Source: Lutibacter sp. B1
Lineage (GTDB): Bacteria; Bacteroidota; Bacteroidia; Flavobacteriales; Flavobacteriaceae
NCBI RefSeq assembly: GCF_012524075.1
Contig: NZ_JAAZUI010000010.1
Span: 1 to 64,000 of the forward strand
Direction of reading: 5' to 3'
Length of the DNA stretch: 64,000 nt
The notes under the pieces were generated by a model that had not been told where the DNA came from, did no database searches, and was given only the letters and a program-made list of their open reading frames with translations. Positions within the stretch are counted from its first letter, which is position 1; each line of letters opens with the position of its first letter. Shown piece by piece: positions 1-64,000 of this stretch. The position numbers were made by a program, and so were the translations under genes.

Positions 1-2
1 TG

Positions 3-326
3 GACGATTTTGCAGCCGTATGGGAAGATAAATATTCCTACGCCATTAAAAGCTGGAAAGACAATTGGGAAGACCTGACCGTATTTTTTGAATTTCCCCT
101 GGAAATCAGAAAAATAATCTACACAACGAACATTATTGAGAATCTGAATGGGAAAATCCGAAAGTACACCAAAAACAAACTTTCATTCCCATCTGATCAA
201 TCTGTAATGAAATCCGTATATTTGGCTTTGAGAGAAGCTACCAAAAAATGGTCAATGCCAATCCAAAATTGGGGCATTATCCTAAATCAGTTCCTTGTCA
301 TATTTGAAAAAAGGGTCCAGCTATAA
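3..326 (+). CDS. IS256-type transposase, C-terminal fragment cut by window edge
   Basis: The first 107 codons visible are the 3' end of a Mutator/IS256-type DDE transposase reading in from the left edge; the start lies outside the window. The diagnostic stretch is [14 protein letters not shown] (residues about 41-54 of the visible part), which matches the conserved TTN.IE..N..IRK block of this family, followed by the usual Lys/Trp-rich tail. The reading frame is intact up to TAA at 324-326, so there is no sign of decay in the visible part. Whether the whole element is intact cannot be judged. It sits 58 bases from the groEL terminator, so it lies at the 3' side of groEL and does not interrupt it. 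Confidence 0.85.
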
Positions 327-356
327 TTAGCTAAACCCTCGATATTTTATACTTAC

Positions 357-375
357 ACACTGTGTGAAACAGTGT
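357..375. repeat. Candidate right end of the IS256-type element
   Basis: Thirty bases after the transposase stop lies a small inverted repeat, ACACTGT at 357-363 and ACAGTGT at 369-375, separated by five bases. Terminal repeats of IS256-family elements lie just outside the transposase, so this is a plausible end. The left end is outside the window, so neither the terminal repeat pairing nor a target duplication can be tested. Confidence 0.35.
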
Positions 376-383
376 CAAGTAAT

Positions 384-417
384 AAAAAAAGCCACTTAAA
401 TTTAAGTGGCTTTTTTT
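384..417. terminator. Bidirectional intrinsic terminator of groESL
   Basis: A perfect 20-base palindrome at 391-410 (GCCACTTAAA and its complement) is flanked by A7 on the left and T7 on the right. It therefore works as an intrinsic terminator in both directions, ending groEL on the minus strand and the transposase on the plus strand. Confidence 0.9.
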
Positions 418-437
418 ATATAGTAAATTAATTATTA

Positions 438-2093
<1,656 letters not shown>

Positions 2094-2372
2094 TTAAACA
2101 ATTGCTAAAATATCGCTTTCTCTCATTATTAAATACTCGGTACCTTCTAAAACAATCTCGGTTCCGGCATATTTACCATACAAAACAGTATCTCCAACTT
2201 TAACTGTCATAGGCTCTTCTTTAGTACCATTGCCAACTGCAATTACAGTTCCTTTTTGTTGTTTTTCTTTAGCTGAATCCGGAATAATAAGTCCTGAAGC
2301 TGTAGTAGTCTCAGCAGGAAGCGGTTCAATTAAAACTCTATCCGCTAGTGGTTTAATATTAAGTTTACTCAT
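2094..2372 (-). CDS. groES: Co-chaperonin GroES (10 kDa chaperonin)
   Basis: Lid of the GroEL chamber; forms a heptameric ring. At 92 residues it has the family length, begins with the usual [11 protein letters not shown] block (residues 7-17) and ends with the conserved segment around residues 75-92 that closes the beta barrel. The mobile loop that binds GroEL lies at about residues 17-35. It is the first gene of the groESL operon. Upstream is an inverted repeat (2425-2446) overlapping a near-consensus -7 box, and no CIRCE element, so heat regulation here is probably not through HrcA. Confidence 0.98.
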
Positions 2373-2424
2373 TTTGTAATTATTTTTAAGTTATTAATTC
2401 TGCGAATTAAAATTGCTAAAAGTG

Positions 2425-2452
2425 TGCCAGTTGTTTAAAACTGACAAATATG
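2425..2452 (-). promoter_or_regulatory. groESL promoter region with a candidate operator
   Basis: On the plus strand TGCCAGTT (2425-2432) and AACTGACA (2439-2446) form an inverted repeat with TGnCAGTT half sites and a six-base spacer. On the minus strand its edge overlaps CATATTTG (2452 to 2445), seven of eight bases of the TAnnTTTG -7 box. An operator overlapping the -7 element of a heat-shock operon is a reasonable reading, but no regulator is identified. No matching -33 TTG was found at normal spacing. Confidence 0.45.
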
Positions 2453-2481
2453 CTTTTTAAAATGAAATTTGTTAAAACAAA

Positions 2482-2513
2482 AAATGCCAACGTGTCATTT
2501 CTCGTTGGCATTT
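2482..2513 (-). terminator. Terminator of the miaB-secG operon
   Basis: AAATGCCAACG (2482-2492) pairs with CGTTGGCATTT (2503-2513) across a ten-base loop, and the minus-strand continuation is T-rich. It lies 22 bases past the secG stop codon and closes the minus-strand operon before groES. Confidence 0.85.
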
Positions 2514-2535
2514 GTATGATTTTTATTAAAAACTA

Positions 2536-2874
2536 TTATTGAACGGTATCTAAAGTAGTTGTACTAGGTTGTACCGGAGTGTCTTGAACTTCACGGTTTT
2601 CAAGTGTTTGCTCAATTTCTGAACTTGTATCAACAGCATTTACTTTAGGTGCAGCAAAATTTGAAAGTAAAATTAGTGCAAGTAAAATAACAGAAAGTGT
2701 CCAAGTACTTTTATCTAAAAAGTTAGTTGTATTTTGAACACCACCTAATGCCTGAGTTCCACCACCACCAAATGAAGATGATAAACCTCCTCCTTTAGGA
2801 TTTTGTACCATAATAATTAATATTAGCAATAATGCTACAATCATAATTAATATTAGAAATAATGTATATGTCAT
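2536..2874 (-). CDS. secG: Preprotein translocase subunit SecG
   Basis: Small inner-membrane partner of SecYE that assists SecA-driven export. Two hydrophobic helices are visible (about residues 3-22 and 53-72), separated by the characteristic cytoplasmic loop VQNPKGGGLSSSFGG (residues 23-37). The roughly 40-residue acidic tail (residues 73-112) is longer than in E. coli SecG and appears common in Bacteroidota. Its start ATG overlaps the stop of the upstream TPR gene by four bases (2871-2874), indicating translational coupling. It is the last gene of the miaB operon. Confidence 0.95.
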   Translation of the reverse strand: MTYTLFLILIMIVALLLILIIMVQNPKGGGLSSSFGGGGTQALGGVQNTTNFLDKSTWTLSVILLALILLSNFAAPKVNAVDTSSEIEQTLENREVQDTPVQPSTTTLDTVQ

Positions 2875-3686
2875 GACTTATTTTTTTGTAAAATTTTAAT
2901 AGCTTTAATTCGGTCTGCAAAGAAACTACTTTTTTCTGGATATTTCAAACTTAAAATGTGATATGCTTTAATAGCACTATCGTATTTTTTTTGTTCAAGG
3001 TAAACTTTGGCTAATGTTTCTGTCATTAAACTTTCATTTTCGTTTGAACTTTCATTAGAGATATCAAAATTAGAATCAGTTTTATCGGCTGGTTTAATTT
3101 TTGGATTTGATTCTATAAATTTATCAATTAAAGAAAACTTATCATCAGAGTTTGTGCTTTTTTTGTTTGAAACAATTGAATTTTTGTTTCTAATAATTGG
3201 TTTTTGGGAAATTAATTGCATCCATTCATTAAAAGAATGTGGTTCTGAACTGATAAAATGAATTGGTTTTCCAATTTCTAGGAAAGTATTGGCGCTTTCT
3301 TTTTCTTCGTTTTCAGACTCTTGTTCTTTGATTAATTCTTTTTTAGAAGAGGTTTCTGATATTTTTTTATGAAGTGTTTCAATGGTTTCAGGTTCAATAA
3401 CTTCAATTTCTTCTAAAATTTCAACATTTTTATTTGTGCGATTATTATTAAATGAAGAAGATGTAATAAAATTAAAAAGTACTTTTCTGTCTATAGTATA
3501 TGCTGCTGTTTTTTTTAATGCCTGATTGTATTTAAAACTATTTATTTTATTAAAACCTTTTAGTTGAATTGCTCTAATAGATTGAAAATAAGGAAATACC
3601 GCTGATATTTCTTCTAGTTGTTGCGTTTTAGTTGCATCAATAATTTCAGGATTTTTTAATAAAAAAGTAAATTCAGCACTATTCAT
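2871..3686 (-). CDS. Uncharacterised TPR-containing protein between lptE and secG
   Basis: A 271-residue protein with no signal peptide or membrane helix, so probably cytosolic. Three parts can be seen: a folded N-terminal stretch (residues 1-80), a Lys/Glu/Ser/Asn-rich, probably disordered middle (about 85-205), and a single TPR-like helix pair near the C-terminus (ETLAKVYLEQKKYDSAIKAY, about residues 220-239). No enzymatic motif is visible. It is three bases from lptE and overlaps secG by four, so it is co-translated with envelope-export genes. That suggests a role in export or envelope assembly, but this is inferred from position only. Confidence 0.7.
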   Translation of the reverse strand: MNSAEFTFLLKNPEIIDATKTQQLEEISAVFPYFQSIRAIQLKGFNKINSFKYNQALKKTAAYTIDRKVLFNFITSSSFNNNRTNKNVEILEEIEVIEPETIETLHKKISETSSKKELIKEQESENEEKESANTFLEIGKPIHFISSEPHSFNEWMQLISQKPIIRNKNSIVSNKKSTNSDDKFSLIDKFIESNPKIKPADKTDSNFDISNESSNENESLMTETLAKVYLEQKKYDSAIKAYHILSLKYPEKSSFFADRIKAIKILQKNKS

Positions 3687-3689
3687 AAA

Positions 3690-4196
3690 CTACCATTTAG
3701 CTACCGAAGCATTAAAAATATCTTGGGTAATTCGTTCAATAATTTCATTAAATGCATCATCCATCAAACTTCCTGTTAATTGAGCATTTCCATCATAATC
3801 ATAATAGTGAGAAAATGAACGTTCAAAATTATCTTCTTCTGCCAAGTTATTAAAAAATCGAACATTAACAGTTATTGTTAAACGGTTTTGAGCAGCTGTT
3901 TGTTCAGCAGTTGCAGTCATCGGATTAATTTTATATCCGGTAATTTCTCCTTCAAATTGTAAATCGCCACCAGACTTTACCAAACTTAAATTGGTTTGTT
4001 GTAGAAACAAATCTTGAAATTGAGTAGTAAATTCCTGACTAAGAGAAGGTTCAATTAAAACAGCATTATTAGGAAAATAATCAATTTGTACTGTTTTTAC
4101 ATCAGGATGTAAGTTTGTACCTGTAAATGAATAAATACCACAACTTTGTGTTAATAGTATAAATATGATTAAAGTAATAAAATTAAGTTTTTTCAT
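3690..4196 (-). CDS. lptE: LptE-family LPS-assembly lipoprotein
   Basis: Outer-membrane lipoprotein expected to plug the LptD barrel and help insert lipopolysaccharide. The N-terminus is a lipoprotein signal with lipobox LTQSC, the modified Cys being residue 19. The sequence after it, GIYSFTGTNLHPDVKTVQID (residues 20-39), is the conserved opening of the Bacteroidota LptE group, and the rest of the 168 residues fits the small alpha/beta fold. Family sequence similarity is low, so the call rests on this opening, the length, and the usual neighbourhood with a sigma-54 activator and secG. Gene order is sigma-54 activator, 44-base gap, lptE, 3-base gap, TPR gene. Confidence 0.87.
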   Translation of the reverse strand: MKKLNFITLIIFILLTQSCGIYSFTGTNLHPDVKTVQIDYFPNNAVLIEPSLSQEFTTQFQDLFLQQTNLSLVKSGGDLQFEGEITGYKINPMTATAEQTAAQNRLTITVNVRFFNNLAEEDNFERSFSHYYDYDGNAQLTGSLMDDAFNEIIERITQDIFNASVAKW

Positions 4197-4240
4197 TTAT
4201 ATGCTTAGAAAAAAAATGAATTCAAAGTTAAATAAATTAA

Positions 4241-5476
4241 CTATAAATCGTATTGTTTTATTTTTCGATATAGGGTTCTTTCTGAAATACCTAATTCTTT
4301 TGCTGCCAATTTGCGTTTCCCGTTATTACGATCGAGTGATTTTTTTATCAATTCAATTTCTTTTTCTTGTATTGAAAGGCTTTCATCAGCATCAATGGTT
4401 TCAGCAAATTCATAATCTTTAGAATTCTTATAATTTTCGTTTATTCTAACAACTTCTACATGATTTTCTTCTTGCGAAATTTCAGGCTCTTCTTTGTAAA
4501 TTTTCTGAATAAGCTTTTTATTTTCTTCTTGTACTTTGGCAGAATCATCACTTTTCATTAAATCAAGTGTTAACTTTTTTAAATCGTTAATATCATTTCG
4601 CATATCGAACAATATTTTATACATAATTTCTCGTTCGGTAGCAAAATCGGTACTTGATTTTTTACCATCAATTACAGTAGGTAAATTGGTTCCTCTATTA
4701 GGCAAATATCTTAACAACCTTTCTGCAGTAATATTTCTATTTTCTTCAACTACCGATATTTCTTCGGCAATATTTCGAAGTTGTCGAATATTTCCGGGAA
4801 AGCCATAGTTTTCTAAAATTTTAACCGCATCATCAGAAAGTCTAACGGTAGGCATTTTATATTTTTGAGCAAAATCTGATGCAAATTTTCTAAAAAGTAG
4901 ATGTATGTCTTCTAATCTTTCTCTTAAAGGAGGTAAATTAATTTCAATAGTGCTTAAACGATAGTAAAGATCTTCTCTGAATTTACCTTTATTAATGGCA
5001 TTGTGCATGTTTAAATTTGTTGCAGCCACAATACGCACATTCGTTTTTTGAACTTGTGATGAGCCTACCTTAATAAATTCGCCATTTTCAAGTACACGCA
5101 ATAATCTAACTTGTGTTGTTAGAGGTAATTCTCCAACTTCATCTAAAAAAATGGTACCGCCGTCAGCTACTTCAAAATAACCTTTTCTGGTGGCAGTAGC
5201 ACCTGTAAAAGCACCTTTTTCGTGACCAAAAAGTTCACTGTCAATAGTTCCTTCTGGAATAGCACCACAGTTTACAGCAATATATTTTGCATGTTTACGG
5301 TGTGATAAATGATGAATTATTTTTGGAATACTTTCTTTACCAACACCACTTTCACCGGTAACCAAAACCGAAATATCTGTTGGCGCAACTCTAATTGCTT
5401 TTTCAATAGCTCGGTTTAAATGATTATCGTTACCAATTATTCCAAAACGTTGTTTTATACCTTGTAACGATTCCAT
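4241..5476 (-). CDS. Sigma-54-dependent transcriptional activator without a sensory domain
   Basis: AAA+ enhancer-binding protein that opens promoters bound by RpoN. The AAA+ core begins almost at once: Walker A GESGVGKE at residues 41-48, the sigma-54 contact loop GAFTGA at 88-93, and Walker B ending in D112-E113. A Lys/Glu-rich linker follows (about 260-365) and then a Fis-type helix-turn-helix at about 370-411, ending ERTLYRKIKQYDL. There is no receiver, GAF or PAS domain at the N-terminus, so activity must be set by expression, partner proteins or the linker. It lies four bases after miaB in the miaB-secG operon. Its targets are not visible here. Confidence 0.95.
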   Translation of the reverse strand: MESLQGIKQRFGIIGNDNHLNRAIEKAIRVAPTDISVLVTGESGVGKESIPKIIHHLSHRKHAKYIAVNCGAIPEGTIDSELFGHEKGAFTGATATRKGYFEVADGGTIFLDEVGELPLTTQVRLLRVLENGEFIKVGSSQVQKTNVRIVAATNLNMHNAINKGKFREDLYYRLSTIEINLPPLRERLEDIHLLFRKFASDFAQKYKMPTVRLSDDAVKILENYGFPGNIRQLRNIAEEISVVEENRNITAERLLRYLPNRGTNLPTVIDGKKSSTDFATEREIMYKILFDMRNDINDLKKLTLDLMKSDDSAKVQEENKKLIQKIYKEEPEISQEENHVEVVRINENYKNSKDYEFAETIDADESLSIQEKEIELIKKSLDRNNGKRKLAAKELGISERTLYRKIKQYDL

Positions 5477-5480
5477 AATT

Positions 5481-6914
5481 TTATATTTTTTTTCCTATAA
5501 GTGTTGCCGATGTACAATCTTCAACAAATACATTAACAAAATCACCTACTTGTTCATTTCCTTTTGGGAAAACTACTACGGCATTTTGTGAATTTCTGCC
5601 TTTCCAATGTAAATCAGATTTTTTTGATGATCCTTCAATTAAAACCTCAACAGTTTTACCAACAAATTGCTCCATGCGATATAAACCGTGTTTTTGCTGC
5701 AGTTGAATAATTTCATTTAAACGTCTTTTTTTAACGTGGTTTGGTACATCATCTTCCATTTTTTTTGCTGCAGGCGTTCCAGGTCTTTCAGAATAAGCAA
5801 ACATAAAACCGAAGTCGTATTTTACATATTCCATTAAGCTTAAAGTATCTTGATGTTCTTCCTCTGTTTCACCACAAAAACCTGTAATCATATCTTGTGA
5901 TAAAGCACATTCTGGAAGTATTTTTCTAATATTATCAATCAACTCCATATACTCCTCACGAGTATGCTGACGATTCATTCTTTCTAAAACACTAGTGCTG
6001 CCTGATTGAACAGGTAAATGAATGTATTTACAAATATTTTCGTGTTTAGCCATTGTATGAATAACATCTAAACTCATATCTTGAGGATTGGAAGTAGAAA
6101 AACGAAAACGTGTTTTAGGAAATTCAGTAGCTGCTAAATCTAATAATTGAGCAAAATCTACCGCTGTAGCTTTGGCAATTTCAGAAGCATTTTTGAAATC
6201 CTTTTTTAATCCGCCTCCATACCAAAGATAACTATCTACATTTTGACCCAACAGCGTAACTTCTTTATAACCTTTTTGATCTAATTGTTTAATTTCTTCC
6301 AAAATACTTTTCGGGTCACGGCTTCGTTCACGTCCACGAGTAAATGGAACCACACAAAAAGTACACATATTGTCACAACCTCTGGTAATTGATACAAAAG
6401 CAGATACACCATTACTGTTTAATCTTACAGGAGACACATCGCCATAGGTTTCTTCTTTTGATAAAATTACATTTACGGCATCACGTCCTTCATTAACTTC
6501 AGCTAAAAGATTTGGCAAATCTCTGTAGGCATCTGGTCCAACAACCAAGTCAACTATTTTTTCTTCTTCTAAAAATTTGGCTTTTAAACGTTCGGCCATA
6601 CAGCCTAATACGCCAACTTTCATTGTTGGATTTATTTTTTTTACGGCATTGTATTTCTCTAAACGTTTACGAACAGTTTGTTCGGCCTTTTCTCTAATAG
6701 AACAAGTATTTACCAAAACCAAATCGGCTTCTTCTAATAAATGAGTTGTATTATACCCTTGTTCAGATAAAATAGAAGCAACAATTTCACTGTCATTCAG
6801 GTTCATTTGGCACCCATAACTTTCTATATACAGCTTTTTAGTATTACCGTTTATATAGTTGGTTAAAAGTGCTTGTCCTTGCTTTTTTTCTTCTATAACT
6901 TTTTCGCTACCCAT
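5481..6914 (-). CDS. miaB: tRNA-2-methylthio-N6-dimethylallyladenosine synthase MiaB
   Basis: Radical-SAM methylthiotransferase that adds a 2-methylthio group to i6A37 of tRNAs. The N-terminal UPF0004 domain carries the three cluster cysteines (in YGCQMN, NTCSIR and GCMAER). The radical-SAM motif CDNMCTFC is followed by FTRGRERSR, and a TRAM domain closes the protein. The reading frame is open to an ATG at 6986, but a good promoter (-33 TTG and TACATTTG) lies at 6934-6968, so transcripts start downstream of that ATG. The ATG at 6914 (MGSEKV) is therefore preferred, giving 478 residues. It is the first gene of the operon that ends with secG. Confidence 0.96.
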
Positions 6915-6933
6915 ATATGTTTTTATTGGATTG

Positions 6934-6968
6934 CAAATGTATAACCAATTTTTTAAAAATGTGCCAAA
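6934..6968 (-). promoter_or_regulatory. Promoter of the miaB-secG operon
   Basis: Read on the minus strand, TTTG (6968-6965) is followed after 23 bases by TACATTTG (6941-6934), a perfect Bacteroidota -7 box. Transcription should begin near 6928-6931, leaving a short leader before the ATG at 6914. This decides the miaB start. Confidence 0.75.
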
Positions 6969-7177
6969 TTGGCAGAATTTTAACAATCAAAAAGTATAAC
7001 TAGAAATATGAAAGTATTAATATAGTTAGGATATTAGAAAAGTGAAAAAATAAAACCATTGTAGCGTTTTACTATTTTTTAACGTATTGTAGTTAATAGG
7101 TCTTGAGAAATAAGAAGTGTTTTTTTATATCATTAAAGGCTTTTTAAGCTAATTAATCAAACTTAAATTCAATACAA

Positions 7178-8422
7178 ATGAAAACCAGAAACTTATTTTT
7201 GTTGGTTGCAGTTTTAATTTTTATGTTATCATGCGATAATAACAATGATGAATATGAAAATGTAAATGTTGCAACTCCTGAATATATGTCTTTAGATGCA
7301 TTTAGGTCATCAGTTAAAATTACTTCGCCAAAGGCAATTGTTGAATCCGGAAAAATCTATGCATATAACTCTTTAGTTTTTGTGAATGATATTAATAGCG
7401 GAATACATATTATAGATAATTCTAATCCTGAAAATCCTGTAAAAATTGCTTTTATTGAAATTGTGTCCAATAAAGATATGGAAGTAAAAGGCGATTATTT
7501 ATATGCAGATAGTTTAATGGATTTGCTGGTTTTTGATATTTCAAATAAAGAAAATATACAAGAAGTGGCGAGGTTAGAAAATGTATTTCCCGATTATATT
7601 ACTTTACCATTAGTTGAGAATTTAGTTGTTGATTATGGTGAAAATGGGCATAATTCAGGTGAAATAATTGTTGGTTGGAACATTACAGAAGAACAAAGGA
7701 AAGTAGGAGATATACAAAAAGGTTATAATGGAGACGTGCTTTTTGAAACAGCGCTTGCTTCAGCAGAAGCAACAGGCCAAGGAGGTTCGTTGGCAAGATT
7801 TAAAATTGTGAATAATTATTTATATGCAGTTGATAGTCATAGTATCAATATTTTTGATATTAACAATTTGGAATCGCCTATAGAATTAGAAGATGTTCAA
7901 GCCGGTTTTGATATTGAAACAATATTTAATAAAGGAAATCATTTGTTTTTGGGAAGTATGAGCGGAATGTATATTTATGACATCTCATCTCCTGCAACAC
8001 CAGCATTTATTTCTGAGTTTCAACACGGTACAGCTTGCGATCCTGTTGTTGTAGATGATAATTATGCGTATATAACATTGCGTGCAGGTAATTTGTGTGG
8101 TGCTTTTGAAAGTAGTCTTGAAATTGTTGATATTACAGATTTGTACAATCTTAAACTTGTAAAATCTTATGCAATGGATAACCCGTACGGTTTAGGTATT
8201 AAAGATAACTTACTTTTTATTTGTGATGGAACCTCGGGATTAAAAGTTTATAATAAAACAGATGTTGAAAATTTAGAACTATTAAATACATTTGAAAATA
8301 TAAATGCGTTTGACGTTATTCCAATGGATAGTCATTTGTTGTTAATTGGAGATAATACGTTGTTTCAATATACTTACCAAAATAATACAATTGATTTATT
8401 AAGTACGTTTAGTTTATATTAA
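7178..8422 (+). CDS. LVIVD-repeat beta-propeller lipoprotein
   Basis: A 414-residue lipoprotein: signal MKTRNLFLLVAVLIFMLSC with the lipid Cys at residue 19, followed by an acidic DNNNDEYE stretch resembling Bacteroidota export signals for surface lipoproteins. The body is made of repeats of the type 'hhVxDIsNxxxPhhh' (for example GIHIIDNSNPENPVKI, LLVFDISNKENIQEV, MYIYDISSPATPAFI, LEIVDITDLYNLKLV), which form LVIVD-type propeller blades. No catalytic residues are evident; a binding or scaffold role at the cell surface is possible but unproven. It is transcribed alone; I saw no consensus -7 box in the 190-base gap upstream. Confidence 0.8.
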   Translation: MKTRNLFLLVAVLIFMLSCDNNNDEYENVNVATPEYMSLDAFRSSVKITSPKAIVESGKIYAYNSLVFVNDINSGIHIIDNSNPENPVKIAFIEIVSNKDMEVKGDYLYADSLMDLLVFDISNKENIQEVARLENVFPDYITLPLVENLVVDYGENGHNSGEIIVGWNITEEQRKVGDIQKGYNGDVLFETALASAEATGQGGSLARFKIVNNYLYAVDSHSINIFDINNLESPIELEDVQAGFDIETIFNKGNHLFLGSMSGMYIYDISSPATPAFISEFQHGTACDPVVVDDNYAYITLRAGNLCGAFESSLEIVDITDLYNLKLVKSYAMDNPYGLGIKDNLLFICDGTSGLKVYNKTDVENLELLNTFENINAFDVIPMDSHLLLIGDNTLFQYTYQNNTIDLLSTFSLY

Positions 8423-8491
8423 GCCATATTTTTAAATAAAATGCAATTTTCTCATGTTATTTTGAAATAAAAATTAAAAGAAAGATATTTT

Positions 8492-8520
8492 TTGTAAAGT
8501 TTAATTTACTTGTATATTTG
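8492..8520 (+). promoter_or_regulatory. Promoter of the LpxR-like gene
   Basis: TTG at 8492-8494, an 18-base spacer and a perfect TATATTTG at 8513-8520. The predicted start of transcription near 8524-8527 precedes the TTG start codon at 8538 by about a dozen bases, supporting that unusual start. Confidence 0.75.
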
Positions 8521-8537
8521 ATACTTTTAAATTACAA

Positions 8538-9416
8538 TTGAGAAAAATATTTCTTTTTATTCTTTTGAGTTCAGCTATTAGTGGGTTAGCTCAAGAAAGT
8601 AACCTTCACAGGTTAACACTCCAAGTTGATAATGATTCTTTTGTACTTAGGCGAGGGGATAAATACTATACGTCAGGAATTTTTGTTCATTATGAATTTA
8701 ATGCAAACAAATTTCCGTTGTTAAAATCGGGTGGAGAAATTGTAGTGAAAACTACGCTTGGACAAAAAATGTATACACCTTCTGATTCTGATATTGATAT
8801 TGTTGAAGTTTATGACAGACCATTTGCAGGATGGTTGTTTGCTTCAATAGATGCTTCTAAACAAAAAGAAAATCAAATTTTTGGTATAGGGTTAGAGTTG
8901 GGTGTAACCGGAAATGCTTCACAAAGCAAGGCTTTGCATAGGTGGTTTCACAGAGCATTTAATTTTAGTGAAATTCCGATTTGGAAAGATCAAATTCCAT
9001 CAGAGTTTATGTTTAATCTTTCTTCTGTTTATAAAAAAGAAGTATTAAATAATATGTTTGCTGAATCTGTTGCTACATTGGGAACAAAAGATGTATTTTT
9101 TCAGCAGGGTTTCTATTTTTCATTTTTTGAAAATTTAAAAGAATTTAATCAATTAGCAGTGTCAAAAAAAGTTTCGGCATATACAGCTGTTAAATATAGA
9201 TTTGTAGGATATGATGCTTTAATAGAAGGTAGTATTTGGAATAACAATGCCCCTTTAACTAAAGACGTTGTTCGGCATCTATTTTTAGCCGAAGCCGGTG
9301 TCAAATTTCTTATCAATAAAATTCAATTTGGGATAAGTTATCATTACAATACAAAACAAACTTCACAAGCTCAAGGACATATTTACGGAAATTTAAAAAT
9401 GAGTTATAATTTTTAG
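8538..9416 (+). CDS. LpxR-family outer-membrane lipid A 3'-O-deacylase-like protein
   Basis: Predicted outer-membrane beta barrel that removes the 3'-acyloxyacyl group of lipid A. Translation appears to start at TTG 8538: the next residues form a good signal peptide (RKIFLFILLSSAISGLAQ) and no ATG precedes them. Family motifs are visible: VDNDSF with Asn32 and Asp33, then YYTSG with Thr45, matching the Asn-Asp...Thr active-site residues of Salmonella LpxR, and a downstream LHRWFH segment that can supply the catalytic His. The protein ends in Phe, as barrel proteins usually do. At 292 residues it fits the family. It has its own promoter at 8492-8520. Confidence 0.8.
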   Translation: MRKIFLFILLSSAISGLAQESNLHRLTLQVDNDSFVLRRGDKYYTSGIFVHYEFNANKFPLLKSGGEIVVKTTLGQKMYTPSDSDIDIVEVYDRPFAGWLFASIDASKQKENQIFGIGLELGVTGNASQSKALHRWFHRAFNFSEIPIWKDQIPSEFMFNLSSVYKKEVLNNMFAESVATLGTKDVFFQQGFYFSFFENLKEFNQLAVSKKVSAYTAVKYRFVGYDALIEGSIWNNNAPLTKDVVRHLFLAEAGVKFLINKIQFGISYHYNTKQTSQAQGHIYGNLKMSYNF

Positions 9417-9516
9417 TAGCTGATAATCAGAAATATAGTTGATGTTTTGGTCTAAAAAAATATCTTAAAAAATAAGTGTTATACATTTAAATTAGGACGA
9501 TATATTTTTTTTCTCA

Positions 9517-9524
9517 TACATTTG
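9517..9524 (+). promoter_or_regulatory. topA -7 promoter box
   Basis: TACATTTG, a perfect -7 element, 19 bases before the topA ATG. The -33 region has no clear TTG at standard spacing. Confidence 0.5.
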
Positions 9525-9543
9525 TACCCTCAAAAAAAATAAA

Positions 9544-12027
9544 ATGGCGAAAAATTTAGTAATAGTAGAGTCACCTGCTAAGGCAAAAACAATAGAAAAG
9601 TTTTTAGGAAATGATTTTCAAGTAGAATCTAGTTTTGGGCATATAGCAGACCTACCCTCTAAAGAAATTGGAATTGATGTTGAAGGTGATTTTAAGCCAA
9701 AATATTTAGTGCCTTCTGATAAAAAAGCAATTGTAAAAAAATTAAAAGATTTAGCCAAAAAATCGGAAACAGTTTGGTTAGCTTCCGATGAAGATCGTGA
9801 AGGGGAAGCAATTGCATGGCATTTATTTGAGCAGTTAAAATTGAAAGACATTAAAACAAAACGTATTGTTTTTCATGAAATTACTAAAAAAGCCATCTTA
9901 AAAGCTGTAGAAAATCCAAGAAGTATTGACTATAATTTAGTAAATGCACAACAAGCTCGTAGAGTTTTAGACCGATTGGTTGGGTATGAGTTGTCTCCGG
10001 TTCTTTGGAGAAAAGTTAAAGGCGGATTGTCAGCCGGACGTGTACAATCTGTTGCAGTAAGGTTAATTGTAGAGAGAGAGCGTGAAATTATTAACTTTAA
10101 ACCGGTAGCATCTTATAAAGTTGTTGCTCAATTTATAACAGGAGAAGATAAAAAGTTCAAAGCATCGTTACCTCAAAATTTTGATACAAGAGAAGAAGCT
10201 GAAAAGTTTTTGAATTCTTGTGTTGGAGCCCAATTTAAAATAGATGATTTACAAAAGAAACCTGCAAAAAAATCGCCGGCAGCACCATTTACTACATCTA
10301 CTTTACAACAAGAAGCATCTCGTAAATTATATTTTCCTGTAGCTAAAACAATGATGATTGCTCAACGTTTATACGAAGCAGGATTAATAACTTATATGAG
10401 AACCGATAGCGTTAATTTATCCAACGATGCTATTAATGAAGCTAAAGAAGAAATTATCTCATCTTTTGGTAAAGCATACAGTAAACCAAGAAGTTATAAT
10501 ACTAAGTCTAAAGGAGCACAAGAAGCGCACGAAGCTATTAGGCCAACTAATATGAGTACCCAATCTATTTCAGTAGATTATGATCAAGATAGATTGTACG
10601 ATTTAATTTGGAAAAGAACTATAGCTTCTCAAATGAGCGACGCTCAGTTAGAACGAACTAACGTTAGAATATCTAACTCTAACAATAACCATATTTTAAC
10701 TGCAAACGGTGAAATGTTAAAATTTGAAGGTTTTCTAAAAGTATATATAGAAGGTTCAGACAATGAAGAAGAAGAGCAGTCTAAAATGTTACCGAATTTA
10801 AAAACTGGTGAACAAATAACGAATAAGCACATTACTGCAACAGAGCGTTATACAAAAGCACCATATCGCTATACAGAAGCTTCATTAGTTAAAAGACTTG
10901 AAGAATTGGGTATTGGACGTCCTTCAACGTATGCGCCAACAATTTCAACAATTCAAAGAAGAGAATATGTTACAAAAGGAACTATTGATGGTGAAGACAG
11001 AAATTATACAGAGTTAAAATTAAAAGGTGGTGAAATTACTACCAAAACCTTAACAGAAAAAGTTGGTTCGGATAAAGGAAAATTAATCCCTACGGATATA
11101 GGAAATATTGTAAATGACTTTTTAGTTGAAAACTTTTCAAATATTTTAGACTTTGGTTTTACTGCAAAAGTTGAATCTGAATTTGATGATATTGCTGAAG
11201 GAAAAGAAGATTGGTCGTTAATGATCAAAGATTTTTATAAAACTTTTCATCCGATGGTTGAAGATGTTGCAGAAAACGCAGAAAGGGCAAAAGGAGAGCG
11301 TTTGTTGGGTATTGATCCTGAAAGTGGTAAAAATATTTATGCACGTTTAGGCAGATTTGGAGCTATGGTGCAAATTGGAGAGGCAACAGATGATGAAAAA
11401 CCAAAATTTGCAAGTTTACAAGGAGATCAAACCTTAGCATCAATAACATATAAAGAAGCTTTAGATTTATTTAAACTTCCAAAAAAAATAGGCGGTTTTG
11501 AAAATGAAGATGTAATAGTAGCAAATGGTAGGTTTGGACCTTATATTAAATTTGGAAAAATGTTTGTGTCAATACCAAAAGATGAAAACCCAATGTCAAT
11601 TGATATCAACAGAGCTATAGATTTAATACAAGAAAAACAAAAAGCTGACGCTCCAATTGCACACTATGAAAAAATGCCTGTACAAAAAGGAGTAGGAAGA
11701 TTTGGACCTTTTATAAAGTGGAATAACACTTTTATCAATGTTAGTAAAAAGTATGACTTTGATAATTTAGCAGAGTCTGATATTATTGAATTAATTGAAG
11801 ATAAAAAGCGAAAAGACATTGAAAAAGTGATTCATAACTGGGAAGAAGAAGGAATAAAAGTAGAAAAAGCTCGTTGGGGAAGATCAAATATTTTAAAAGG
11901 TAAAACTAAAATTGAATTACCAAAAACTGTTGATGCTAGTAAATTAACACTTAACGAAGTAAAAGAGATTATAGAAAAAAACGCTCCAAAAAAGAAGACT
12001 ACTAAGCGTAAAACTAGTAAAAAATAA
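9544..12027 (+). CDS. topA: DNA topoisomerase I (type IA)
   Basis: Relaxes negatively supercoiled DNA by transient single-strand cleavage. The Toprim domain opens with VESPAKAKTIEKFLG and carries DEDREGEAIAWHL; the catalytic tyrosine is Tyr284 in GLITYMRTDS. The C-terminal third (about 590-800) contains repeated topoisomerase C-terminal modules (LGRFGAMVQIG, NGRFGPYIKFG, VGRFGPFIKW) and a Lys/Thr-rich tail. There are no tetracysteine zinc ribbons, unlike the E. coli enzyme. Length is 827 residues. The next gene starts 53 bases on, followed by the gld locus. Confidence 0.97.
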   Translation: MAKNLVIVESPAKAKTIEKFLGNDFQVESSFGHIADLPSKEIGIDVEGDFKPKYLVPSDKKAIVKKLKDLAKKSETVWLASDEDREGEAIAWHLFEQLKLKDIKTKRIVFHEITKKAILKAVENPRSIDYNLVNAQQARRVLDRLVGYELSPVLWRKVKGGLSAGRVQSVAVRLIVEREREIINFKPVASYKVVAQFITGEDKKFKASLPQNFDTREEAEKFLNSCVGAQFKIDDLQKKPAKKSPAAPFTTSTLQQEASRKLYFPVAKTMMIAQRLYEAGLITYMRTDSVNLSNDAINEAKEEIISSFGKAYSKPRSYNTKSKGAQEAHEAIRPTNMSTQSISVDYDQDRLYDLIWKRTIASQMSDAQLERTNVRISNSNNNHILTANGEMLKFEGFLKVYIEGSDNEEEEQSKMLPNLKTGEQITNKHITATERYTKAPYRYTEASLVKRLEELGIGRPSTYAPTISTIQRREYVTKGTIDGEDRNYTELKLKGGEITTKTLTEKVGSDKGKLIPTDIGNIVNDFLVENFSNILDFGFTAKVESEFDDIAEGKEDWSLMIKDFYKTFHPMVEDVAENAERAKGERLLGIDPESGKNIYARLGRFGAMVQIGEATDDEKPKFASLQGDQTLASITYKEALDLFKLPKKIGGFENEDVIVANGRFGPYIKFGKMFVSIPKDENPMSIDINRAIDLIQEKQKADAPIAHYEKMPVQKGVGRFGPFIKWNNTFINVSKKYDFDNLAESDIIELIEDKKRKDIEKVIHNWEEEGIKVEKARWGRSNILKGKTKIELPKTVDASKLTLNEVKEIIEKNAPKKKTTKRKTSKK

Positions 12028-12080
12028 TTTTTTTTGGTTATCTTGCTCCCTTATAAAGAGATAAAAGAGAATCCAAATAA

Positions 12081-13241
12081 ATGAATTTCGAATTCCTTAA
12101 ACCTGTTGATACTGCATTATTAGCATATGCAAAAATGCAACCAAATAAATCTTTAGGTCAATGTATAGAGATTTACACTTCACAAAATGATTTTCCTGAT
12201 ATAACTAACAAAAAAATTGCGATTGTTGGTGTTGAAGAAGGAAGAGCATCATTAGGAAATTATGGTACCGGTACTAATTTAGATGAAATTAGAAAAGAAC
12301 TTTATAAGTTGTATCCGGGGAATTGGCCGGTTAGTGTGGTTGATTTGGGAACGATTTCTCAAGGAAATTTAATTGAAGACACCTATTTTGCACTAAGTGA
12401 GTTGTTAACGCATCTCATTAAAAATAAAATAATTCCGGTTATTATTGGAGGTGGACAAGATTTAACCTATGCAAATTACAGAGCTTACGACAATTTAGAG
12501 CAAACTGTTAATATTGTAGCTGTAGATAATAAATTTGATTTAGGAACAATTGAAGATGAGCTTACTTCTCAATCATACCTAAGTAAAATTGTAATGAATC
12601 AGCCAAATAATCTGTTCAATTACAGTAATATAGGTTACCAAACATATTTTAATTCTCAGGATGAAATTGACTTATTAGACAGTTTATTTTTTGAAGCATA
12701 CAGGTTAGGGGAAGTAACAAATTCAATCCAAATTGTTGAACCAATTTTACGAGATGCCGATATTGTTAGTATAGATATGTCTTCAGTTAAAAATGCTGAT
12801 GCACCTGCAAATAATAACGCAACACCTAATGGTTTAAACGGAGCGGAAATTTGTGCAATTTCACGTTATGCCGGAATTAGTGATAAGGTAACATCATTTG
12901 GAATTTATGAGTATAATTCAAAATTTGATGTAAAAAATCAAACAGCTCAGTTGATTTCTCAAATGATTTGGTATTTTATTGAAGGTGTAAATTATAGAGC
13001 GAATGATTATCCTTTTGGATTAAAAGATAACTATCAAAAATATATAGTTCCAATTGAAGATCAGGCATTAAATTTTTATAAAAGTAATAAAAGTGGTCGT
13101 TGGTGGATGGAAATTACTTTAAATGAAAATAATAAATTTAAGAGACATGCGTTAATACCATGTACTTACCAAGATTATATTAGTGCTACTAATCAAGAAA
13201 TCCCAGATCGATGGATAAGGACTTTAAAAAAATTGATATAG
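12081..13241 (+). CDS. Arginase/formiminoglutamase-fold protein with lost metal ligands
   Basis: A 386-residue protein with the overall layout of the ureohydrolase superfamily: VIIGGGQDLTY (residues 120-130), IVAVDNKFDLG (145-155) and SIDMSSVKNAD (230-240) correspond to the GGxH, DxHxD and SxDxD metal-binding blocks. Three of six manganese ligands are changed: Gln126 for His, Lys151 for His and Ser234 for Asp. The enzyme is therefore probably inactive, or uses another chemistry. Automated pipelines would likely call it formimidoylglutamase. It lies between topA and gldK on the same strand, 121 bases before gldK, whose promoter is inside that gap. A structural or regulatory role is possible but not shown. 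Confidence 0.8.
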   Translation: MNFEFLKPVDTALLAYAKMQPNKSLGQCIEIYTSQNDFPDITNKKIAIVGVEEGRASLGNYGTGTNLDEIRKELYKLYPGNWPVSVVDLGTISQGNLIEDTYFALSELLTHLIKNKIIPVIIGGGQDLTYANYRAYDNLEQTVNIVAVDNKFDLGTIEDELTSQSYLSKIVMNQPNNLFNYSNIGYQTYFNSQDEIDLLDSLFFEAYRLGEVTNSIQIVEPILRDADIVSIDMSSVKNADAPANNNATPNGLNGAEICAISRYAGISDKVTSFGIYEYNSKFDVKNQTAQLISQMIWYFIEGVNYRANDYPFGLKDNYQKYIVPIEDQALNFYKSNKSGRWWMEITLNENNKFKRHALIPCTYQDYISATNQEIPDRWIRTLKKLI

Positions 13242-13307
13242 TAAAAAATGTACATTTTAATGTAATAAAATGAGTTTTTTTTAGTTTTAATCAGATTAAA
13301 GAAAATA

Positions 13308-13338
13308 TTGTTTTTTAAAATAATTAGTAATAGGTTTG
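13308..13338 (+). promoter_or_regulatory. Promoter of gldKLMN
   Basis: TTG at 13308-13310, a 20-base spacer and TAGGTTTG at 13331-13338 match the Bacteroidota -33/-7 consensus. The predicted start near 13341-13345 gives a leader of about 20 bases before the gldK ATG at 13363. The gld operon can thus be expressed separately from the gene upstream. Confidence 0.75.
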
Positions 13339-13362
13339 CCTAAATAGATTAAGAAAATTATT

Positions 13363-14721
13363 ATGAAGAAAATATCATTGTATATTTTATTAGCTTTGTT
13401 TGTTTATAGTTGTGGCTCCAATGATCAGGGAGAATTGGTTGGAGCAAAATCAAGAACAAAATGGCATTCAAAAAAACCACTAGGTATGGTTTTGATACCG
13501 GGAGGTTCATTTACAATGGGAAAGGAAGATGAAGATATTGCCGGAGCGTTAAACTCTCCAACGCGAACTGTTACAGTTCGCCCTTTTTATATGGATGAAA
13601 CTGAAATTACAAATGCAGAATATAAAGAATTTGTTTTTTGGGTACGCGATTCAATAGTTAGAAGTCAATTAGCTTTATTATCAGAATTAATGTCTGATGA
13701 AAATAATATTGTTTTAGAAGATTATCAATTTAAAATTCCGGATACTTCAGATATGACACCATACCAAAAGTACATGATGTATAATTATGGTAGCTTAGGA
13801 GATGTAAATTCACCTTTACAAGGTAGATTACTTAATTGGGAAGAAGATTTAACTTGGGATCCTAATGAATTTCCTGACGAATATTATTCTGAAGTAATGG
13901 ATTCTATGTATTTGCCAATTGAAAACAGTTTTGATGGGAAAAGGATACTTGATACAAAAAAACTAAAATTTAACTATGCATGGTTAGACAGAGAAGCTGC
14001 AGCCAGAGCGAAAGGGGACAGAAAAGATTTTATAAAACGAGAAATTGTAGAAGTGTATCCTGATACAACAGTGTGGATTAGAGATTTTAACTATTCATAT
14101 AATGATCCTATGCATCAAGATTATTTTTATCACGTAGCTTATGAAGATTACCCTGTGGTTGGTGTAAATTGGAGCCAGGCAAAAGCGTTTTGCAGTTGGA
14201 GAACAAAAAAGAAAAATGATTTTTTAAAATCTAAGAAAAAATCAAGTACAGTACCTTATTTCAGATTAGCTACCGAAGCTGAATGGGAATATGCTGCAAG
14301 GGGAGGTCTTAATTATGCCACATATCCGTGGGGAGGTCCATATACAACAAGTGATAGAGGCTGCTTTTTAGCTAATTTCAAACCTGCTAGAGGTGATTAT
14401 GCCGTTGATGGAGCTTTATATACAATGGAAGCAAAATCGTACAATCCAAATGATTATGGATTGTATAATATGGCAGGAAATGTATCAGAATGGACAAATA
14501 CAGCTTATAATGAAGCATCTTACTATATAGGTTCGACTATGAACCCAAACGTGGAAGATGCTAAAAATCATAGAAAAATTATAAGAGGAGGCTCTTGGAA
14601 AGACGTTGCGTACTTTTTAGAAGTAAGTACTCGAGATTATGAGTATGCAGATTCTGCAAGGAGCTATATTGGTTTTAGAACAGTTCAAGATTTTCTAGGT
14701 TCCAATATAAATGGTAAATAA
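13363..14721 (+). CDS. gldK: T9SS/gliding lipoprotein GldK (PorK)
   Basis: Outer-membrane lipoprotein that, with GldN, forms the periplasmic ring of the type IX secretion system. The signal peptide MKKISLYILLALFVYSC ends in the lipid Cys17. The rest is a formylglycine-generating-enzyme (FGE/SUMF) type fold: GMVLIPGGSFTMG near residues 41-53, RLATEAEWEYAARGG in the middle and IIRGGSWKD near the C-terminus. In GldK/PorK this fold is structural. Length is 452 residues. It begins the gldK-gldL-gldM-gldN cluster (gaps 35, 45 and 11 bases), which has its own promoter. Confidence 0.97.
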   Translation: MKKISLYILLALFVYSCGSNDQGELVGAKSRTKWHSKKPLGMVLIPGGSFTMGKEDEDIAGALNSPTRTVTVRPFYMDETEITNAEYKEFVFWVRDSIVRSQLALLSELMSDENNIVLEDYQFKIPDTSDMTPYQKYMMYNYGSLGDVNSPLQGRLLNWEEDLTWDPNEFPDEYYSEVMDSMYLPIENSFDGKRILDTKKLKFNYAWLDREAAARAKGDRKDFIKREIVEVYPDTTVWIRDFNYSYNDPMHQDYFYHVAYEDYPVVGVNWSQAKAFCSWRTKKKNDFLKSKKKSSTVPYFRLATEAEWEYAARGGLNYATYPWGGPYTTSDRGCFLANFKPARGDYAVDGALYTMEAKSYNPNDYGLYNMAGNVSEWTNTAYNEASYYIGSTMNPNVEDAKNHRKIIRGGSWKDVAYFLEVSTRDYEYADSARSYIGFRTVQDFLGSNINGK

Positions 14722-14756
14722 AATCAACCTTAAACACTAACATAATAACTTTAATC

Positions 14757-15392
14757 ATGGCACAAACAAGAAACACTAAAAAATTATTTAACTATGCTTA
14801 TGGTATAGGGGCTGCGATAGTAATTTTAGGAGCTCTTTTTAAAATTCAACATTGGCCTTACGGAGGGCTAATGCTAACAATTGGTATGGGTGTAGAAGCA
14901 TTAGTATTTTTTATATCGGCATTTGATTCTGTTGAAGAAGATTTAGATTGGTCTTTGGTATATCCTGAATTAGCTAAAGGAAATGAACGCGATAAGGATA
15001 GAGAAGAATCGAAAGAAGTTCAAAGTTTATTGTCACAAAAACTCGATTCAATGCTTAAAGATGCTAAATTAGATGCGGGTTTAATGCAGAGTTTAAGTGA
15101 AAGTATACAAAATTTTAAGGGAGCTGCAGAAAATATTGCTCCAGCTGTAGATTCAATAGCTGCAACAACTAAATATAGTGAACAATTATCTTTAGCTGCA
15201 GCTCAAATGGAATCTTTAAATAGTTTATACAAAGTTCAATTAGAAAGTACAAGCAGACAAGCAGAAATTAATCAACAAGTTGCTGAAAATGCAGGTAAAC
15301 TTAAAGAACAAATGGAATCGCTGGCAACAAATTTATCTTCACTTAATGGAGTTTATGGAGGTATGTTATCTGCAATGTCAAGTAAACACTAA
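14757..15392 (+). CDS. gldL: T9SS/gliding motor protein GldL (PorL)
   Basis: Inner-membrane stator-like subunit of the proton-driven motor that powers type IX secretion and gliding. Two N-terminal membrane helices (about residues 11-28 and 36-55) are joined by FKIQHWPYGG; Glu47 in the second helix corresponds to the intramembrane glutamate shown to be needed for proton use in GldL. A cytoplasmic helical tail rich in Ala, Gln and Ser follows (60-211). The 211-residue length is normal. Translation is probably coupled to gldK and gldM by close spacing. Confidence 0.97.
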   Translation: MAQTRNTKKLFNYAYGIGAAIVILGALFKIQHWPYGGLMLTIGMGVEALVFFISAFDSVEEDLDWSLVYPELAKGNERDKDREESKEVQSLLSQKLDSMLKDAKLDAGLMQSLSESIQNFKGAAENIAPAVDSIAATTKYSEQLSLAAAQMESLNSLYKVQLESTSRQAEINQQVAENAGKLKEQMESLATNLSSLNGVYGGMLSAMSSKH

Positions 15393-15437
15393 TTAGTAGT
15401 TTATTAAATTTAATTATTAACCAAAAACTAATTAGAA

Positions 15438-16967
15438 ATGGCTTCAGGTAAATTATCACCAAGGCAGAAAATGATAAATTTAATGTACTTAATTTTCATT
15501 GCTATGATTGCAATGCAAATGTCTAAAGAAGTACTATCTGCTTTTGGTTACATGAATGAAAAACTAACTGATAATAATTTAACAGCAACTGTAAAAAATA
15601 CTGCAACTTTAGAAAATTTAGCAACAAAGGCTAGCGAACAACCTGAAAAATATAAGCCATTATATGATACAGCAAGTAAGGTAAACGAGTTATCTAAAAA
15701 TTTTAATGATTATCTAGAATCGAAGAAAACATTTTTTCTTGAAGGACAAGAAGACGTTAAAGATTATGAAGCAATGGATAAAACCGGAATTGTTGATGAA
15801 CATTTTTTTGAAGGTGATCTGTACACAAGTGCAGGAGAAGAATTTTTAAACCATATTAATGGTTATAGAGATGAAATAATAAGGCTTATTGGAGAAAACA
15901 GTCCTTTAGCTGCTAACATAAAAAAACGTTTTGATACTTCAGATCAGGAGACTGAAGATGGCAAACAAGCATGGTTAAAAAATAGATATGAAGGTTTCCC
16001 TTTAATTTCTACGGTTACTAATTTAACATCAATGCAAACTGACATAAAAACTACTCAATTTGAAATTTATAACAGTCTTTTAGGCGGTCAGTTAGAAAGT
16101 GACGTTTCAATGTCTAATTACAAAACAATTTTAATACCTGAAAAATCTGCCTTTTTTCAAGGTGAAAATTTTAAGGGGAAAGTTGTTTTAGGACGTTATG
16201 ATGCTTCTTTAAAACCTTCGGAAGTTGTTGTTAATGGAAATAATATTACTACTATTGAAGATGGTGGTGCAATTTTAGATTTTCCGGCCGGTGCTGTTGG
16301 TGAGCGAGATGTGAAAGGGAAATTTGTTTTTATGGAAAATGGAAAACCGGTTGAAATTGAAATTAACAGTTCGTATGCTGTAATTCCAAAGCCAAACAGC
16401 GCTGTAATATCTGCTGATAAAATGAATGTAGTATACAGAGGTATTGCTAACCCTATGACAATTTCAATACCAGGAATACCTGATAATTTAGTTACAGCAA
16501 ATGGAAATGGATTAAGAAGAGGCAGCGGTTCAGGAAAATATATTATGACTCCAGCTTCTGGAAAAGAAGTTACAATTAGTGTTACAGGAACATTACCAAA
16601 TGGTCAAAAAGTAAGTACTTCTCAAAATTTTAGAATTAAAGACATACCATCACCGGTAGGTACAATTAGAAAGCAAGACGGTTATGTTAAAATGCCTAAA
16701 ACAAGTTTAGAAAACTCAACAGTAGGAGCAGCTTTACCAGATTTTGATTTTGATTTAACTTTAAATACAACAGGATTTACTATTAAAGTGCCGGGGCAAT
16801 CTGCTGTTGTTGTTAGTGGAAGTAGAATGAATGGTCAGGCTCGAAAAGCTATTTCAAAAGCTAAAAGAGGTGATGTTGTTACAATATTCGATATAAAATC
16901 ATCGTTATCTGGTAACAGCTCGTATAAAATTAAAAATGCTTCAGCAGTAAGTATTGAAATACAATAA
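15438..16967 (+). CDS. gldM: T9SS/gliding motor protein GldM (PorM)
   Basis: Long periplasmic shaft anchored in the inner membrane by one helix; it rotates inside the GldL ring and transmits energy to GldK/GldN. The family opening ASGKLSPRQKMINLMYLIFI is present, with the helix at about residues 11-32, and four periplasmic domains fill the rest of the 509 residues. The segment around 215-330 and the C-terminal 410-509 stretch show the beta-sandwich-like alternation expected for the D2-D4 domains. The next gene, gldN, starts 11 bases after its stop. Confidence 0.97.
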   Translation: MASGKLSPRQKMINLMYLIFIAMIAMQMSKEVLSAFGYMNEKLTDNNLTATVKNTATLENLATKASEQPEKYKPLYDTASKVNELSKNFNDYLESKKTFFLEGQEDVKDYEAMDKTGIVDEHFFEGDLYTSAGEEFLNHINGYRDEIIRLIGENSPLAANIKKRFDTSDQETEDGKQAWLKNRYEGFPLISTVTNLTSMQTDIKTTQFEIYNSLLGGQLESDVSMSNYKTILIPEKSAFFQGENFKGKVVLGRYDASLKPSEVVVNGNNITTIEDGGAILDFPAGAVGERDVKGKFVFMENGKPVEIEINSSYAVIPKPNSAVISADKMNVVYRGIANPMTISIPGIPDNLVTANGNGLRRGSGSGKYIMTPASGKEVTISVTGTLPNGQKVSTSQNFRIKDIPSPVGTIRKQDGYVKMPKTSLENSTVGAALPDFDFDLTLNTTGFTIKVPGQSAVVVSGSRMNGQARKAISKAKRGDVVTIFDIKSSLSGNSSYKIKNASAVSIEIQ

Positions 16968-16978
16968 AAAAAGTTTAA

Positions 16979-17881
16979 ATGATGGATAAGAGAAATATTG
17001 GGATTTTTATTTTGGCATTTGTGCTGTTTAATGCAACTTTTGCACAATCAAACTTGCTAAATGCTAAAAAACCTTCTGATATTGGTAAAAAAACGGTAGA
17101 ACAATCAGTATTTGATAATGATAAGCCATTGGAATACGGTTATTTAGATGACAGAGATATTTTATGGTCTAAAGTTGTATGGGAATATATTGATTTAAAT
17201 GAGCGTATTAATTTGCCATTTTACTATCCGGTTGATACCATAAATGTATCAGCCAATCGTCGTTCATTATTTGATACATTACTTCGAGGTATAAGAAAAG
17301 GTGAAATTACTGAAATTTATGATGATGATTATTTTACCGCAAAAATGACCAAAAAAGAAATAAACAGTAAGCTTTACAGAATTGATACTACTGATGCCGG
17401 TTTTGATGAATTGAATGCAGGAGCTACAAATATTGATGAATATATAGATAAGATCAACTTAACATCACAAGATATTGAAGGTTTTAAAATAAAAGGTCTT
17501 TGGTATTTTGATAAACGTCAAGGTGAATTAAAATATCGTTTGTTGGCTTTAGCTCCGGTTGCACCAGATGTGCAAATTATGGGTAGAGAAGATATTGATA
17601 TTTCTGAACAATTGCCATTATTTTGGGTGTGGTTCCCAGACGCAAGGGATTTGCTTCATAAAATGAAAGTATTTAATCAAAAAAATTCAGCATATCCAAT
17701 TTCATTTGATCATTTGCTAAATGCCAGAAGATTTAATTCAATTATTTATAGAGAAGAAAATATTTATGGCGATAGAGATGTTGCAAATTATGTAAAAGGA
17801 AACGCATTATTTCAAGTACTTGAGTCTAATAAAATTAAAGAAGAAATTAGAAATAAAGAACTTGATATGTGGAACTATTAA
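16979..17881 (+). CDS. gldN: T9SS/gliding protein GldN (PorN)
   Basis: Periplasmic partner of GldK in the type IX secretion ring. The signal peptide (MMDKRNIGIFILAFVLFNATFAQ) is cleaved after Gln23. The body has the family hallmarks DDRDILWSKVVWEYIDLNER and, near the C-terminus, SFDHLLNARRFNSIIYREEN. Two successive ATG codons open the frame (16979 and 16982); either may be used. Length is 300 residues. It is the last gene of the operon, closed by the terminator at 17904-17930. Confidence 0.97.
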   Translation: MMDKRNIGIFILAFVLFNATFAQSNLLNAKKPSDIGKKTVEQSVFDNDKPLEYGYLDDRDILWSKVVWEYIDLNERINLPFYYPVDTINVSANRRSLFDTLLRGIRKGEITEIYDDDYFTAKMTKKEINSKLYRIDTTDAGFDELNAGATNIDEYIDKINLTSQDIEGFKIKGLWYFDKRQGELKYRLLALAPVAPDVQIMGREDIDISEQLPLFWVWFPDARDLLHKMKVFNQKNSAYPISFDHLLNARRFNSIIYREENIYGDRDVANYVKGNALFQVLESNKIKEEIRNKELDMWNY

Positions 17882-17903
17882 GATTCTGTAAAATACAATT
17901 TAA

Positions 17904-17932
17904 AAAACTCTTGCAAATAGCAAGAGTTTTTT
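17904..17932 (+). terminator. Terminator of gldKLMN
   Basis: AAAACTCTTGC pairs with GCAAGAGTTTT (17904-17914 and 17920-17930) around a five-base loop, followed by further T residues. It sits 23 bases after the gldN stop. Confidence 0.9.
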
Positions 17933-17956
17933 GTTTTTAAAATTAACTTTGTTAAA

Positions 17957-18997
17957 ATGCAAGTAGATTATATAATAGTAGGTTTAGGTTTAGCCGGTTT
18001 GGCTTTTACTAAAGAATTAGACAAAAACAATCAATCTTATGTAGTTTTTGAAGATAACTCTCAAAATTCATCTATAGTTGCAGGCGGTATGTATAATCCG
18101 GTAATTCTAAAAAGATTTACACCTGTTTGGAATGCCGTTGGTCAGCTTAAAATTGCTTTACCTTTTTATAAAGAATTAGAAATTCAATTCAATAAAAAAT
18201 ATGATTATCCAGTAGATATTTATAGAATATTTAAATCTGTTGAAGAGCAAAATAATTGGTTTTTTGCTTGTGATAAACCATCACTTTCAAATTATATGAT
18301 TCCAAAAATTGTGAAAGAGAACTTTTATGGAATTAAAGCAGATTATGGTTATGGTAAATTAATTAATACAGGGAGAATAGACACAAAAAGATTACTTAAT
18401 GATTATAGAAATTTGTTAATTGAAAAGGGAATATTTAAAAATGAAAGTTTTAAGTATTCAGAATTGAGTATCTCAGAAGAAAAAATTCGATATAAAAATA
18501 TAAAAGCCTCTAAAATTGTTTTTTGTGAAGGTTTTGGAATGAAGCAAAATCCTTTTTTTAACGAATTACCAATGCAAGAAGCAAAAGGAGAATTAATCAC
18601 AATATATGCACCTGATTTAAATATAGATTTTTTAATTAAAGCACCTGTTTTTGTTCTTCCTTTAGGAAATAACCATTACAGAGTTGGAGCTACATTTAAC
18701 TGGAGAGATAAATCAAAATTACCTACTGAAGATGGTAAAAAAGAACTTGTTGAAAAGTTAGAATCTTTTATAACAGTTCCGTATGAAATTGTTGAACATT
18801 CTGCCGGTATCAGGCCAACTATTAAAGATAGAAGACCCATTGTTGGAAAACACTTCCAATATAAAAATTTAGCAATTTTAAACGGTTTAGGTACGCGAGG
18901 TGTAATGATTGCGCCAACAGTAGCAAAAGAGCTGTACAATCATTTAGAAAAGGGCTCAGAACTTGATAAAGAAATTTCAGTTACTCGTTTTTATTAA
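17957..18997 (+). CDS. FAD-dependent oxidoreductase of the DAO family
   Basis: A 346-residue D-amino-acid-oxidase-type flavoprotein. The dinucleotide fold starts at the N-terminus: DYIIVGLGLAGLAFTKEL, with the GxGxxG glycines at residues 9, 11 and 14, and a C-terminal FAD segment NLAILNGLGTRGVMIAPTVA near 305-325. AGGMYNP and RPTIKDRRPIVG also fit the glycine oxidase/MnmC-oxidase branch. The substrate cannot be told from sequence. A TAACTTTG -7 box (17944-17951) lies five bases before the ATG, suggesting a leaderless transcript. Its 3' end overlaps the convergent DUF983 gene by 17 bases. Confidence 0.85.
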   Translation: MQVDYIIVGLGLAGLAFTKELDKNNQSYVVFEDNSQNSSIVAGGMYNPVILKRFTPVWNAVGQLKIALPFYKELEIQFNKKYDYPVDIYRIFKSVEEQNNWFFACDKPSLSNYMIPKIVKENFYGIKADYGYGKLINTGRIDTKRLLNDYRNLLIEKGIFKNESFKYSELSISEEKIRYKNIKASKIVFCEGFGMKQNPFFNELPMQEAKGELITIYAPDLNIDFLIKAPVFVLPLGNNHYRVGATFNWRDKSKLPTEDGKKELVEKLESFITVPYEIVEHSAGIRPTIKDRRPIVGKHFQYKNLAILNGLGTRGVMIAPTVAKELYNHLEKGSELDKEISVTRFY

Positions 18998-19376
18998 TTT
19001 TATTCGATTTTGGATCAAAATGAACAAAAATATTAATCCAAATTATTCTTGACAACCTGAGAGAAATAGGAGCAGTCAATATTAAAACAATTACAATGGG
19101 TATAAAACTTTCAATTAAACTTAAATTAAAAAACAGTGTAGCTATTACAAATGTAGCAACTGCTATGGCTACTGTAATTCCATAAGTTACATACATAGCA
19201 CCGTAAAAAAAGGAAGGTTCCATCATATATTTTAAACCACAATTTGAGCATGTTTCATTCATTGTAAATGCTTTATGAAGTTTGAATATATTTTTTTCCT
19301 TCATAAAATCACCTTCTTGGCATTTAGGGCATTTATTAAATAAAATGCTGTATAACTTTGTTCCTTTTTTAAACAT
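18981..19376 (-). CDS. DUF983 membrane protein with a zinc ribbon
   Basis: A 131-residue protein of the DUF983 family. The cytoplasmic N-terminal half holds a four-cysteine zinc ribbon (Cys16, Cys19, Cys43, Cys46). It is followed by two membrane helices at about residues 60-82 and 86-108. PSFFYGAMYVTYG is the conserved family segment before the first helix. The function of the family is unknown. It is convergent with, and overlaps by 17 bases, the FAD oxidoreductase gene; I see no terminator between them. Confidence 0.88.
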   Translation of the reverse strand: MFKKGTKLYSILFNKCPKCQEGDFMKEKNIFKLHKAFTMNETCSNCGLKYMMEPSFFYGAMYVTYGITVAIAVATFVIATLFFNLSLIESFIPIVIVLILTAPISLRLSRIIWINIFVHFDPKSNKINKNE

Positions 19377-19428
19377 TTTTTATTGAATTTTTAATCAGTT
19401 TGCTAAATTATAAAAATAAAAACTTTAA

Positions 19429-19459
19429 TTGAGTGCCAAATTTATTTATAGTAAGTTTG
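19429..19459 (+). promoter_or_regulatory. Promoter of the ABC-F gene
   Basis: TTG at 19429-19431, a 20-base spacer and TAAGTTTG at 19452-19459. The predicted leader is about 45 bases long, which leaves room for translational control such as that known for some ABC-F genes. No attenuator hairpin was obvious. Confidence 0.7.
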
Positions 19460-19507
19460 TAGCGTTTTTAAAAATACATAAAATTATATTTAAATTATAA
19501 AACACAA

Positions 19508-21430
19508 ATGCTTAACGTACATAACTTAACCGTTTCTTTTGCCGGTTCCGATTTGTTCTCAGGAATTACTTTTAAGTTGAATAAAGGTGATAGAATTGGA
19601 TTAATAGGAAAAAATGGAGCAGGAAAATCTACACTTCTAAAAGTAATTTCTAAAGATATAGAAAGTACTGGTGGAACTATGGCATTTGATAAAGATGTAC
19701 GGATAGGTTTTTTGCGTCAGGATATTGATTTTGTTGAAGGAAGAACCATTTTAGAAGAAGCCTATCAGGCATTTGAAGAAATAAAGCAGATTGAAGTTAA
19801 GTTAGAAAAAATAAACCAAGAATTAGTAGAAAGAACAGATTATGAAAGTGAATACTATCATGATTTGATGGTTGATCTAAACGAACTTACGCATAGATAC
19901 GAATTACTTGGTGGTTATAATTATCAAGGGAATACTGAAAAAATATTACAAGGTCTAGGTTTTCAAAGAGAAGATTTTGATAAACTCACCGATACTTTTT
20001 CGGGTGGTTGGAGAATGCGTATTGAGTTAGCTAAGTTACTGTTACAAGATAATGATATTTTATTGTTAGATGAGCCAACCAATCATTTGGATATTGAATC
20101 TATTATTTGGTTGGAGAATTTCTTGAAAAGTTACGGAGGAGCTATTGTACTTGTTTCTCACGATAAAATGTTTTTAGATAATGTTACTAATAGAACGATA
20201 GAAATTTCATTAGGTAAAATTTATGATTACAAAAAACCGTATTCTCAGTTCTTGTTATTACGAGGAGAAATAAAAGAAAAACAATTACAAGCACAAAAGA
20301 ATCAGGAGAAAGAAATTAAGGCTACACAAGTATTAATTGATAAATTTAGAGCGAAGGCTAATAAAGCATCTATGGCTCAGTCTTTAATAAAAAAATTAGA
20401 TAAAGTTGAGCGTATAGAAGTTGATAATGAAGACAATGCGGTAATGAATATCCGATTCCAGATTTCTAAAGAGCCGGGAAAAATAGTTATTGAGGCAGAA
20501 AATTTATCGAAGAGTTATGGAGACAAGCACGTGTTGGAGAATGTAGATTTATTGATTGAAAGAAATAGCAAAATTGCCTTTGTTGGACAAAATGGGCAAG
20601 GAAAATCAACCTTAGCCAAAATTTTAGTGGGAGAAATTCCTCATGGAGGTCATTTAAAACTTGGACATAATGTAGAAATAGGATATTTTGCACAAAATCA
20701 ATCAGAATATTTAGAACCTGAGCAAACTGTTTTGGAAATTATGGAAAATGCTGCAACTGACACTAACAGAGCCAGGGTAAGAGACATGCTGGGAGCATTT
20801 CTATTTAGTGGTGACGCAGTAGATAAAAAAGCTAAAATGTTATCCGGAGGTGAGAGGAACAGATTGGCTTTGTGTAAATTATTACTATCGCCGTTTAATG
20901 TTTTAATAATGGATGAGCCTACAAACCATTTAGACATAGCTTCAAAAAATGTATTAAAACAGGCTTTAAAAAACTTTAATGGAACACTTATTTTAGTGTC
21001 GCATGATAGAGATTTTTTACAAGGATTAGCAACTACGGTTTACGGATTTAAAGACAAAGTGATTAAAGAATATTTAGGTGATATTGACTTTTTCTTAGAA
21101 CAGCATCAGCTTGAAAATTTACGAGAAGCTGAAAAGAGAACTGTTGTTGCTAAAAAACCAGAAGTTGTTAAAAAAGAAGTTTATCAACATTCAAAAGAAG
21201 AAGAAAAAGAACTTAAAAAATTAAAAAATCAACTGTCTAAAATAGAAACTCAGATAGATAATTTAGAAAGGGAAATTTTAGAAACAGATGCTGCATTAGA
21301 AGAAGATTATGAGGCAATTTCAAGCCAACCTGATTTTTTTGAAAATTACCACGCAAAAAAGAAAAAAATAGAAGCGTTGATGGAAGAGTGGGAAAAGATT
21401 GAGTTAAAAGTTTCGGATTTAGATAAGTAA
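19508..21430 (+). CDS. ABC-F family ATPase (ribosome-associated)
   Basis: A 640-residue protein with two ABC ATPase domains and no membrane segments, the hallmark of ABC-F proteins that act at the ribosomal E site. Walker A motifs are GKNGAGKST (first domain) and GQNGQGKST (second). The signature motifs are FSGGWRMRIELAKLLL and LSGGERNRLALCKLLL, each followed by LLDEPTNHLD or IMDEPTNHLD. A charged linker (about 240-300) joins the domains and a C-terminal coiled coil (about 560-640) follows, as in Uup-like members. The exact subfamily, and any role in antibiotic resistance, cannot be assigned from sequence alone. Confidence 0.93.
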   Translation: MLNVHNLTVSFAGSDLFSGITFKLNKGDRIGLIGKNGAGKSTLLKVISKDIESTGGTMAFDKDVRIGFLRQDIDFVEGRTILEEAYQAFEEIKQIEVKLEKINQELVERTDYESEYYHDLMVDLNELTHRYELLGGYNYQGNTEKILQGLGFQREDFDKLTDTFSGGWRMRIELAKLLLQDNDILLLDEPTNHLDIESIIWLENFLKSYGGAIVLVSHDKMFLDNVTNRTIEISLGKIYDYKKPYSQFLLLRGEIKEKQLQAQKNQEKEIKATQVLIDKFRAKANKASMAQSLIKKLDKVERIEVDNEDNAVMNIRFQISKEPGKIVIEAENLSKSYGDKHVLENVDLLIERNSKIAFVGQNGQGKSTLAKILVGEIPHGGHLKLGHNVEIGYFAQNQSEYLEPEQTVLEIMENAATDTNRARVRDMLGAFLFSGDAVDKKAKMLSGGERNRLALCKLLLSPFNVLIMDEPTNHLDIASKNVLKQALKNFNGTLILVSHDRDFLQGLATTVYGFKDKVIKEYLGDIDFFLEQHQLENLREAEKRTVVAKKPEVVKKEVYQHSKEEEKELKKLKNQLSKIETQIDNLEREILETDAALEEDYEAISSQPDFFENYHAKKKKIEALMEEWEKIELKVSDLDK

Positions 21431-21498
21431 ATTAACGTGAGTGCGGCTTAAAAATATTTGATAATTATCAATTAAATAGTTGCATTTAAGTACAGTTC

Positions 21499-21558
21499 AT
21501 TCCTGAGGATGCAGGAATCTTTTAAAATGCAAAAGGATAGATTTCTGTCTTCACAGGG
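21499..21558. repeat. REP-like palindromic pair between the ABC-F and AraC genes
   Basis: ATTCCTG (21499-21505) and CAGGAAT (21512-21518) form a seven-base stem. About 20 bases further, ATTTCTG (from 21541) faces CAGGGAT with one mismatch. The ATTCCTG...CAGGAAT core resembles palindromes I recall as common between genes in Flavobacteriia. The rest of the 21431-21659 gap is AT-rich with nothing else recognisable. Confidence 0.55.
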
Positions 21559-21659
21559 ATAAAAAATATAATAAGCTTATTAATAGTGTATTAACTGTTT
21601 TTAATTAATCTACTTTACGTTAAATTAATAATTTGTTGTTATAAGTTAATTGTTTAAGG

Positions 21660-22514
21660 ATGGGGAAAACAATAAATAAAAATATTAAAATTTATAATGA
21701 GAAAAAAATTCTTGAAGCCATAGTAGTAGGTAGGCCTTACCATCCTAAAAACTCTGCTATAATTATTATTAAAAAAGGGTATATTTTTTTAAAAAATAAT
21801 CTTCAAAAACTTAAATTAGTACACAATTCAATTTTTTATCTATACCCAAAAGGTGTTTACGAATTTGTTGAATTTAGTAGTGATATTGAACTTAAAGTCC
21901 TTGTTATTGATACTGGCTTAGTTTCTAATTTAGCGCTGAATTTTAATAGATTTAATACGTATCAAATATTAATGTTGGCTTCTGAAAATTATTTTTCAAT
22001 TAATGATTCTGAATTGAGTCAAATGTGGAATTTAATAAGTGTTTTAGAAGAAAACTTGTCTAAAAAAAGAACTGCTTTTAGTAGTCATATCAACCGTCAT
22101 TTATTTTTTTCAATTATTTATTTGAGTATTGATATTGTAAATAAGTATATTGATATTAATGCTAAAGAAATTACAAGAAAAGAAGAAATAGCTTTAGGTT
22201 TTTTAAAGAATTTAGCCATTTATTTTAAGGAAAAAAGAGAAGTTAAATTTTATGCAGAATTACTTTCTATTACATCAAGACATTTATCAGCAACGTTAAA
22301 AGAAGTTACCGGTTTTACCGCAAATGAATTGATTCACCAATCCGTAATTACTGAAGGAAAGATATTGCTTCGATCATCAAAAAAACAAATTAGTGAAATA
22401 GCACAAGAGCTTCATTTTAACGATCAATATTATTTTAGCAATTTTTTTAAAAAATATACAGGTCAAAGTCCTTCAGAATTTAGAATGAATGCAAAACCTA
22501 TAGAAAATAAGTAA
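21660..22514 (+). CDS. AraC-family transcriptional regulator of the adjacent exporter
   Basis: A 284-residue regulator. The C-terminal third (about 190-280) holds the paired AraC helix-turn-helix: SITSRHLSATLKEVTGFTAN as the first motif and the conserved QISEIAQELHFNDQYYFSNF-FKKYTGQSPSEFR as the second. The N-terminal part looks like the cupin-type sensing domain of this family, but no ligand can be named. It is encoded 93 bases upstream of the TolC-HlyD-MFS genes on the same strand, so it most likely controls them. Confidence 0.9.
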   Translation: MGKTINKNIKIYNEKKILEAIVVGRPYHPKNSAIIIIKKGYIFLKNNLQKLKLVHNSIFYLYPKGVYEFVEFSSDIELKVLVIDTGLVSNLALNFNRFNTYQILMLASENYFSINDSELSQMWNLISVLEENLSKKRTAFSSHINRHLFFSIIYLSIDIVNKYIDINAKEITRKEEIALGFLKNLAIYFKEKREVKFYAELLSITSRHLSATLKEVTGFTANELIHQSVITEGKILLRSSKKQISEIAQELHFNDQYYFSNFFKKYTGQSPSEFRMNAKPIENK

Positions 22515-22573
22515 TCTTACTTTCACACATCTTTTTAAGCAAATTAACTATTTTAAGCACCTATAAGGCTACA

Positions 22574-22581
22574 TACATTTG
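22574..22581 (+). promoter_or_regulatory. -7 promoter box of the exporter operon
   Basis: TACATTTG lies 26 bases before the TolC-family ATG. No TTG is present at the usual -33 distance, which fits a promoter that needs an activator such as the AraC protein upstream. Confidence 0.55.
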
Positions 22582-22607
22582 CACCTTGTTTAAATTAAAG
22601 GTAAAAA

Positions 22608-23936
22608 ATGAGGTATAGTATTCATAAAACATCTTATATAGCAGTCTTATTATTTCTGGTATTTACAAGTGTTACTTTTTCACAGGAAAATGTAACAAGT
22701 AAATTAACATTAGAAGAAGTTATTCAATTAGCATTAAAAAATAACCAAGCATTAAAAGTTTCAGATAAATATATAAGTATTGCACAACAACAAACTGAAA
22801 TAAACAAACTACAGCAATTACCAAATATTTCATCTTCTGTAAATGCTTCATACATAGGTGATGTATTAATTTTAGATAAAGATTTTTCAAATTCAACTAC
22901 TGTTGATATGCCACATTTTGGTAATACATTTTCTGTTCAGGCAAGTCAAGTTATTTTTAAAGGAAATGCTGTAAATAATGCTATTAAAATAGGTTTTTTA
23001 CAAGAAGAGTTGGCTAAACTTGATTATAGAGATGACGAATTAAGTATCCGTCTTTTGGTAACAGCAACATATTTAGATTTATTCAAATTATATAATCAAA
23101 AAACGGTTTATAATCAAAATATTGTATTAGCACAAGAACGGTTAAAAAACATAAATAATTTTTATAATCAAGGAATGGTTACCAGAAATGAAGTAATTAG
23201 AGGCGAACTTCAATTAACCAATTTAAAACAAGCAGTAGAAACAATTAGTAATAATATTTCTATTTTAAATAAGCAACTAGCTACTGCTATTGGATTGTCT
23301 GATGCTACAATTATTTTACCGGATGAATCATTATTAGAAGAAAAGCCAATTGTACAGGATTTTGATTTTTATAGTGGAGAGGGTTTCGCAAACAATCCTA
23401 AAATTAAAACAACTCAAGTACAAACAGAATTGGTTAAAAAAACTGCTAAAATTACTAAATCTGAAATGTTACCGGCTTTTGTTGCTTTTGGAGGTTATAA
23501 TATGCAACGTCCCATTACAAGTACTTCACCAGCTTTAGATATGTATAGCAATAGTTGGCAAGTAGGTGTTGGATTGTCTTTTGATATAGAATCATTATAT
23601 AAAACACCTAAAAAATTAAAATTAAACAATTTGCAGTTAGATCAAATGAAAGAAATAGAACTATTGCAAAAACAAAACTTAGATGTAGAAATAAAAGCAG
23701 CTTATTTAAAATATCAAGATGCTGTATCACAGAGCAATACTTTTGTAGAGAGTAAACGTTTGGCAGAAGAGAATTACTATATCATAGAAAAAAAGTACTT
23801 GAATCAATTGGCTTTAGCAGTAGATATGTTAGATGCCAGTAATGCAAAATTAGATGCAGAACTTAATTATACCAATTCAGAAATAAATATTTTATATACA
23901 TATTACAACTTATTAAGAACAATAGGTAAGCTGTAG
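22608..23936 (+). CDS. TolC-family outer-membrane efflux protein
   Basis: Outer-membrane channel of a tripartite exporter. A signal peptide (MRYSIHKTSYIAVLLFLVFTSVTFSQ) is followed by the two repeated helical-hairpin halves of the OEP family. The first begins LTLEEVIQLALKNNQALKV, and the repeat begins around residue 250. Length is 442 residues, normal for the family. The inner-membrane parts follow immediately (26-base gap to the HlyD gene). The exported compounds are unknown. Confidence 0.92.
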   Translation: MRYSIHKTSYIAVLLFLVFTSVTFSQENVTSKLTLEEVIQLALKNNQALKVSDKYISIAQQQTEINKLQQLPNISSSVNASYIGDVLILDKDFSNSTTVDMPHFGNTFSVQASQVIFKGNAVNNAIKIGFLQEELAKLDYRDDELSIRLLVTATYLDLFKLYNQKTVYNQNIVLAQERLKNINNFYNQGMVTRNEVIRGELQLTNLKQAVETISNNISILNKQLATAIGLSDATIILPDESLLEEKPIVQDFDFYSGEGFANNPKIKTTQVQTELVKKTAKITKSEMLPAFVAFGGYNMQRPITSTSPALDMYSNSWQVGVGLSFDIESLYKTPKKLKLNNLQLDQMKEIELLQKQNLDVEIKAAYLKYQDAVSQSNTFVESKRLAEENYYIIEKKYLNQLALAVDMLDASNAKLDAELNYTNSEINILYTYYNLLRTIGKL

Positions 23937-23962
23937 GTTTAAAACTTTAATTATTAATAACA

Positions 23963-25030
23963 ATGTCAGAAAAACAAAAACAGCATTCTAAAAAAGCAAA
24001 AAAAAATAAAAGACTTGTTTTTTTTACAAATCTATTCGTATTTGTAGTGGCTTTAATAGCTTTAATTTGGGCGATAAAATTCTATTTTCATATAGGTGAT
24101 AGAAATTTTACGAATGATGCTCAAATAGAGGCCTATATAAATCCCGTAAATACAAGAGTTTCAGCTTATATTAAGGAAATCAAATTTGAAGAACACCAAG
24201 AAGTAAAAAAAGGCGATACTTTAATACTATTGGATGATAGTGAGCTTAAAACACAACTTATGCAAGCTGAAGCAGCATATTTAAATGCTGTAGCTGCTGA
24301 AAAAACCACAAGATCTTCTATAAATACAATTGCTAACAATTCTAATGTTATTGAAGCAAACATAGTAGGCGCAAAATCAAATTTATGGAATGCAGAACAG
24401 AATCTTAAACGTTATAAAAATTTATTGCAGGATGAAGCTGTTACCCAACAACAATACGATGCTATAAAAACACAGTATGATGCAGCTAAAGCACAGTATA
24501 AATCATTACAAGGGCAACTAAAATCGGTTGACTATTCAATCCAAGAAATGGGAGGGAGAGTTGATATGAGTAAAGCAACTGTTAAACAAGCCGAAGCAGC
24601 ATTGGAAATGACTAAACTTAACCTTTCTTATACAGTTATTACGGCACCATATAACGGAATTATGGGACGACGATTAGTTAACGTTGGGCAATTACTACAA
24701 CCAAGTCAGCAAGTAGCAACTATAGTTGAAGATAATAAAAAATGGGTAGTAGCCAATTTTAGAGAAACTCAAATGAGAAAAATTAAAATAGGTGAAAAAA
24801 TAAATGTTAAGGTTGATGCGCTTGATGGAAAAAAATATGAAGGAATTGTTACAGCTATATCTGCAGCAACAGGATCAAAATACTCATCAGTTCCTGTTGA
24901 TAATTCTACCGGTAATTTTGTAAAAGTACAACAACGTATTCCTGTTAGAATAGAATTTACAGAAGCTAATACACCGGAAAGTATAGATATGCTAAGAGTA
25001 GGAATGAATGTGAATATTACTTTAAAATAA
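23963..25030 (+). CDS. HlyD/EmrA-type periplasmic adaptor protein
   Basis: Membrane-fusion protein linking the MFS pump to the TolC-type channel. It has a basic cytoplasmic start, one membrane helix (about residues 22-42), a biotinyl-lipoyl-like half motif (RVSAYIKEIKFEEHQEVKKG), a long alpha hairpin (90-210) and the second lipoyl half (LNLSYTVITAPYNGIMGRR). Length is 355 residues. This is the EmrA type that pairs with major-facilitator pumps. The MFS gene begins eight bases after the stop codon. Confidence 0.93.
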   Translation: MSEKQKQHSKKAKKNKRLVFFTNLFVFVVALIALIWAIKFYFHIGDRNFTNDAQIEAYINPVNTRVSAYIKEIKFEEHQEVKKGDTLILLDDSELKTQLMQAEAAYLNAVAAEKTTRSSINTIANNSNVIEANIVGAKSNLWNAEQNLKRYKNLLQDEAVTQQQYDAIKTQYDAAKAQYKSLQGQLKSVDYSIQEMGGRVDMSKATVKQAEAALEMTKLNLSYTVITAPYNGIMGRRLVNVGQLLQPSQQVATIVEDNKKWVVANFRETQMRKIKIGEKINVKVDALDGKKYEGIVTAISAATGSKYSSVPVDNSTGNFVKVQQRIPVRIEFTEANTPESIDMLRVGMNVNITLK

Positions 25031-25038
25031 AACAGCAA

Positions 25039-26646
25039 GTGTATAATAAAGGGTTGTTTCATGATTGGGTTCCAAAACCTGTAATGTTACTTTTACTTAT
25101 TGTATTTCTATTTCCAATATTATTTGTAAGTGGAATATACGCTAGTAACAGTAGTCAAATGATAAGTGATTTGGGCATTTTACCTGAACACATATCAATG
25201 GCTAGGTATGCAATGTATATTGGAATGGGAGTAATACTTCCTTTAATGGGAAGGATAAAAACGTATTTGAGATCTAAAGAGATGATGATTACTTGTTTAT
25301 CTATGCTTGCGTTACTTTCAATTGTTTGTGCAACAACAAGTAGCCCTTATGTACTTATTTTCTCTTCATTTTTTATAGGAATTTTTAAATTATTAGCTCT
25401 TTTAGATGTTGTAATGATAGTGATGGTTATTATCAGTCCATCAGGAGAAAGAGGAATGTTTTATTCTATTTTTTATCCTTTAAGTATAAGTTCAGGTCAA
25501 ATATCTACATTTATTACCGCAAAAATAGCGTATAATCTTCAATGGCAATCAGTTTATATAATAATGGCAATTATATTACTTGTTTTAGTTTTACTTGCTG
25601 TAATTTTTATGCATAATTTACGATTTTCAAAAAAGGTTCCGCTCTATTATTTTGATTGGTTCAGTATGTTGCTATATGTGGTATCTCTAATGTTTTTAAA
25701 TTATATTTTTTCATTTTCAAAACAACAGGATTGGTTCCATTCTTTTAATATTAAAATTTCTTTAATAGCATTTTTCTTTTTTATAATCTGGTTTTTTTAC
25801 AGGCAATCAAAATTAAAAAGACCTTATATTTCATTAGGTATATTTACAAAGAAAAGTTATTTGCAAGGGTTTTCTTTACTTATGTTTTTAGGGTTATTTC
25901 TTTCTTCAGGAACTATACAAAGTACTTATACATCAGGTGTTTTAGGATATGATTCTGTAACCAATAGTTTGTTGAATGTTGCTATGGTTATTGGAGTTGT
26001 AATGGCAGGATTTATTAGTTTTTATGGCTTTAAAAGAAATCTGTCTATGAAATATTTCATTATGTTCGGTTTTGCTTCATTTACGCTGTATGCCATTTAT
26101 ATGTACTTTGTTGTTACAACAGTAATAGATTTTGAATATCTGATTATTCCAATGATTTTGAAAGGTTTGGGAATGACAGTTTTGTATATTGGAATTTGGT
26201 ATTATTCATACAAAGATTTAGGCATGAGTGATTTTTTACCCGGAGCCACCTTTTTAATAGTGATAAGGTCGTTTTTAGGTGTAGGATTTTTTAGCGCAAT
26301 AGTTGCCTGGTTTTACTACAAACTTCAGTTAGTTAGTTTAAGTGATTTATCTGTAGGAATGGATACCGTAAATTTAGCACCTCAAGGAGGAGGAATGGCA
26401 GTTTACAAAAGAGTGAAAATACAGTCTATTATAGCAGCAACAAAAATAATGTACGGTTATTACATAATTGGAGGTATTGTTGTTTTAACCTATCTTACAA
26501 TTTTGCGTTTTAATGCGCTTCATTATCGCAGATTGATTTTAATTAAAAAAATTATTAATAGAGAATCTATTAAAGGCTATAGGTTTAGAAAAGTGAAAAC
26601 TAAAAAAGAAGAAATTATTATAGATAGTGTTGGGGCAGCAATGTAA
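25039..26646 (+). CDS. MFS drug-exporter-type transporter (EmrB-like partner)
   Basis: Inner-membrane pump of 535 residues with roughly 12-14 hydrophobic segments, a length and gene order matching DHA2-type transporters that work with EmrA-like adaptors. Translation seems to start at GTG 25039; the first in-frame ATG (residue 16) would cut into the first membrane helix. The sequence is diverged and I cannot see the usual DHA2 motif C clearly, so the family placement relies on topology and on the adaptor gene next door. Substrates are unknown. The gene ends the AraC-linked operon. Confidence 0.85.
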   Translation: MYNKGLFHDWVPKPVMLLLLIVFLFPILFVSGIYASNSSQMISDLGILPEHISMARYAMYIGMGVILPLMGRIKTYLRSKEMMITCLSMLALLSIVCATTSSPYVLIFSSFFIGIFKLLALLDVVMIVMVIISPSGERGMFYSIFYPLSISSGQISTFITAKIAYNLQWQSVYIIMAIILLVLVLLAVIFMHNLRFSKKVPLYYFDWFSMLLYVVSLMFLNYIFSFSKQQDWFHSFNIKISLIAFFFFIIWFFYRQSKLKRPYISLGIFTKKSYLQGFSLLMFLGLFLSSGTIQSTYTSGVLGYDSVTNSLLNVAMVIGVVMAGFISFYGFKRNLSMKYFIMFGFASFTLYAIYMYFVVTTVIDFEYLIIPMILKGLGMTVLYIGIWYYSYKDLGMSDFLPGATFLIVIRSFLGVGFFSAIVAWFYYKLQLVSLSDLSVGMDTVNLAPQGGGMAVYKRVKIQSIIAATKIMYGYYIIGGIVVLTYLTILRFNALHYRRLILIKKIINRESIKGYRFRKVKTKKEEIIIDSVGAAM

Positions 26647-26711
26647 TATTTTTAAACTTGCATAGTACTTCTTGTTTTATTAGTTATTTTTGCTGAAAAG
26701 CATCCGTTTAA

Positions 26712-27644
26712 ATGTTTGGTTTATCAGAAGAAACTAAAAATCAGCAAGTATTTTTTTCAGAAATAGAAAATAAAGAAATTTCACTTTTTATGAAAAGAGA
26801 AGATGAAATACATCCATTTATTTCAGGAAATAAATATCGAAAATTAAAATACAATATAGAGGAAGCTCTTAAGCAAAAGCAAACTACCTTACTTACGTTT
26901 GGAGGCGCATATTCAAATCATATTGCAGCAACAGCTTATGCAGGTTTTGAAAATAATTTTAAAACTATTGGTGTAATACGTGGTGATGAATTAGCCAATA
27001 ATTTAGATGAAGTTTTACAAACCAATCCTACGTTAAAGTTTGCGCACGAGCATAATATGGATTTTCATTTTGTTACCAGAAGCGCTTATCGAGAAAAAAC
27101 AACATCAAAATTTATTGCTTCATTAAAAGAAAAATTCGGAGATTTTTATTTGGTTCCTGAAGGAGGTACAAACACATTTGCCATAAAAGGCTGTGAAGAA
27201 ATTTTAACTGAAAATGATGAAAAGTTTGACGTTATTTGTGGTGCAATTGGTACGGGCGGAACTATTTCAGGAATTATAAATTCAATAAAAAAGCATCAAA
27301 CAGTAATTGGTTTTCCTGCTTTAAAAGGTGATTTTTTGCAACATGAAATAAAAAAATATGTACTAAAAAATAATAATTGGAGTTTAAATACTAACTATCA
27401 TTTTGGAGGCTACGCAAAAATTTCAGAAGAATTAATTACTTTTATCAATAAATTTAAAAGTGAAACAAACATACCTTTAGATCCTGTTTATACAGGAAAA
27501 ATGATGTTTGGAATTGTAGATTTAATTAAAAAAAATACCTTTAAAAAAGGAACCAAAATTTTAGCAATCCATACAGGAGGTTTACAAGGAATTGAAGGAA
27601 TGAATACATTTTTAAAAAAGAAAAAATTACCATTAATAGATTAA
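26712..27644 (+). CDS. PLP-dependent D-cysteine desulfhydrase / ACC deaminase family protein
   Basis: A fold type II pyridoxal-phosphate enzyme of 310 residues. Lys41 in SGNKYRKLKYN is the expected Schiff-base lysine, TFGGAYSNHIAATA (about 71-84) binds the phosphate side, and CGAIGTGGTISGI near 179-191 is the glycine-rich cofactor loop. Members act either as D-cysteine desulfhydrases or as 1-aminocyclopropane-1-carboxylate deaminases; which applies is not decided by visible residues. It is shorter than plant and Pseudomonas ACC deaminases. A TATTTTTG -7 box is at 26685-26692. The lipoprotein gene starts two bases after its stop, so the two are co-transcribed. Confidence 0.87.
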   Translation: MFGLSEETKNQQVFFSEIENKEISLFMKREDEIHPFISGNKYRKLKYNIEEALKQKQTTLLTFGGAYSNHIAATAYAGFENNFKTIGVIRGDELANNLDEVLQTNPTLKFAHEHNMDFHFVTRSAYREKTTSKFIASLKEKFGDFYLVPEGGTNTFAIKGCEEILTENDEKFDVICGAIGTGGTISGIINSIKKHQTVIGFPALKGDFLQHEIKKYVLKNNNWSLNTNYHFGGYAKISEELITFINKFKSETNIPLDPVYTGKMMFGIVDLIKKNTFKKGTKILAIHTGGLQGIEGMNTFLKKKKLPLID

Positions 27645-27646
27645 TA

Positions 27647-28453
27647 ATGAAGTTGAAATATATTTTAATTGGCTTAATTGCCATTGCTTTACTAAATAGT
27701 TGCAAATCAAAAAAAAGAGCTGCCGAAAAAAATAATAAAACTAAAAAAGAAGTAATTTTAAAACAAGACGAAAGTAAAGTTGATGAAATAATTTCAAAGC
27801 AATCAACAAAATCGAGTTTCGAAATTTCTACAGTAGCGTATATTAATAAATATAAAGATATTGCTATGGAAGAAATGAAAAAATATAAAATTCCGGCCAG
27901 TATTACGTTGGCACAAGGAATTTTGGAATCAAGGAGTGGGAATAGTGAATTAACGCTAAAATCTAATAATCATTTTGGTATAAAATGCCATACCGGATGG
28001 AGTGGGAAAAAAGTATATCATGATGATGATAGTAGCGGAGAGTGTTTCAGAAAATATAAAGATCCAAGAACTTCTTTTGAAGATCATTCATTATTTTTAG
28101 TTGAAAGAAAACGGTATTCAAAATTATTCAGATTGAAACCAGGAGATTATGAAGCTTGGGCACAAGGTTTAAGTGAAGCAGGTTATGCAACCGACAGACG
28201 TTATCCTGCAAAATTGATTGGATTAATTGAAAAATATGATCTTCATAAATTTGATACTCAAGTTTTAGGAAAACCTTTTGAGAGGGAGATTGTTAAAAAA
28301 GGAACTGATAATTCTACAAAGCATATAGTTGTTAAAGGTGATACATTGTATTCTATTTCAAAAAAATACGGATTAACTGTAGATGAACTTAAACGGTTGA
28401 ACGGACTTACCTCTAATAATATTGATATTGGACAAACACTGATTTTAAAGTAG
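27647..28453 (+). CDS. Glucosaminidase-LysM lipoprotein (peptidoglycan hydrolase)
   Basis: Cell-wall hydrolase of 268 residues. The lipoprotein signal MKLKYILIGLIAIALLNSC gives lipid Cys19; a basic linker follows. The glucosaminidase domain spans about 65-205 with SITLAQGILESRSGNSEL (catalytic glutamate in ILES) and HFGIKCHTGWSGKKVYHDDD. A single LysM domain ends the protein (about 222-267, HIVVKGDTLYSISKKYGLTV). The last 39 bases of the gene are inside the 94-bp repeat that recurs at 29080-29173, so the gene's 3' end was duplicated when the GNAT segment arrived; this copy is intact. Confidence 0.92.
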   Translation: MKLKYILIGLIAIALLNSCKSKKRAAEKNNKTKKEVILKQDESKVDEIISKQSTKSSFEISTVAYINKYKDIAMEEMKKYKIPASITLAQGILESRSGNSELTLKSNNHFGIKCHTGWSGKKVYHDDDSSGECFRKYKDPRTSFEDHSLFLVERKRYSKLFRLKPGDYEAWAQGLSEAGYATDRRYPAKLIGLIEKYDLHKFDTQVLGKPFEREIVKKGTDNSTKHIVVKGDTLYSISKKYGLTVDELKRLNGLTSNNIDIGQTLILK

Positions 28454-28508
28454 ATTGAAATAAAATTTATATCAATAAACACCAAATAACAGCTTTTTAA
28501 GCGTTGTT
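28415..28508 (+). repeat. 94-bp direct repeat, copy 1 (3' end of the glucosaminidase gene)
   Basis: The 94 bases 28415-28508 are repeated without gaps at 29080-29173 with five differences, all transitions (about 95% identity). Copy 1 starts inside the last 13 codons of the glucosaminidase gene and runs through its stop into the intergenic TTTTTAAGCGTTGTT. Together with copy 2 it brackets the GNAT gene. Confidence 0.95.
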
Positions 28509-28519
28509 GGTTGCAAGTT
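28509..28519 (+). repeat. 11-bp inverted repeat, left end of the GNAT segment
   Basis: GGTTGCAAGTT directly abuts copy 1 of the 94-bp repeat and is perfectly complementary to AACTTGCAACC at 29040-29050, five bases after the GNAT stop codon. The pair encloses exactly the GNAT gene and its leader. Confidence 0.9.
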
Positions 28520-28534
28520 AAAAAACTACTAATT

Positions 28535-29035
28535 ATGGAATTTAAATTGCGAAAATGGAATCTAAACGATATTGATAGCTTAGTAAAGTATGCTAATAAT
28601 AAAAAAATTGCAGCAAACTTAACTGACCAATTTCCACATCCATATACTAGAGAAAATGGAAAAGCTTTTATTCAAAAGGCAACTAAAAACAATCCTACAA
28701 GTATTTTTGCAATAGAAATTAATGGAGAGGCTTGTGGAGGAATTGGATTACATCTTCAAACTGATATTCATAAAAAAAATGCAGAACTTGGGTATTGGTT
28801 AGCTGAACCCTATTGGGGAAAAGGAATAATGAGTAAAGCTGTAAGACAAATAATAGATTATGGGTTTAAAAATTTTGCAATAGAAAGAATATTTGCTCGT
28901 CCTTTTGGAACAAATATTGGCTCTCGGAAAGTTTTAGAAAAAGCAGGATTTGTTCTAGAAGGAAAATTTGAGAAAACCCTATATAAAGGAGGAAAATACT
29001 TAGATGAATTAATTTATGCAATTAGAAAAAGTTGA
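28535..29035 (+). CDS. GNAT-family N-acetyltransferase in a repeat-bounded segment
   Basis: A 166-residue acetyltransferase of the RimJ/RimL-like GNAT group. Typical elements are the N-terminal LRKWNLNDIDSLVKYANN, the conserved LGYWLAEPYWGKGIMSKA acetyl-CoA loop region, and GSRKVLEKAGFVLEGKFEKT near the end. Such proteins acetylate N-termini, small molecules or, in some toxin systems, aminoacyl-tRNA; the target here is unknown, and no antitoxin gene is adjacent. The ATG at 28535 is preferred over an in-frame TTG at 28511 because that TTG lies inside the left 11-bp inverted repeat. The gene is bounded by inverted repeats and, outside them, by 94-bp direct repeats, so it looks inserted. Confidence 0.9.
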   Translation: MEFKLRKWNLNDIDSLVKYANNKKIAANLTDQFPHPYTRENGKAFIQKATKNNPTSIFAIEINGEACGGIGLHLQTDIHKKNAELGYWLAEPYWGKGIMSKAVRQIIDYGFKNFAIERIFARPFGTNIGSRKVLEKAGFVLEGKFEKTLYKGGKYLDELIYAIRKS

Positions 29036-29039
29036 TAAA

Positions 29040-29050
29040 AACTTGCAACC
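29040..29050 (+). repeat. 11-bp inverted repeat, right end of the GNAT segment
   Basis: AACTTGCAACC is the perfect complement of 28509-28519. It is followed by 29 bases of unmatched sequence and then copy 2 of the 94-bp direct repeat. Confidence 0.9.
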
Positions 29051-29079
29051 TACAATGTATAACCAAAATTGCTTAATTC

Positions 29080-29173
29080 AATAATATTGACATTGGATAA
29101 ACACTGATTTTAAAGTAGGTTGAAATAAAATTCATATCAATAAACACCAAATAACAACTTTTTAAGCGTTGTT
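29080..29173 (+). repeat. 94-bp direct repeat, copy 2 (dead copy of the LysM gene tail)
   Basis: Second copy of 28415-28508. It still encodes NNIDIG in the matching frame, but a C-to-T change turns the following CAA (Gln) into TAA, so it is a non-functional fragment of the glucosaminidase 3' end. The rest of the gap up to 29280 holds a Fur-box-like dyad at 29171-29193 and a hairpin at 29233-29260. Confidence 0.95.
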
Positions 29174-29232
29174 ATGATAATAATCATGATAACAGCAATA
29201 TGTATTTTTTATTTTTGAATTTAATCGAATGG

Positions 29233-29260
29233 TTATAAATACGAATAGACGTATTTATAA
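29233..29260. promoter_or_regulatory. Perfect inverted repeat in front of the FmdE-like gene
   Basis: TTATAAATACG (29233-29243) and CGTATTTATAA (29250-29260) form an 11-base perfect stem with a six-base loop, ending 19 bases before the ATG at 29280. A TATTTTTG -7 box sits at 29210-29217, so the repeat is in the transcribed leader or at an operator position. No known regulator motif is recognised. Confidence 0.5.
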
Positions 29261-29279
29261 AATTCACAAATAAAGAAGT

Positions 29280-30077
29280 ATGAAAAATTATCAATATAAA
29301 AAAGTAAAAAATGCTATAACTTTTTTAGGTAAGTATGTTCTGATTTTTTTATTTTTTGGTTCTTTACTTTTCAGTTGTCAAAAAACTAAAACACCTGATT
29401 CCAAAACTTGGCATCAAAAATATGATTTTATTTATGATATAAATCCTATTACCTTTCATTATGATCATGGTGTATTAGCAGAAAGTTATCCTGAAAATAA
29501 AGAAACTACAGAAGTAAGCTTTAATGATGTTTCTAAGTACTTAGGACATGTTTGTTTATGTGGAGCAGGAGGTTATAAAATTTCTGAAATTGCAGTAAAC
29601 TTATTGTCAAAAGGCAAAGATACTCTTGAAAGAGGAGATTTTATATTAATTAGCAGTAAAGATCATACTGTAGGAGATGTGGTTTCGTATGTTTTAGGTT
29701 GTAGCAGAAGAAATGACTTTGAAAATAACCAGTATTATATCAATTCAAAAATAGAAGCACCAAGAAGGGAATATCATTATTTTATTGGGTATCCTCATCA
29801 AAAAAAAGCAGTTCATATTATTTATCGCAAACATTTACTTGTTGGAAATGAACTTATGGATAGTTTGTGGAAAATTGAGTTGGCTTATGAAGAAAATCCT
29901 ACTTCAGTTAATTCAGATGATTTAGAATTTTATCAAAAAGAGATGTTTACTATGGTAAATGATGTTCTTTTTGAGAAAAAAGAAGGGCTTTTTGAGGCAG
30001 AATTAATTAATTATGATGAATTTCAAGCTGTTTTAAAAGAATTAAAACAAGAAAAAGAAATTATGGTTAAAGGTTAA
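29280..30077 (+). CDS. FmdE-like domain lipoprotein
   Basis: A 265-residue lipoprotein with an unusually long N-region: the signal ends at FGSLLFSC, lipid Cys33. Residues 89-100, GHVCLCGAGGYK, resemble the GHxCxG...GY metal-binding motif of the FmdE family (proteins linked to formylmethanofuran dehydrogenase operons but widespread elsewhere). GDVVSYVLGCSRR near 132-145 matches the second family block that supplies another cysteine. His90, Cys92, Cys94 and the later Cys could bind a metal. The C-terminal 70 residues are helical and charged. No molybdopterin enzyme is encoded nearby. The family call is by eye and moderate. Confidence 0.6.
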   Translation: MKNYQYKKVKNAITFLGKYVLIFLFFGSLLFSCQKTKTPDSKTWHQKYDFIYDINPITFHYDHGVLAESYPENKETTEVSFNDVSKYLGHVCLCGAGGYKISEIAVNLLSKGKDTLERGDFILISSKDHTVGDVVSYVLGCSRRNDFENNQYYINSKIEAPRREYHYFIGYPHQKKAVHIIYRKHLLVGNELMDSLWKIELAYEENPTSVNSDDLEFYQKEMFTMVNDVLFEKKEGLFEAELINYDEFQAVLKELKQEKEIMVKG

Positions 30078-30126
30078 ACTGTTTAAAATTATATTACTGC
30101 AAATAAAAAAGGAAGACTAACAAAAT

Positions 30127-30154
30127 AAAAACGCTGCTTTAAGCAGCGTTTTTT
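30127..30154. terminator. Bidirectional terminator between the FmdE-like and Spy-like genes
   Basis: AAAAACGCTGC faces GCAGCGTTTTT around a short TTTAA loop, with A-rich and T-rich flanks on either side. It serves the plus-strand gene ending at 30077 and the minus-strand gene ending at 30188. Confidence 0.9.
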
Positions 30155-30187
30155 CCAAACAAACAATTCAATTAACCTATTTAAACT

Positions 30188-30658
30188 TTATAATTTATTT
30201 TTGTAAGTTCTATTACCATAAGGGCAATTAGGGTTGTTATAATTTCTAAAATTTCTTCTTAAATTATCATTATTGGGTTGACATATTAATTCCCATTTTT
30301 CAAATTGTTCTTTTGTAAGAATATTTTTCATCGCTTTTTTTACTTCTAATTGTCTTTCAAGTCTTGTGTTACTGTAAGCAAAACGCTCATCAGAGGTCAA
30401 CGTTCCGTTTTGTCTTTTTTCACGGTATTCTTTAACAAATTTATCACGTTCTTCTGCTTGTTTTATTTTTAAATTGTAAATTTCTTTTTGCTGTTTATCA
30501 GTTAAGTCTAATTGTAAAACCAAACGTTTAGTTTGTAATTCTGCAATTTGCTCTGGAGTGTAATTATCACTGTTTCTGAATCGTTGATTTCTTCCTTGTG
30601 AATAAATTACAGAAGAAAATAATACTGTTGCTACTAAAAAGATTGCTATTTTTTTCAT
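30188..30658 (-). CDS. Small Spy/CpxP-like periplasmic protein
   Basis: A 156-residue exported protein: signal MKKIAIFLVATVLFSSVIYSQ, then an all-helical, strongly charged body. Two LTxxQ-type motifs are visible, LTDKQQKEIYNL and LTKEQFEKWE, which mark the Spy/CpxP/ZraP group of periplasmic chaperones and metal sensors. The C-terminal tail is Asn/Arg/Tyr rich (NNDNLRRNFRNYNNPNC). It is transcribed alone and has no sigma-factor gene beside it, which such genes often have in Bacteroidota. Confidence 0.7.
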   Translation of the reverse strand: MKKIAIFLVATVLFSSVIYSQGRNQRFRNSDNYTPEQIAELQTKRLVLQLDLTDKQQKEIYNLKIKQAEERDKFVKEYREKRQNGTLTSDERFAYSNTRLERQLEVKKAMKNILTKEQFEKWELICQPNNDNLRRNFRNYNNPNCPYGNRTYKNKL

Positions 30659-30782
30659 GATTTAATGATTTATTTTTTATACACCTTTGACATTTTAAAT
30701 GAAAAATGGTTTAACCTTAAGTGAAATATTTTTACATTTTAACATACTTTTAATGAAGATTATACAGTTTTCAGCTAAAAAA

Positions 30783-30811
30783 TTGGAATTGATTAATTTA
30801 ATGTACTTTTG
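30783..30811 (+). promoter_or_regulatory. Promoter of the ygiQ-like gene
   Basis: TTG at 30783-30785, an 18-base spacer and TACTTTTG at 30804-30811. The in-frame TTG at 30809 is inside the -7 box and cannot be the start codon; the ATG at 30818 falls at or beside the predicted first transcribed base. Confidence 0.75.
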
Positions 30812-30817
30812 CAAAAT

Positions 30818-32758
30818 ATGAGAATGAATAAACTTTCAGATTGGTTACCTACTACTAATAAAGAGGTAAAGCTACGCGGATGGGATGAACTAGATGTTAT
30901 CCTGTTTAGCGGCGATGCTTATGTAGATCATCCAGCATTTGGACCGGCGGTAATTGGTAGAATTTTAGAAAGTTACGGATTAAGGGTTGCTATTGTTCCG
31001 CAGCCTAGCGTACATGATAATTTACAAGATTTTACAAAACTTGGAACACCAAAATTATTTTTTGGTGTAACAGGAGGTTGTATGGATCCAATGGTGAGTA
31101 ATTATACGGCTAGTAAAAGAAGACGAGATAATGATGCATATACACCAAATGGAGATAAAGGATTTAGACCCGATTATGCCACAACAGTTTATTCAACTAT
31201 TTTAAAAGATAAATTTCCTGATGTTCCTGTTTTAATAGGAGGAATTGAAGCTTCGCTTCGTAGAGTTACACATTACGATTATTGGAGCGATACATTAAAG
31301 CCAACCATTTTAAAAGACTCAAAAGCTGATTTATTGGTTTATGGAATGGGTGAGCAACCTTTACGTGAAATTGTAACCCTTTTACAAAAAGGAATTCCTT
31401 TTTCGAGTATAAGAACGGTTAAACAAACTGCTTTTTTATTGCATAAAGATGAAAAAGTTCCAAAAAATAAAAACTGGAAAGACGTTACTATTAATTCTCA
31501 TGAAGTATGCTTAAAAGATAAAAAAGCATACGCATCAAATTTTAAAATAATTGAACAAGAGTCTAATAAATTATATGCCGACAGAATTTTTCAGGAAGTG
31601 GGTAATTCTACTTTGGTAATTAATCCACCGTATGAAACAATGATTGAAACTGAAATTGATGCGTCTTTCGATTTACCATACACACGTTTACCACACCCAA
31701 AATATAACAAGCGCGGACCAATACCTGCGTTTGAAATGATTAAATTTTCAATTAATATTCATAGAGGTTGTTTTGGAGGATGTAGTTTCTGTACCATATC
31801 TGCACATCAGGGTAAATTTATAGCAAGTAGGAGCCAGGAATCTATTTTAAAAGAAGTTGACAAGGTGGCAAACATGCCTGACTTTAAAGGGTATTTATCG
31901 GATATTGGTGGACCTTCGGCAAATATGTATAAAATGAAAGGAAAGGTTCAAGAAATTTGTGATAAATGTGTTTCTCCTTCATGTATTTCACCGGTGATTT
32001 GCCATAATTTAGATACTTCACATAAACCATTAACGGAACTTTATAAGGCTGTAGATAGGCATCCAAAAGTTAAAAAATCGTTTATTGGAAGTGGAATTAG
32101 ACACGACATGCTAGTGCCTGAATTCAATAAAAAAGCTGATCCGAAAGAATTAGATGATTATACTGAAGAAGTGATGACCAACCACGTTTCAGGAAGATTA
32201 AAGGTTGCTCCGGAACATACTTCTGATAATGTATTAAAGTTAATGCGTAAGCCATCTTTCACCTATTTTCATAAATTTAAAGAGCGATTTGATAAAATAA
32301 ACATTCGTAAAAAATTAAACTTACAATTAATTCCGTATTTTATTTCAAGTCACCCGGCGTGTGAATTGGAAGACATGGCAAATTTAGCTGCCGAAACAAA
32401 AGATATGGGTTTTCAATTAGAGCAAGTTCAAGGTTTTACACCAACTCCAATGACAGTCGCTACGGTTATTTACTACAGTGGTTACCATCCGTACACTTTA
32501 AAACCAATGAAATCTCCAAAAACTAAAATTGAGAGAGATGAGCAACATAGATTTTTCTTTTGGTATAAAAAGGAAAATCAACAATGGATTAAAAATACAT
32601 TATCAAAAGTTGGTAGAACCGATTTGCTTGAAAAATTAATTCCTTCAACTAATTCTTGGAGAAAAAATAAAGGTGAAAAAGCTAAAGATACATTTAATGA
32701 CACAGTAATTTTCACTTCAAGAAAGAAAAAGCGATTCAACAAAACCAAAAAAAGATAA
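30818..32758 (+). CDS. YgiQ-family (UPF0313) radical SAM protein
   Basis: A 646-residue radical-SAM protein of the YgiQ/UPF0313 family. The N-terminal part has a B12-binding-like region (LFGVTGGCMDPM and the DVPVLIGGIEASLRR segment). The iron-sulfur motif is CFGGCSFC, followed by ISAHQGKFIASRSQESIL. The C-terminus is basic (RKKKRFNKTKKR). The reaction is not established for the family. Start choice: ATG 30818 or ATG 30824 (MNKLSDWLP); both lie within about 13 bases of the -7 box, so the mRNA is probably leaderless. Confidence 0.92.
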   Translation: MRMNKLSDWLPTTNKEVKLRGWDELDVILFSGDAYVDHPAFGPAVIGRILESYGLRVAIVPQPSVHDNLQDFTKLGTPKLFFGVTGGCMDPMVSNYTASKRRRDNDAYTPNGDKGFRPDYATTVYSTILKDKFPDVPVLIGGIEASLRRVTHYDYWSDTLKPTILKDSKADLLVYGMGEQPLREIVTLLQKGIPFSSIRTVKQTAFLLHKDEKVPKNKNWKDVTINSHEVCLKDKKAYASNFKIIEQESNKLYADRIFQEVGNSTLVINPPYETMIETEIDASFDLPYTRLPHPKYNKRGPIPAFEMIKFSINIHRGCFGGCSFCTISAHQGKFIASRSQESILKEVDKVANMPDFKGYLSDIGGPSANMYKMKGKVQEICDKCVSPSCISPVICHNLDTSHKPLTELYKAVDRHPKVKKSFIGSGIRHDMLVPEFNKKADPKELDDYTEEVMTNHVSGRLKVAPEHTSDNVLKLMRKPSFTYFHKFKERFDKINIRKKLNLQLIPYFISSHPACELEDMANLAAETKDMGFQLEQVQGFTPTPMTVATVIYYSGYHPYTLKPMKSPKTKIERDEQHRFFFWYKKENQQWIKNTLSKVGRTDLLEKLIPSTNSWRKNKGEKAKDTFNDTVIFTSRKKKRFNKTKKR

Positions 32759-32800
32759 TAATTACATTTAACTTGCTATGCTAACTAATAATTAAAATCT

Positions 32801-32808
32801 TAAATTTG
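32801..32808 (+). promoter_or_regulatory. -7 box in front of the MscS-like gene
   Basis: TAAATTTG is a perfect -7 element 26 bases before the ATG. A TTG at 32773-32775 is 25 bases upstream, slightly beyond the usual spacing. Confidence 0.45.
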
Positions 32809-32834
32809 AAAATTAGTTAAACAATATATTAAGA

Positions 32835-34463
32835 ATGAAAAAAATACTCTTATTTTTTATATTAATTTCTTCTTCAATTTTTGCTCAAAATAATGTAAAA
32901 GTTGATTTAAGTAATCCAAATTCAACAATTTACACTCATTTATATTTTTTACAACCAGAGTCGTATGATCCTGCTAAGGCAGCAAAAACCATTTATGGTT
33001 ATTCTGGAAAAGAAGCAGAAGAAATAGCCATTAAGTTGAAGAAAATTTTAGATGGAAAAGGACTTAAAGTAGATTTTACCAAAGTTCCTTCCGATGCAAT
33101 GTATGCAGATTCAACAGGAATTACAAGTTATACAGAAACGTATAGTTTAGGTAAAAAATACAGATATGTATTGTTTCCTTATAGAATGCCTGAAATTTAT
33201 GTGGAAAGAGTTGGTAATAATTGGTATTATTCTTCGGAAACAACAAGCAAAGTTAATGATTTATACAAAAAAGTATTTCCTTGGTATACCGAAAAACTAC
33301 AGCAAATTATTCCTGAATTGGGACATAAAAAAGTATTTAAAATAGAGTTGTGGCAATTTATAGGAATATTAATTATTATAGTAATTTGTATAGGCCTTTT
33401 CTATATTTTAAAAAAGGGTGTTTTTTATATTTTACGCAAAACTTTAAACAGTATAACGCATAATAAGTTAAACAAAGCAATAGATATATCATTAAAAAAA
33501 CTTACACGCCCAATAGTACTTTTGTTATTAATTTGGTTTGTAAAAACAGTTTTGCCTTCATTAATGTTAGACCTAAATGTGAATAGCCTGTTATTTTTAG
33601 GATTAAACATTATGGTTACTGTTTTTTGGATTTATGTTTTCTTAAAATTGGTAAATGTTGGAATGGATATTTACACACAATTTGCAGAAAGCACTCACAA
33701 TAAGTTAGATGATCAATTAGCACCAATTCTAAATAATTTTTTTAAAGGAGTTGTAGTATTTCTAGGAATACTAAAACTATTAACTCTTTTCGGAGTAGAG
33801 CCTGTTACTGTTTTTGCAGGAGCTTCAATTGGAGGTATTGCCATAGCCTTAGCTTCTCAAGATACCGTTAAAAACTTTATTGGAACTGTAATGATTTTTG
33901 TTGATAAACCATTCCATATTGGTGATTGGATTGAAGCGGGCGAAGTTGTAGGTACAGTTGAAACTGTTGGTTTTAGATCTACAACTGTTCGTGCGGCCGA
34001 TACTTCAGTTTATCAAATACCTAACAGTGCTTTATCTGAAATGGTAGTAAACAATAAAGGATTACGTGCTTACAGAAGGTATTCAACTAATTTGGGAGTA
34101 CGTTATGATACACCTCCTGAACTTATAGATGCTTTTGTGAAAGGAATTAGAAAAATAATTGAATTGCATCCTGAAACCAGAAAAGATGCTTATAATGTTG
34201 AGTTTATAGGTTTTGGAGATTCAGCATTGCTAATTATGTTAAATGTTTATTTTACTCAATTAGATTGGAATATTGAACAGGCTTCAAAACATAGTTTACA
34301 CATGGCTGTATTACAATTGGCAGCTGATTTAGGTGTAGAATTCGCTTTCCCTTCAACAACAGTTATGATAGAACAATTTCCGGATAAAAAGAGTTTAGCT
34401 ACTGTTTATGATATTGATGACAAAAGAATACAACAAATAATAGATAATATTAATAAAAAATAA
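32835..34463 (+). CDS. MscS-family mechanosensitive channel with periplasmic N-domain
   Basis: A 542-residue channel protein. A cleavable signal (MKKILLFFILISSSIFAQ) leads into a periplasmic domain (about 19-160), then four or five membrane helices (170-345). The pore-lining helix and MscS beta domain follow: GASIGGIAIALASQDTVKNF, then FVDKPFHIGDWIEAGEVVGT and VYQIPNSALSEMVVNN. The family normally opens under membrane tension to release solutes. It is seven bases from the next gene, so the two are one transcript. Confidence 0.92.
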   Translation: MKKILLFFILISSSIFAQNNVKVDLSNPNSTIYTHLYFLQPESYDPAKAAKTIYGYSGKEAEEIAIKLKKILDGKGLKVDFTKVPSDAMYADSTGITSYTETYSLGKKYRYVLFPYRMPEIYVERVGNNWYYSSETTSKVNDLYKKVFPWYTEKLQQIIPELGHKKVFKIELWQFIGILIIIVICIGLFYILKKGVFYILRKTLNSITHNKLNKAIDISLKKLTRPIVLLLLIWFVKTVLPSLMLDLNVNSLLFLGLNIMVTVFWIYVFLKLVNVGMDIYTQFAESTHNKLDDQLAPILNNFFKGVVVFLGILKLLTLFGVEPVTVFAGASIGGIAIALASQDTVKNFIGTVMIFVDKPFHIGDWIEAGEVVGTVETVGFRSTTVRAADTSVYQIPNSALSEMVVNNKGLRAYRRYSTNLGVRYDTPPELIDAFVKGIRKIIELHPETRKDAYNVEFIGFGDSALLIMLNVYFTQLDWNIEQASKHSLHMAVLQLAADLGVEFAFPSTTVMIEQFPDKKSLATVYDIDDKRIQQIIDNINKK

Positions 34464-34470
34464 AACAATA

Positions 34471-36126
34471 ATGAAAAAAATACTGGCACTTATGGTTTTA
34501 GCGGTTTTGTTTTCTTGTAAAAATAATAATGAAGCACGTAAACCAACAAAACAAGTTACTGTTGAAGAAAATACAAGTGATATGCAAAAAAAACTAAATA
34601 AATACGTTTCGTTTAAATTAACTTCAGATGTAAGTGTTTTAACAGAAAATGAGCAAAAAATGTTGCCAATTTTAATTAAAGCTGCAGCTAAAATGAATGA
34701 TTTGTTTTGGTATGAGGCTTATGGTGATAAAAGTGAATTATTAAATTCAATTACCGATGTGGATGCTAAAAAGTTTGTTGAAATTAATTATGGACCTTGG
34801 GACAGATTGGACGGTAATGCCTCTTTTGTTGAAGGAATAGGGGAGAAACCTGCCGGAGCAAATTATTACCCAACTGATATGACCAAAGAAGAGTTTGAAG
34901 ATTTTAATGATGAAAATAAGTCAAGTTTATACACTTTTTTAAGAAGAAATGATGAAGGAGAATTATTCACTATACCATATCACAAACAATTTGAAGCTGA
35001 AGTAAAAGAAGTTTCAAGCTTATTGTTAGAAGCTTCTAAATTAGCTGAAGATGAAGGCTTAAAAAAATATTTAGAATTACGTTCACAAGCGTTTTTGGAT
35101 GATAATTACCAACCAAGTGATTTAGCTTGGATGGACATGAAAACAAATACTATTGATGTTGTAATTGGCCCAATTGAAACTTACGAAGACCAACTTTTTG
35201 GAAATAAAGCTTCACATGAAGGTTATGTTTTAATAAAAGATCAGGAATGGAGTAAAAAACTGGCTCACTTTACACAATTTTTGCCTGAATTACAAAAGAG
35301 ACTTCCTGTAGAAGATGCTTACAAACAAGAAACTCCGGGTACCGACTCTGATTTAAATGCGTATGATGTTGTTTATTATGCAGGCGATTGCAATGCCGGT
35401 AGTAAAACAATTGCCATTAATTTACCAAATGATGAAGAGGTTCAATTACAAAAAGGAACTAGAAGATTACAATTAAAAAATGCAATGCGAGCTAAATTTG
35501 ATAAAATTTTAGTGCCTATTGCAGAGCAATTAATTGATAAAAGCCAAAGAAAACACATTACGTTTGATGCTTTTTTTGCAAACACAATGTTTCATGAAGT
35601 TGCTCATGGTTTGGGAATAAAAAATACCATAAATAATAAAGGAACGGTTAGAACTTCGTTAAAAGAATTAGCTTCAGCATTAGAAGAAGGAAAAGCTGAT
35701 ATTCTAGGATTGTATATGGTACAGCAATTGCATAAAAAAGGTGAAATTGACGGAGATATGAAAGATTATATGACCACTTTTATGGCCGGAATTTTCCGTT
35801 CCGTACGTTTTGGAGCATCAAGTGCTCACGGAAAAGCAAATATGATTCGTTTTAATTTCTTTAAAGAAAAAGAAGCTTTTACTAAAAATGAAGATGGTAC
35901 TTATAAAGTAAATTATGATAAAATGGAAGAAGCTATGAAAGAACTTTCTAACTTAATTTTAACTTTACAAGGCAATGGAGATTATGATGGTGTTGCAAAA
36001 TTAGTTGAAGAAAAAGGTAAAATACCGAAAGATTTACAATCTGATTTAGATAAATTGGCAGAAGCTAATATTCCTGTTGATGTTATTTTTGAACAAGGTG
36101 TACAAATTTTAGGATTAGAGAAATAA
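34471..36126 (+). CDS. M49-like zinc metallopeptidase lipoprotein
   Basis: A 551-residue lipoprotein (signal MKKILALMVLAVLFSC, lipid Cys16). The zinc site is FHEVAHGLG with His375, Glu376 and His379, plus EEGKAD at 405-410 supplying the third ligand, arranged as in the dipeptidyl-peptidase III (M49) family. Classical M49 enzymes have HExxxH (HELLGH); here the spacing is the short HExxH, as in the related bacterial Nudix-hydrolase-3-like branch. A YYAGDCNAGSKTIAINLPND segment near 305-325 supports the family. Likely a periplasm- or outer-membrane-attached peptidase; the substrate is unknown. Confidence 0.72.
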   Translation: MKKILALMVLAVLFSCKNNNEARKPTKQVTVEENTSDMQKKLNKYVSFKLTSDVSVLTENEQKMLPILIKAAAKMNDLFWYEAYGDKSELLNSITDVDAKKFVEINYGPWDRLDGNASFVEGIGEKPAGANYYPTDMTKEEFEDFNDENKSSLYTFLRRNDEGELFTIPYHKQFEAEVKEVSSLLLEASKLAEDEGLKKYLELRSQAFLDDNYQPSDLAWMDMKTNTIDVVIGPIETYEDQLFGNKASHEGYVLIKDQEWSKKLAHFTQFLPELQKRLPVEDAYKQETPGTDSDLNAYDVVYYAGDCNAGSKTIAINLPNDEEVQLQKGTRRLQLKNAMRAKFDKILVPIAEQLIDKSQRKHITFDAFFANTMFHEVAHGLGIKNTINNKGTVRTSLKELASALEEGKADILGLYMVQQLHKKGEIDGDMKDYMTTFMAGIFRSVRFGASSAHGKANMIRFNFFKEKEAFTKNEDGTYKVNYDKMEEAMKELSNLILTLQGNGDYDGVAKLVEEKGKIPKDLQSDLDKLAEANIPVDVIFEQGVQILGLEK

Positions 36127-36150
36127 AAAAAAGATATTATTATTTCGTCG

Positions 36151-36178
36151 TGGATACTGAGCGGAGCCGAAGGATAGG
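36151..36178 (+). repeat. Copy of a dispersed flavobacterial intergenic motif
   Basis: The sequence TGGATACTGAGCGGAGCCGAA is GC-richer than its surroundings and resembles 'TGAGCGnAGTCGAAG' fragments that I recall recurring between genes in Flavobacteriaceae. It lies between the M49-like gene and the terminator structure and codes for nothing. Confidence 0.4.
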
Positions 36179-36205
36179 TAGGGATTTATATTGAAGATGA
36201 AAACT

Positions 36206-36350
36206 AAAAAAAAGGCTGTATAAAAAGTGTATTTTCAGTCAACCTGAACTTGTTTCAGGTTCTCATAATAATTAAAAATCAGCATATTGAGATTCTGAAA
36301 TAAATTCAGAATGACGATGTTTAATACTTTTTTAGACAGCCTTTTTTATT
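36206..36350. terminator. Bidirectional terminator stem with a REP-like insert in its loop
   Basis: The outer arms, AAAAAAGGCTGT(A)TAAAAAGT on the left (36208-36229) and ACTTTTTTAGACAGCCTTTTTT on the right (36326-36347), pair almost fully and are flanked by A and T runs, as for a two-way terminator between convergent genes. Between them are two perfect hairpins: AACCTGAA/TTCAGGTT (36241-36261) and ATTCTGAA/TTCAGAAT (36292-36312). These inner units look like a REP-type element inserted into the terminator loop. Confidence 0.65.
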
Positions 36351-36351
36351 A

Positions 36352-37647
36352 TTAAATCTTTTTCAGTTGTTTTTGAATTTTCTTTATGGCCGATTCAATA
36401 GGTTTTTCGGGTTCAATTACATTGTATTCACCCCAAAATTCAGGATCAGAAAAGCCTTCAGCTTCATCACTTAAAATTATAGAAGATTTTAACCGTTCTT
36501 TTGGTTTTATAAAAGATTTAGTAGTGTTCTTTTCCCAGTTGGTTATAGCCATTTCACTTGTAGAATAGTAAACGGAATTAAACCAACGTTTATCCCAATT
36601 AATTTTAAAACCGAGTTCAATTCTGCTATAACCATAATACCATTTTCCGTCTTTTGTTCTGTAATCTACCTGATAGAAAGTTTCTATAGGCCATACTTCA
36701 GCTTGTCTGGGCTTTTTTAGTATAAAAATTTTACTGGCTTTCACTCTATCTTCAATGTTTAGTTTAAATTTTGCACTTGTTAATGCTAAAGATTTGGCAT
36801 CAATGTATAATTTGCCATAGTAAAGAGGTTCAGTAATTTCTGGTTTTGGTTTAAAATTAACTACGTAAATAGGCCTGTTATCAATTTTAGTAGAGGTGTC
36901 AAATGTAAAAATATAATCATTCATTAAATCGGAATCTAAAAAATCCGGTTCATTTTTTATTAAATCCAAATGCAACATACTAAAAGGACCACCTCTAAGC
37001 TTTAAAGCTATAGTGTCTAATTTATTATAGTCGGTACTTTTACGTGCTTTATACAATTTTAAAAAATCATTTTTGCCGCTTATATAAGGTTGTTTATTTA
37101 TTTCAACAACAGCTTCAGCAAGCGAAACATACGTTCTTCTTTTTTTTATTGTTTCTCTATAAAAAGCAGTCATATCTGTAGGAAAATCTAAATAATTTTT
37201 CCCTTTTCGTTTTAAAACTTCAGTAATTAATAATTTAGCATCTTTTATATTAATATTAACTTCAGATAATTCTTCAATGTAGGTTTCAAGTTTTATAATG
37301 TTTTTGTTTTTTGTTAAATCTAACAAGCTAATAACTTTGCTTGTATATCCTAAAAAAGATACTGTTACTCTGTTGTTAGCATATTTTTTAGGAACCTTCA
37401 ATAAAAATTCACCTTGTGTATTTGTAACAGTACTAATATTAGTTCCGTTAATAGTTAATGAAGCAAATATTAATGGTTTTTTTGATTTACTGTCTAATAC
37501 AGAACCTTTATATCTATTAAATTTAAGAGTGTCATTTAGTATTTTATTAGAAGCGTAGTTATGGTTTTGAAACCCAATAAAAAAAATAAGCAAAAGGACT
37601 GATGTTGCCAGAGGTTTTTTACATATAGATGTTAGTTGTTTTATCAT
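36352..37647 (-). CDS. Carboxypeptidase-like regulatory domain protein
   Basis: A 431-residue exported protein. After an N-terminal hydrophobic signal (about residues 10-32) comes a CarboxypepD_reg-like beta sandwich (about 46-125: GSVLDSKSKKPLIFASLTI, then VSFLGYTSK), the module that also opens SusC-type receptors. The remainder (130-431) is a beta-rich domain of the kind found in Bacteroidota proteins with DUF5686-like tails, ending in a helical PEKPIESAIKKIQKQLKKI. It has no TonB-dependent barrel. Function unknown; outer-membrane or periplasmic location inferred. It is convergent with the M49-like gene. Confidence 0.72.
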   Translation of the reverse strand: MIKQLTSICKKPLATSVLLLIFFIGFQNHNYASNKILNDTLKFNRYKGSVLDSKSKKPLIFASLTINGTNISTVTNTQGEFLLKVPKKYANNRVTVSFLGYTSKVISLLDLTKNKNIIKLETYIEELSEVNINIKDAKLLITEVLKRKGKNYLDFPTDMTAFYRETIKKRRTYVSLAEAVVEINKQPYISGKNDFLKLYKARKSTDYNKLDTIALKLRGGPFSMLHLDLIKNEPDFLDSDLMNDYIFTFDTSTKIDNRPIYVVNFKPKPEITEPLYYGKLYIDAKSLALTSAKFKLNIEDRVKASKIFILKKPRQAEVWPIETFYQVDYRTKDGKWYYGYSRIELGFKINWDKRWFNSVYYSTSEMAITNWEKNTTKSFIKPKERLKSSIILSDEAEGFSDPEFWGEYNVIEPEKPIESAIKKIQKQLKKI

Positions 37648-37767
37648 GGCTCACAAATTTAAGTTAAATTTGACTATACAATTTAGTGACTTTAAGTGAA
37701 TTAAAAAAATAAATAGGAAATCTAAATGCAGTTCTTTTTTTCTAAAATTAAATTTGAATAAACTAAT

Positions 37768-39507
37768 TTAAGAACTTATTTTCTTTTTTTTATTTTTTAA
37801 GTTAACAGTAAAGTAAAATATTGATCCTTCATTATATTCACTTTCAAACCAAATTTTACCACCTAATATTTCTACAAATTCTTTTGAAATAGAGAGTCCT
37901 AAACCTGTTCCTTCATAATTTCTGGTTAAAGATTCACTACCTTGTCTAAATCTTTCAAAAATAACGTCTTTTTGTTCTTGAGGAATTCCTGCACCAGTGT
38001 CTTTTACATAAAACTTAAGAAATTGCCCTTCTTTTTGATATCCAAATTCTATAGAACCTTTATTGGTAAATTTGATAGCGTTTTCAAGAAGCTTTGTAAG
38101 TACAATTTTGATTTTTGCATAATCCGTTAAAAAGATGGCTTGATTTGAAGGTAAGGAATTTTTAAAGTTAAAAATAATTCCTTTTTCTTCAATTTCCGGT
38201 TTAAAAAGTATGTATATATTTTCTATTTGTTCGTTTAAATTTTTTTCAGTAGTATTTATCTCTATTGTCCCTGATTCTATTTTTGAAATGATAATAACAT
38301 CATTAATTGTATTGAGCATTCGTTTACCGCTATTTTCAATTACATTAATAAATTTAAGACGTTTATCTTCTGTTAGATCTGGTGTTTTTAATAAGTCGGA
38401 AAAGCCAAGAATAGCATTCATAGGAGTTCTAATTTCATGACTGATGTTTGCAAGAAAAGCAGATTTTAAACGGTTATTTTCATCAGCAATCTCTTTAGCT
38501 TTTTGTAACTCGATATTTTTTTCTTTCAACTTTTTCTCGTGTTTCTTAATCTGGGTAATATTTACACCAATGCTCGCAATTCCTAATATTTCTCTAGAGT
38601 TGGAATGCAGTGTTATATTATACCAAGAAATATATAATGGTTTACCTCTCTTTGTCAGTATTTTATTTTCATAATTTGTTGATACACTTTTAGTAAGAAT
38701 GCCATTTGTAAATATTTTTTCTTTTAAATGCTTCGGTACAAATAAATCTAACCAATTTTTTTCTAGTATTTCTTCTTGTGAATATTCTGTGATTTCTAAT
38801 AAATAATTATTGCAAAAATTTATACTTCCATCATTATTGAAAATGATAGATACGATATTTCCACTTTCTAAAATTTGTGTAAATCTTCGTTCAGATTCTT
38901 TTAACTTTAATTGAGCTAATGAATTTTGAAAGTTTGTATATTGCCTTAGCATTAAAATACCAAGAAGCATTGTTGCCGGAATATAAATGAATATAATTGG
39001 GATTACTATAATCTTATAAGTTTGAGTAATTTTCTCTGGAGGCATTAGTATTGTGCATGATAACATAGTAAGATGTACTATAAATCCCATTGCTAATAAT
39101 TCAAGATAATAATTATTAGTTTTCCAATTTGGTCTTAACTTTCTCCATAATAATCCAATAAAGCCTGATGTAATAATAACAGCCAAACCCATCCACATAC
39201 CATCTCCACCCATAATTATTCTTATTATGCTAGCTGTTAGCATTGCAATTAATGTAGGGATTGGACCAAAAAACAATCCGGAGATACAAAGCATAACCGA
39301 TCTGGTATCAAAGGTTATACCAGGTAACAATGTCCAAGGTGTAAACATTAAAATAGTAACAATACCACTTAAAATAAAACCCGTCAAAATTTTGGAAGAA
39401 AGACTTTTTGTGTTTTCATTTTTAATCCAGAAATTTTGATAAAATAGCGAAGAACTTAATAATATAGCAACGTTTTGTAATAATCCTATTATAATAGCTT
39501 GATTCAT
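37768..39507 (-). CDS. Orphan membrane sensor histidine kinase (5TMR-LYT, PAS)
   Basis: A 579-residue sensor kinase. Five or six membrane helices at the N-terminus (1-195) match the 5TM LytS-type receptor domain (FTPWTLLPGITFDTRSVMLC, GLFFGPIPTLIAM). A PAS domain follows (about 210-330), then HisKA with His357 in FLANISHEIRTPMNAILG, then the HATPase with LLENAIKFTNKG (N box), DTGAGIP and GTGLGLSI. There is no receiver domain and no response-regulator gene beside it, so its partner is elsewhere. Usually 5TMR-LYT sits on LytS-type kinases; here it is joined to a HisKA-class kinase. It is transcribed alone. Confidence 0.9.
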   Translation of the reverse strand: MNQAIIIGLLQNVAILLSSSLFYQNFWIKNENTKSLSSKILTGFILSGIVTILMFTPWTLLPGITFDTRSVMLCISGLFFGPIPTLIAMLTASIIRIIMGGDGMWMGLAVIITSGFIGLLWRKLRPNWKTNNYYLELLAMGFIVHLTMLSCTILMPPEKITQTYKIIVIPIIFIYIPATMLLGILMLRQYTNFQNSLAQLKLKESERRFTQILESGNIVSIIFNNDGSINFCNNYLLEITEYSQEEILEKNWLDLFVPKHLKEKIFTNGILTKSVSTNYENKILTKRGKPLYISWYNITLHSNSREILGIASIGVNITQIKKHEKKLKEKNIELQKAKEIADENNRLKSAFLANISHEIRTPMNAILGFSDLLKTPDLTEDKRLKFINVIENSGKRMLNTINDVIIISKIESGTIEINTTEKNLNEQIENIYILFKPEIEEKGIIFNFKNSLPSNQAIFLTDYAKIKIVLTKLLENAIKFTNKGSIEFGYQKEGQFLKFYVKDTGAGIPQEQKDVIFERFRQGSESLTRNYEGTGLGLSISKEFVEILGGKIWFESEYNEGSIFYFTVNLKNKKKKISS

Positions 39508-39775
39508 TCTTGTTTGTTTAAAAGTGGGGAAATAAACAATGTAACCAAACGTTTTTTATAAAAGGTTCGTATATCATTGTTTCAAATATCACATTAATAT
39601 TTTACAAATATTTTCAACTTATCATATATATGTTTTTTATAAAAAATTCAAATTATTGTAAAAATAAAAAAATTTAAAACATGTATTAAATAAATTTGTT
39701 AAGCATTTTTTTGAAGGCTATATGAGAGAATGAATAAGTATTTTAATTTGTGGTTATTCTATATACTAAAAAAAG
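39508..39775. other. AT-rich gap between the kinase and lysS
   Basis: The 339-base gap 39508-39846 contains only the lysS terminator at its right end. The remainder is very AT-rich with poly-A/T runs; I found no consensus -7 box for the kinase, no conserved frame and no RNA-like structure. Confidence 0.5.
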
Positions 39776-39810
39776 AAAAAGGAATTACACATTTAATGTA
39801 ATTCCTTTTT
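39776..39810 (-). terminator. Terminator of lysS
   Basis: AAAAAGGAATTACA pairs with TGTAATTCCTTTTT around a seven-base loop, 36 bases past the lysS stop; symmetrical A and T runs make it usable in both directions. Confidence 0.9.
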
Positions 39811-39846
39811 AAACTCTTTATAACAAGTTAAGAATGAACGATGTTT

Positions 39847-41544
39847 TTAATTTACTAGCTCAACAAACAAACCTTCGTCAGTATTATTTACTTTTGCAAT
39901 ACTGTGTTTAGTTAAACCTTTTATAGTTTTATCCCATTTTTTATTACTTAAACCAGATTGAGTTTTTAAGTCGTTTAACAGCATAGGAGAGCTACCTTTA
40001 AGTAAGTTGAAAACAGCTTTTTCATCTTCACTTAATTCAACAACTTTTTTCTCCGGTCTCATTTGTGGGAAGAATAAAACTTCTTGTATAGAGCTATTGT
40101 TGGTCATAAACATAACTAAACGGTCAATACCAATTCCAATTCCGGAAGTTGGTGGCATACCATATTCTAAAGCACGCAAAAAGTCTTGGTCAATAAACAT
40201 AGCTTCATCATCACCTTTTTCTGAAAGTTTTAATTGATCTTCAAAACGTTCACGTTGGTCTATAGGATCATTCAATTCAGAGTATGCGTTAGCTAATTCC
40301 TTACCATTTACCATTAATTCAAAACGTTCAGTTAAAGCAGGATTAGTGCGGTGTTCTTTGGTTAACGGACTCATTTCTTTTGGGTAGTCTGTAATAAATG
40401 TTGGCTGAATGTAATGGTGTTCACATTTTTCGCCAAATAATTCATCTATTAATTTACCAATTCCCATAGTATCATCTACTTCTATATCTAATTTTTTACA
40501 AACTTCTTTAAGCTCATCTTCATTCATTCCTGCAACATCATAACCGGTATGTATTTTAATAGCTTCTAAAATTGGAACTCTTGGGTACGGAGCTTTAAAA
40601 CTAACGTTATTTTTGCCTATTTTAACTTCAGTTGTTCCATTAGAATCCAAAGCAACTTTTTCCAATAATTCTTCCGTCATATTCATCATCCAATTATAGT
40701 CTTTATATGCAACATACAATTCCATAACTGTGAATTCAGGGTTGTGAGTTCTATCCATTCCTTCATTTCTAAAGTCTTTAGAGAATTCATAAACTGCATC
40801 AAAACCTCCAACAATTAATCGTTTTAAATATAACTCGTTTGCAATACGCAAATACAAAGGCATATCTAAAGTGTTGTGATGTGTAATAAAAGGACGCGCA
40901 GTTGCACCACCGGGTATTGGTTGTAAAATTGGTGTTTCAACTTCCAGATATCCTTTTTTATTAAAAAATTCACGTATTGAGTTGGTTATTTTTGTACGTT
41001 TTATAAAAGTATCTTTTACATTGTCATTTACAATTAAGTCTACATAGCGTTGGCGGTATCGTTGTTCAGCATCAGAAAAAGCATCGTGAACTTTACCATC
41101 GGCATCCGTTTTAACAACAGGTAGAGGACGCAAACTTTTAGAAAGTACTGTTAACTCTTTAACATTTACAGATTCTTCACCAACTTTAGTTTTAAAAACT
41201 TCGCCTTTAATACCAATAATATCTCCCATATCCAATAATTTTTTGAATACGGTATTGTACATTGTTCCTTCAGTATCTGTAGAAATTTCATCACGATTGA
41301 TGTAGATTTGCATTCTTCCACTTGAATCTTTTAATTCAGCAAAAGAAGCTTTTCCCATAATTCTTCGGCTCATCATTCTACCTGCAATTACAACTTCTTT
41401 ACCTTCAAACTTATCAAAATTTGAAACTATTTCATTAACTGTGGCAGTAGTTTTAAATTCATTTGCAGGATAGGGGTTTATACCTAATTCACGTAATTTT
41501 AGTAGAGATTCCCTTCTAATTATTTCAAGTGGTGTTAATTGCAT
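39847..41544 (-). CDS. lysS: Lysine--tRNA ligase, class II
   Basis: Charges tRNA-Lys. The N-terminal OB-fold anticodon domain (about 55-150) precedes the class II catalytic core: motif 2 region FRNEGMDRTHNPEFT and motif 3 GIGIGIDRLVMFMTNN near 480-495. After the core an extra C-terminal stretch of about 60 residues (SEDEKAVFNLLKGSSPMLLN...) gives 565 residues in total, longer than E. coli LysS (505) and apparently common in this group. A TATCTTTG -7 box on the minus strand at 41590-41583 lies 39 bases upstream of the ATG. Confidence 0.97.
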   Translation of the reverse strand: MQLTPLEIIRRESLLKLRELGINPYPANEFKTTATVNEIVSNFDKFEGKEVVIAGRMMSRRIMGKASFAELKDSSGRMQIYINRDEISTDTEGTMYNTVFKKLLDMGDIIGIKGEVFKTKVGEESVNVKELTVLSKSLRPLPVVKTDADGKVHDAFSDAEQRYRQRYVDLIVNDNVKDTFIKRTKITNSIREFFNKKGYLEVETPILQPIPGGATARPFITHHNTLDMPLYLRIANELYLKRLIVGGFDAVYEFSKDFRNEGMDRTHNPEFTVMELYVAYKDYNWMMNMTEELLEKVALDSNGTTEVKIGKNNVSFKAPYPRVPILEAIKIHTGYDVAGMNEDELKEVCKKLDIEVDDTMGIGKLIDELFGEKCEHHYIQPTFITDYPKEMSPLTKEHRTNPALTERFELMVNGKELANAYSELNDPIDQRERFEDQLKLSEKGDDEAMFIDQDFLRALEYGMPPTSGIGIGIDRLVMFMTNNSSIQEVLFFPQMRPEKKVVELSEDEKAVFNLLKGSSPMLLNDLKTQSGLSNKKWDKTIKGLTKHSIAKVNNTDEGLFVELVN

Positions 41545-41582
41545 TATGCGATTTTTTTTAAATACGTTAATTTAATAATTCG

Positions 41583-41590
41583 CAAAGATA
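41583..41590 (-). promoter_or_regulatory. lysS -7 promoter box
   Basis: CAAAGATA on the plus strand reads TATCTTTG on the minus strand, 39 bases before the lysS ATG. It stands back to back with the small-RNA promoter at 41639-41668. Confidence 0.5.
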
Positions 41591-41638
41591 CAATCAATTC
41601 AGAAAAATAGGTAATTTAGAAAGAAAAAGTATTATGAA

Positions 41639-41668
41639 TTTGTATTCAAATAAAAATTCATATATTTG
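41639..41668 (+). promoter_or_regulatory. Promoter of the predicted small RNA
   Basis: TTTG at 41639-41642, an 18-base spacer and TATATTTG at 41661-41668: a full Bacteroidota consensus promoter with no open reading frame of normal size behind it. Confidence 0.75.
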
Positions 41669-41670
41669 CC

Positions 41671-41771
41671 TATCGCATTATGTGCGATTTAGTTGTGTTG
41701 TTAGAACGTTTAATTACGTTCAGGTTTTTAAAACCAATGGAAAGCTTCCCGAAAACCGGGACGCTTTTTTT
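41671..41771 (+). ncRNA. Predicted structured small RNA with its own promoter and terminator
   Basis: A consensus promoter (41639-41668) is followed within 101 bases by an intrinsic terminator (41741-41771). Between them three hairpins are packed: ATCGCA/TGCGAT (41672-41688), GAACGT/ACGTTC (41704-41721) and GGTTTT/AAAACC (41723-41735). The unit lies between lysS and the DUF456 gene, divergent from the first and convergent with the second. Alternative: a 32-codon frame opens at ATG 41680, but it runs through the terminator, so a peptide is less likely. It could belong to a known Bacteroidota RNA class (for example Flavo-1), which I cannot test here. Confidence 0.6.
41741..41771 (+). terminator. 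Terminator of the predicted small RNA
   Basis: AAAGC-T-TCCCG, loop AAAAC, CGGGA-C-GCTTT, then TTTT. One internal mismatch separates two perfect helices. It ends 16 bases before the convergent DUF456 stop codon. Confidence 0.85.
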
Positions 41772-41786
41772 ATTTTAACTCTTTTT

Positions 41787-42299
41787 TTATTGCCCTATAT
41801 TGAAAAAAGCATCTTTATATTCCCAAAAAATTGAAATATAAAAACCTGTAAATATTACTGCTGTAATAAATTTTAAAAAGGTTGAAGTTAAAAACCCTAT
41901 AAATGAACCAAATGCAGCTTTAAGTGCTTTGGCTGAATCTTTACTGTCTTTTATCAATTCACCAACAAAAGCTCCTGCAAAAGGACCTATAATTATGCCA
42001 AAAGGTCCTAAAAATAGTATACCTATAAGTAAACCGATCATGGTGCCAATTACACCATATTTACTTCCTCCAAATTTTTTAGTTCCCAAAGCCGGGATAA
42101 AATAATCTATTACCCAAATAATAATGGCTACACCTAAAGTAATACCTAAAAATGTCCAATTGAGTGGTACTATTTTGGTTAAATGTAAAATAAGTAAGCC
42201 AATCCAACTGGTAAAAGGTCCTGGAAGTATAGGTAAAAATGAACCAATAATACCCAGCAACGCAAATAAAAATCCTATAATTAATAAAAAAATATCCAT
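41787..42299 (-). CDS. DUF456 family membrane protein
   Basis: A 170-residue, almost wholly hydrophobic protein with four to five membrane helices. Its glycine-rich turns are typical of DUF456: LPILPGPFTSWIGLLILHLT near 23-42 and GPFGIIIGPFAGAFVGEL near 98-115, followed by KAAFGSFIGFL. The family has no assigned biochemical role. It is transcribed alone, divergent from the BlaI operon, and its promoter must lie in the 134-base gap that also holds the three BlaI-type operators, so it may share their control. Confidence 0.85.
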   Translation of the reverse strand: MDIFLLIIGFLFALLGIIGSFLPILPGPFTSWIGLLILHLTKIVPLNWTFLGITLGVAIIIWVIDYFIPALGTKKFGGSKYGVIGTMIGLLIGILFLGPFGIIIGPFAGAFVGELIKDSKDSAKALKAAFGSFIGFLTSTFLKFITAVIFTGFYISIFWEYKDAFFNIGQ

Positions 42300-42363
42300 A
42301 CGCTAATTTAAGTTTTAAATTTATCATATACTCAATGTTTAGCAATTATCGTGCAAATTTTTT

Positions 42364-42428
42364 AACTAAAAAATTAGTTTAAACTAAATATTTAGTTATA
42401 TTTGTATTATTAAACTAAAAACTTAGTT
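42364..42428 (+). promoter_or_regulatory. BlaI operon promoter with three repeated operators
   Basis: Three copies of a 16-base dyad, AACTAA-N4-TTAGTT, stand at 42364-42379, 42382-42397 and 42413-42428. The middle copy is perfect (AACTAAATATTTAGTT). A perfect -7 box, TATATTTG (42397-42404), abuts the middle copy, and the third copy ends six bases before the ATG. They are the expected binding sites of the BlaI-type repressor encoded just downstream, which would block both promoter entry and early elongation. Confidence 0.8.
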
Positions 42429-42433
42429 GAAAA

Positions 42434-42805
42434 ATGGAAAAACAATTAACAAAAGCAGAAGAGCAAATAATGCAAGTTTTATGGGAGTTACAAGAAGCAA
42501 ATGTTAAAGAAATAATTGAAAAACTACCAAAGCCGAAGCCGGCATACAACACAGTTTCAACAATAATTCGGATTTTAGAAACTAAAAAATTTGTTGACCA
42601 CAAAGCAAAGGGTAGAGGATATATTTATTTTCCTATAATTCAAAAAAATGAATATAGTAATCAAAGTTTGCATAAACTGGTTGATGGTTATTTTGGAGGT
42701 TCTTTTAAAAATATGGTGTCATTTTTTGTAAAGAAAAATGAGGTGGATTTAAAGGAATTGGAAACTATTTTAAATACAATTAACGAAAAAAAGAATGAAA
42801 AATGA
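42434..42805 (+). CDS. BlaI/MecI-type transcriptional repressor
   Basis: A 123-residue winged-helix repressor. The BlaI/MecI pattern is clear: LTKAEEQIMQVLWELQEANV at the start, the recognition region YNTVSTIIRILETKKFVDHK (about 38-57), and the RGYIYFPII wing. The C-terminal dimerisation helices follow. In known systems the paired M56 receptor triggers cleavage of the repressor; the partner is encoded next, overlapping by four bases (42802-42805). Three matching operators lie directly upstream, so it represses its own operon. Confidence 0.93.
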   Translation: MEKQLTKAEEQIMQVLWELQEANVKEIIEKLPKPKPAYNTVSTIIRILETKKFVDHKAKGRGYIYFPIIQKNEYSNQSLHKLVDGYFGGSFKNMVSFFVKKNEVDLKELETILNTINEKKNEK

Positions 42806-44310
42806 TAAATTATACAATTCAAGTAATGCTTTTTCAAGCTCTATTTTTAGCAGTTTATGATTTCTTTTTGAAAAAAGAAACTTTTTTTAAGTGGAATAGG
42901 TTGTATTTATTAGGAACACCTTTTTTAGCCTTTATAATACCTTTATTAAAATTTGCAAGTTTTACTAATACTGTTCCTCAAGAATATATTGTGCAATTAC
43001 CAACAGTTATCATAAATCCGCAGGCTGTACTTGAAACTACAGTAAAAACGCCTTCATCTTTAATCAATTTAACAACTGTTTTTTATGCAGGAATTGTACT
43101 GTTTATACTTTTATTTTTTGTGCGTTTATTTAAAATAGTAAAGTTAATCAATACTCATAAAGTTATAAATAAGAATACATATAAGTTGGTTTTGCTAAAC
43201 GAAAAACAATCAGCTTTTTCATTTTTCAACTTTATTTTTATACATAAATCGTTTTTAGAAAAAGAAGATTTACAAATTATTAAGCACGAATTGGTGCACT
43301 GTAAGCAGTACCATTCAGTTGATTTATTACTTTTTGAAATTTTAAAAATAGCCATGTGGTTTAATCCGCTTGTGTATGTTTTTCAACATAGAATTACGGT
43401 TTTACACGAGTATATTTCTGATGCTGAGGTTGTAAAAGAAGTAGATAAAAAAAGTTATTTCAATAAATTATTAGCAGAAACATTTAATGTAGAACATATT
43501 TCATTCATTAATCAATTTTATAAACAATCATTAATCAAAAAACGAATAGCTATGATTACAAAAAACAAATCGCAAAAAATGAAACAGTTAAAATATTTAC
43601 TGTTAATTCCGCTGTTGTTCAGTATGTTGCTTTATATGTCTTGTACAAAAGGAGTAGAGTTTGAATTAGAAGATGTTGAAAATGCGCTAAATAAAGAAAA
43701 CGTAATTTCTGATGGAAAATATTTTGAAGGAAAAAACGGTAAAATGTTTTTAGGTACCAGTTTAGCAGGAAAAGAAGTTATGTATGAAGACTTTACGGAA
43801 AAAGAAAAGGAGTTATTTGATAAATTCAGCGATAAAGATTTTCCAAATCTTGAGATGAAGATAGTTATTGATACTAATGGAGATAGAGTGTTGTTTTTAA
43901 AAACGAATTTTAAATCTGTTACAACACAAAAAACGTATGAGTACGAAAAGGGAGAAGATGTACCATTTTCAATAATTGATGAGGTTCCTGTATTTCCGGG
44001 TTGTGAAGGAACTCAAGAAGAATTAAGAAAATGTTTACAAGAGAAAATTACAGAATATGTTAGTGTTAATTTTAATTCAGATTTAGCCAATGACCTTGGT
44101 TTACAGCAGGGTGTTAAACGAATTTTTGTACTATTTAAAATAGATAAAGATGGTACTATTACCGATGTTCAAGCACGAGCACCTCATCAAAGTTTAGCCG
44201 ATGAAGCCATACGAGTTATTGAAAGTTTACCAAAAATGATTCCTGGAAAACAAAAAGGAGAAGTTGTTGGCGTTAAATACAGTTTACCAATAGCTTTCAA
44301 AGTTGAATAA
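42802..44310 (+). CDS. BlaR1-like M56 metallopeptidase receptor with TonB C-terminal domain
   Basis: A 502-residue membrane protein. Three or four helices at the N-terminus (about 1-115) and the M56 zinc site IIKHELVHCKQYH, with His162, Glu163 and His166, define a BlaR1/MecR1-type peptidase. Another hydrophobic segment lies near 265-282. Instead of the penicillin-binding sensor of BlaR1, the C-terminus (about 390-502) is a TonB-C-like domain: VPVFPGCEGTQEELRKCLQE and RIFVLFKIDKDGTITDVQAR. This variant appears common in Bacteroidota. The inferred role is a regulatory protease acting on the neighbouring BlaI; the signal is unknown. Confidence 0.9.
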   Translation: MINYTIQVMLFQALFLAVYDFFLKKETFFKWNRLYLLGTPFLAFIIPLLKFASFTNTVPQEYIVQLPTVIINPQAVLETTVKTPSSLINLTTVFYAGIVLFILLFFVRLFKIVKLINTHKVINKNTYKLVLLNEKQSAFSFFNFIFIHKSFLEKEDLQIIKHELVHCKQYHSVDLLLFEILKIAMWFNPLVYVFQHRITVLHEYISDAEVVKEVDKKSYFNKLLAETFNVEHISFINQFYKQSLIKKRIAMITKNKSQKMKQLKYLLLIPLLFSMLLYMSCTKGVEFELEDVENALNKENVISDGKYFEGKNGKMFLGTSLAGKEVMYEDFTEKEKELFDKFSDKDFPNLEMKIVIDTNGDRVLFLKTNFKSVTTQKTYEYEKGEDVPFSIIDEVPVFPGCEGTQEELRKCLQEKITEYVSVNFNSDLANDLGLQQGVKRIFVLFKIDKDGTITDVQARAPHQSLADEAIRVIESLPKMIPGKQKGEVVGVKYSLPIAFKVE

Positions 44311-44322
44311 AATTTAAATTTT

Positions 44323-45576
44323 ATGAAAAAGATTTTAATTGTAAGTATTGTTTTGTTTACAGTCCTAAAAACCGAAGCTCAAACTTCGGTTTTTAGCGTT
44401 GTAGATAGTTTATTGCTTAAAGGAAATTATCAAAAAGCCTTGGGTTTATTAGAAAATGAACCCAAAAACACTCAGGTATTTGATAAAATGGCTGATATTT
44501 TCCAAGATATAGGTAATTATACAAAAGCTAATGAATTTTATACGAAAGCTCTTGAAGATGAGGATAATAACATTATAAAAATAAAATTAGCAAAGGTATT
44601 AAAGGCTCAGGGCTTAACTGATAAAGCTATTACACTGTATGAGACTATTTTACAGAAAGATTCAACAAATTTGTTAGTAGCCAACAACTTAGGGAAATTG
44701 TATTTGGGTGTTAACCAACCTAAAAAAGCTCAGAAAATCTATAAGTTTTTAAAAGAAAAAGACCCAACCAATCCAAATTATTCGTATCAAATAGGAGAGT
44801 CTTTAGGGCTTCAAAATAAATTTTTAAAACAAGGGCAAAGTTACTTAGATGCTTATAATTTGGATACGCTTCATTTTAAAAGTATTTATGAACTGGCAAA
44901 GTTTTTTAAAAAATTGAAATATAAGGATTCTACCATGCTTTTTATTGATAAAGGTTTACAAATTGATAAAAACAGCCTTAATTTCAATCAGTTAAAAGCA
45001 AATGAATTGTATTATTTAAAAGATTTTAATGGAGCTTTAAAGTATTTATCTAGGCTTGATAGTTTAAACTTTATATCCTTAAATACTTATGAAATGTTCG
45101 GAATGTGTTACTATAATTTAAAAGAATTAGACTCGGCTGAAACGTACTTTAAAAAAGCAATACGATTAGACAGAAATAACCCTAAAATACTTTATAGAAT
45201 GGCAAATTTGTATTATGAAAAAGAAGATATGAAACTGGCGAAACTCTATTTAACAATGTCGATTATGTATGCAAAGCCCGATTTAGATAAACAGTATTTT
45301 TTATTGGGTACTATTTTTAAAGAAGAAAATGATTTTAAACAGGCTCTCACAAATTTTGAAAAAGCTTTTCAAAATAATTCTAAAAACTTTAAAGCTTTAT
45401 TTGAGATAGCAACTACTTCTGATGTTTACTATAAAGACTCCAAAATAGCATTATTACATTACAAAAAATACATAGAAAGATTTGAAAATAAAGATTTACA
45501 AATGACTCTTTATGCAAATAAACGTATTGATAAACTTAAAAAAGAGCTTTTTATAAAAGGAGAAATTGTTGACTAA
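44323..45576 (+). CDS. Exported TPR-repeat protein of the BlaI operon
   Basis: A 417-residue protein with a cleavable signal (MKKILIVSIVLFTVLKTEAQ) and eight to ten tetratricopeptide repeats filling the rest, for example YTKANEFYTKALEDEDNN, DSAETYFKKAIRLDRNNPKI and KQALTNFEKAFQNNSKNFKA. It presents a periplasmic protein-binding superhelix. It is 12 bases after the M56 gene and so belongs to the BlaI-controlled operon. It may hand envelope-status information to the receptor or be one of its outputs; neither is shown. Confidence 0.82.
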   Translation: MKKILIVSIVLFTVLKTEAQTSVFSVVDSLLLKGNYQKALGLLENEPKNTQVFDKMADIFQDIGNYTKANEFYTKALEDEDNNIIKIKLAKVLKAQGLTDKAITLYETILQKDSTNLLVANNLGKLYLGVNQPKKAQKIYKFLKEKDPTNPNYSYQIGESLGLQNKFLKQGQSYLDAYNLDTLHFKSIYELAKFFKKLKYKDSTMLFIDKGLQIDKNSLNFNQLKANELYYLKDFNGALKYLSRLDSLNFISLNTYEMFGMCYYNLKELDSAETYFKKAIRLDRNNPKILYRMANLYYEKEDMKLAKLYLTMSIMYAKPDLDKQYFLLGTIFKEENDFKQALTNFEKAFQNNSKNFKALFEIATTSDVYYKDSKIALLHYKKYIERFENKDLQMTLYANKRIDKLKKELFIKGEIVD

Positions 45577-45614
45577 CAAAAATATTGTATTTTCACATTG
45601 CAAAACAATTGTAA

Positions 45615-46085
45615 ATGTTTAAGAAGCTATTTGTACTTCTATTTTTGTCTTCAATCTTATCTTGTTCTTTTTTTGAAAACAAGGTAAAAAATGCTTCTAT
45701 TCAAGAGATAGACACTATTGTTGATTTTAACAGCGTAGATGCTTTTCCTTTATTTCCTAATTGTAAAGAAATACCATCACGAGATAAACAGCAAATTTGT
45801 TTTCAATTAGAAATGTCGCAACATATTTATGCTTCACTTAAAGAATATTCATTTAACTCAAAAGAAGTTGTAAATGATACTGTTTTGGTACAATTAAAAG
45901 TTGATTCAAAAGGAAAAACAAGTTTATCAAGTATACAAATAGCACCAAAAACAAAAGAACTTTTACCTGAATTTGACAGTATTGTTATGGTAAGTATTCA
46001 AAATTTACCACTTTTAGAACCTGCAATAAAAAGAGATATGCCTGTAACTACTGAATTTGTTTTACCAATAGTTTTGAAAAATTAA
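45615..46085 (+). CDS. Small lipoprotein with a TonB-C-like domain
   Basis: A 156-residue lipoprotein (signal MFKKLFVLLFLSSILSC, lipid Cys17). Its body repeats the pattern of the C-terminal domain of the M56 protein two genes upstream: AFPLFPNCKEIPSRDKQQIC corresponds to VPVFPGCEGTQEELRKCLQE, and DTVLVQLKVDSKGKTSLSSI to the KRIFVLFKIDKDGTITDV stretch. It thus looks like a detached, membrane-anchored version of the receptor's outer domain. It ends two bases before the convergent obgE stop codon with no terminator between. Confidence 0.7.
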   Translation: MFKKLFVLLFLSSILSCSFFENKVKNASIQEIDTIVDFNSVDAFPLFPNCKEIPSRDKQQICFQLEMSQHIYASLKEYSFNSKEVVNDTVLVQLKVDSKGKTSLSSIQIAPKTKELLPEFDSIVMVSIQNLPLLEPAIKRDMPVTTEFVLPIVLKN

Positions 46086-46087
46086 AA

Positions 46088-47080
46088 TTAGTCATTTAAC
46101 ATTTTCCACAACGTATCTTTCAATTCCGTTAAGCCTTGTTGCGCTACTGATGAAATAAATAAGGTTTGAATATCTTTAGGAAGATCTTTTTTTATTTCTT
46201 CAATCAGTTCATTATCTAGCATATCTGATTTTGAGATAGCTAATAATCTGGCTTTATCTAATAATTCAGGATTGTGTTTTTTTAATTCATTCAACAGAAT
46301 TTTATATTCTTTTTGAATGTCCTCTGAATCTGCCGGAATTAAAAACAGTAATAATGAATTTCGTTCAATATGACGTAAAAATCTATGACCTAACCCTTTT
46401 CCTTCAGCAGCTCCTTCTATAATTCCGGGAATATCAGCCATTACAAAAGTTTGAAAATCACGATGGGTTACAATCCCTAAGTTTGGTTTTAAAGTTGTAA
46501 AAGCATAATCGGCAATTTTAGGTTTTGCCGCTGTTATTACAGATAGTAAGGTAGATTTACCTGCATTAGGAAATCCAACCAAACCAACATCAGCCAATAC
46601 TTTTAGTTCAAGTTGAAACCATCCTTCTTTGCCTTCAATACCGGGTTGTGCATAACGAGGTGTTTGGTTTGTTGATGATTTAAAGTGCCAGTTTCCAAGG
46701 CCACCCATTCCTCCTTCCAATAAAATTTGTTCAGGGTTATCTGGTGTTATTTCAAATAGAATTTCTTGTGTTTCACCATCTCTAATAATGGTTCCTAAAG
46801 GTACTTCAACATAAATATCTTCACCATCTTTACCTGTACTCCGTTGTTTACTACCGTCACCACCATGCTCTGCTTTAAAGTGCTTTTTAAATTTTAACGG
46901 ATAAAGCGTCCACATATTTTTGTTCCCTCTTACAATAATATGACCACCTCTTCCTCCATCACCACCATCAGGACCACCTTTTGCAATGTATTTTTCTCTA
47001 TGCAAATGAGCAGATCCGCGGCCTCCTTTTCCAGAAGAAGCGTAAATTTTTATATAGTCAACAAAATTCCCTTCAGTCAT
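46088..47080 (-). CDS. obgE: Obg family GTPase (ObgE/CgtA)
   Basis: Ribosome-associated GTPase needed for large-subunit maturation. The Obg fold occupies residues 1-158 (glycine-rich: [24 protein letters not shown]), and the G domain carries [12 protein letters not shown] (P loop), [19 protein letters not shown] (G3/switch II) and SKSD (G4). The frame is open to 47131, but the ATG at 47080 ([13 protein letters not shown]) matches the family N-terminus, giving 330 residues without a C-terminal extension. It lies 69 bases after the hpt-adk gene and probably shares its transcript. Confidence 0.95.
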
Positions 47081-47149
47081 TAATATATATTTAATTGCAG
47101 AGTTGTTTAGTAGTGTATTAGTATTATACACTAAATTAGAAACTCTTAT

Positions 47150-48265
47150 TTATAGTTTATCAAAAACTTCGCTTAAACGCTCAGTTATTTCGCTTATTGC
47201 ACCTACGCCATTAACTCCAAAATATTTATTTTGAGTTTGATAATAATCTTTTAAGATTGCAGTTTTTGTGTTGTATTCATTAAAACGATTACGAATTTTA
47301 CTCTCATCTTGGTCATCAGCTCTTCCGCTTGTTTTACCACGTTCTAACAAACGTTCAACCAATAAGTCTTCAGGTACTTCTAAAGCAACCATACCACTTA
47401 TGGTTTCACCTTTTTCTTCTAAAAATTCATCAAGTGCACTGGCTTGAGATTCTGTTCTAGGGAAACCGTCAAAAATAAATCCATTCGCATCAGGAGTTTT
47501 ATCTACCTCTGCTTTTAACATATCTATGGTAACATTATCAGGAACTAAATCTCCTTTATCCATAAATGATTTAGCTAACTTACCTAGTTCAGTTTCATTT
47601 TTAATATTATATCTAAAAACTTCACCAGTTGAAATATGTTCTAAGTTATATTTTACTTTTAGCAAGTCTGCCTGAGTTCCTTTTCCTGCTCCGGGAGGTC
47701 CAAATAAAACTATGTTTTTCATTTTTGGTTCTGTTGTAAGTTGATAAATATCTGCCAAGTTTCTTCCCAAATTATCATAGTCTAAACCATATCCTACAAT
47801 AAATTTATCGGGTATAGATATTCCAATATAGTCAATAGGTAATTCTTTTTTAAATACATCAGGTTTAAAAAAAAGTGTAGCTATTTTAAGTTGTTTTAAT
47901 TTTTTATCCTTAAAAATTTCATAGATTTCTTGAAGCGTATTACCTGTATCAATAATATCTTCTAAAATAACTACGGTTCTACCTTCTAAATCTTCGTTAA
48001 CACCAACAAGTTGTTTTATTTTTCCTGTGGAATTAGTTCCGTTATAAGATGATAATTTTACAAAAGAAACCTCACAATTATAATTGTATTTACGCACAAA
48101 ATCGGCCACAAACATAAACGAACCATTAAGAATACCAATAAATATAGGAGTTTCATCTTTTAGGTCTTCAGAAACTTGTTTTACCAATAAGCTTATTGCG
48201 TTTTCAATTTGATTCTCTGTTATAAATTTTTTAAAGTATTTGTCGTGTAGTTTAATGATGCTCAT
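47150..48265 (-). CDS. hpt-adk: Hypoxanthine phosphoribosyltransferase-adenylate kinase fusion
   Basis: One 371-residue frame holds two purine enzymes. Residues 1-181 are a HPRT-type phosphoribosyltransferase with the PRPP loop VVILEDIIDTGNT and the purine-side FIVGYGLDYDNLGRNL. Residues 182-371 are a full adenylate kinase: MKNIVLFGPPGAGKGTQ (P loop), FDGFPRTESQA and ERLLERGKTSGRADD, with the short LID lacking zinc cysteines. Met182 is exactly where a separate Adk would start, so the fusion looks like a lost stop codon between operon neighbours, and internal initiation may still give free Adk. Both active sites are intact. Salvage of hypoxanthine/guanine to nucleotides and AMP/ADP balance would be coupled. 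A minus-strand TAAATTTG box is at 48288-48281. Confidence 0.93.
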   Translation of the reverse strand: MSIIKLHDKYFKKFITENQIENAISLLVKQVSEDLKDETPIFIGILNGSFMFVADFVRKYNYNCEVSFVKLSSYNGTNSTGKIKQLVGVNEDLEGRTVVILEDIIDTGNTLQEIYEIFKDKKLKQLKIATLFFKPDVFKKELPIDYIGISIPDKFIVGYGLDYDNLGRNLADIYQLTTEPKMKNIVLFGPPGAGKGTQADLLKVKYNLEHISTGEVFRYNIKNETELGKLAKSFMDKGDLVPDNVTIDMLKAEVDKTPDANGFIFDGFPRTESQASALDEFLEEKGETISGMVALEVPEDLLVERLLERGKTSGRADDQDESKIRNRFNEYNTKTAILKDYYQTQNKYFGVNGVGAISEITERLSEVFDKL

Positions 48266-48280
48266 TTTTGTGCTTTGTTA

Positions 48281-48288
48281 CAAATTTA
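48281..48288 (-). promoter_or_regulatory. -7 promoter box of hpt-adk-obgE
   Basis: CAAATTTA on the plus strand reads TAAATTTG on the minus strand, 15 bases before the hpt-adk ATG. No TTG at the usual -33 spacing. Confidence 0.45.
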
Positions 48289-48341
48289 ATAATCAATAAA
48301 TAATATAGCTTCTTTAATTCAATTAATTTGCTAATTTGAAA

Positions 48342-48379
48342 TACAAAAACCGTTTTGACCAATCAAAACGGTTTTTGTA
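48342..48379 (-). terminator. Terminator of secDF
   Basis: TACAAAAACCGTTTTG pairs perfectly with CAAAACGGTTTTTGTA (16 base pairs, six-base loop), 22 bases past the secDF stop. It separates secDF from the hpt-adk operon. Confidence 0.92.
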
Positions 48380-48400
48380 CTGTTTTAGTTACAAATAAAA

Positions 48401-51394
48401 TTATTTTTTCTTTTTATCAAGTTGCTTAATAGTGTCATAAGTAATAGGTGCAGCAATAAACAATGATGAGTATGTTCCAACTATTATTCCAACTATTAAA
48501 GCAAACATAAATCCTTTTATAGAGTCGCCTCCAAATAAGAAAATTGCTATCAATACAACTAAAGTAGTTGAAGAGGTGTTTAATGTTCTTCCAAGTGTAC
48601 TACTAAGTGCAGTATCAACAGTTTTATTAAATTTCCATGATGTATGTATACCTGTAAACTCACGAATTCTATCAAAAATGATAACCGTATCATTAAGTGA
48701 GTATCCAACAACAGTAAGTATAGCGGCTATAAATGATTGACCAATTTCCATATCAAACGGTAAAACTTTATAAAATAATGAGAATATTGCCATTACAATT
48801 AACACATCGTGGAAAACAGCTACAACTGCTCCTAAACTGAACTGCCATTTTTTAAATCGTAATAAAATATATAGAAATACTACTAATAAAGAACCCAATA
48901 TAGCCCATCCTGCAGCTTTCTTAATATCATCGGCAATAGTTGGTTCTACTTTTATAGAACTCATTATACCAACTTTTTTATCACCCTCAAAACCAGGCTT
49001 AAATTCGTCTAATGTTAAATTTTCAGGTAAATATTTATTTAAACCTTTATAAAGTAATTCTTGTACTTCATCATCAATATGATTTCCTTCTTCATCAATT
49101 TTATATTTAGTAGTTATTTTTAATTGACTTTCTTCACCATACGTTTTTACTTCAGGCGCACTACCAAAAACATCTTTTAAAGTGTTTGCAACATCTGTAG
49201 CACTATTAGTTTTGTCAAATTTAACAACATAACTTCTTCCTCCAATAAAATCTACACCATAATTTAATCCATTAGTTACTAATGATCCTAAACCAATAAC
49301 AATAATAAGCCCAGAAATAATATAAGCTATTTTACGTCTTTTTAAGAACTCAATATCAATACGTTTGAACCAATTTTTTGTTATACCTGTATTGAACGTA
49401 AATGTTTTACCTTTTGCAGCGTACCAATCAATTAATAAACGTGTAATAAAAATTGCTGTAAATAATGATGTTACAATACCTACCATTAACGTATAAGCAA
49501 AACCTTTAACCGGACCTGTACCAAATACATAAAGAATTACACCTGTTAGCATAGTTGTAATATTGGCATCAATAATTGCAGATAATGCTCCGGCATAACT
49601 AAATCCGTGACTGATTGCAGCTTTTAAACCTTTACCTTTGTTTAACTCTTCTTTAATTCTTTCAAAAATAATTACGTTGGCATCAACCGACATACCTATT
49701 GTTAAAATAATACCGGCAATACCAGGTAATGTTAATACGGCACCAAATGCAGTTAAAATTCCAAATATGAATAGTAGGTTAACTAATAAAGCCACATCAG
49801 CAAATGCTCCTGCTTTACCATAATAGAAAATCATCCATAGTAAAACTAAAACTAAAGCCAATGCAAATGAACTCATACTGCTATTGATAGCTTTTTGGCC
49901 TAATGATGGCCCAACAACTTCAGATTGAATTATGTGTGCAGCAGCAGGTAATTTACCGGCTTTTAATACGTTTGCAATATCTTGCGCTTCACTCACAGTC
50001 ATACTTCCTCCGGAAATAGAAGTTCTACCATCTGTAATTGGAGTATTAACAATAGGAGCTGAATGTACATTATCATCTAACACTACTGCAACAAATTTAC
50101 CAACATTTTCAGTAGTCATTTTACCCCATTGTCTTGTACCTGTAGCATTCATGGTCATACTAACCTCTGGTTTTCCGGTTTGTCCGTATTCCTGACTTGC
50201 ATCATCTATTACATCACCTTCAATTGGTGGTACATCTTCACGGTTAGATTTTATGGCGTATAAGTTGATTAATTCAACTTCTTCATTTGTTGTTGTTAAT
50301 GTAGCTATATATGAATTAGAATCCCAAAGAAACTTAGTATATTTCATATCATTAGGAAGTAATAATCTTACTTCTTTCATTGCTAAATATGAATTTACTT
50401 TTGCAGTATCAGCTATTTTAGCAGTTCCAATAACAGAAGATATTTGATTTTGCGATTGTGGAATGCTAGGTGTTAAAACAGAAAATAAATTTTTAACTTC
50501 TTTAGTTGCTAAAGAATCGGAAACTTCACCTAATAAATCATCTAAATTATCTTTAGTAGAAATAGTGTCAGTTTCTTCAGTTTCATCTTTTAATAAATTC
50601 TCAACTACAGAATTTGCCTGAAAAAAGAAATTTGCTGTTTCTTGGTTTGAATAAACTTCCCAAAATTGTAATTCAGCAGTACTTTGAAGTAATTTTCTAA
50701 CACGATCAATATCTTTTGCGCCAGGTAATTCAATTAAAATACGACCAGATTTTCCAATACGTTGAATATTAGGTTGTGTAACACCAAATTTATCTATACG
50801 ACTACGTAGTACTTCGAATGCTGTATTTACTGAACCGGTAACTTCTGCTTCAATAATTGGTTTTACTTCTGCGTCAGTTAATTTAAAATTAATTTTATCA
50901 CGAAGCGATTTGTTACCAAAAATGCTGGGATCACTTAATTTAACGGTACCATTACTTAGTTTTTCAAATTCATTAAAAAATAAATTTAAGAAAGTATTAT
51001 CACTGTTTTTTTGAGCTTCAGTTGCTTTTGCCAGAGCTTCATTAAATACAGGATTTTTAGAATCATTAGATAAGCCTATCAAGATATCTTTAACAGATAC
51101 TTGTAAAATAGCGTTGATACCACCTTTAAGGTCTAATCCTAAGTTTAATTCTTTGTCTTTTATATCGTTATAACTGAATTTTGCAAAACCTAAATTAATT
51201 ACCGGTTTGTTTGCAACAGAGTCTAAATACACTCTTTCTAATCTTGCTATTTCCTTACCATCATCCGATCTAGATTCTGCGTAAACTTTTGCTTTCTTTT
51301 CAACTCCATTAGTAAACCAGGTAAATGATAGCTGATATAAACTTACTAATCCAAATAGAATAGCGAATAACTTTATAAGTCCTTTGTTTTGCAT
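48401..51394 (-). CDS. secDF: Fused protein translocase SecDF
   Basis: Proton-driven accessory of the Sec channel that pulls preproteins across the inner membrane. SecD occupies roughly residues 1-640, with a first helix near 8-25, the large periplasmic P1 region and the family block LNLGLDLKGGINAILQV near 82-98. SecF follows (about 690-997) with YGVDFIGGRSYVVKF and GYSLNDTVIIFDRIRE. About 12 membrane helices are expected. Fusion of SecD with SecF is usual in Bacteroidota; 997 residues is long because of a low-complexity insert (about 260-330) in P1. Promoter at 51434-51464. Confidence 0.96.
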   Translation of the reverse strand: MQNKGLIKLFAILFGLVSLYQLSFTWFTNGVEKKAKVYAESRSDDGKEIARLERVYLDSVANKPVINLGFAKFSYNDIKDKELNLGLDLKGGINAILQVSVKDILIGLSNDSKNPVFNEALAKATEAQKNSDNTFLNLFFNEFEKLSNGTVKLSDPSIFGNKSLRDKINFKLTDAEVKPIIEAEVTGSVNTAFEVLRSRIDKFGVTQPNIQRIGKSGRILIELPGAKDIDRVRKLLQSTAELQFWEVYSNQETANFFFQANSVVENLLKDETEETDTISTKDNLDDLLGEVSDSLATKEVKNLFSVLTPSIPQSQNQISSVIGTAKIADTAKVNSYLAMKEVRLLLPNDMKYTKFLWDSNSYIATLTTTNEEVELINLYAIKSNREDVPPIEGDVIDDASQEYGQTGKPEVSMTMNATGTRQWGKMTTENVGKFVAVVLDDNVHSAPIVNTPITDGRTSISGGSMTVSEAQDIANVLKAGKLPAAAHIIQSEVVGPSLGQKAINSSMSSFALALVLVLLWMIFYYGKAGAFADVALLVNLLFIFGILTAFGAVLTLPGIAGIILTIGMSVDANVIIFERIKEELNKGKGLKAAISHGFSYAGALSAIIDANITTMLTGVILYVFGTGPVKGFAYTLMVGIVTSLFTAIFITRLLIDWYAAKGKTFTFNTGITKNWFKRIDIEFLKRRKIAYIISGLIIVIGLGSLVTNGLNYGVDFIGGRSYVVKFDKTNSATDVANTLKDVFGSAPEVKTYGEESQLKITTKYKIDEEGNHIDDEVQELLYKGLNKYLPENLTLDEFKPGFEGDKKVGIMSSIKVEPTIADDIKKAAGWAILGSLLVVFLYILLRFKKWQFSLGAVVAVFHDVLIVMAIFSLFYKVLPFDMEIGQSFIAAILTVVGYSLNDTVIIFDRIREFTGIHTSWKFNKTVDTALSSTLGRTLNTSSTTLVVLIAIFLFGGDSIKGFMFALIVGIIVGTYSSLFIAAPITYDTIKQLDKKKK

Positions 51395-51433
51395 TTTAAA
51401 TTAATTTAATAAACTTCATTTGTAATAAACGTG

Positions 51434-51464
51434 CAAATATATAATTTCAAACAGGAACTAACAA
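51434..51464 (-). promoter_or_regulatory. Promoter of secDF
   Basis: On the minus strand TTG (51464-51462), a 20-base spacer and TATATTTG (51441-51434). The ATG at 51394 follows about 35 bases after the predicted start. Confidence 0.75.
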
Positions 51465-51509
51465 TTCTTTTTCGCTTTTTATGGCTTTAAATTATCACTT
51501 GTTTATTTA

Positions 51510-51542
51510 TTGTCAATCTAAAATATGAAATTTATATATTTG
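51510..51542 (+). promoter_or_regulatory. Promoter of fhs
   Basis: TTG at 51510-51512, a 22-base spacer and TATATTTG at 51535-51542, 19 bases before the ATG. Confidence 0.7.
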
Positions 51543-51561
51543 AGTCTTAAATTTTTAGAAA

Positions 51562-53238
51562 ATGAAACTTTTTTCAGATATAGAAATAGCACAAGGAAAA
51601 GAATTAAAACCTATAAAGAAAATTGCAAAAAAAATAGGAATAAAAGAAGACGATTTAGAGTTGTATGGAAAATACAAAGCTAAATTGCCATTATCGTTAA
51701 TTGATGAAGAAAAAATTAAGCATAATAACTTAGTTTTAGTAACAGCAATAACTCCAACACCGGCAGGAGAAGGTAAAACTACTGTTTCTATTGGTTTAAC
51801 AGAAGGGTTAAATAAAATAGGAAAACAAGCTACAGTTGTTTTACGAGAACCTTCGTTGGGACCGGTTTTTGGAATAAAAGGTGGTGCAGCAGGCGGAGGT
51901 TATTCTCAGGTTGTGCCTATGGAAGATATCAATCTTCATTTTACAGGAGATTTTAATGCTGTTGAAAAAGCAAATAATTTACTTTCGGCATTAATTGATA
52001 ATAATTTACAAAGTAAAGTAGGAAATTTAAATATAGATCCTCGTACAATTTTATGGAAAAGAGTTATTGATATGAATGATAGAGCTTTGAGGAATATTAT
52101 TGTTGGACTTGGAGGTACTGCCAATGGAATTCCGCGTGAAGATGGATTTAATATTACGCCGGCATCAGAAATTATGGCAATACTATGTATGGCTAATGAT
52201 TTTAACGATTTAAAAAAGCGTTTAGGTGATATTTTTGTTGGATTTACTTTTGATAAACAACCAATTTTTGCACGTGATTTAAGAGCTGAAAATGCTATGG
52301 CTATTTTACTCAAAGATGCTATTAAGCCAAATTTAGTACAAACTTTAGAAGAGAATCCTGCAATTATTCACGGTGGTCCTTTTGCTAATATTGCACAAGG
52401 AACAAACACTATTATTGCAACTAAAATGGGGTTGTCTCTTTCAAAATATGTAATAACAGAAGCCGGTTTTGGAGCCGATTTGGGTGCAGAGAAATTTTTG
52501 AATATAAAATGTGTAGCAGCCGGGCTTAAGCCAAAGGCCGTTGTTTTAGTTGCTACAATCAGAGCCTTACGCCATCATGGAGGTGCAAAAAAAGAAGAGC
52601 ATAGTAAGCCAAACTTAGATTATGTAAAAGCAGGTTTTTGCAATTTGGAGAAACATATTGAAAATATTAGAAAATTTAATATTGAACCTGTAGTTGCAAT
52701 AAATTCGTTTATAGATGACAGCGTTGAAGAAGTTGAATTTATAATTGAAAATTGCAAAAAATTAGGTGTTAAAGCTGTGGTTTCTGAAGGTTGGGAAAAA
52801 GGAGGAGAAGGAACAATAGAGTTGGCAGAAGCAGTTGTAGATATTGTTGAGTCGAATTCAAAAGAATTTAAACCTCTTTATGATTGGAAGTTACCGGTAA
52901 AAGAAAAAATTGAAATTATAGCAAAAGAAATTTATGGGGCCAAAAAAGTTGATTTTGATAAAAAAGCCCAACTAAATCTAAATAGAATTGAAGCACTTGG
53001 TTTTAATGATTTTGCAATTTGCATGGCAAAAACACAGAAATCGTTTTCAGATAATGAAGTGTTAAGAGGCCGGCCAAAAGATTTTACTGTTACTGTTCGT
53101 GAAATTGAAATAGCAGCAGGAGCCAGGTTTATTATTCCAATTTTAGGGCAAATGATGCGTATGCCGGGTTTACCTTCGCATCCTGCTTCAGAAAATATGT
53201 TTATTGATAGTGATGGAATAATATCAGGATTGTCATAA
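51562..53238 (+). CDS. fhs: Formate--tetrahydrofolate ligase
   Basis: Makes 10-formyl-tetrahydrofolate from formate, ATP and tetrahydrofolate, feeding purine and formyl-methionine synthesis. The P-loop-like motif TPTPAGEGKTT (about residues 65-75) and VVLREPSLGPVFGIKGGAAG (about 93-112) are diagnostic, with FTGDFNAVEKANNLLSALID in between domains. Length is 558 residues, normal for the monofunctional bacterial enzyme. It is transcribed alone between its promoter and the two-way terminator shared with mdh. Confidence 0.97.
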   Translation: MKLFSDIEIAQGKELKPIKKIAKKIGIKEDDLELYGKYKAKLPLSLIDEEKIKHNNLVLVTAITPTPAGEGKTTVSIGLTEGLNKIGKQATVVLREPSLGPVFGIKGGAAGGGYSQVVPMEDINLHFTGDFNAVEKANNLLSALIDNNLQSKVGNLNIDPRTILWKRVIDMNDRALRNIIVGLGGTANGIPREDGFNITPASEIMAILCMANDFNDLKKRLGDIFVGFTFDKQPIFARDLRAENAMAILLKDAIKPNLVQTLEENPAIIHGGPFANIAQGTNTIIATKMGLSLSKYVITEAGFGADLGAEKFLNIKCVAAGLKPKAVVLVATIRALRHHGGAKKEEHSKPNLDYVKAGFCNLEKHIENIRKFNIEPVVAINSFIDDSVEEVEFIIENCKKLGVKAVVSEGWEKGGEGTIELAEAVVDIVESNSKEFKPLYDWKLPVKEKIEIIAKEIYGAKKVDFDKKAQLNLNRIEALGFNDFAICMAKTQKSFSDNEVLRGRPKDFTVTVREIEIAAGARFIIPILGQMMRMPGLPSHPASENMFIDSDGIISGLS

Positions 53239-53245
53239 AAATAAT

Positions 53246-53278
53246 AAAACTCCTCAAACTTAAATTTTGAGGAGTTTT
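53246..53278. terminator. Bidirectional terminator between fhs and mdh
   Basis: AAAACTCCTCAAA pairs with TTTGAGGAGTTTT over 13 base pairs with a seven-base loop; it lies seven bases after the fhs stop and 25 before the mdh stop. Confidence 0.92.
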
Positions 53279-53302
53279 ATAAAAAATGTTTAATTGTATA
53301 AA

Positions 53303-54226
53303 TTAACCTAATAAACTGTTAGTATTTCTAACACCTACAGCACTTTCTGCAAGTTTGTTTTTTTCAGCTTCGGTTAACTTAACTTCAACAATTTTTTCAA
53401 TTCCATTTTTACCAATAATACAAGGTACACCTATTGAAATATCTGATAAACCATATTCTCCATCTAATAAAGCAGAGCAAGGGAATATTTTTTTAGAATC
53501 TAAAGCAATTGCTTTTACCATTTCTGATACTGCAGCTCCTGGAGCGTACCAAGCACTGGTTCCTAGTAATTTTGTTAAAGTTGCTCCACCAACTTTTGTT
53601 TCTTCAGCAACTTGAGTCAATCTTTCTTCAGATAGAAATTCTGTAACAGGAACACTATTTCTAACAGCTAAACTTGTTAAAGGTACCATGCCAACATCAC
53701 TATGACCTCCAATTACCATTCCGTCAACGTCAGATTGAGGACATTCTAAAGCTTCAGCTAAACGATATTTAAAACGTGCACTATCTAAAGCTCCACCCAT
53801 ACCAATAATTCTATTTTTTGGTAATCCGGTAGATTTATGAGTTAGGTAAGCCATAGCATCCATAGGGTTACTAACTACAATTATAATTAAGTTTGGTGAA
53901 TATTTGATTAAGCTTTCTGAAACAGATTTAACAATACCGGCATTTATACCAATTAATTCTTCACGAGTCATACCCGGTTTGCGAGGAATTCCACTGGTTA
54001 TTACTGCTACATCACTATCGGCAGTTTTAGAATAATCATTTGTTACTCCTGTAATTTTTGAATCAAATCCGTTTAAAGAAGCAGTTTGCATTAAATCCAT
54101 AGCTTTACCCTCGGCAAAGCCTTCTTTAATATCAATCAGGACTACTTCTGAAGCGAAGTTTTTAATAGCAATGTACTCAGCACAACTTGCACCTACTGCA
54201 CCTGCTCCTACTACTGTTACTTTCAT
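53303..54226 (-). CDS. mdh: Malate dehydrogenase (LDH-like type)
   Basis: NAD-dependent oxidation of malate to oxaloacetate in the citric acid cycle. The Rossmann start is VVGAGAVGASCAEYIA (glycines at residues 7, 9 and 12). The substrate-binding block ITSGIPRKPGMTREELIGIN carries the active-site arginines, and the catalytic histidine is in GGHSDVGMVPLTS. The ARxPG-type loop with Met (PGMTR) favours malate over lactate. Length is 307 residues, the usual size for the lactate-dehydrogenase-like MDH of Bacteroidota. Transcribed alone. Confidence 0.96.
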   Translation of the reverse strand: MKVTVVGAGAVGASCAEYIAIKNFASEVVLIDIKEGFAEGKAMDLMQTASLNGFDSKITGVTNDYSKTADSDVAVITSGIPRKPGMTREELIGINAGIVKSVSESLIKYSPNLIIIVVSNPMDAMAYLTHKSTGLPKNRIIGMGGALDSARFKYRLAEALECPQSDVDGMVIGGHSDVGMVPLTSLAVRNSVPVTEFLSEERLTQVAEETKVGGATLTKLLGTSAWYAPGAAVSEMVKAIALDSKKIFPCSALLDGEYGLSDISIGVPCIIGKNGIEKIVEVKLTEAEKNKLAESAVGVRNTNSLLG

Positions 54227-54407
54227 ATTTTAAGGTTTATTTTTAGTTATAATTATTGGTAAAAATACTATTTTTCATAAAAAAAAATCTTTAAAATGCA
54301 GGGAAATTACGAAATCGTTATTGCTGTTTTAACGCTTTTATAATTTTATTTTCAGCACTTTAAACTTTAATGAAAAAAAAGTTTCTTTTGATTTTAAATA
54401 TATAAAA

Positions 54408-54433
54408 AAAAGACTGCTTTTTAGCAGTCTTTT
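54408..54433 (-). terminator. Terminator of gyrB
   Basis: AAAAGACTGCT and AGCAGTCTTTT form an 11-base-pair stem with a four-base loop and flanking A and T runs, 19 bases past the gyrB stop codon. Confidence 0.92.
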
Positions 54434-54452
54434 CAAAGTTGTGTAATGAATG

Positions 54453-56718
<2,266 letters not shown>

Positions 56719-56726
56719 TATTTTTG
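56719..56726 (+). promoter_or_regulatory. guaA -7 promoter box beside the start codon
   Basis: TATTTTTG ends three bases before the ATG at 56730, so transcription should begin at or beside that ATG. The in-frame TTG at 56724 lies inside the box and is rejected as a start. No -33 TTG was found. Confidence 0.5.
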
Positions 56727-56729
56727 CGA

Positions 56730-58262
56730 ATGCAACAAAAGGTACTTATTTTAGATTTTGGTTCACAATACACGCAATTAATTGCGAGAAGAGTTAGAGA
56801 ACTCAATATATTTTGTGAGATTTTCCCATATAACAGTAAAAATTTTAAGATTGAAGATTACAAAGCTGTACTATTATCAGGCAGTCCTTTTTCAGTTAGA
56901 GCTGAAGATGCTCCACATCCCGATTTAACTTCAATTAAAGGCAAATTACCTTTGTTGGGAGTTTGCTTTGGAGCACAATTTATGGCTCATAATTTTGGTG
57001 GAAAAGTAGCAGCTTCAAATACACGTGAGTATGGCAGAGCCAATCTTTCATTTATAAAAAACAACGAGCCTTTTTTTGATGGCGTAAATGAAAATAGTCA
57101 GGTTTGGATGAGCCATAGTGATACCATTGTAGATTTACCTGAACATTTTGAATTGATTGCCAGTACACATGATGTTGCGAATGCAGCATTTAAAATTGAA
57201 AATGAACTTACTTATGGAATTCAGTTTCATCCGGAAGTATATCATTCTAAAGACGGATTGAAAATTCTTGAAAACTTTTTAGTTAAAATAGCTAGAATAG
57301 CTCAAACTTGGACTCCCGAGTCTTTTGTAGATTCAACAGTTAAAAAGCTGAAAGAAAGAGTTGGAAATGATAAAGTTGTTTTAGGATTGTCGGGAGGTGT
57401 TGATTCAACTGTGGCGGCAACACTACTAAGTAAAGCAATAGGAGATAATTTGTATTGTATTTTTGTAAACAATGGATTATTGCGAAAAAATGAGTTTGAA
57501 AATGTATTGGAGCAATACAAAGATATGGGACTTAATGTTAAAGGTGTTGATGCTTCGGCACGTTTTTTGAAAGAATTGGAAGGTAAAATTGATCCAGAGG
57601 AAAAGCGAAAAGCTATTGGTAAGGTTTTTATTGAAGTTTTTGATGATGAAGCTCATTTACTAAGAGATGTAAAATGGTTAGGGCAAGGAACAATTTATCC
57701 TGATGTAATAGAATCAGTTTCGGTAAATGGAGGACCGTCGGCAACTATAAAATCGCACCATAATGTAGGTGGTTTACCCGATTTTATGAAATTAAAAGTT
57801 ATTGAACCTTTAAAAATGTTATTTAAAGATGAAGTTCGCAGAGTTGGAAGATCTTTAGGGATTGATGATGAATTATTAGGAAGACACCCATTTCCGGGAC
57901 CTGGATTGGGAATCAGAATTTTAGGTGATGTAACAGCTGAAAAAGTTAGAATTTTACAAGAAGTAGATGCTATATTTATCAATGGTTTAAAAGAATGGGG
58001 TTTGTATGATAGCGTTTGGCAAGCAGGTGCAATGTTATTACCTGTAAACTCGGTAGGAGTTATGGGTGATGAAAGAACTTACGAGAAAGCTGTTGTTTTA
58101 AGAGCCGTTGAATCTACTGATGGTATGACAGCCGATTGGGTAAATTTACCATACGAATTTTTACAAAAAACATCTAATCAAATAATAAATGGTGTAAAAG
58201 GCGTTAATAGAGTAGTGTACGATATTAGTTCTAAACCACCGGCAACAATTGAGTGGGAATAA
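56730..58262 (+). CDS. guaA: GMP synthase (glutamine-hydrolysing)
   Basis: Converts XMP to GMP using glutamine and ATP. The N-terminal class I amidotransferase holds the catalytic cysteine in [14 protein letters not shown] and the His-Glu pair in [10 protein letters not shown]. The ATP pyrophosphatase has the PP-loop [13 protein letters not shown], and the C-terminal dimerisation domain ends [16 protein letters not shown], which is invariant in the family. Starting at ATG 56730 it has 510 residues, the normal length. A LysM protein gene follows 23 bases later and is probably co-transcribed. Confidence 0.97.
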
Positions 58263-58285
58263 ATTCCCGGCTTAAAAAATAATTT

Positions 58286-60016
58286 ATGAAAAGAATAAAA
58301 CTTTTAATTGTCTTTCTTTTTTTGTTTTCAGCAGTAATAACAGCACAACAAAAAAAGTATATTTCATACTCTGTTAAAAAAGGCGAAACTATGAAAAGTA
58401 TAGCTAAAGAGTACGATTTATCTACAAGAGATTTACTTAAATTAAATCCCGGAATAAGTAGAAAACCAGATCCAAATACTGTAATTATTGTTCCCAATAA
58501 AAATTATGGTAAAGAAGTTGTTGAACAAGTTAAAACTGACGATAATTTATATTTAGTTAAACCTAAAGAAACTCTATTTGGTATTTCAAAGAAATTTGGA
58601 GTAACCATTGATGATCTGATAGCTAAAAATCCGAGTTTAAAAGAAGGATTAAAAGTTGGAATGAAATTAATTATTCCGAAAGCAAATGTTACAAAAACCA
58701 CAGAAACTTTAAATTATGTTATACATACTGTTGTTAAGGATGATACCGTATATAATTTAACCAAACGTTATAATGTTACTGTAGATCAGCTACTTTCTTT
58801 AAATCCTACACTTGTTGAAGGTTTAAAACTAGGAATGGTTTTAAAAATAAAACCCGTAACTGAGATTGAAGAAACCAATAATATTGAAGAAGAAGAACTT
58901 GATAGCAACGAAGCTGAAATATTTTATGAAAATTTAAATTTGCATAAAGATATTAATGTTGTAGTAATGTTACCATATCAATTAAATAAGTTGATAGATT
59001 CTACCGTAATCTCTAATTTTAGTAAAACAAATTCACTATTAAATATTACAACAGATTTTCATTTGGGAGTTGAAATGGCTATTGATTCGTTAGTGAAAAA
59101 AGGAGTTAAAATACATGTAAATTATGTTGATACTGAAAACTCAAGCTATAAATTAAAATCTATTGTTAATTCTATTGATTTTGATAAGGTTGATGCAGTT
59201 ATAGGTCCATTGTTTTTTGAAAATGCATATTGGGTTGCCAAACATGTTTCTGCTCCTGTAATTGCACCTGTTTATTCTAAAAAGCAAAATACATTATCGG
59301 CTTCTAATTTGATAAAATCTGCACCGGAAGAGGATTTGTTAGAAAAAAAAATGTTAAGCTATTTAGAAGAAAATTACAATGGAGAAAATATTATAGTTGT
59401 TAACGATGGTAAAACTGATTCTCAAAGTAAACTTTGGCGTATAGTTAATATTTTAAAATCATTTGATTCCATTCAAAATATAGCTGTAATAAAACCTGAA
59501 AAAGGATATATAGCAAGTGAAAAAATTTCTCAAAAATTAAAAAATGACAGTGATAATTGGGTACTGTTATTGAGTGATGAAGTTTTAACTACTGCCGCTA
59601 CAGTAAATAATTTAAAAGTTTTAGATAAAGAGTTTAAAATAACATTATTTGCTTTAGATAAAGGAGAGAATTTTGATAAGGTTGATAATAATTTTTTAGG
59701 AGAATTGAATTTTGTTTTCCCTACAACCGATTTTTATGATTTGGATACTAAAAATACAAGAGGTTTTTATAAATCATACAAATCTAAAAATAATGCGATA
59801 CCTTCAAAGTATGCAATTAGAGGGTTTGATGTGGCATACGACGCTATTGTAAGAATAGCAAGTAATAAAAATTTAGAGGATGGTTTAAAAGCTGGGAAAT
59901 CAACAAGAATTTCTTCAACGTTTGATTATAATAAAAAGTTATTTGGAAGTTTTGAAAATAACGGAGTATTTCTAATTCAATATAATAAAGATTTGGAAGC
60001 TGTTATTTTAGAATAA
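58286..60016 (+). CDS. Exported LysM protein with a periplasmic-binding-protein domain
   Basis: A 576-residue secreted protein (signal MKRIKLLIVFLFLFSAVITAQ). Three LysM domains occupy about residues 25-195 (KYISYSVKKGETMKSIAKEY, NLYLVKPKETLFGISKKFGV, YVIHTVVKDDTVYNLTKRYN), so it should bind peptidoglycan. Residues 225-576 resemble a type I periplasmic binding protein / ABC substrate-binding fold (HLGVEMAIDSLVKKGVKIHV, VDAVIGPLFFENAYWVAKHV). Such a fusion suggests a cell-wall-anchored ligand sensor, but the ligand is unknown. It follows guaA and is closed by the terminator at 60023-60053. Confidence 0.83.
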   Translation: MKRIKLLIVFLFLFSAVITAQQKKYISYSVKKGETMKSIAKEYDLSTRDLLKLNPGISRKPDPNTVIIVPNKNYGKEVVEQVKTDDNLYLVKPKETLFGISKKFGVTIDDLIAKNPSLKEGLKVGMKLIIPKANVTKTTETLNYVIHTVVKDDTVYNLTKRYNVTVDQLLSLNPTLVEGLKLGMVLKIKPVTEIEETNNIEEEELDSNEAEIFYENLNLHKDINVVVMLPYQLNKLIDSTVISNFSKTNSLLNITTDFHLGVEMAIDSLVKKGVKIHVNYVDTENSSYKLKSIVNSIDFDKVDAVIGPLFFENAYWVAKHVSAPVIAPVYSKKQNTLSASNLIKSAPEEDLLEKKMLSYLEENYNGENIIVVNDGKTDSQSKLWRIVNILKSFDSIQNIAVIKPEKGYIASEKISQKLKNDSDNWVLLLSDEVLTTAATVNNLKVLDKEFKITLFALDKGENFDKVDNNFLGELNFVFPTTDFYDLDTKNTRGFYKSYKSKNNAIPSKYAIRGFDVAYDAIVRIASNKNLEDGLKAGKSTRISSTFDYNKKLFGSFENNGVFLIQYNKDLEAVILE

Positions 60017-60022
60017 AAAAAT

Positions 60023-60053
60023 AAAAAAACGCAACCATTGGTTGCGTTTTTTT
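60023..60053. terminator. Bidirectional terminator after the LysM protein gene
   Basis: AAAAAAACGCAACC faces GGTTGCGTTTTTTT with a three-base turn; the flanking A7/T7 runs make it active in both directions, serving also the minus-strand TPR gene that ends at 60067. Confidence 0.92.
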
Positions 60054-60066
60054 TAATATCAAAACT

Positions 60067-60582
60067 TTATATTTTTTTCATTTGTTGTTTTAACATTTTA
60101 ATTTGATCTGCTAAAACATTTTGAGTATCTAATTTTTTAGCTTCATTAATTAAAGTTGTAGCTTCACGTTTACGTCTTTTACTCATTGCAATACCAGCTA
60201 ATTGTAATTTAGCCATCGCGGTATCATGCTTCATGTTTAACCCCAAACTTAAAGCTTTTTTAAAGTATTTTTCAGCTTGATTGATATTGGTTTGTGACAC
60301 CATAATTCCTTGTAAAAAATTATAGTAACCTTCTTGTTTTTTAACTAAAGCACTACTTGGTTTTTTAATATAAGACAGCCATTTACTTGCACCTGCAAAA
60401 TTTTGCTTTCTCAATTGAAGAAAGGCTAATAATATAAATTCATTTTTAAAATAAAATAACACAAAAATACCGGCTAATAATACTAATGAAATACCATTCA
60501 TTATATTTCCGTCAATAAATTGAAATATTGACCAAACTACTATTCCGGCTGCAATTACTAATTTTATATACTTATTAAACAT
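60067..60582 (-). CDS. Small membrane protein with TPR repeats
   Basis: A 171-residue protein: two hydrophobic helices at the N-terminus (about 5-22 and 28-56) and a cytoplasmic helical part with two or three TPR-like units, including NQAEKYFKKALSLGLNMKHD and TAMAKLQLAGIAMSKRRKRE. The C-terminus is basic (QIKMLKQQMKKI). It is 56 bases downstream of ccsBA on the same strand, so it may be part of cytochrome c assembly, but only its position supports this. Family name not recognised. Confidence 0.68.
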   Translation of the reverse strand: MFNKYIKLVIAAGIVVWSIFQFIDGNIMNGISLVLLAGIFVLFYFKNEFILLAFLQLRKQNFAGASKWLSYIKKPSSALVKKQEGYYNFLQGIMVSQTNINQAEKYFKKALSLGLNMKHDTAMAKLQLAGIAMSKRRKREATTLINEAKKLDTQNVLADQIKMLKQQMKKI

Positions 60583-60638
60583 ACTATAAAAATTATTTTT
60601 AGTTGGTTTGCAAAGTTACATTTTTGCAACGGTTTTAC

Positions 60639-63600
60639 TTATTTTTTATAATGTTTTTTATATTGAAAGTAGGCAACAATTGAAATTACAGATACTATTG
60701 CAACAGAGTAATAAACAAAAGTTGGAGTGATAGCTTTATCTCCGCTGGCATAAGAATGCAAGCCTGACAGGTAGAAATTAACTCCAAAGTAAGTCATTAA
60801 AATAGAAGCAAAAGCAGCTACTGAAAAAACGTTGAATATAAATTTACTTCTTAATCCCGGTACTAAGCGTAAATGCAGTACAAAGGCATAAACCATTATA
60901 CTTATTAAAGCCCAAGTTTCTTTTGGGTCCCATCCCCAGTAACGCCCCCAGCTTTCATTTGCCCATTGGCCACCTAAAAAGTTACCAATGGTTAACATTA
61001 TTAAACCTACGGTTAATGACATTTCATTAATAATGGTCATTTCCTTAATCATTAAACCGATTTTATTCTTATTTTTTTCAGTTGTTAAAATCATTAAGAT
61101 TAAGGCAATTAAACCTAAAATCATACCCAAAGCAAAAGGTCCGTAACTCGCAACAATTATGGCAACATGAATCATTAACCAGTACGAGTTAAGTACAGGA
61201 ACTAAATTTGCAATTTCAGGATCCATCCAATTCCAATGTGCAACCATTAAAATAAAAGCTGTTAAAAATGCTGTTGCTGCAATGGTCATAGATGATTTTC
61301 TTCCAAAAATAAAGCCGAATAACATGGTAGCCCATCCAACGTAAATCATAGATTCGTAAGCGTTACTCCAAGGTGCATGTCCACTAACAATCCAACGAGC
61401 AATTAAACCTCCGGTATGCATTAAAAACAACCCGATTATAATTGCAATACTTGCTTTTATTAAAAAGTTGATGACTTTATTATTATTGAATATTTGGAAT
61501 ATTACAAAAAAGAACATTAACGTACCAATATACATATAGTAGCTAAATAGCTTTTTAAACACATCGTATTTATTGTACGCTATTTCTAAATTTATTTTCT
61601 TTTCTGAAGGATAAACAGCACTTCCGTATTTCTTTTGGAAATTTGTAAGTCCGTCTAATATTTGATCAGATTTAGAATAATCATTGGTTGCTTTTGATTC
61701 TGATAATGTATGTAAATAAATAGGAAGTATTTGACGAACAAATACGGAATCTTGCCCTTTAAAGTTGGCTGTGTTGAGTCTGTTTTGAGAAACCCAAGTA
61801 TTGTTAGCATCATTTGGTAAAGGGAATATCCTTAAAATATCACCTGTTATTGCAGAATAGAGTAGGTTTACTCGTCTATCAACATTAATCACATCTTTTT
61901 CAAACTTACTTTTTATATTGCTTTTTTGAGCTTTTTGTTGTTCTTCAGCTATTTTATACATTCCTTTTTCATCAAAAAAGTTTGCCAATGTAGCATATTT
62001 TTGATCGTGAGGTATATTAATTAAATCTCTTAGTTTTGTGTCTCCTTTTTCTATATAAATTATAGGCATTTGAAACCACATTCTTGGGTTTTGTTGTATT
62101 GATAAAAATACTTGAGTTGCATTTAAATCTCTATAAGTATCGTGTTTACTTACTTTTCTTAATAATTCTGATGCGTATGTGTGTACTGGTTTCATTCTAC
62201 CACCGGCATCTTGTATTACTAATTTGCTGAATTTTTGAGTATGGATTTTATCAATTTTATTAGCTAACAGTAACGAATCTATTTGAGATTCAGATAACTC
62301 GTGATTATGTTGTTGGGCAAACGTAAAAGATGAAATTAGTAGCAAAGCAATAGTTGATATAGTTGCTTTTTTCGTTCTAATTTTCTGTAAACTTTTTCTA
62401 AGAAAATCAAAACGTGTGTTTTTCATAAATAAAATTAAAATCAGTCCTGCGTATAAAAGAAAATACCCAATATAAGTTATTGTTGAGCCCCAAAAATCGT
62501 GATTTACAGAAAGGTGAGTTTCTTCATATTCTGGAGTAATATTGTAACTTGACTGGAAGAATTTATATCCTTTATAATTTAAAATATGATTCATAAAAAT
62601 TCTAAAATCAAAAGTTTCTTCAGGAGCTATAACAGTTACTTCACTGGCGTAAGACATGGCACTTTCAGAACCCGGATATTTGTCTAATTGAAAATCGTTC
62701 AATTTTATGCTGAAAGGAAGTTGTTTTTGCATAGCGCCATAACTCATTCTAAAATTAAGATTACCAACACTAAATTGAGTAGGTTGTTGTATGGCAAATT
62801 TTCCGCCACGTAATTTAATATGTTTGGTTTCTCCACCGGTTGTAACATCAAATTCCAATTGAGCCAAAGAGTTTTGATCTTTATTACCTGAAACGGTTTT
62901 ATAATTTCCTTTAATAGGATTTTTAGGAATCACAAATTGTAAACCTGCAATTGAATGTACTGCTAATAATGAAAAATCTTGAATAGAATCTTTTACAATG
63001 GTACCTTGAAAATTATCGGCCATTCTAAAAAATGAACCATCGGTTACAGATTTAATTTTTAAATTACCATCAACAGTTTTAAAATCTATTGTATTTTGTG
63101 TAGGTGCGTCAAAACCTACCAAAACGCCATGTACAATTTCTGAAGCTCCTTTTTTAATATAATGGTTGTGTCTACCACCGGCACCGGATTCGACAAAAAG
63201 TAAATACTCATCTCCATTTTCATTTTCTTCAAAAACATCGGTAGCGTTTGGAATGTAATCAGTTAGTTTTATAGAAACTTCCTGACCTTTAAAATCGGTA
63301 TTATATTTGTAATTATTGTTGCCAATTGCAGAAAGCAATATACTATGATGCACAGGTGTTTTTTGTTCATTGCCATCATTAATAACAGTACTTATGTAAT
63401 TTTTTTCAGTTAAAAAAGTGTTGCTTACAGCACCTTCTTTAATAGGCATAATACCTTCAAAACTTATATATCGGGTAATACCTGCGCCAACTAAAATTAA
63501 AAAAAAGGCCAAGTGAAAAGCCAGAACTACTAATTTTTCTTTTCGGTATAATTTGTATTTAAATATATTTCCAAAAAAGTTTATGGCAAATAGAATCATA

Positions 63601-63758
63601 ATTCCCTCAAACCACCAAGCATTGTATACTAAAGCTTTTGCAGTTTCAGTTCCATAATCATTTTCAATAAATGTTGCAACTCCCATTGATATAGCAAAAA
63701 CTAGAAACAAAACAGCCATTAAACGGGTTGAATATATTGCGGAAAGAAGTTTGTTCAT
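60639..63758 (-). CDS. ccsBA: Fused cytochrome c biogenesis protein CcsB-CcsA (ResB-ResC)
   Basis: System II heme exporter and cytochrome c synthase in one polypeptide of 1039 residues. The N-terminal half is ResB-like (helices near 8-26, 45-60 and 73-95; FAISMGVATFIENDYGTETA) with a large periplasmic domain. The C-terminal half is CcsA-like with the heme-handling motif WGRYWGWDPKETWAL and histidines in LMHTGGLIARW, MIHVAIIVASYGP and LHSYASGDKA. The frame is open to a TTG at 63794, but that TTG is inside a TACTTTTG promoter box, so ATG 63758 (MNKLLSAIYS) is chosen. FNR-type dyads lie upstream. Confidence 0.95.
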   Translation of the reverse strand: MNKLLSAIYSTRLMAVLFLVFAISMGVATFIENDYGTETAKALVYNAWWFEGIMILFAINFFGNIFKYKLYRKEKLVVLAFHLAFFLILVGAGITRYISFEGIMPIKEGAVSNTFLTEKNYISTVINDGNEQKTPVHHSILLSAIGNNNYKYNTDFKGQEVSIKLTDYIPNATDVFEENENGDEYLLFVESGAGGRHNHYIKKGASEIVHGVLVGFDAPTQNTIDFKTVDGNLKIKSVTDGSFFRMADNFQGTIVKDSIQDFSLLAVHSIAGLQFVIPKNPIKGNYKTVSGNKDQNSLAQLEFDVTTGGETKHIKLRGGKFAIQQPTQFSVGNLNFRMSYGAMQKQLPFSIKLNDFQLDKYPGSESAMSYASEVTVIAPEETFDFRIFMNHILNYKGYKFFQSSYNITPEYEETHLSVNHDFWGSTITYIGYFLLYAGLILILFMKNTRFDFLRKSLQKIRTKKATISTIALLLISSFTFAQQHNHELSESQIDSLLLANKIDKIHTQKFSKLVIQDAGGRMKPVHTYASELLRKVSKHDTYRDLNATQVFLSIQQNPRMWFQMPIIYIEKGDTKLRDLINIPHDQKYATLANFFDEKGMYKIAEEQQKAQKSNIKSKFEKDVINVDRRVNLLYSAITGDILRIFPLPNDANNTWVSQNRLNTANFKGQDSVFVRQILPIYLHTLSESKATNDYSKSDQILDGLTNFQKKYGSAVYPSEKKINLEIAYNKYDVFKKLFSYYMYIGTLMFFFVIFQIFNNNKVINFLIKASIAIIIGLFLMHTGGLIARWIVSGHAPWSNAYESMIYVGWATMLFGFIFGRKSSMTIAATAFLTAFILMVAHWNWMDPEIANLVPVLNSYWLMIHVAIIVASYGPFALGMILGLIALILMILTTEKNKNKIGLMIKEMTIINEMSLTVGLIMLTIGNFLGGQWANESWGRYWGWDPKETWALISIMVYAFVLHLRLVPGLRSKFIFNVFSVAAFASILMTYFGVNFYLSGLHSYASGDKAITPTFVYYSVAIVSVISIVAYFQYKKHYKK

Positions 63759-63791
63759 TATATAGATTTTATTATTAAAATAAATGTTTTG

Positions 63792-63813
63792 CAAAAGTAA
63801 TGATAATTGTCAT
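63792..63813 (-). promoter_or_regulatory. ccsBA -7 box with an adjacent FNR-type dyad
   Basis: CAAAAGTA (63792-63799) reads TACTTTTG on the minus strand, a perfect -7 box 33 bases before the ATG. Directly upstream is ATGAT-AATT-GTCAT (63800-63813), a 5-4-5 dyad with one mismatch, matching the geometry of CRP/FNR-family sites. Confidence 0.55.
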
Positions 63814-63879
63814 ATTACTGTTTTATTATCAAATTTTTAAGACAAATTTATATGTACCAATGCAATAGCAAAGATAATT

Positions 63880-63917
63880 GTAACTTTTGTTACTTTTAAT
63901 GACTATTGTCATTAAAA
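63880..63917. promoter_or_regulatory. Two further 5-4-5 dyads in the ccsBA upstream region
   Basis: GTAAC-TTTT-GTTAC (63880-63893) is a perfect dyad. Immediately after it, TTTTAATGAC-TATT-GTCATTAAAA (63894-63917) is a perfect ten-base-arm dyad whose core ATGAC/GTCAT repeats the site next to the ccsBA -7 box. Both are spaced like CRP/FNR-family sites; they lie between divergent genes, so either or both may be controlled. Confidence 0.5.
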
Positions 63918-63981
63918 AAAAAGCTTTAAAATACCGAAAATTTTAGTTATTGATTTTAAAATTCAATAAATTTGTAATTAC

Positions 63982-64000
63982 ATGAAAAAGTTGAGTTTTT
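63982..64000 (+). CDS. Start of an unidentified gene cut by the right edge
   Basis: ATG at 63982 opens MKKLSF before the window ends. The Met-Lys-Lys start suggests an exported or membrane protein. TAAATTTG (63967-63974), a perfect -7 box, ends seven bases before the ATG. The gene is divergent from ccsBA and shares its regulatory region; in many Bacteroidota ccsBA neighbours cytochrome c genes, but too little is visible to name it. Confidence 0.4.

What the first reader, a model, noticed from the sequence alone, without database searches (positions are those of the whole stretch)
28415..29173. GNAT gene inserted between 94-bp direct repeats of a host gene's 3' end
The last 39 coding bases of the glucosaminidase gene plus 55 bases downstream recur without gaps 665 bases later (five transitions in 94). 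The upstream gene is intact and the second copy has a premature TAA. This is the footprint expected when a circular or duplicated segment integrates at the 3' end of a gene and restores it. No integrase is encoded, so the segment would have to be moved in trans, by homologous recombination, or be a tandem duplication later invaded by the GNAT segment.
Basis: partly seen in the sequence, partly recalled or inferred. Interest (0 to 1): 0.72.

Follow-up and report, generated by a model that had tools for sequence, protein, structure and literature searches.

The report
Broken gene cassette of hidden integron
The acetyltransferase gene looks like a stray, probably disabled gene cassette from an integron-like gene-shuffling system found in many relatives of this bacterium, and the repeat beside it looks like a scar from the later loss of half of its recombination site.

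Summary
The 94-bp repeat is real (5 transitions), and relatives show the site without the GNAT gene. But the repeats are not the two att sites of an inserted circle. The segment from 28506 is a gene cassette: its ends are complementary (13 of 14, GTT...AAC) and its 3' end carries 46 of 133 positions of an attC-like hairpin site. In Lutibacter, 35 of 38 genomes hold such sites, in one-directional arrays beside a ~390-aa tyrosine recombinase. In 152 cassettes the two ends pair as if excised as circles. 239 of 299 Flavobacteriaceae genomes match. The recombinase lacks the ~42-residue segment of integron integrases. In the window the 3' part of the attC-like site is missing; in its place stands copy B of the host-gene tail, joined at AATAATAT and ending flush at the GTT core. 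Best reading: unequal recombination or template switching after cassette insertion. The window cassette is probably a dead relic; the platform behind it looks like an integron variant that nine literature searches did not turn up.

The parts
27647..28453 (+). host gene: glucosaminidase + LysM, intact
   Evidence: Pfam PF01832, PF01476; homologue in 59 of 60 relatives searched
28415..28508 (+). repeat copy A: last 39 coding bases of the host gene plus 55 bases, ending in the GTT core
28506..28519 (+). left cassette end, R' type: GTTGGTTGCAAGTT, fits the pattern GTT-R-N5-M-A-K of other cassettes
28535..29035 (+). cassette gene: GNAT acetyltransferase, 166 aa
   Evidence: PF13302 4.2e-28; 91% DNA identity to a copy at another locus in G031
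29040..29053 (+). right cassette end, R'' type: AACTTGCAACCTAC, complementary to the left end at 13 of 14; the usual CAAC reads CTAC
29046..29091 (+). first 46 of 133 positions of an attC-like site
   Evidence: R1 28.6 bits, E 2.7e-5 for the 62 bases searched; 20 bits if run on through copy B
29080..29087 (+). junction word AATAATAT, shared by the host gene and by some attC-like sites
29080..29173 (+). repeat copy B, in the place of the 3' part of the attC-like site; holds a stop in the host-gene frame
   Evidence: no attC match of its own
29171..29173 (+). GTT core at the right junction, where the R' of a complete attC would meet the host
29280..30077 (+). FmdE-like gene in the same lineage-specific interval (28454 to about 30125); not shown to be a cassette
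   Evidence: matched in 1 of 38 genus genomes, its own; absent after the host gene in the 29 loci read
30130..30154 (+). terminator-like hairpin that in relatives such as L016 lies directly behind the host gene: right limit of the inserted interval
   Evidence: by eye

Best explanation
The GNAT segment is a single gene cassette of an integron-like system found across Lutibacter and many other Flavobacteriaceae. Inferred course: the host recombinase inserted the cassette at a GTT core just behind the glucosaminidase gene, outside the main array (like the attG insertions of integrons; attG recalled, seen here only in a search listing). Later a recombination or template switch joined the attC-like site at AATAATAT to the same word in the host gene; one way is a single unequal crossover between a chromosome with the cassette and one without. 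That removed the 3' part of the attC-like site and left the second 94-bp copy, ending at the same GTT. With half a site and a changed R'' core the cassette is probably no longer mobile. Shown: the repeats, the complementary ends, the half site, the arrays, the recombinase, the loci without the insert. Inferred: catalysis by this recombinase, the order of events, the loss of mobility.
For: Complementary ends, 13 of 14, and half attC-like site. Arrays: G012 has 53 matches, 50 of them listed, 49 of those 50 on the plus strand between 614,362 and 706,702, starting about 5 kb behind a recombinase at 608,003-609,193 (a weaker site at 610,220). In 17 of 17 recombinase loci with room downstream, sites follow on the same strand, 0.4-7.9 kb away. 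Cassette ends: positions 4-8 match 4.78 of 5 in 82 cassettes against 1.78 in shuffles, and 4.80 in 70 cassettes of six other genera against 1.86. Stem: 10 of 12 pairs with changes on both sides. GNAT DNA 91% identical in G031 at another locus, beginning at the same TTGCAAGTT behind a degenerate attC-like site (24.5 bits, E 0.0067), while the host-gene proteins are 66% identical.
Against: No intact attC-like site is left at the locus, so the cassette status rests on half a site and on end complementarity. The degenerate site in G031 is weak and was not recovered by a default-filter search of the surrounding 20 kb. Related GNAT genes in G033, G035, G107, G001 and G017 have no visible site beside them, so the gene also lives outside cassettes. 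No strain of the same species was available, so the order of events is inferred. No recombination was observed.
Confidence: 0.8

Rival explanations
1. A circle carrying a copy of the host-gene tail integrated at the 3' end of the gene, and the two 94-bp repeats are its attachment sites.
For: Direct repeats at a gene's 3' end with the upstream gene intact; sites without the insert in relatives.
Against: The left edge of copy B lies inside the attC-like site. The 55-base tail is not seen behind the host gene in the 29 relatives read, so it is no conserved target. A separate pair of complementary ends already explains both cassette edges.
Confidence: 0.07
2. Tandem duplication of the host-gene end came first, and the GNAT segment invaded it later.
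For: Five transitions in 94 show that the copies are not brand new.
Against: The duplicated stretch begins exactly where the attC-like site breaks off and ends exactly at the GTT core; duplication first would need both coincidences.
Confidence: 0.07
3. The attC-like sites are not recombination sites but dispersed palindromic repeats or RNA elements, and GNAT is an ordinary transferred gene beside one.
For: Hairpins with compensatory changes also fit RNA elements; in G190 matches are scattered on both strands.
Against: Each end of a segment is complementary to the other end of the same segment and not to the adjoining one, the mark of excised circles. Arrays are one-directional and adjoin a tyrosine recombinase. 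Six loci gave no Rfam match at gathering score; one match below it (27.8 against 65.3 bits).
Confidence: 0.05

Closest known systems
Sedentary chromosomal integrons (IntI + attI + attC cassette arrays, e.g. Vibrio superintegrons)
   Same: Long one-directional arrays of short genes, hairpin sites with an R''/L''/L'/R' layout, GTT/AAC core, cassette ends complementary to each other, tyrosine recombinase beside the array.
   Different: The recombinase lacks the IntI additional domain (92-93 against 134 residues between the Arg and His boxes) and scores below TIGR02249's cut-off; it carries an N-terminal extension of about 95 aa; it points towards the array on the same strand; cassette ends pair over about 14 bp with a regular mismatch at position 11. 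No attI was looked for.
XerA/XerC/XerD-type simple tyrosine recombinases
   Same: Catalytic domain without insertion; best solved match is XerA (5hxy, 3.2e-41) and best NCBIfam score is NF040815, 206 bits, under its cut-off of 220.
   Different: N-terminal extension, hairpin cassette arrays beside it, and presence in genomes that also hold Xer-like genes of about 295-300 aa (G012, G013).
Lone cassettes at secondary sites of integrons (attG insertions; recalled, search listing only)
   Same: A single cassette at a GTT outside the array.
   Different: Here the attC-like site is broken and its 3' part is replaced by a copy of the neighbouring host gene's end.

Membership tests
Integron (the platform in Lutibacter and other Flavobacteriaceae) | Integrase with the IntI-specific additional domain (defining per PMC9668308, passages; PMC8138268, passages, calls it essential but not fully conserved in its integron-like subgroup) | tested here: not met
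   21 of 28 recombinases measured by pattern have 92-93 residues between boxes against 134 in IntI1, and aligned rows show the gap; no match over the TIGR02249 cut-off in 38 of 38 genomes
Integron (the platform in Lutibacter and other Flavobacteriaceae) | attC-type hairpin sites behind each cassette | tested here: met
   34 aligned sites, 10 of 12 pairs with changes on both sides; arrays
Integron (the platform in Lutibacter and other Flavobacteriaceae) | R' and R'' of one cassette complementary, core GTT/AAC | tested here: met
   82 + 70 cassettes against shuffles and against same-site controls
Integron (the platform in Lutibacter and other Flavobacteriaceae) | Recombinase gene beside the array | tested here: met
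   17 of 17 loci with room downstream; three further loci end at a contig edge
Integron (the platform in Lutibacter and other Flavobacteriaceae) | attI site at the recombinase-proximal end | not tested
   no search made
Integron (the platform in Lutibacter and other Flavobacteriaceae) | Recombination of the folded bottom strand of attC | not testable with these tools
   needs an assay
Gene cassette (the window segment itself) | Complementary GTT...AAC ends | tested here: met
   13 of 14; the mismatch lies in the R'' core
Gene cassette (the window segment itself) | Complete attC site | tested here: not met
   positions 1-46 of 133 only; copy B alone gives no match up to E 10
Integrative element with direct-repeat att sites at a gene's 3' end | Repeat edges are the element's ends | tested here: not met
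   the left edge of copy B lies within the attC-like site

The most novel reading that the evidence does not exclude
Many genera of Flavobacteriaceae carry a chromosomal integron-like platform run by a distinct tyrosine recombinase of about 390 aa without the IntI additional domain, acting on hairpin sites of about 133 bp whose cassette ends pair over about 14 bp with a fixed mismatch. It would be a second solution to recombining folded single-stranded DNA, overlooked because detection tools require the additional domain. Lone cassettes such as this GNAT gene are seeded from it around the chromosome and become fixed when their sites decay.
Probability: 0.6. Interest if true: 0.86.

Novelty: new variant of a known kind. 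Interest (0 to 1): 0.74.

Why it matters
If right, a large family of mostly aquatic bacteria has a cassette reservoir (53 sites found in one 3-Mb genome) that integron surveys seem to have missed, and the IntI additional domain is not the only way to handle attC-type hairpins. That would give a direct experimental test of which parts of the integron mechanism are essential, and a new source of uncharacterised genes. The window locus adds an example of how a lone cassette can become fixed beside an ordinary gene.

Tried and rejected
Rejected: (1) the host tails as attC remnants: by eye 'ACCAAATAACAACTTT' resembles attC 3' parts, but neither copy alone matched the model up to E 10. (2) R' at 28510 instead of 28506: it needs a 4-base insertion at the other end and fits the end pattern worse. 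(3) The FmdE-like gene as a second cassette: its left end lacks the A at position 11 seen in 70 of 70 cassettes, and the whole-window search gave no attC-like site at E<=0.1. (4) An Rfam family: none at gathering score in six loci, one match below it. (5) A canonical IntI in the genus: none over the cut-off in 38 genomes. (6) A tree placing the recombinase: IntI1 falls with the ~390-aa group (98/94), but IntI1 and the Xer rows are very long branches, so its place is unsure. (7) One search printed the wrong end for minus-strand loci; redid it.

Limits and rows dropped: matches per genome are lower bounds because the number scored is capped and stricter filters were used over 40 genomes. R1 was built from 34 of 39 candidate sites; five were left out (two judged false, one near-duplicate, two divergent). 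The candidates were found with a pattern taken from the window and relatives. E-values rest on a short calibration. As a partial negative control, 179 of 198 genomes sampled across the phylum had no match at 1e-5; of the 19 with a match, 10 lie outside the family. One search used 110 of the 114 hits (cut-off and over-long rows dropped); one search used 86 of the 109 hits (same reason). Both kept only neighbouring sites 150-2600 bases apart. The box-to-box count worked for 21 of 28 long recombinases.

Full report
What is there. The window is G000:C11:1-64000. No other ungapped 94-mer at offsets of 100-1499 in the window exceeds 55 matches. The host gene is intact, and the segment between the repeats encodes a GNAT acetyltransferase.

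A DNA search of 60 genomes with the segment gave two kinds of match: the GNAT gene, and short matches to the bases just behind it (about 29049-29090), several per genome in some. Those short matches are the left end of a site of about 133 bp. Thirty-four such sites align end to end and share a stem in which 10 of 12 pairs show changes on both sides. The layout is that of integron attC sites (layout recalled): outer box CAAC/GTTG, unpaired spacer, inner stem, variable middle.

The system. With a covariance model of the site (R1), 35 of 38 Lutibacter genomes have matches at E<=0.01. In a family sample 239 of 299 genomes, in 196 of 236 genera, match at E<=0.001. In a phylum sample 19 of 198 genomes match at E<=1e-5, ten of them outside the family. 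In the single-contig genome G012, 53 matches were found; 50 of them were listed, and 49 of those 50 lie on the plus strand between 614,362 and 706,702, one elsewhere. Its recombinase lies at 608,003-609,193. The window's own genome has at least 77 matches; the listed ones lie on contigs C121-C149 and one on C81, as expected if repeats break an assembly. Against a uniform picture: in G190 the matches are scattered on both strands.

Cassettes look as if they leave as circles. If the segments between sites are excised at GTT, the 5' end of a segment must pair with the 3' end of the same segment. In 82 Lutibacter cassettes, positions 1-9 of the two ends are complementary in 90-100% of cases. Positions 4-8 match 4.78 of 5, against 1.83 for the two sides of one site (which belong to different cassettes) and 1.78 in shuffles (highest of 200: 2.11). 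In 70 cassettes from six other genera the values are 4.80, and 1.86 in shuffles (highest of 500: 2.2). Position 11 nearly always mismatches (matches in 4% and 10%), with A on the left in 70 of 70 of the second set, and pairing resumes at 12-14. This regular mismatch is unexplained.

The recombinase. Beside the arrays lies a tyrosine recombinase of about 390 aa (44-87% identical to that of L168). In 17 of 17 loci with room downstream, sites follow it on the same strand, 0.4-7.9 kb away; three further loci end at a contig edge, one of them the window's own genome. One locus (L163) also has a site upstream, on the same strand. The protein has the catalytic boxes but lacks the segment that IntI1 has between them: 92-93 against 134 residues (21 of 28 rows measured). 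TIGR02249 is matched in two stretches and below its cut-off (196 against 265 bits), and in no genome of 38 above it. The additional domain is described as defining and necessary in PMC9668308, and as essential but not fully conserved in its subgroup in PMC8138268 (passages). So the system works like an integron, but I do not file it as a canonical one. A shorter branch of about 347 aa (365 in one row) occurs in five Lutibacter genomes and on a Chryseobacterium plasmid. On that plasmid two weak site matches follow it (32.9 and 26.6 bits, E 0.0094 and 0.09), and the cassette between them has ends matching 12 of 14.

The window cassette. Its left end is GTTGGTTGCAAGTT (28506-28519), fitting the pattern GTT-R-N5-M-A-K. 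Its right end is AACTTGCAACCTAC (29040-29053), complementary at 13 of 14; the mismatch changes the usual CAAC before AATG to CTAC. The attC-like site follows for 46 of 133 positions (28.6 bits) and then runs into copy B at AATAATAT, a word that some attC-like sites share with the host gene (e.g. L048...CAATAATATAGAATG). Run on through copy B the match falls to 20 bits, and the copies alone do not match. Copy B ends in GTT, where a complete attC would meet the host; copy A ends in the same GTT. One unequal crossover between a filled and an empty chromosome at AATAATAT gives this structure; a double template switch would too. I cannot tell them apart.

Loci without the insert, and transfer. In 29 relatives the glucosaminidase gene was read with 1.5-kb flanks: none has GNAT or the FmdE-like gene behind it, and in 23 of the 29 the next conserved gene (LTXXQ or radical-SAM) was reached. 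So 28454 to about 30125 is specific to this lineage among those read. The GNAT DNA is 91% identical in G031 at another locus, where the conserved stretch begins at the same TTGCAAGTT and a degenerate attC-like site ends there (24.5 bits, E 0.0067, filters off), although the glucosaminidase proteins of the two genomes are only 66% identical. A default-filter search of 20 kb around it did not recover that site. Against a purely cassette-borne gene: related GNAT genes in G033, G035, G107, G001 and G017 have no visible site beside them, and in the family sample only 4 of 299 genomes match the segment at E<=1e-20.

Literature. I made nine searches combining integron, attC, CALIN, Lutibacter, Flavobacteri-, Bacteroidetes, Bacteroidota, superintegron, chromosomal integron, integron-like, additional domain and attG. 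I read passages, not whole texts, of PMC9024848, PMC8352920, PMC8618304, PMC8138268 and PMC9668308. PMC9024848 reports one complete integron in Bacteroidetes proper, in Salinibacter ruber, and In0 elements before that. PMC8618304 lists Bacteroidota among phyla with integrons. The attC models of PMC8352920 cover 11 taxa, none of them Bacteroidota. In these listings and passages I saw no description of these arrays or of this recombinase with them. Preprints and most subscription papers are not in the library, so novelty is likely but not proven. NCBI's name for NF040815, 'site-specific tyrosine recombinase/integron integrase', already hints at the kinship.

Verdict. Observation confirmed. The locus is probably a decayed single cassette; the platform behind it is the interesting part.

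Noticed in passing
L239 (NZ_CP041688.1, Chryseobacterium sp. SNU WT5 plasmid) 19968-23217: A plasmid-borne recombinase of the shorter branch (347 aa) with two weak attC-like matches behind it; the cassette between them has ends matching 12 of 14. Possibly a mobile form of the system.
   Followed up: partly
window 29280-30077: FmdE-like lipoprotein gene found in no other of 38 genus genomes, lying in the same lineage-specific interval as the GNAT cassette; its origin is unknown.
   Followed up: partly
cassette ends in L154-L173 and L229-L238, position 11: Regular mismatch in otherwise complementary cassette ends (left A in 70 of 70 cassettes), with pairing resuming beyond it; meaning unknown, perhaps a strand or orientation mark.
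   Followed up: partly
G190:C1: A single-contig genome in which the listed attC-like matches are scattered on both strands rather than in one array; perhaps many lone cassettes.
   Followed up: no
window 29171-29193: GTTATGATAATAATCATGATAAC, an imperfect palindrome directly at the right GTT junction; not explained.
   Followed up: no
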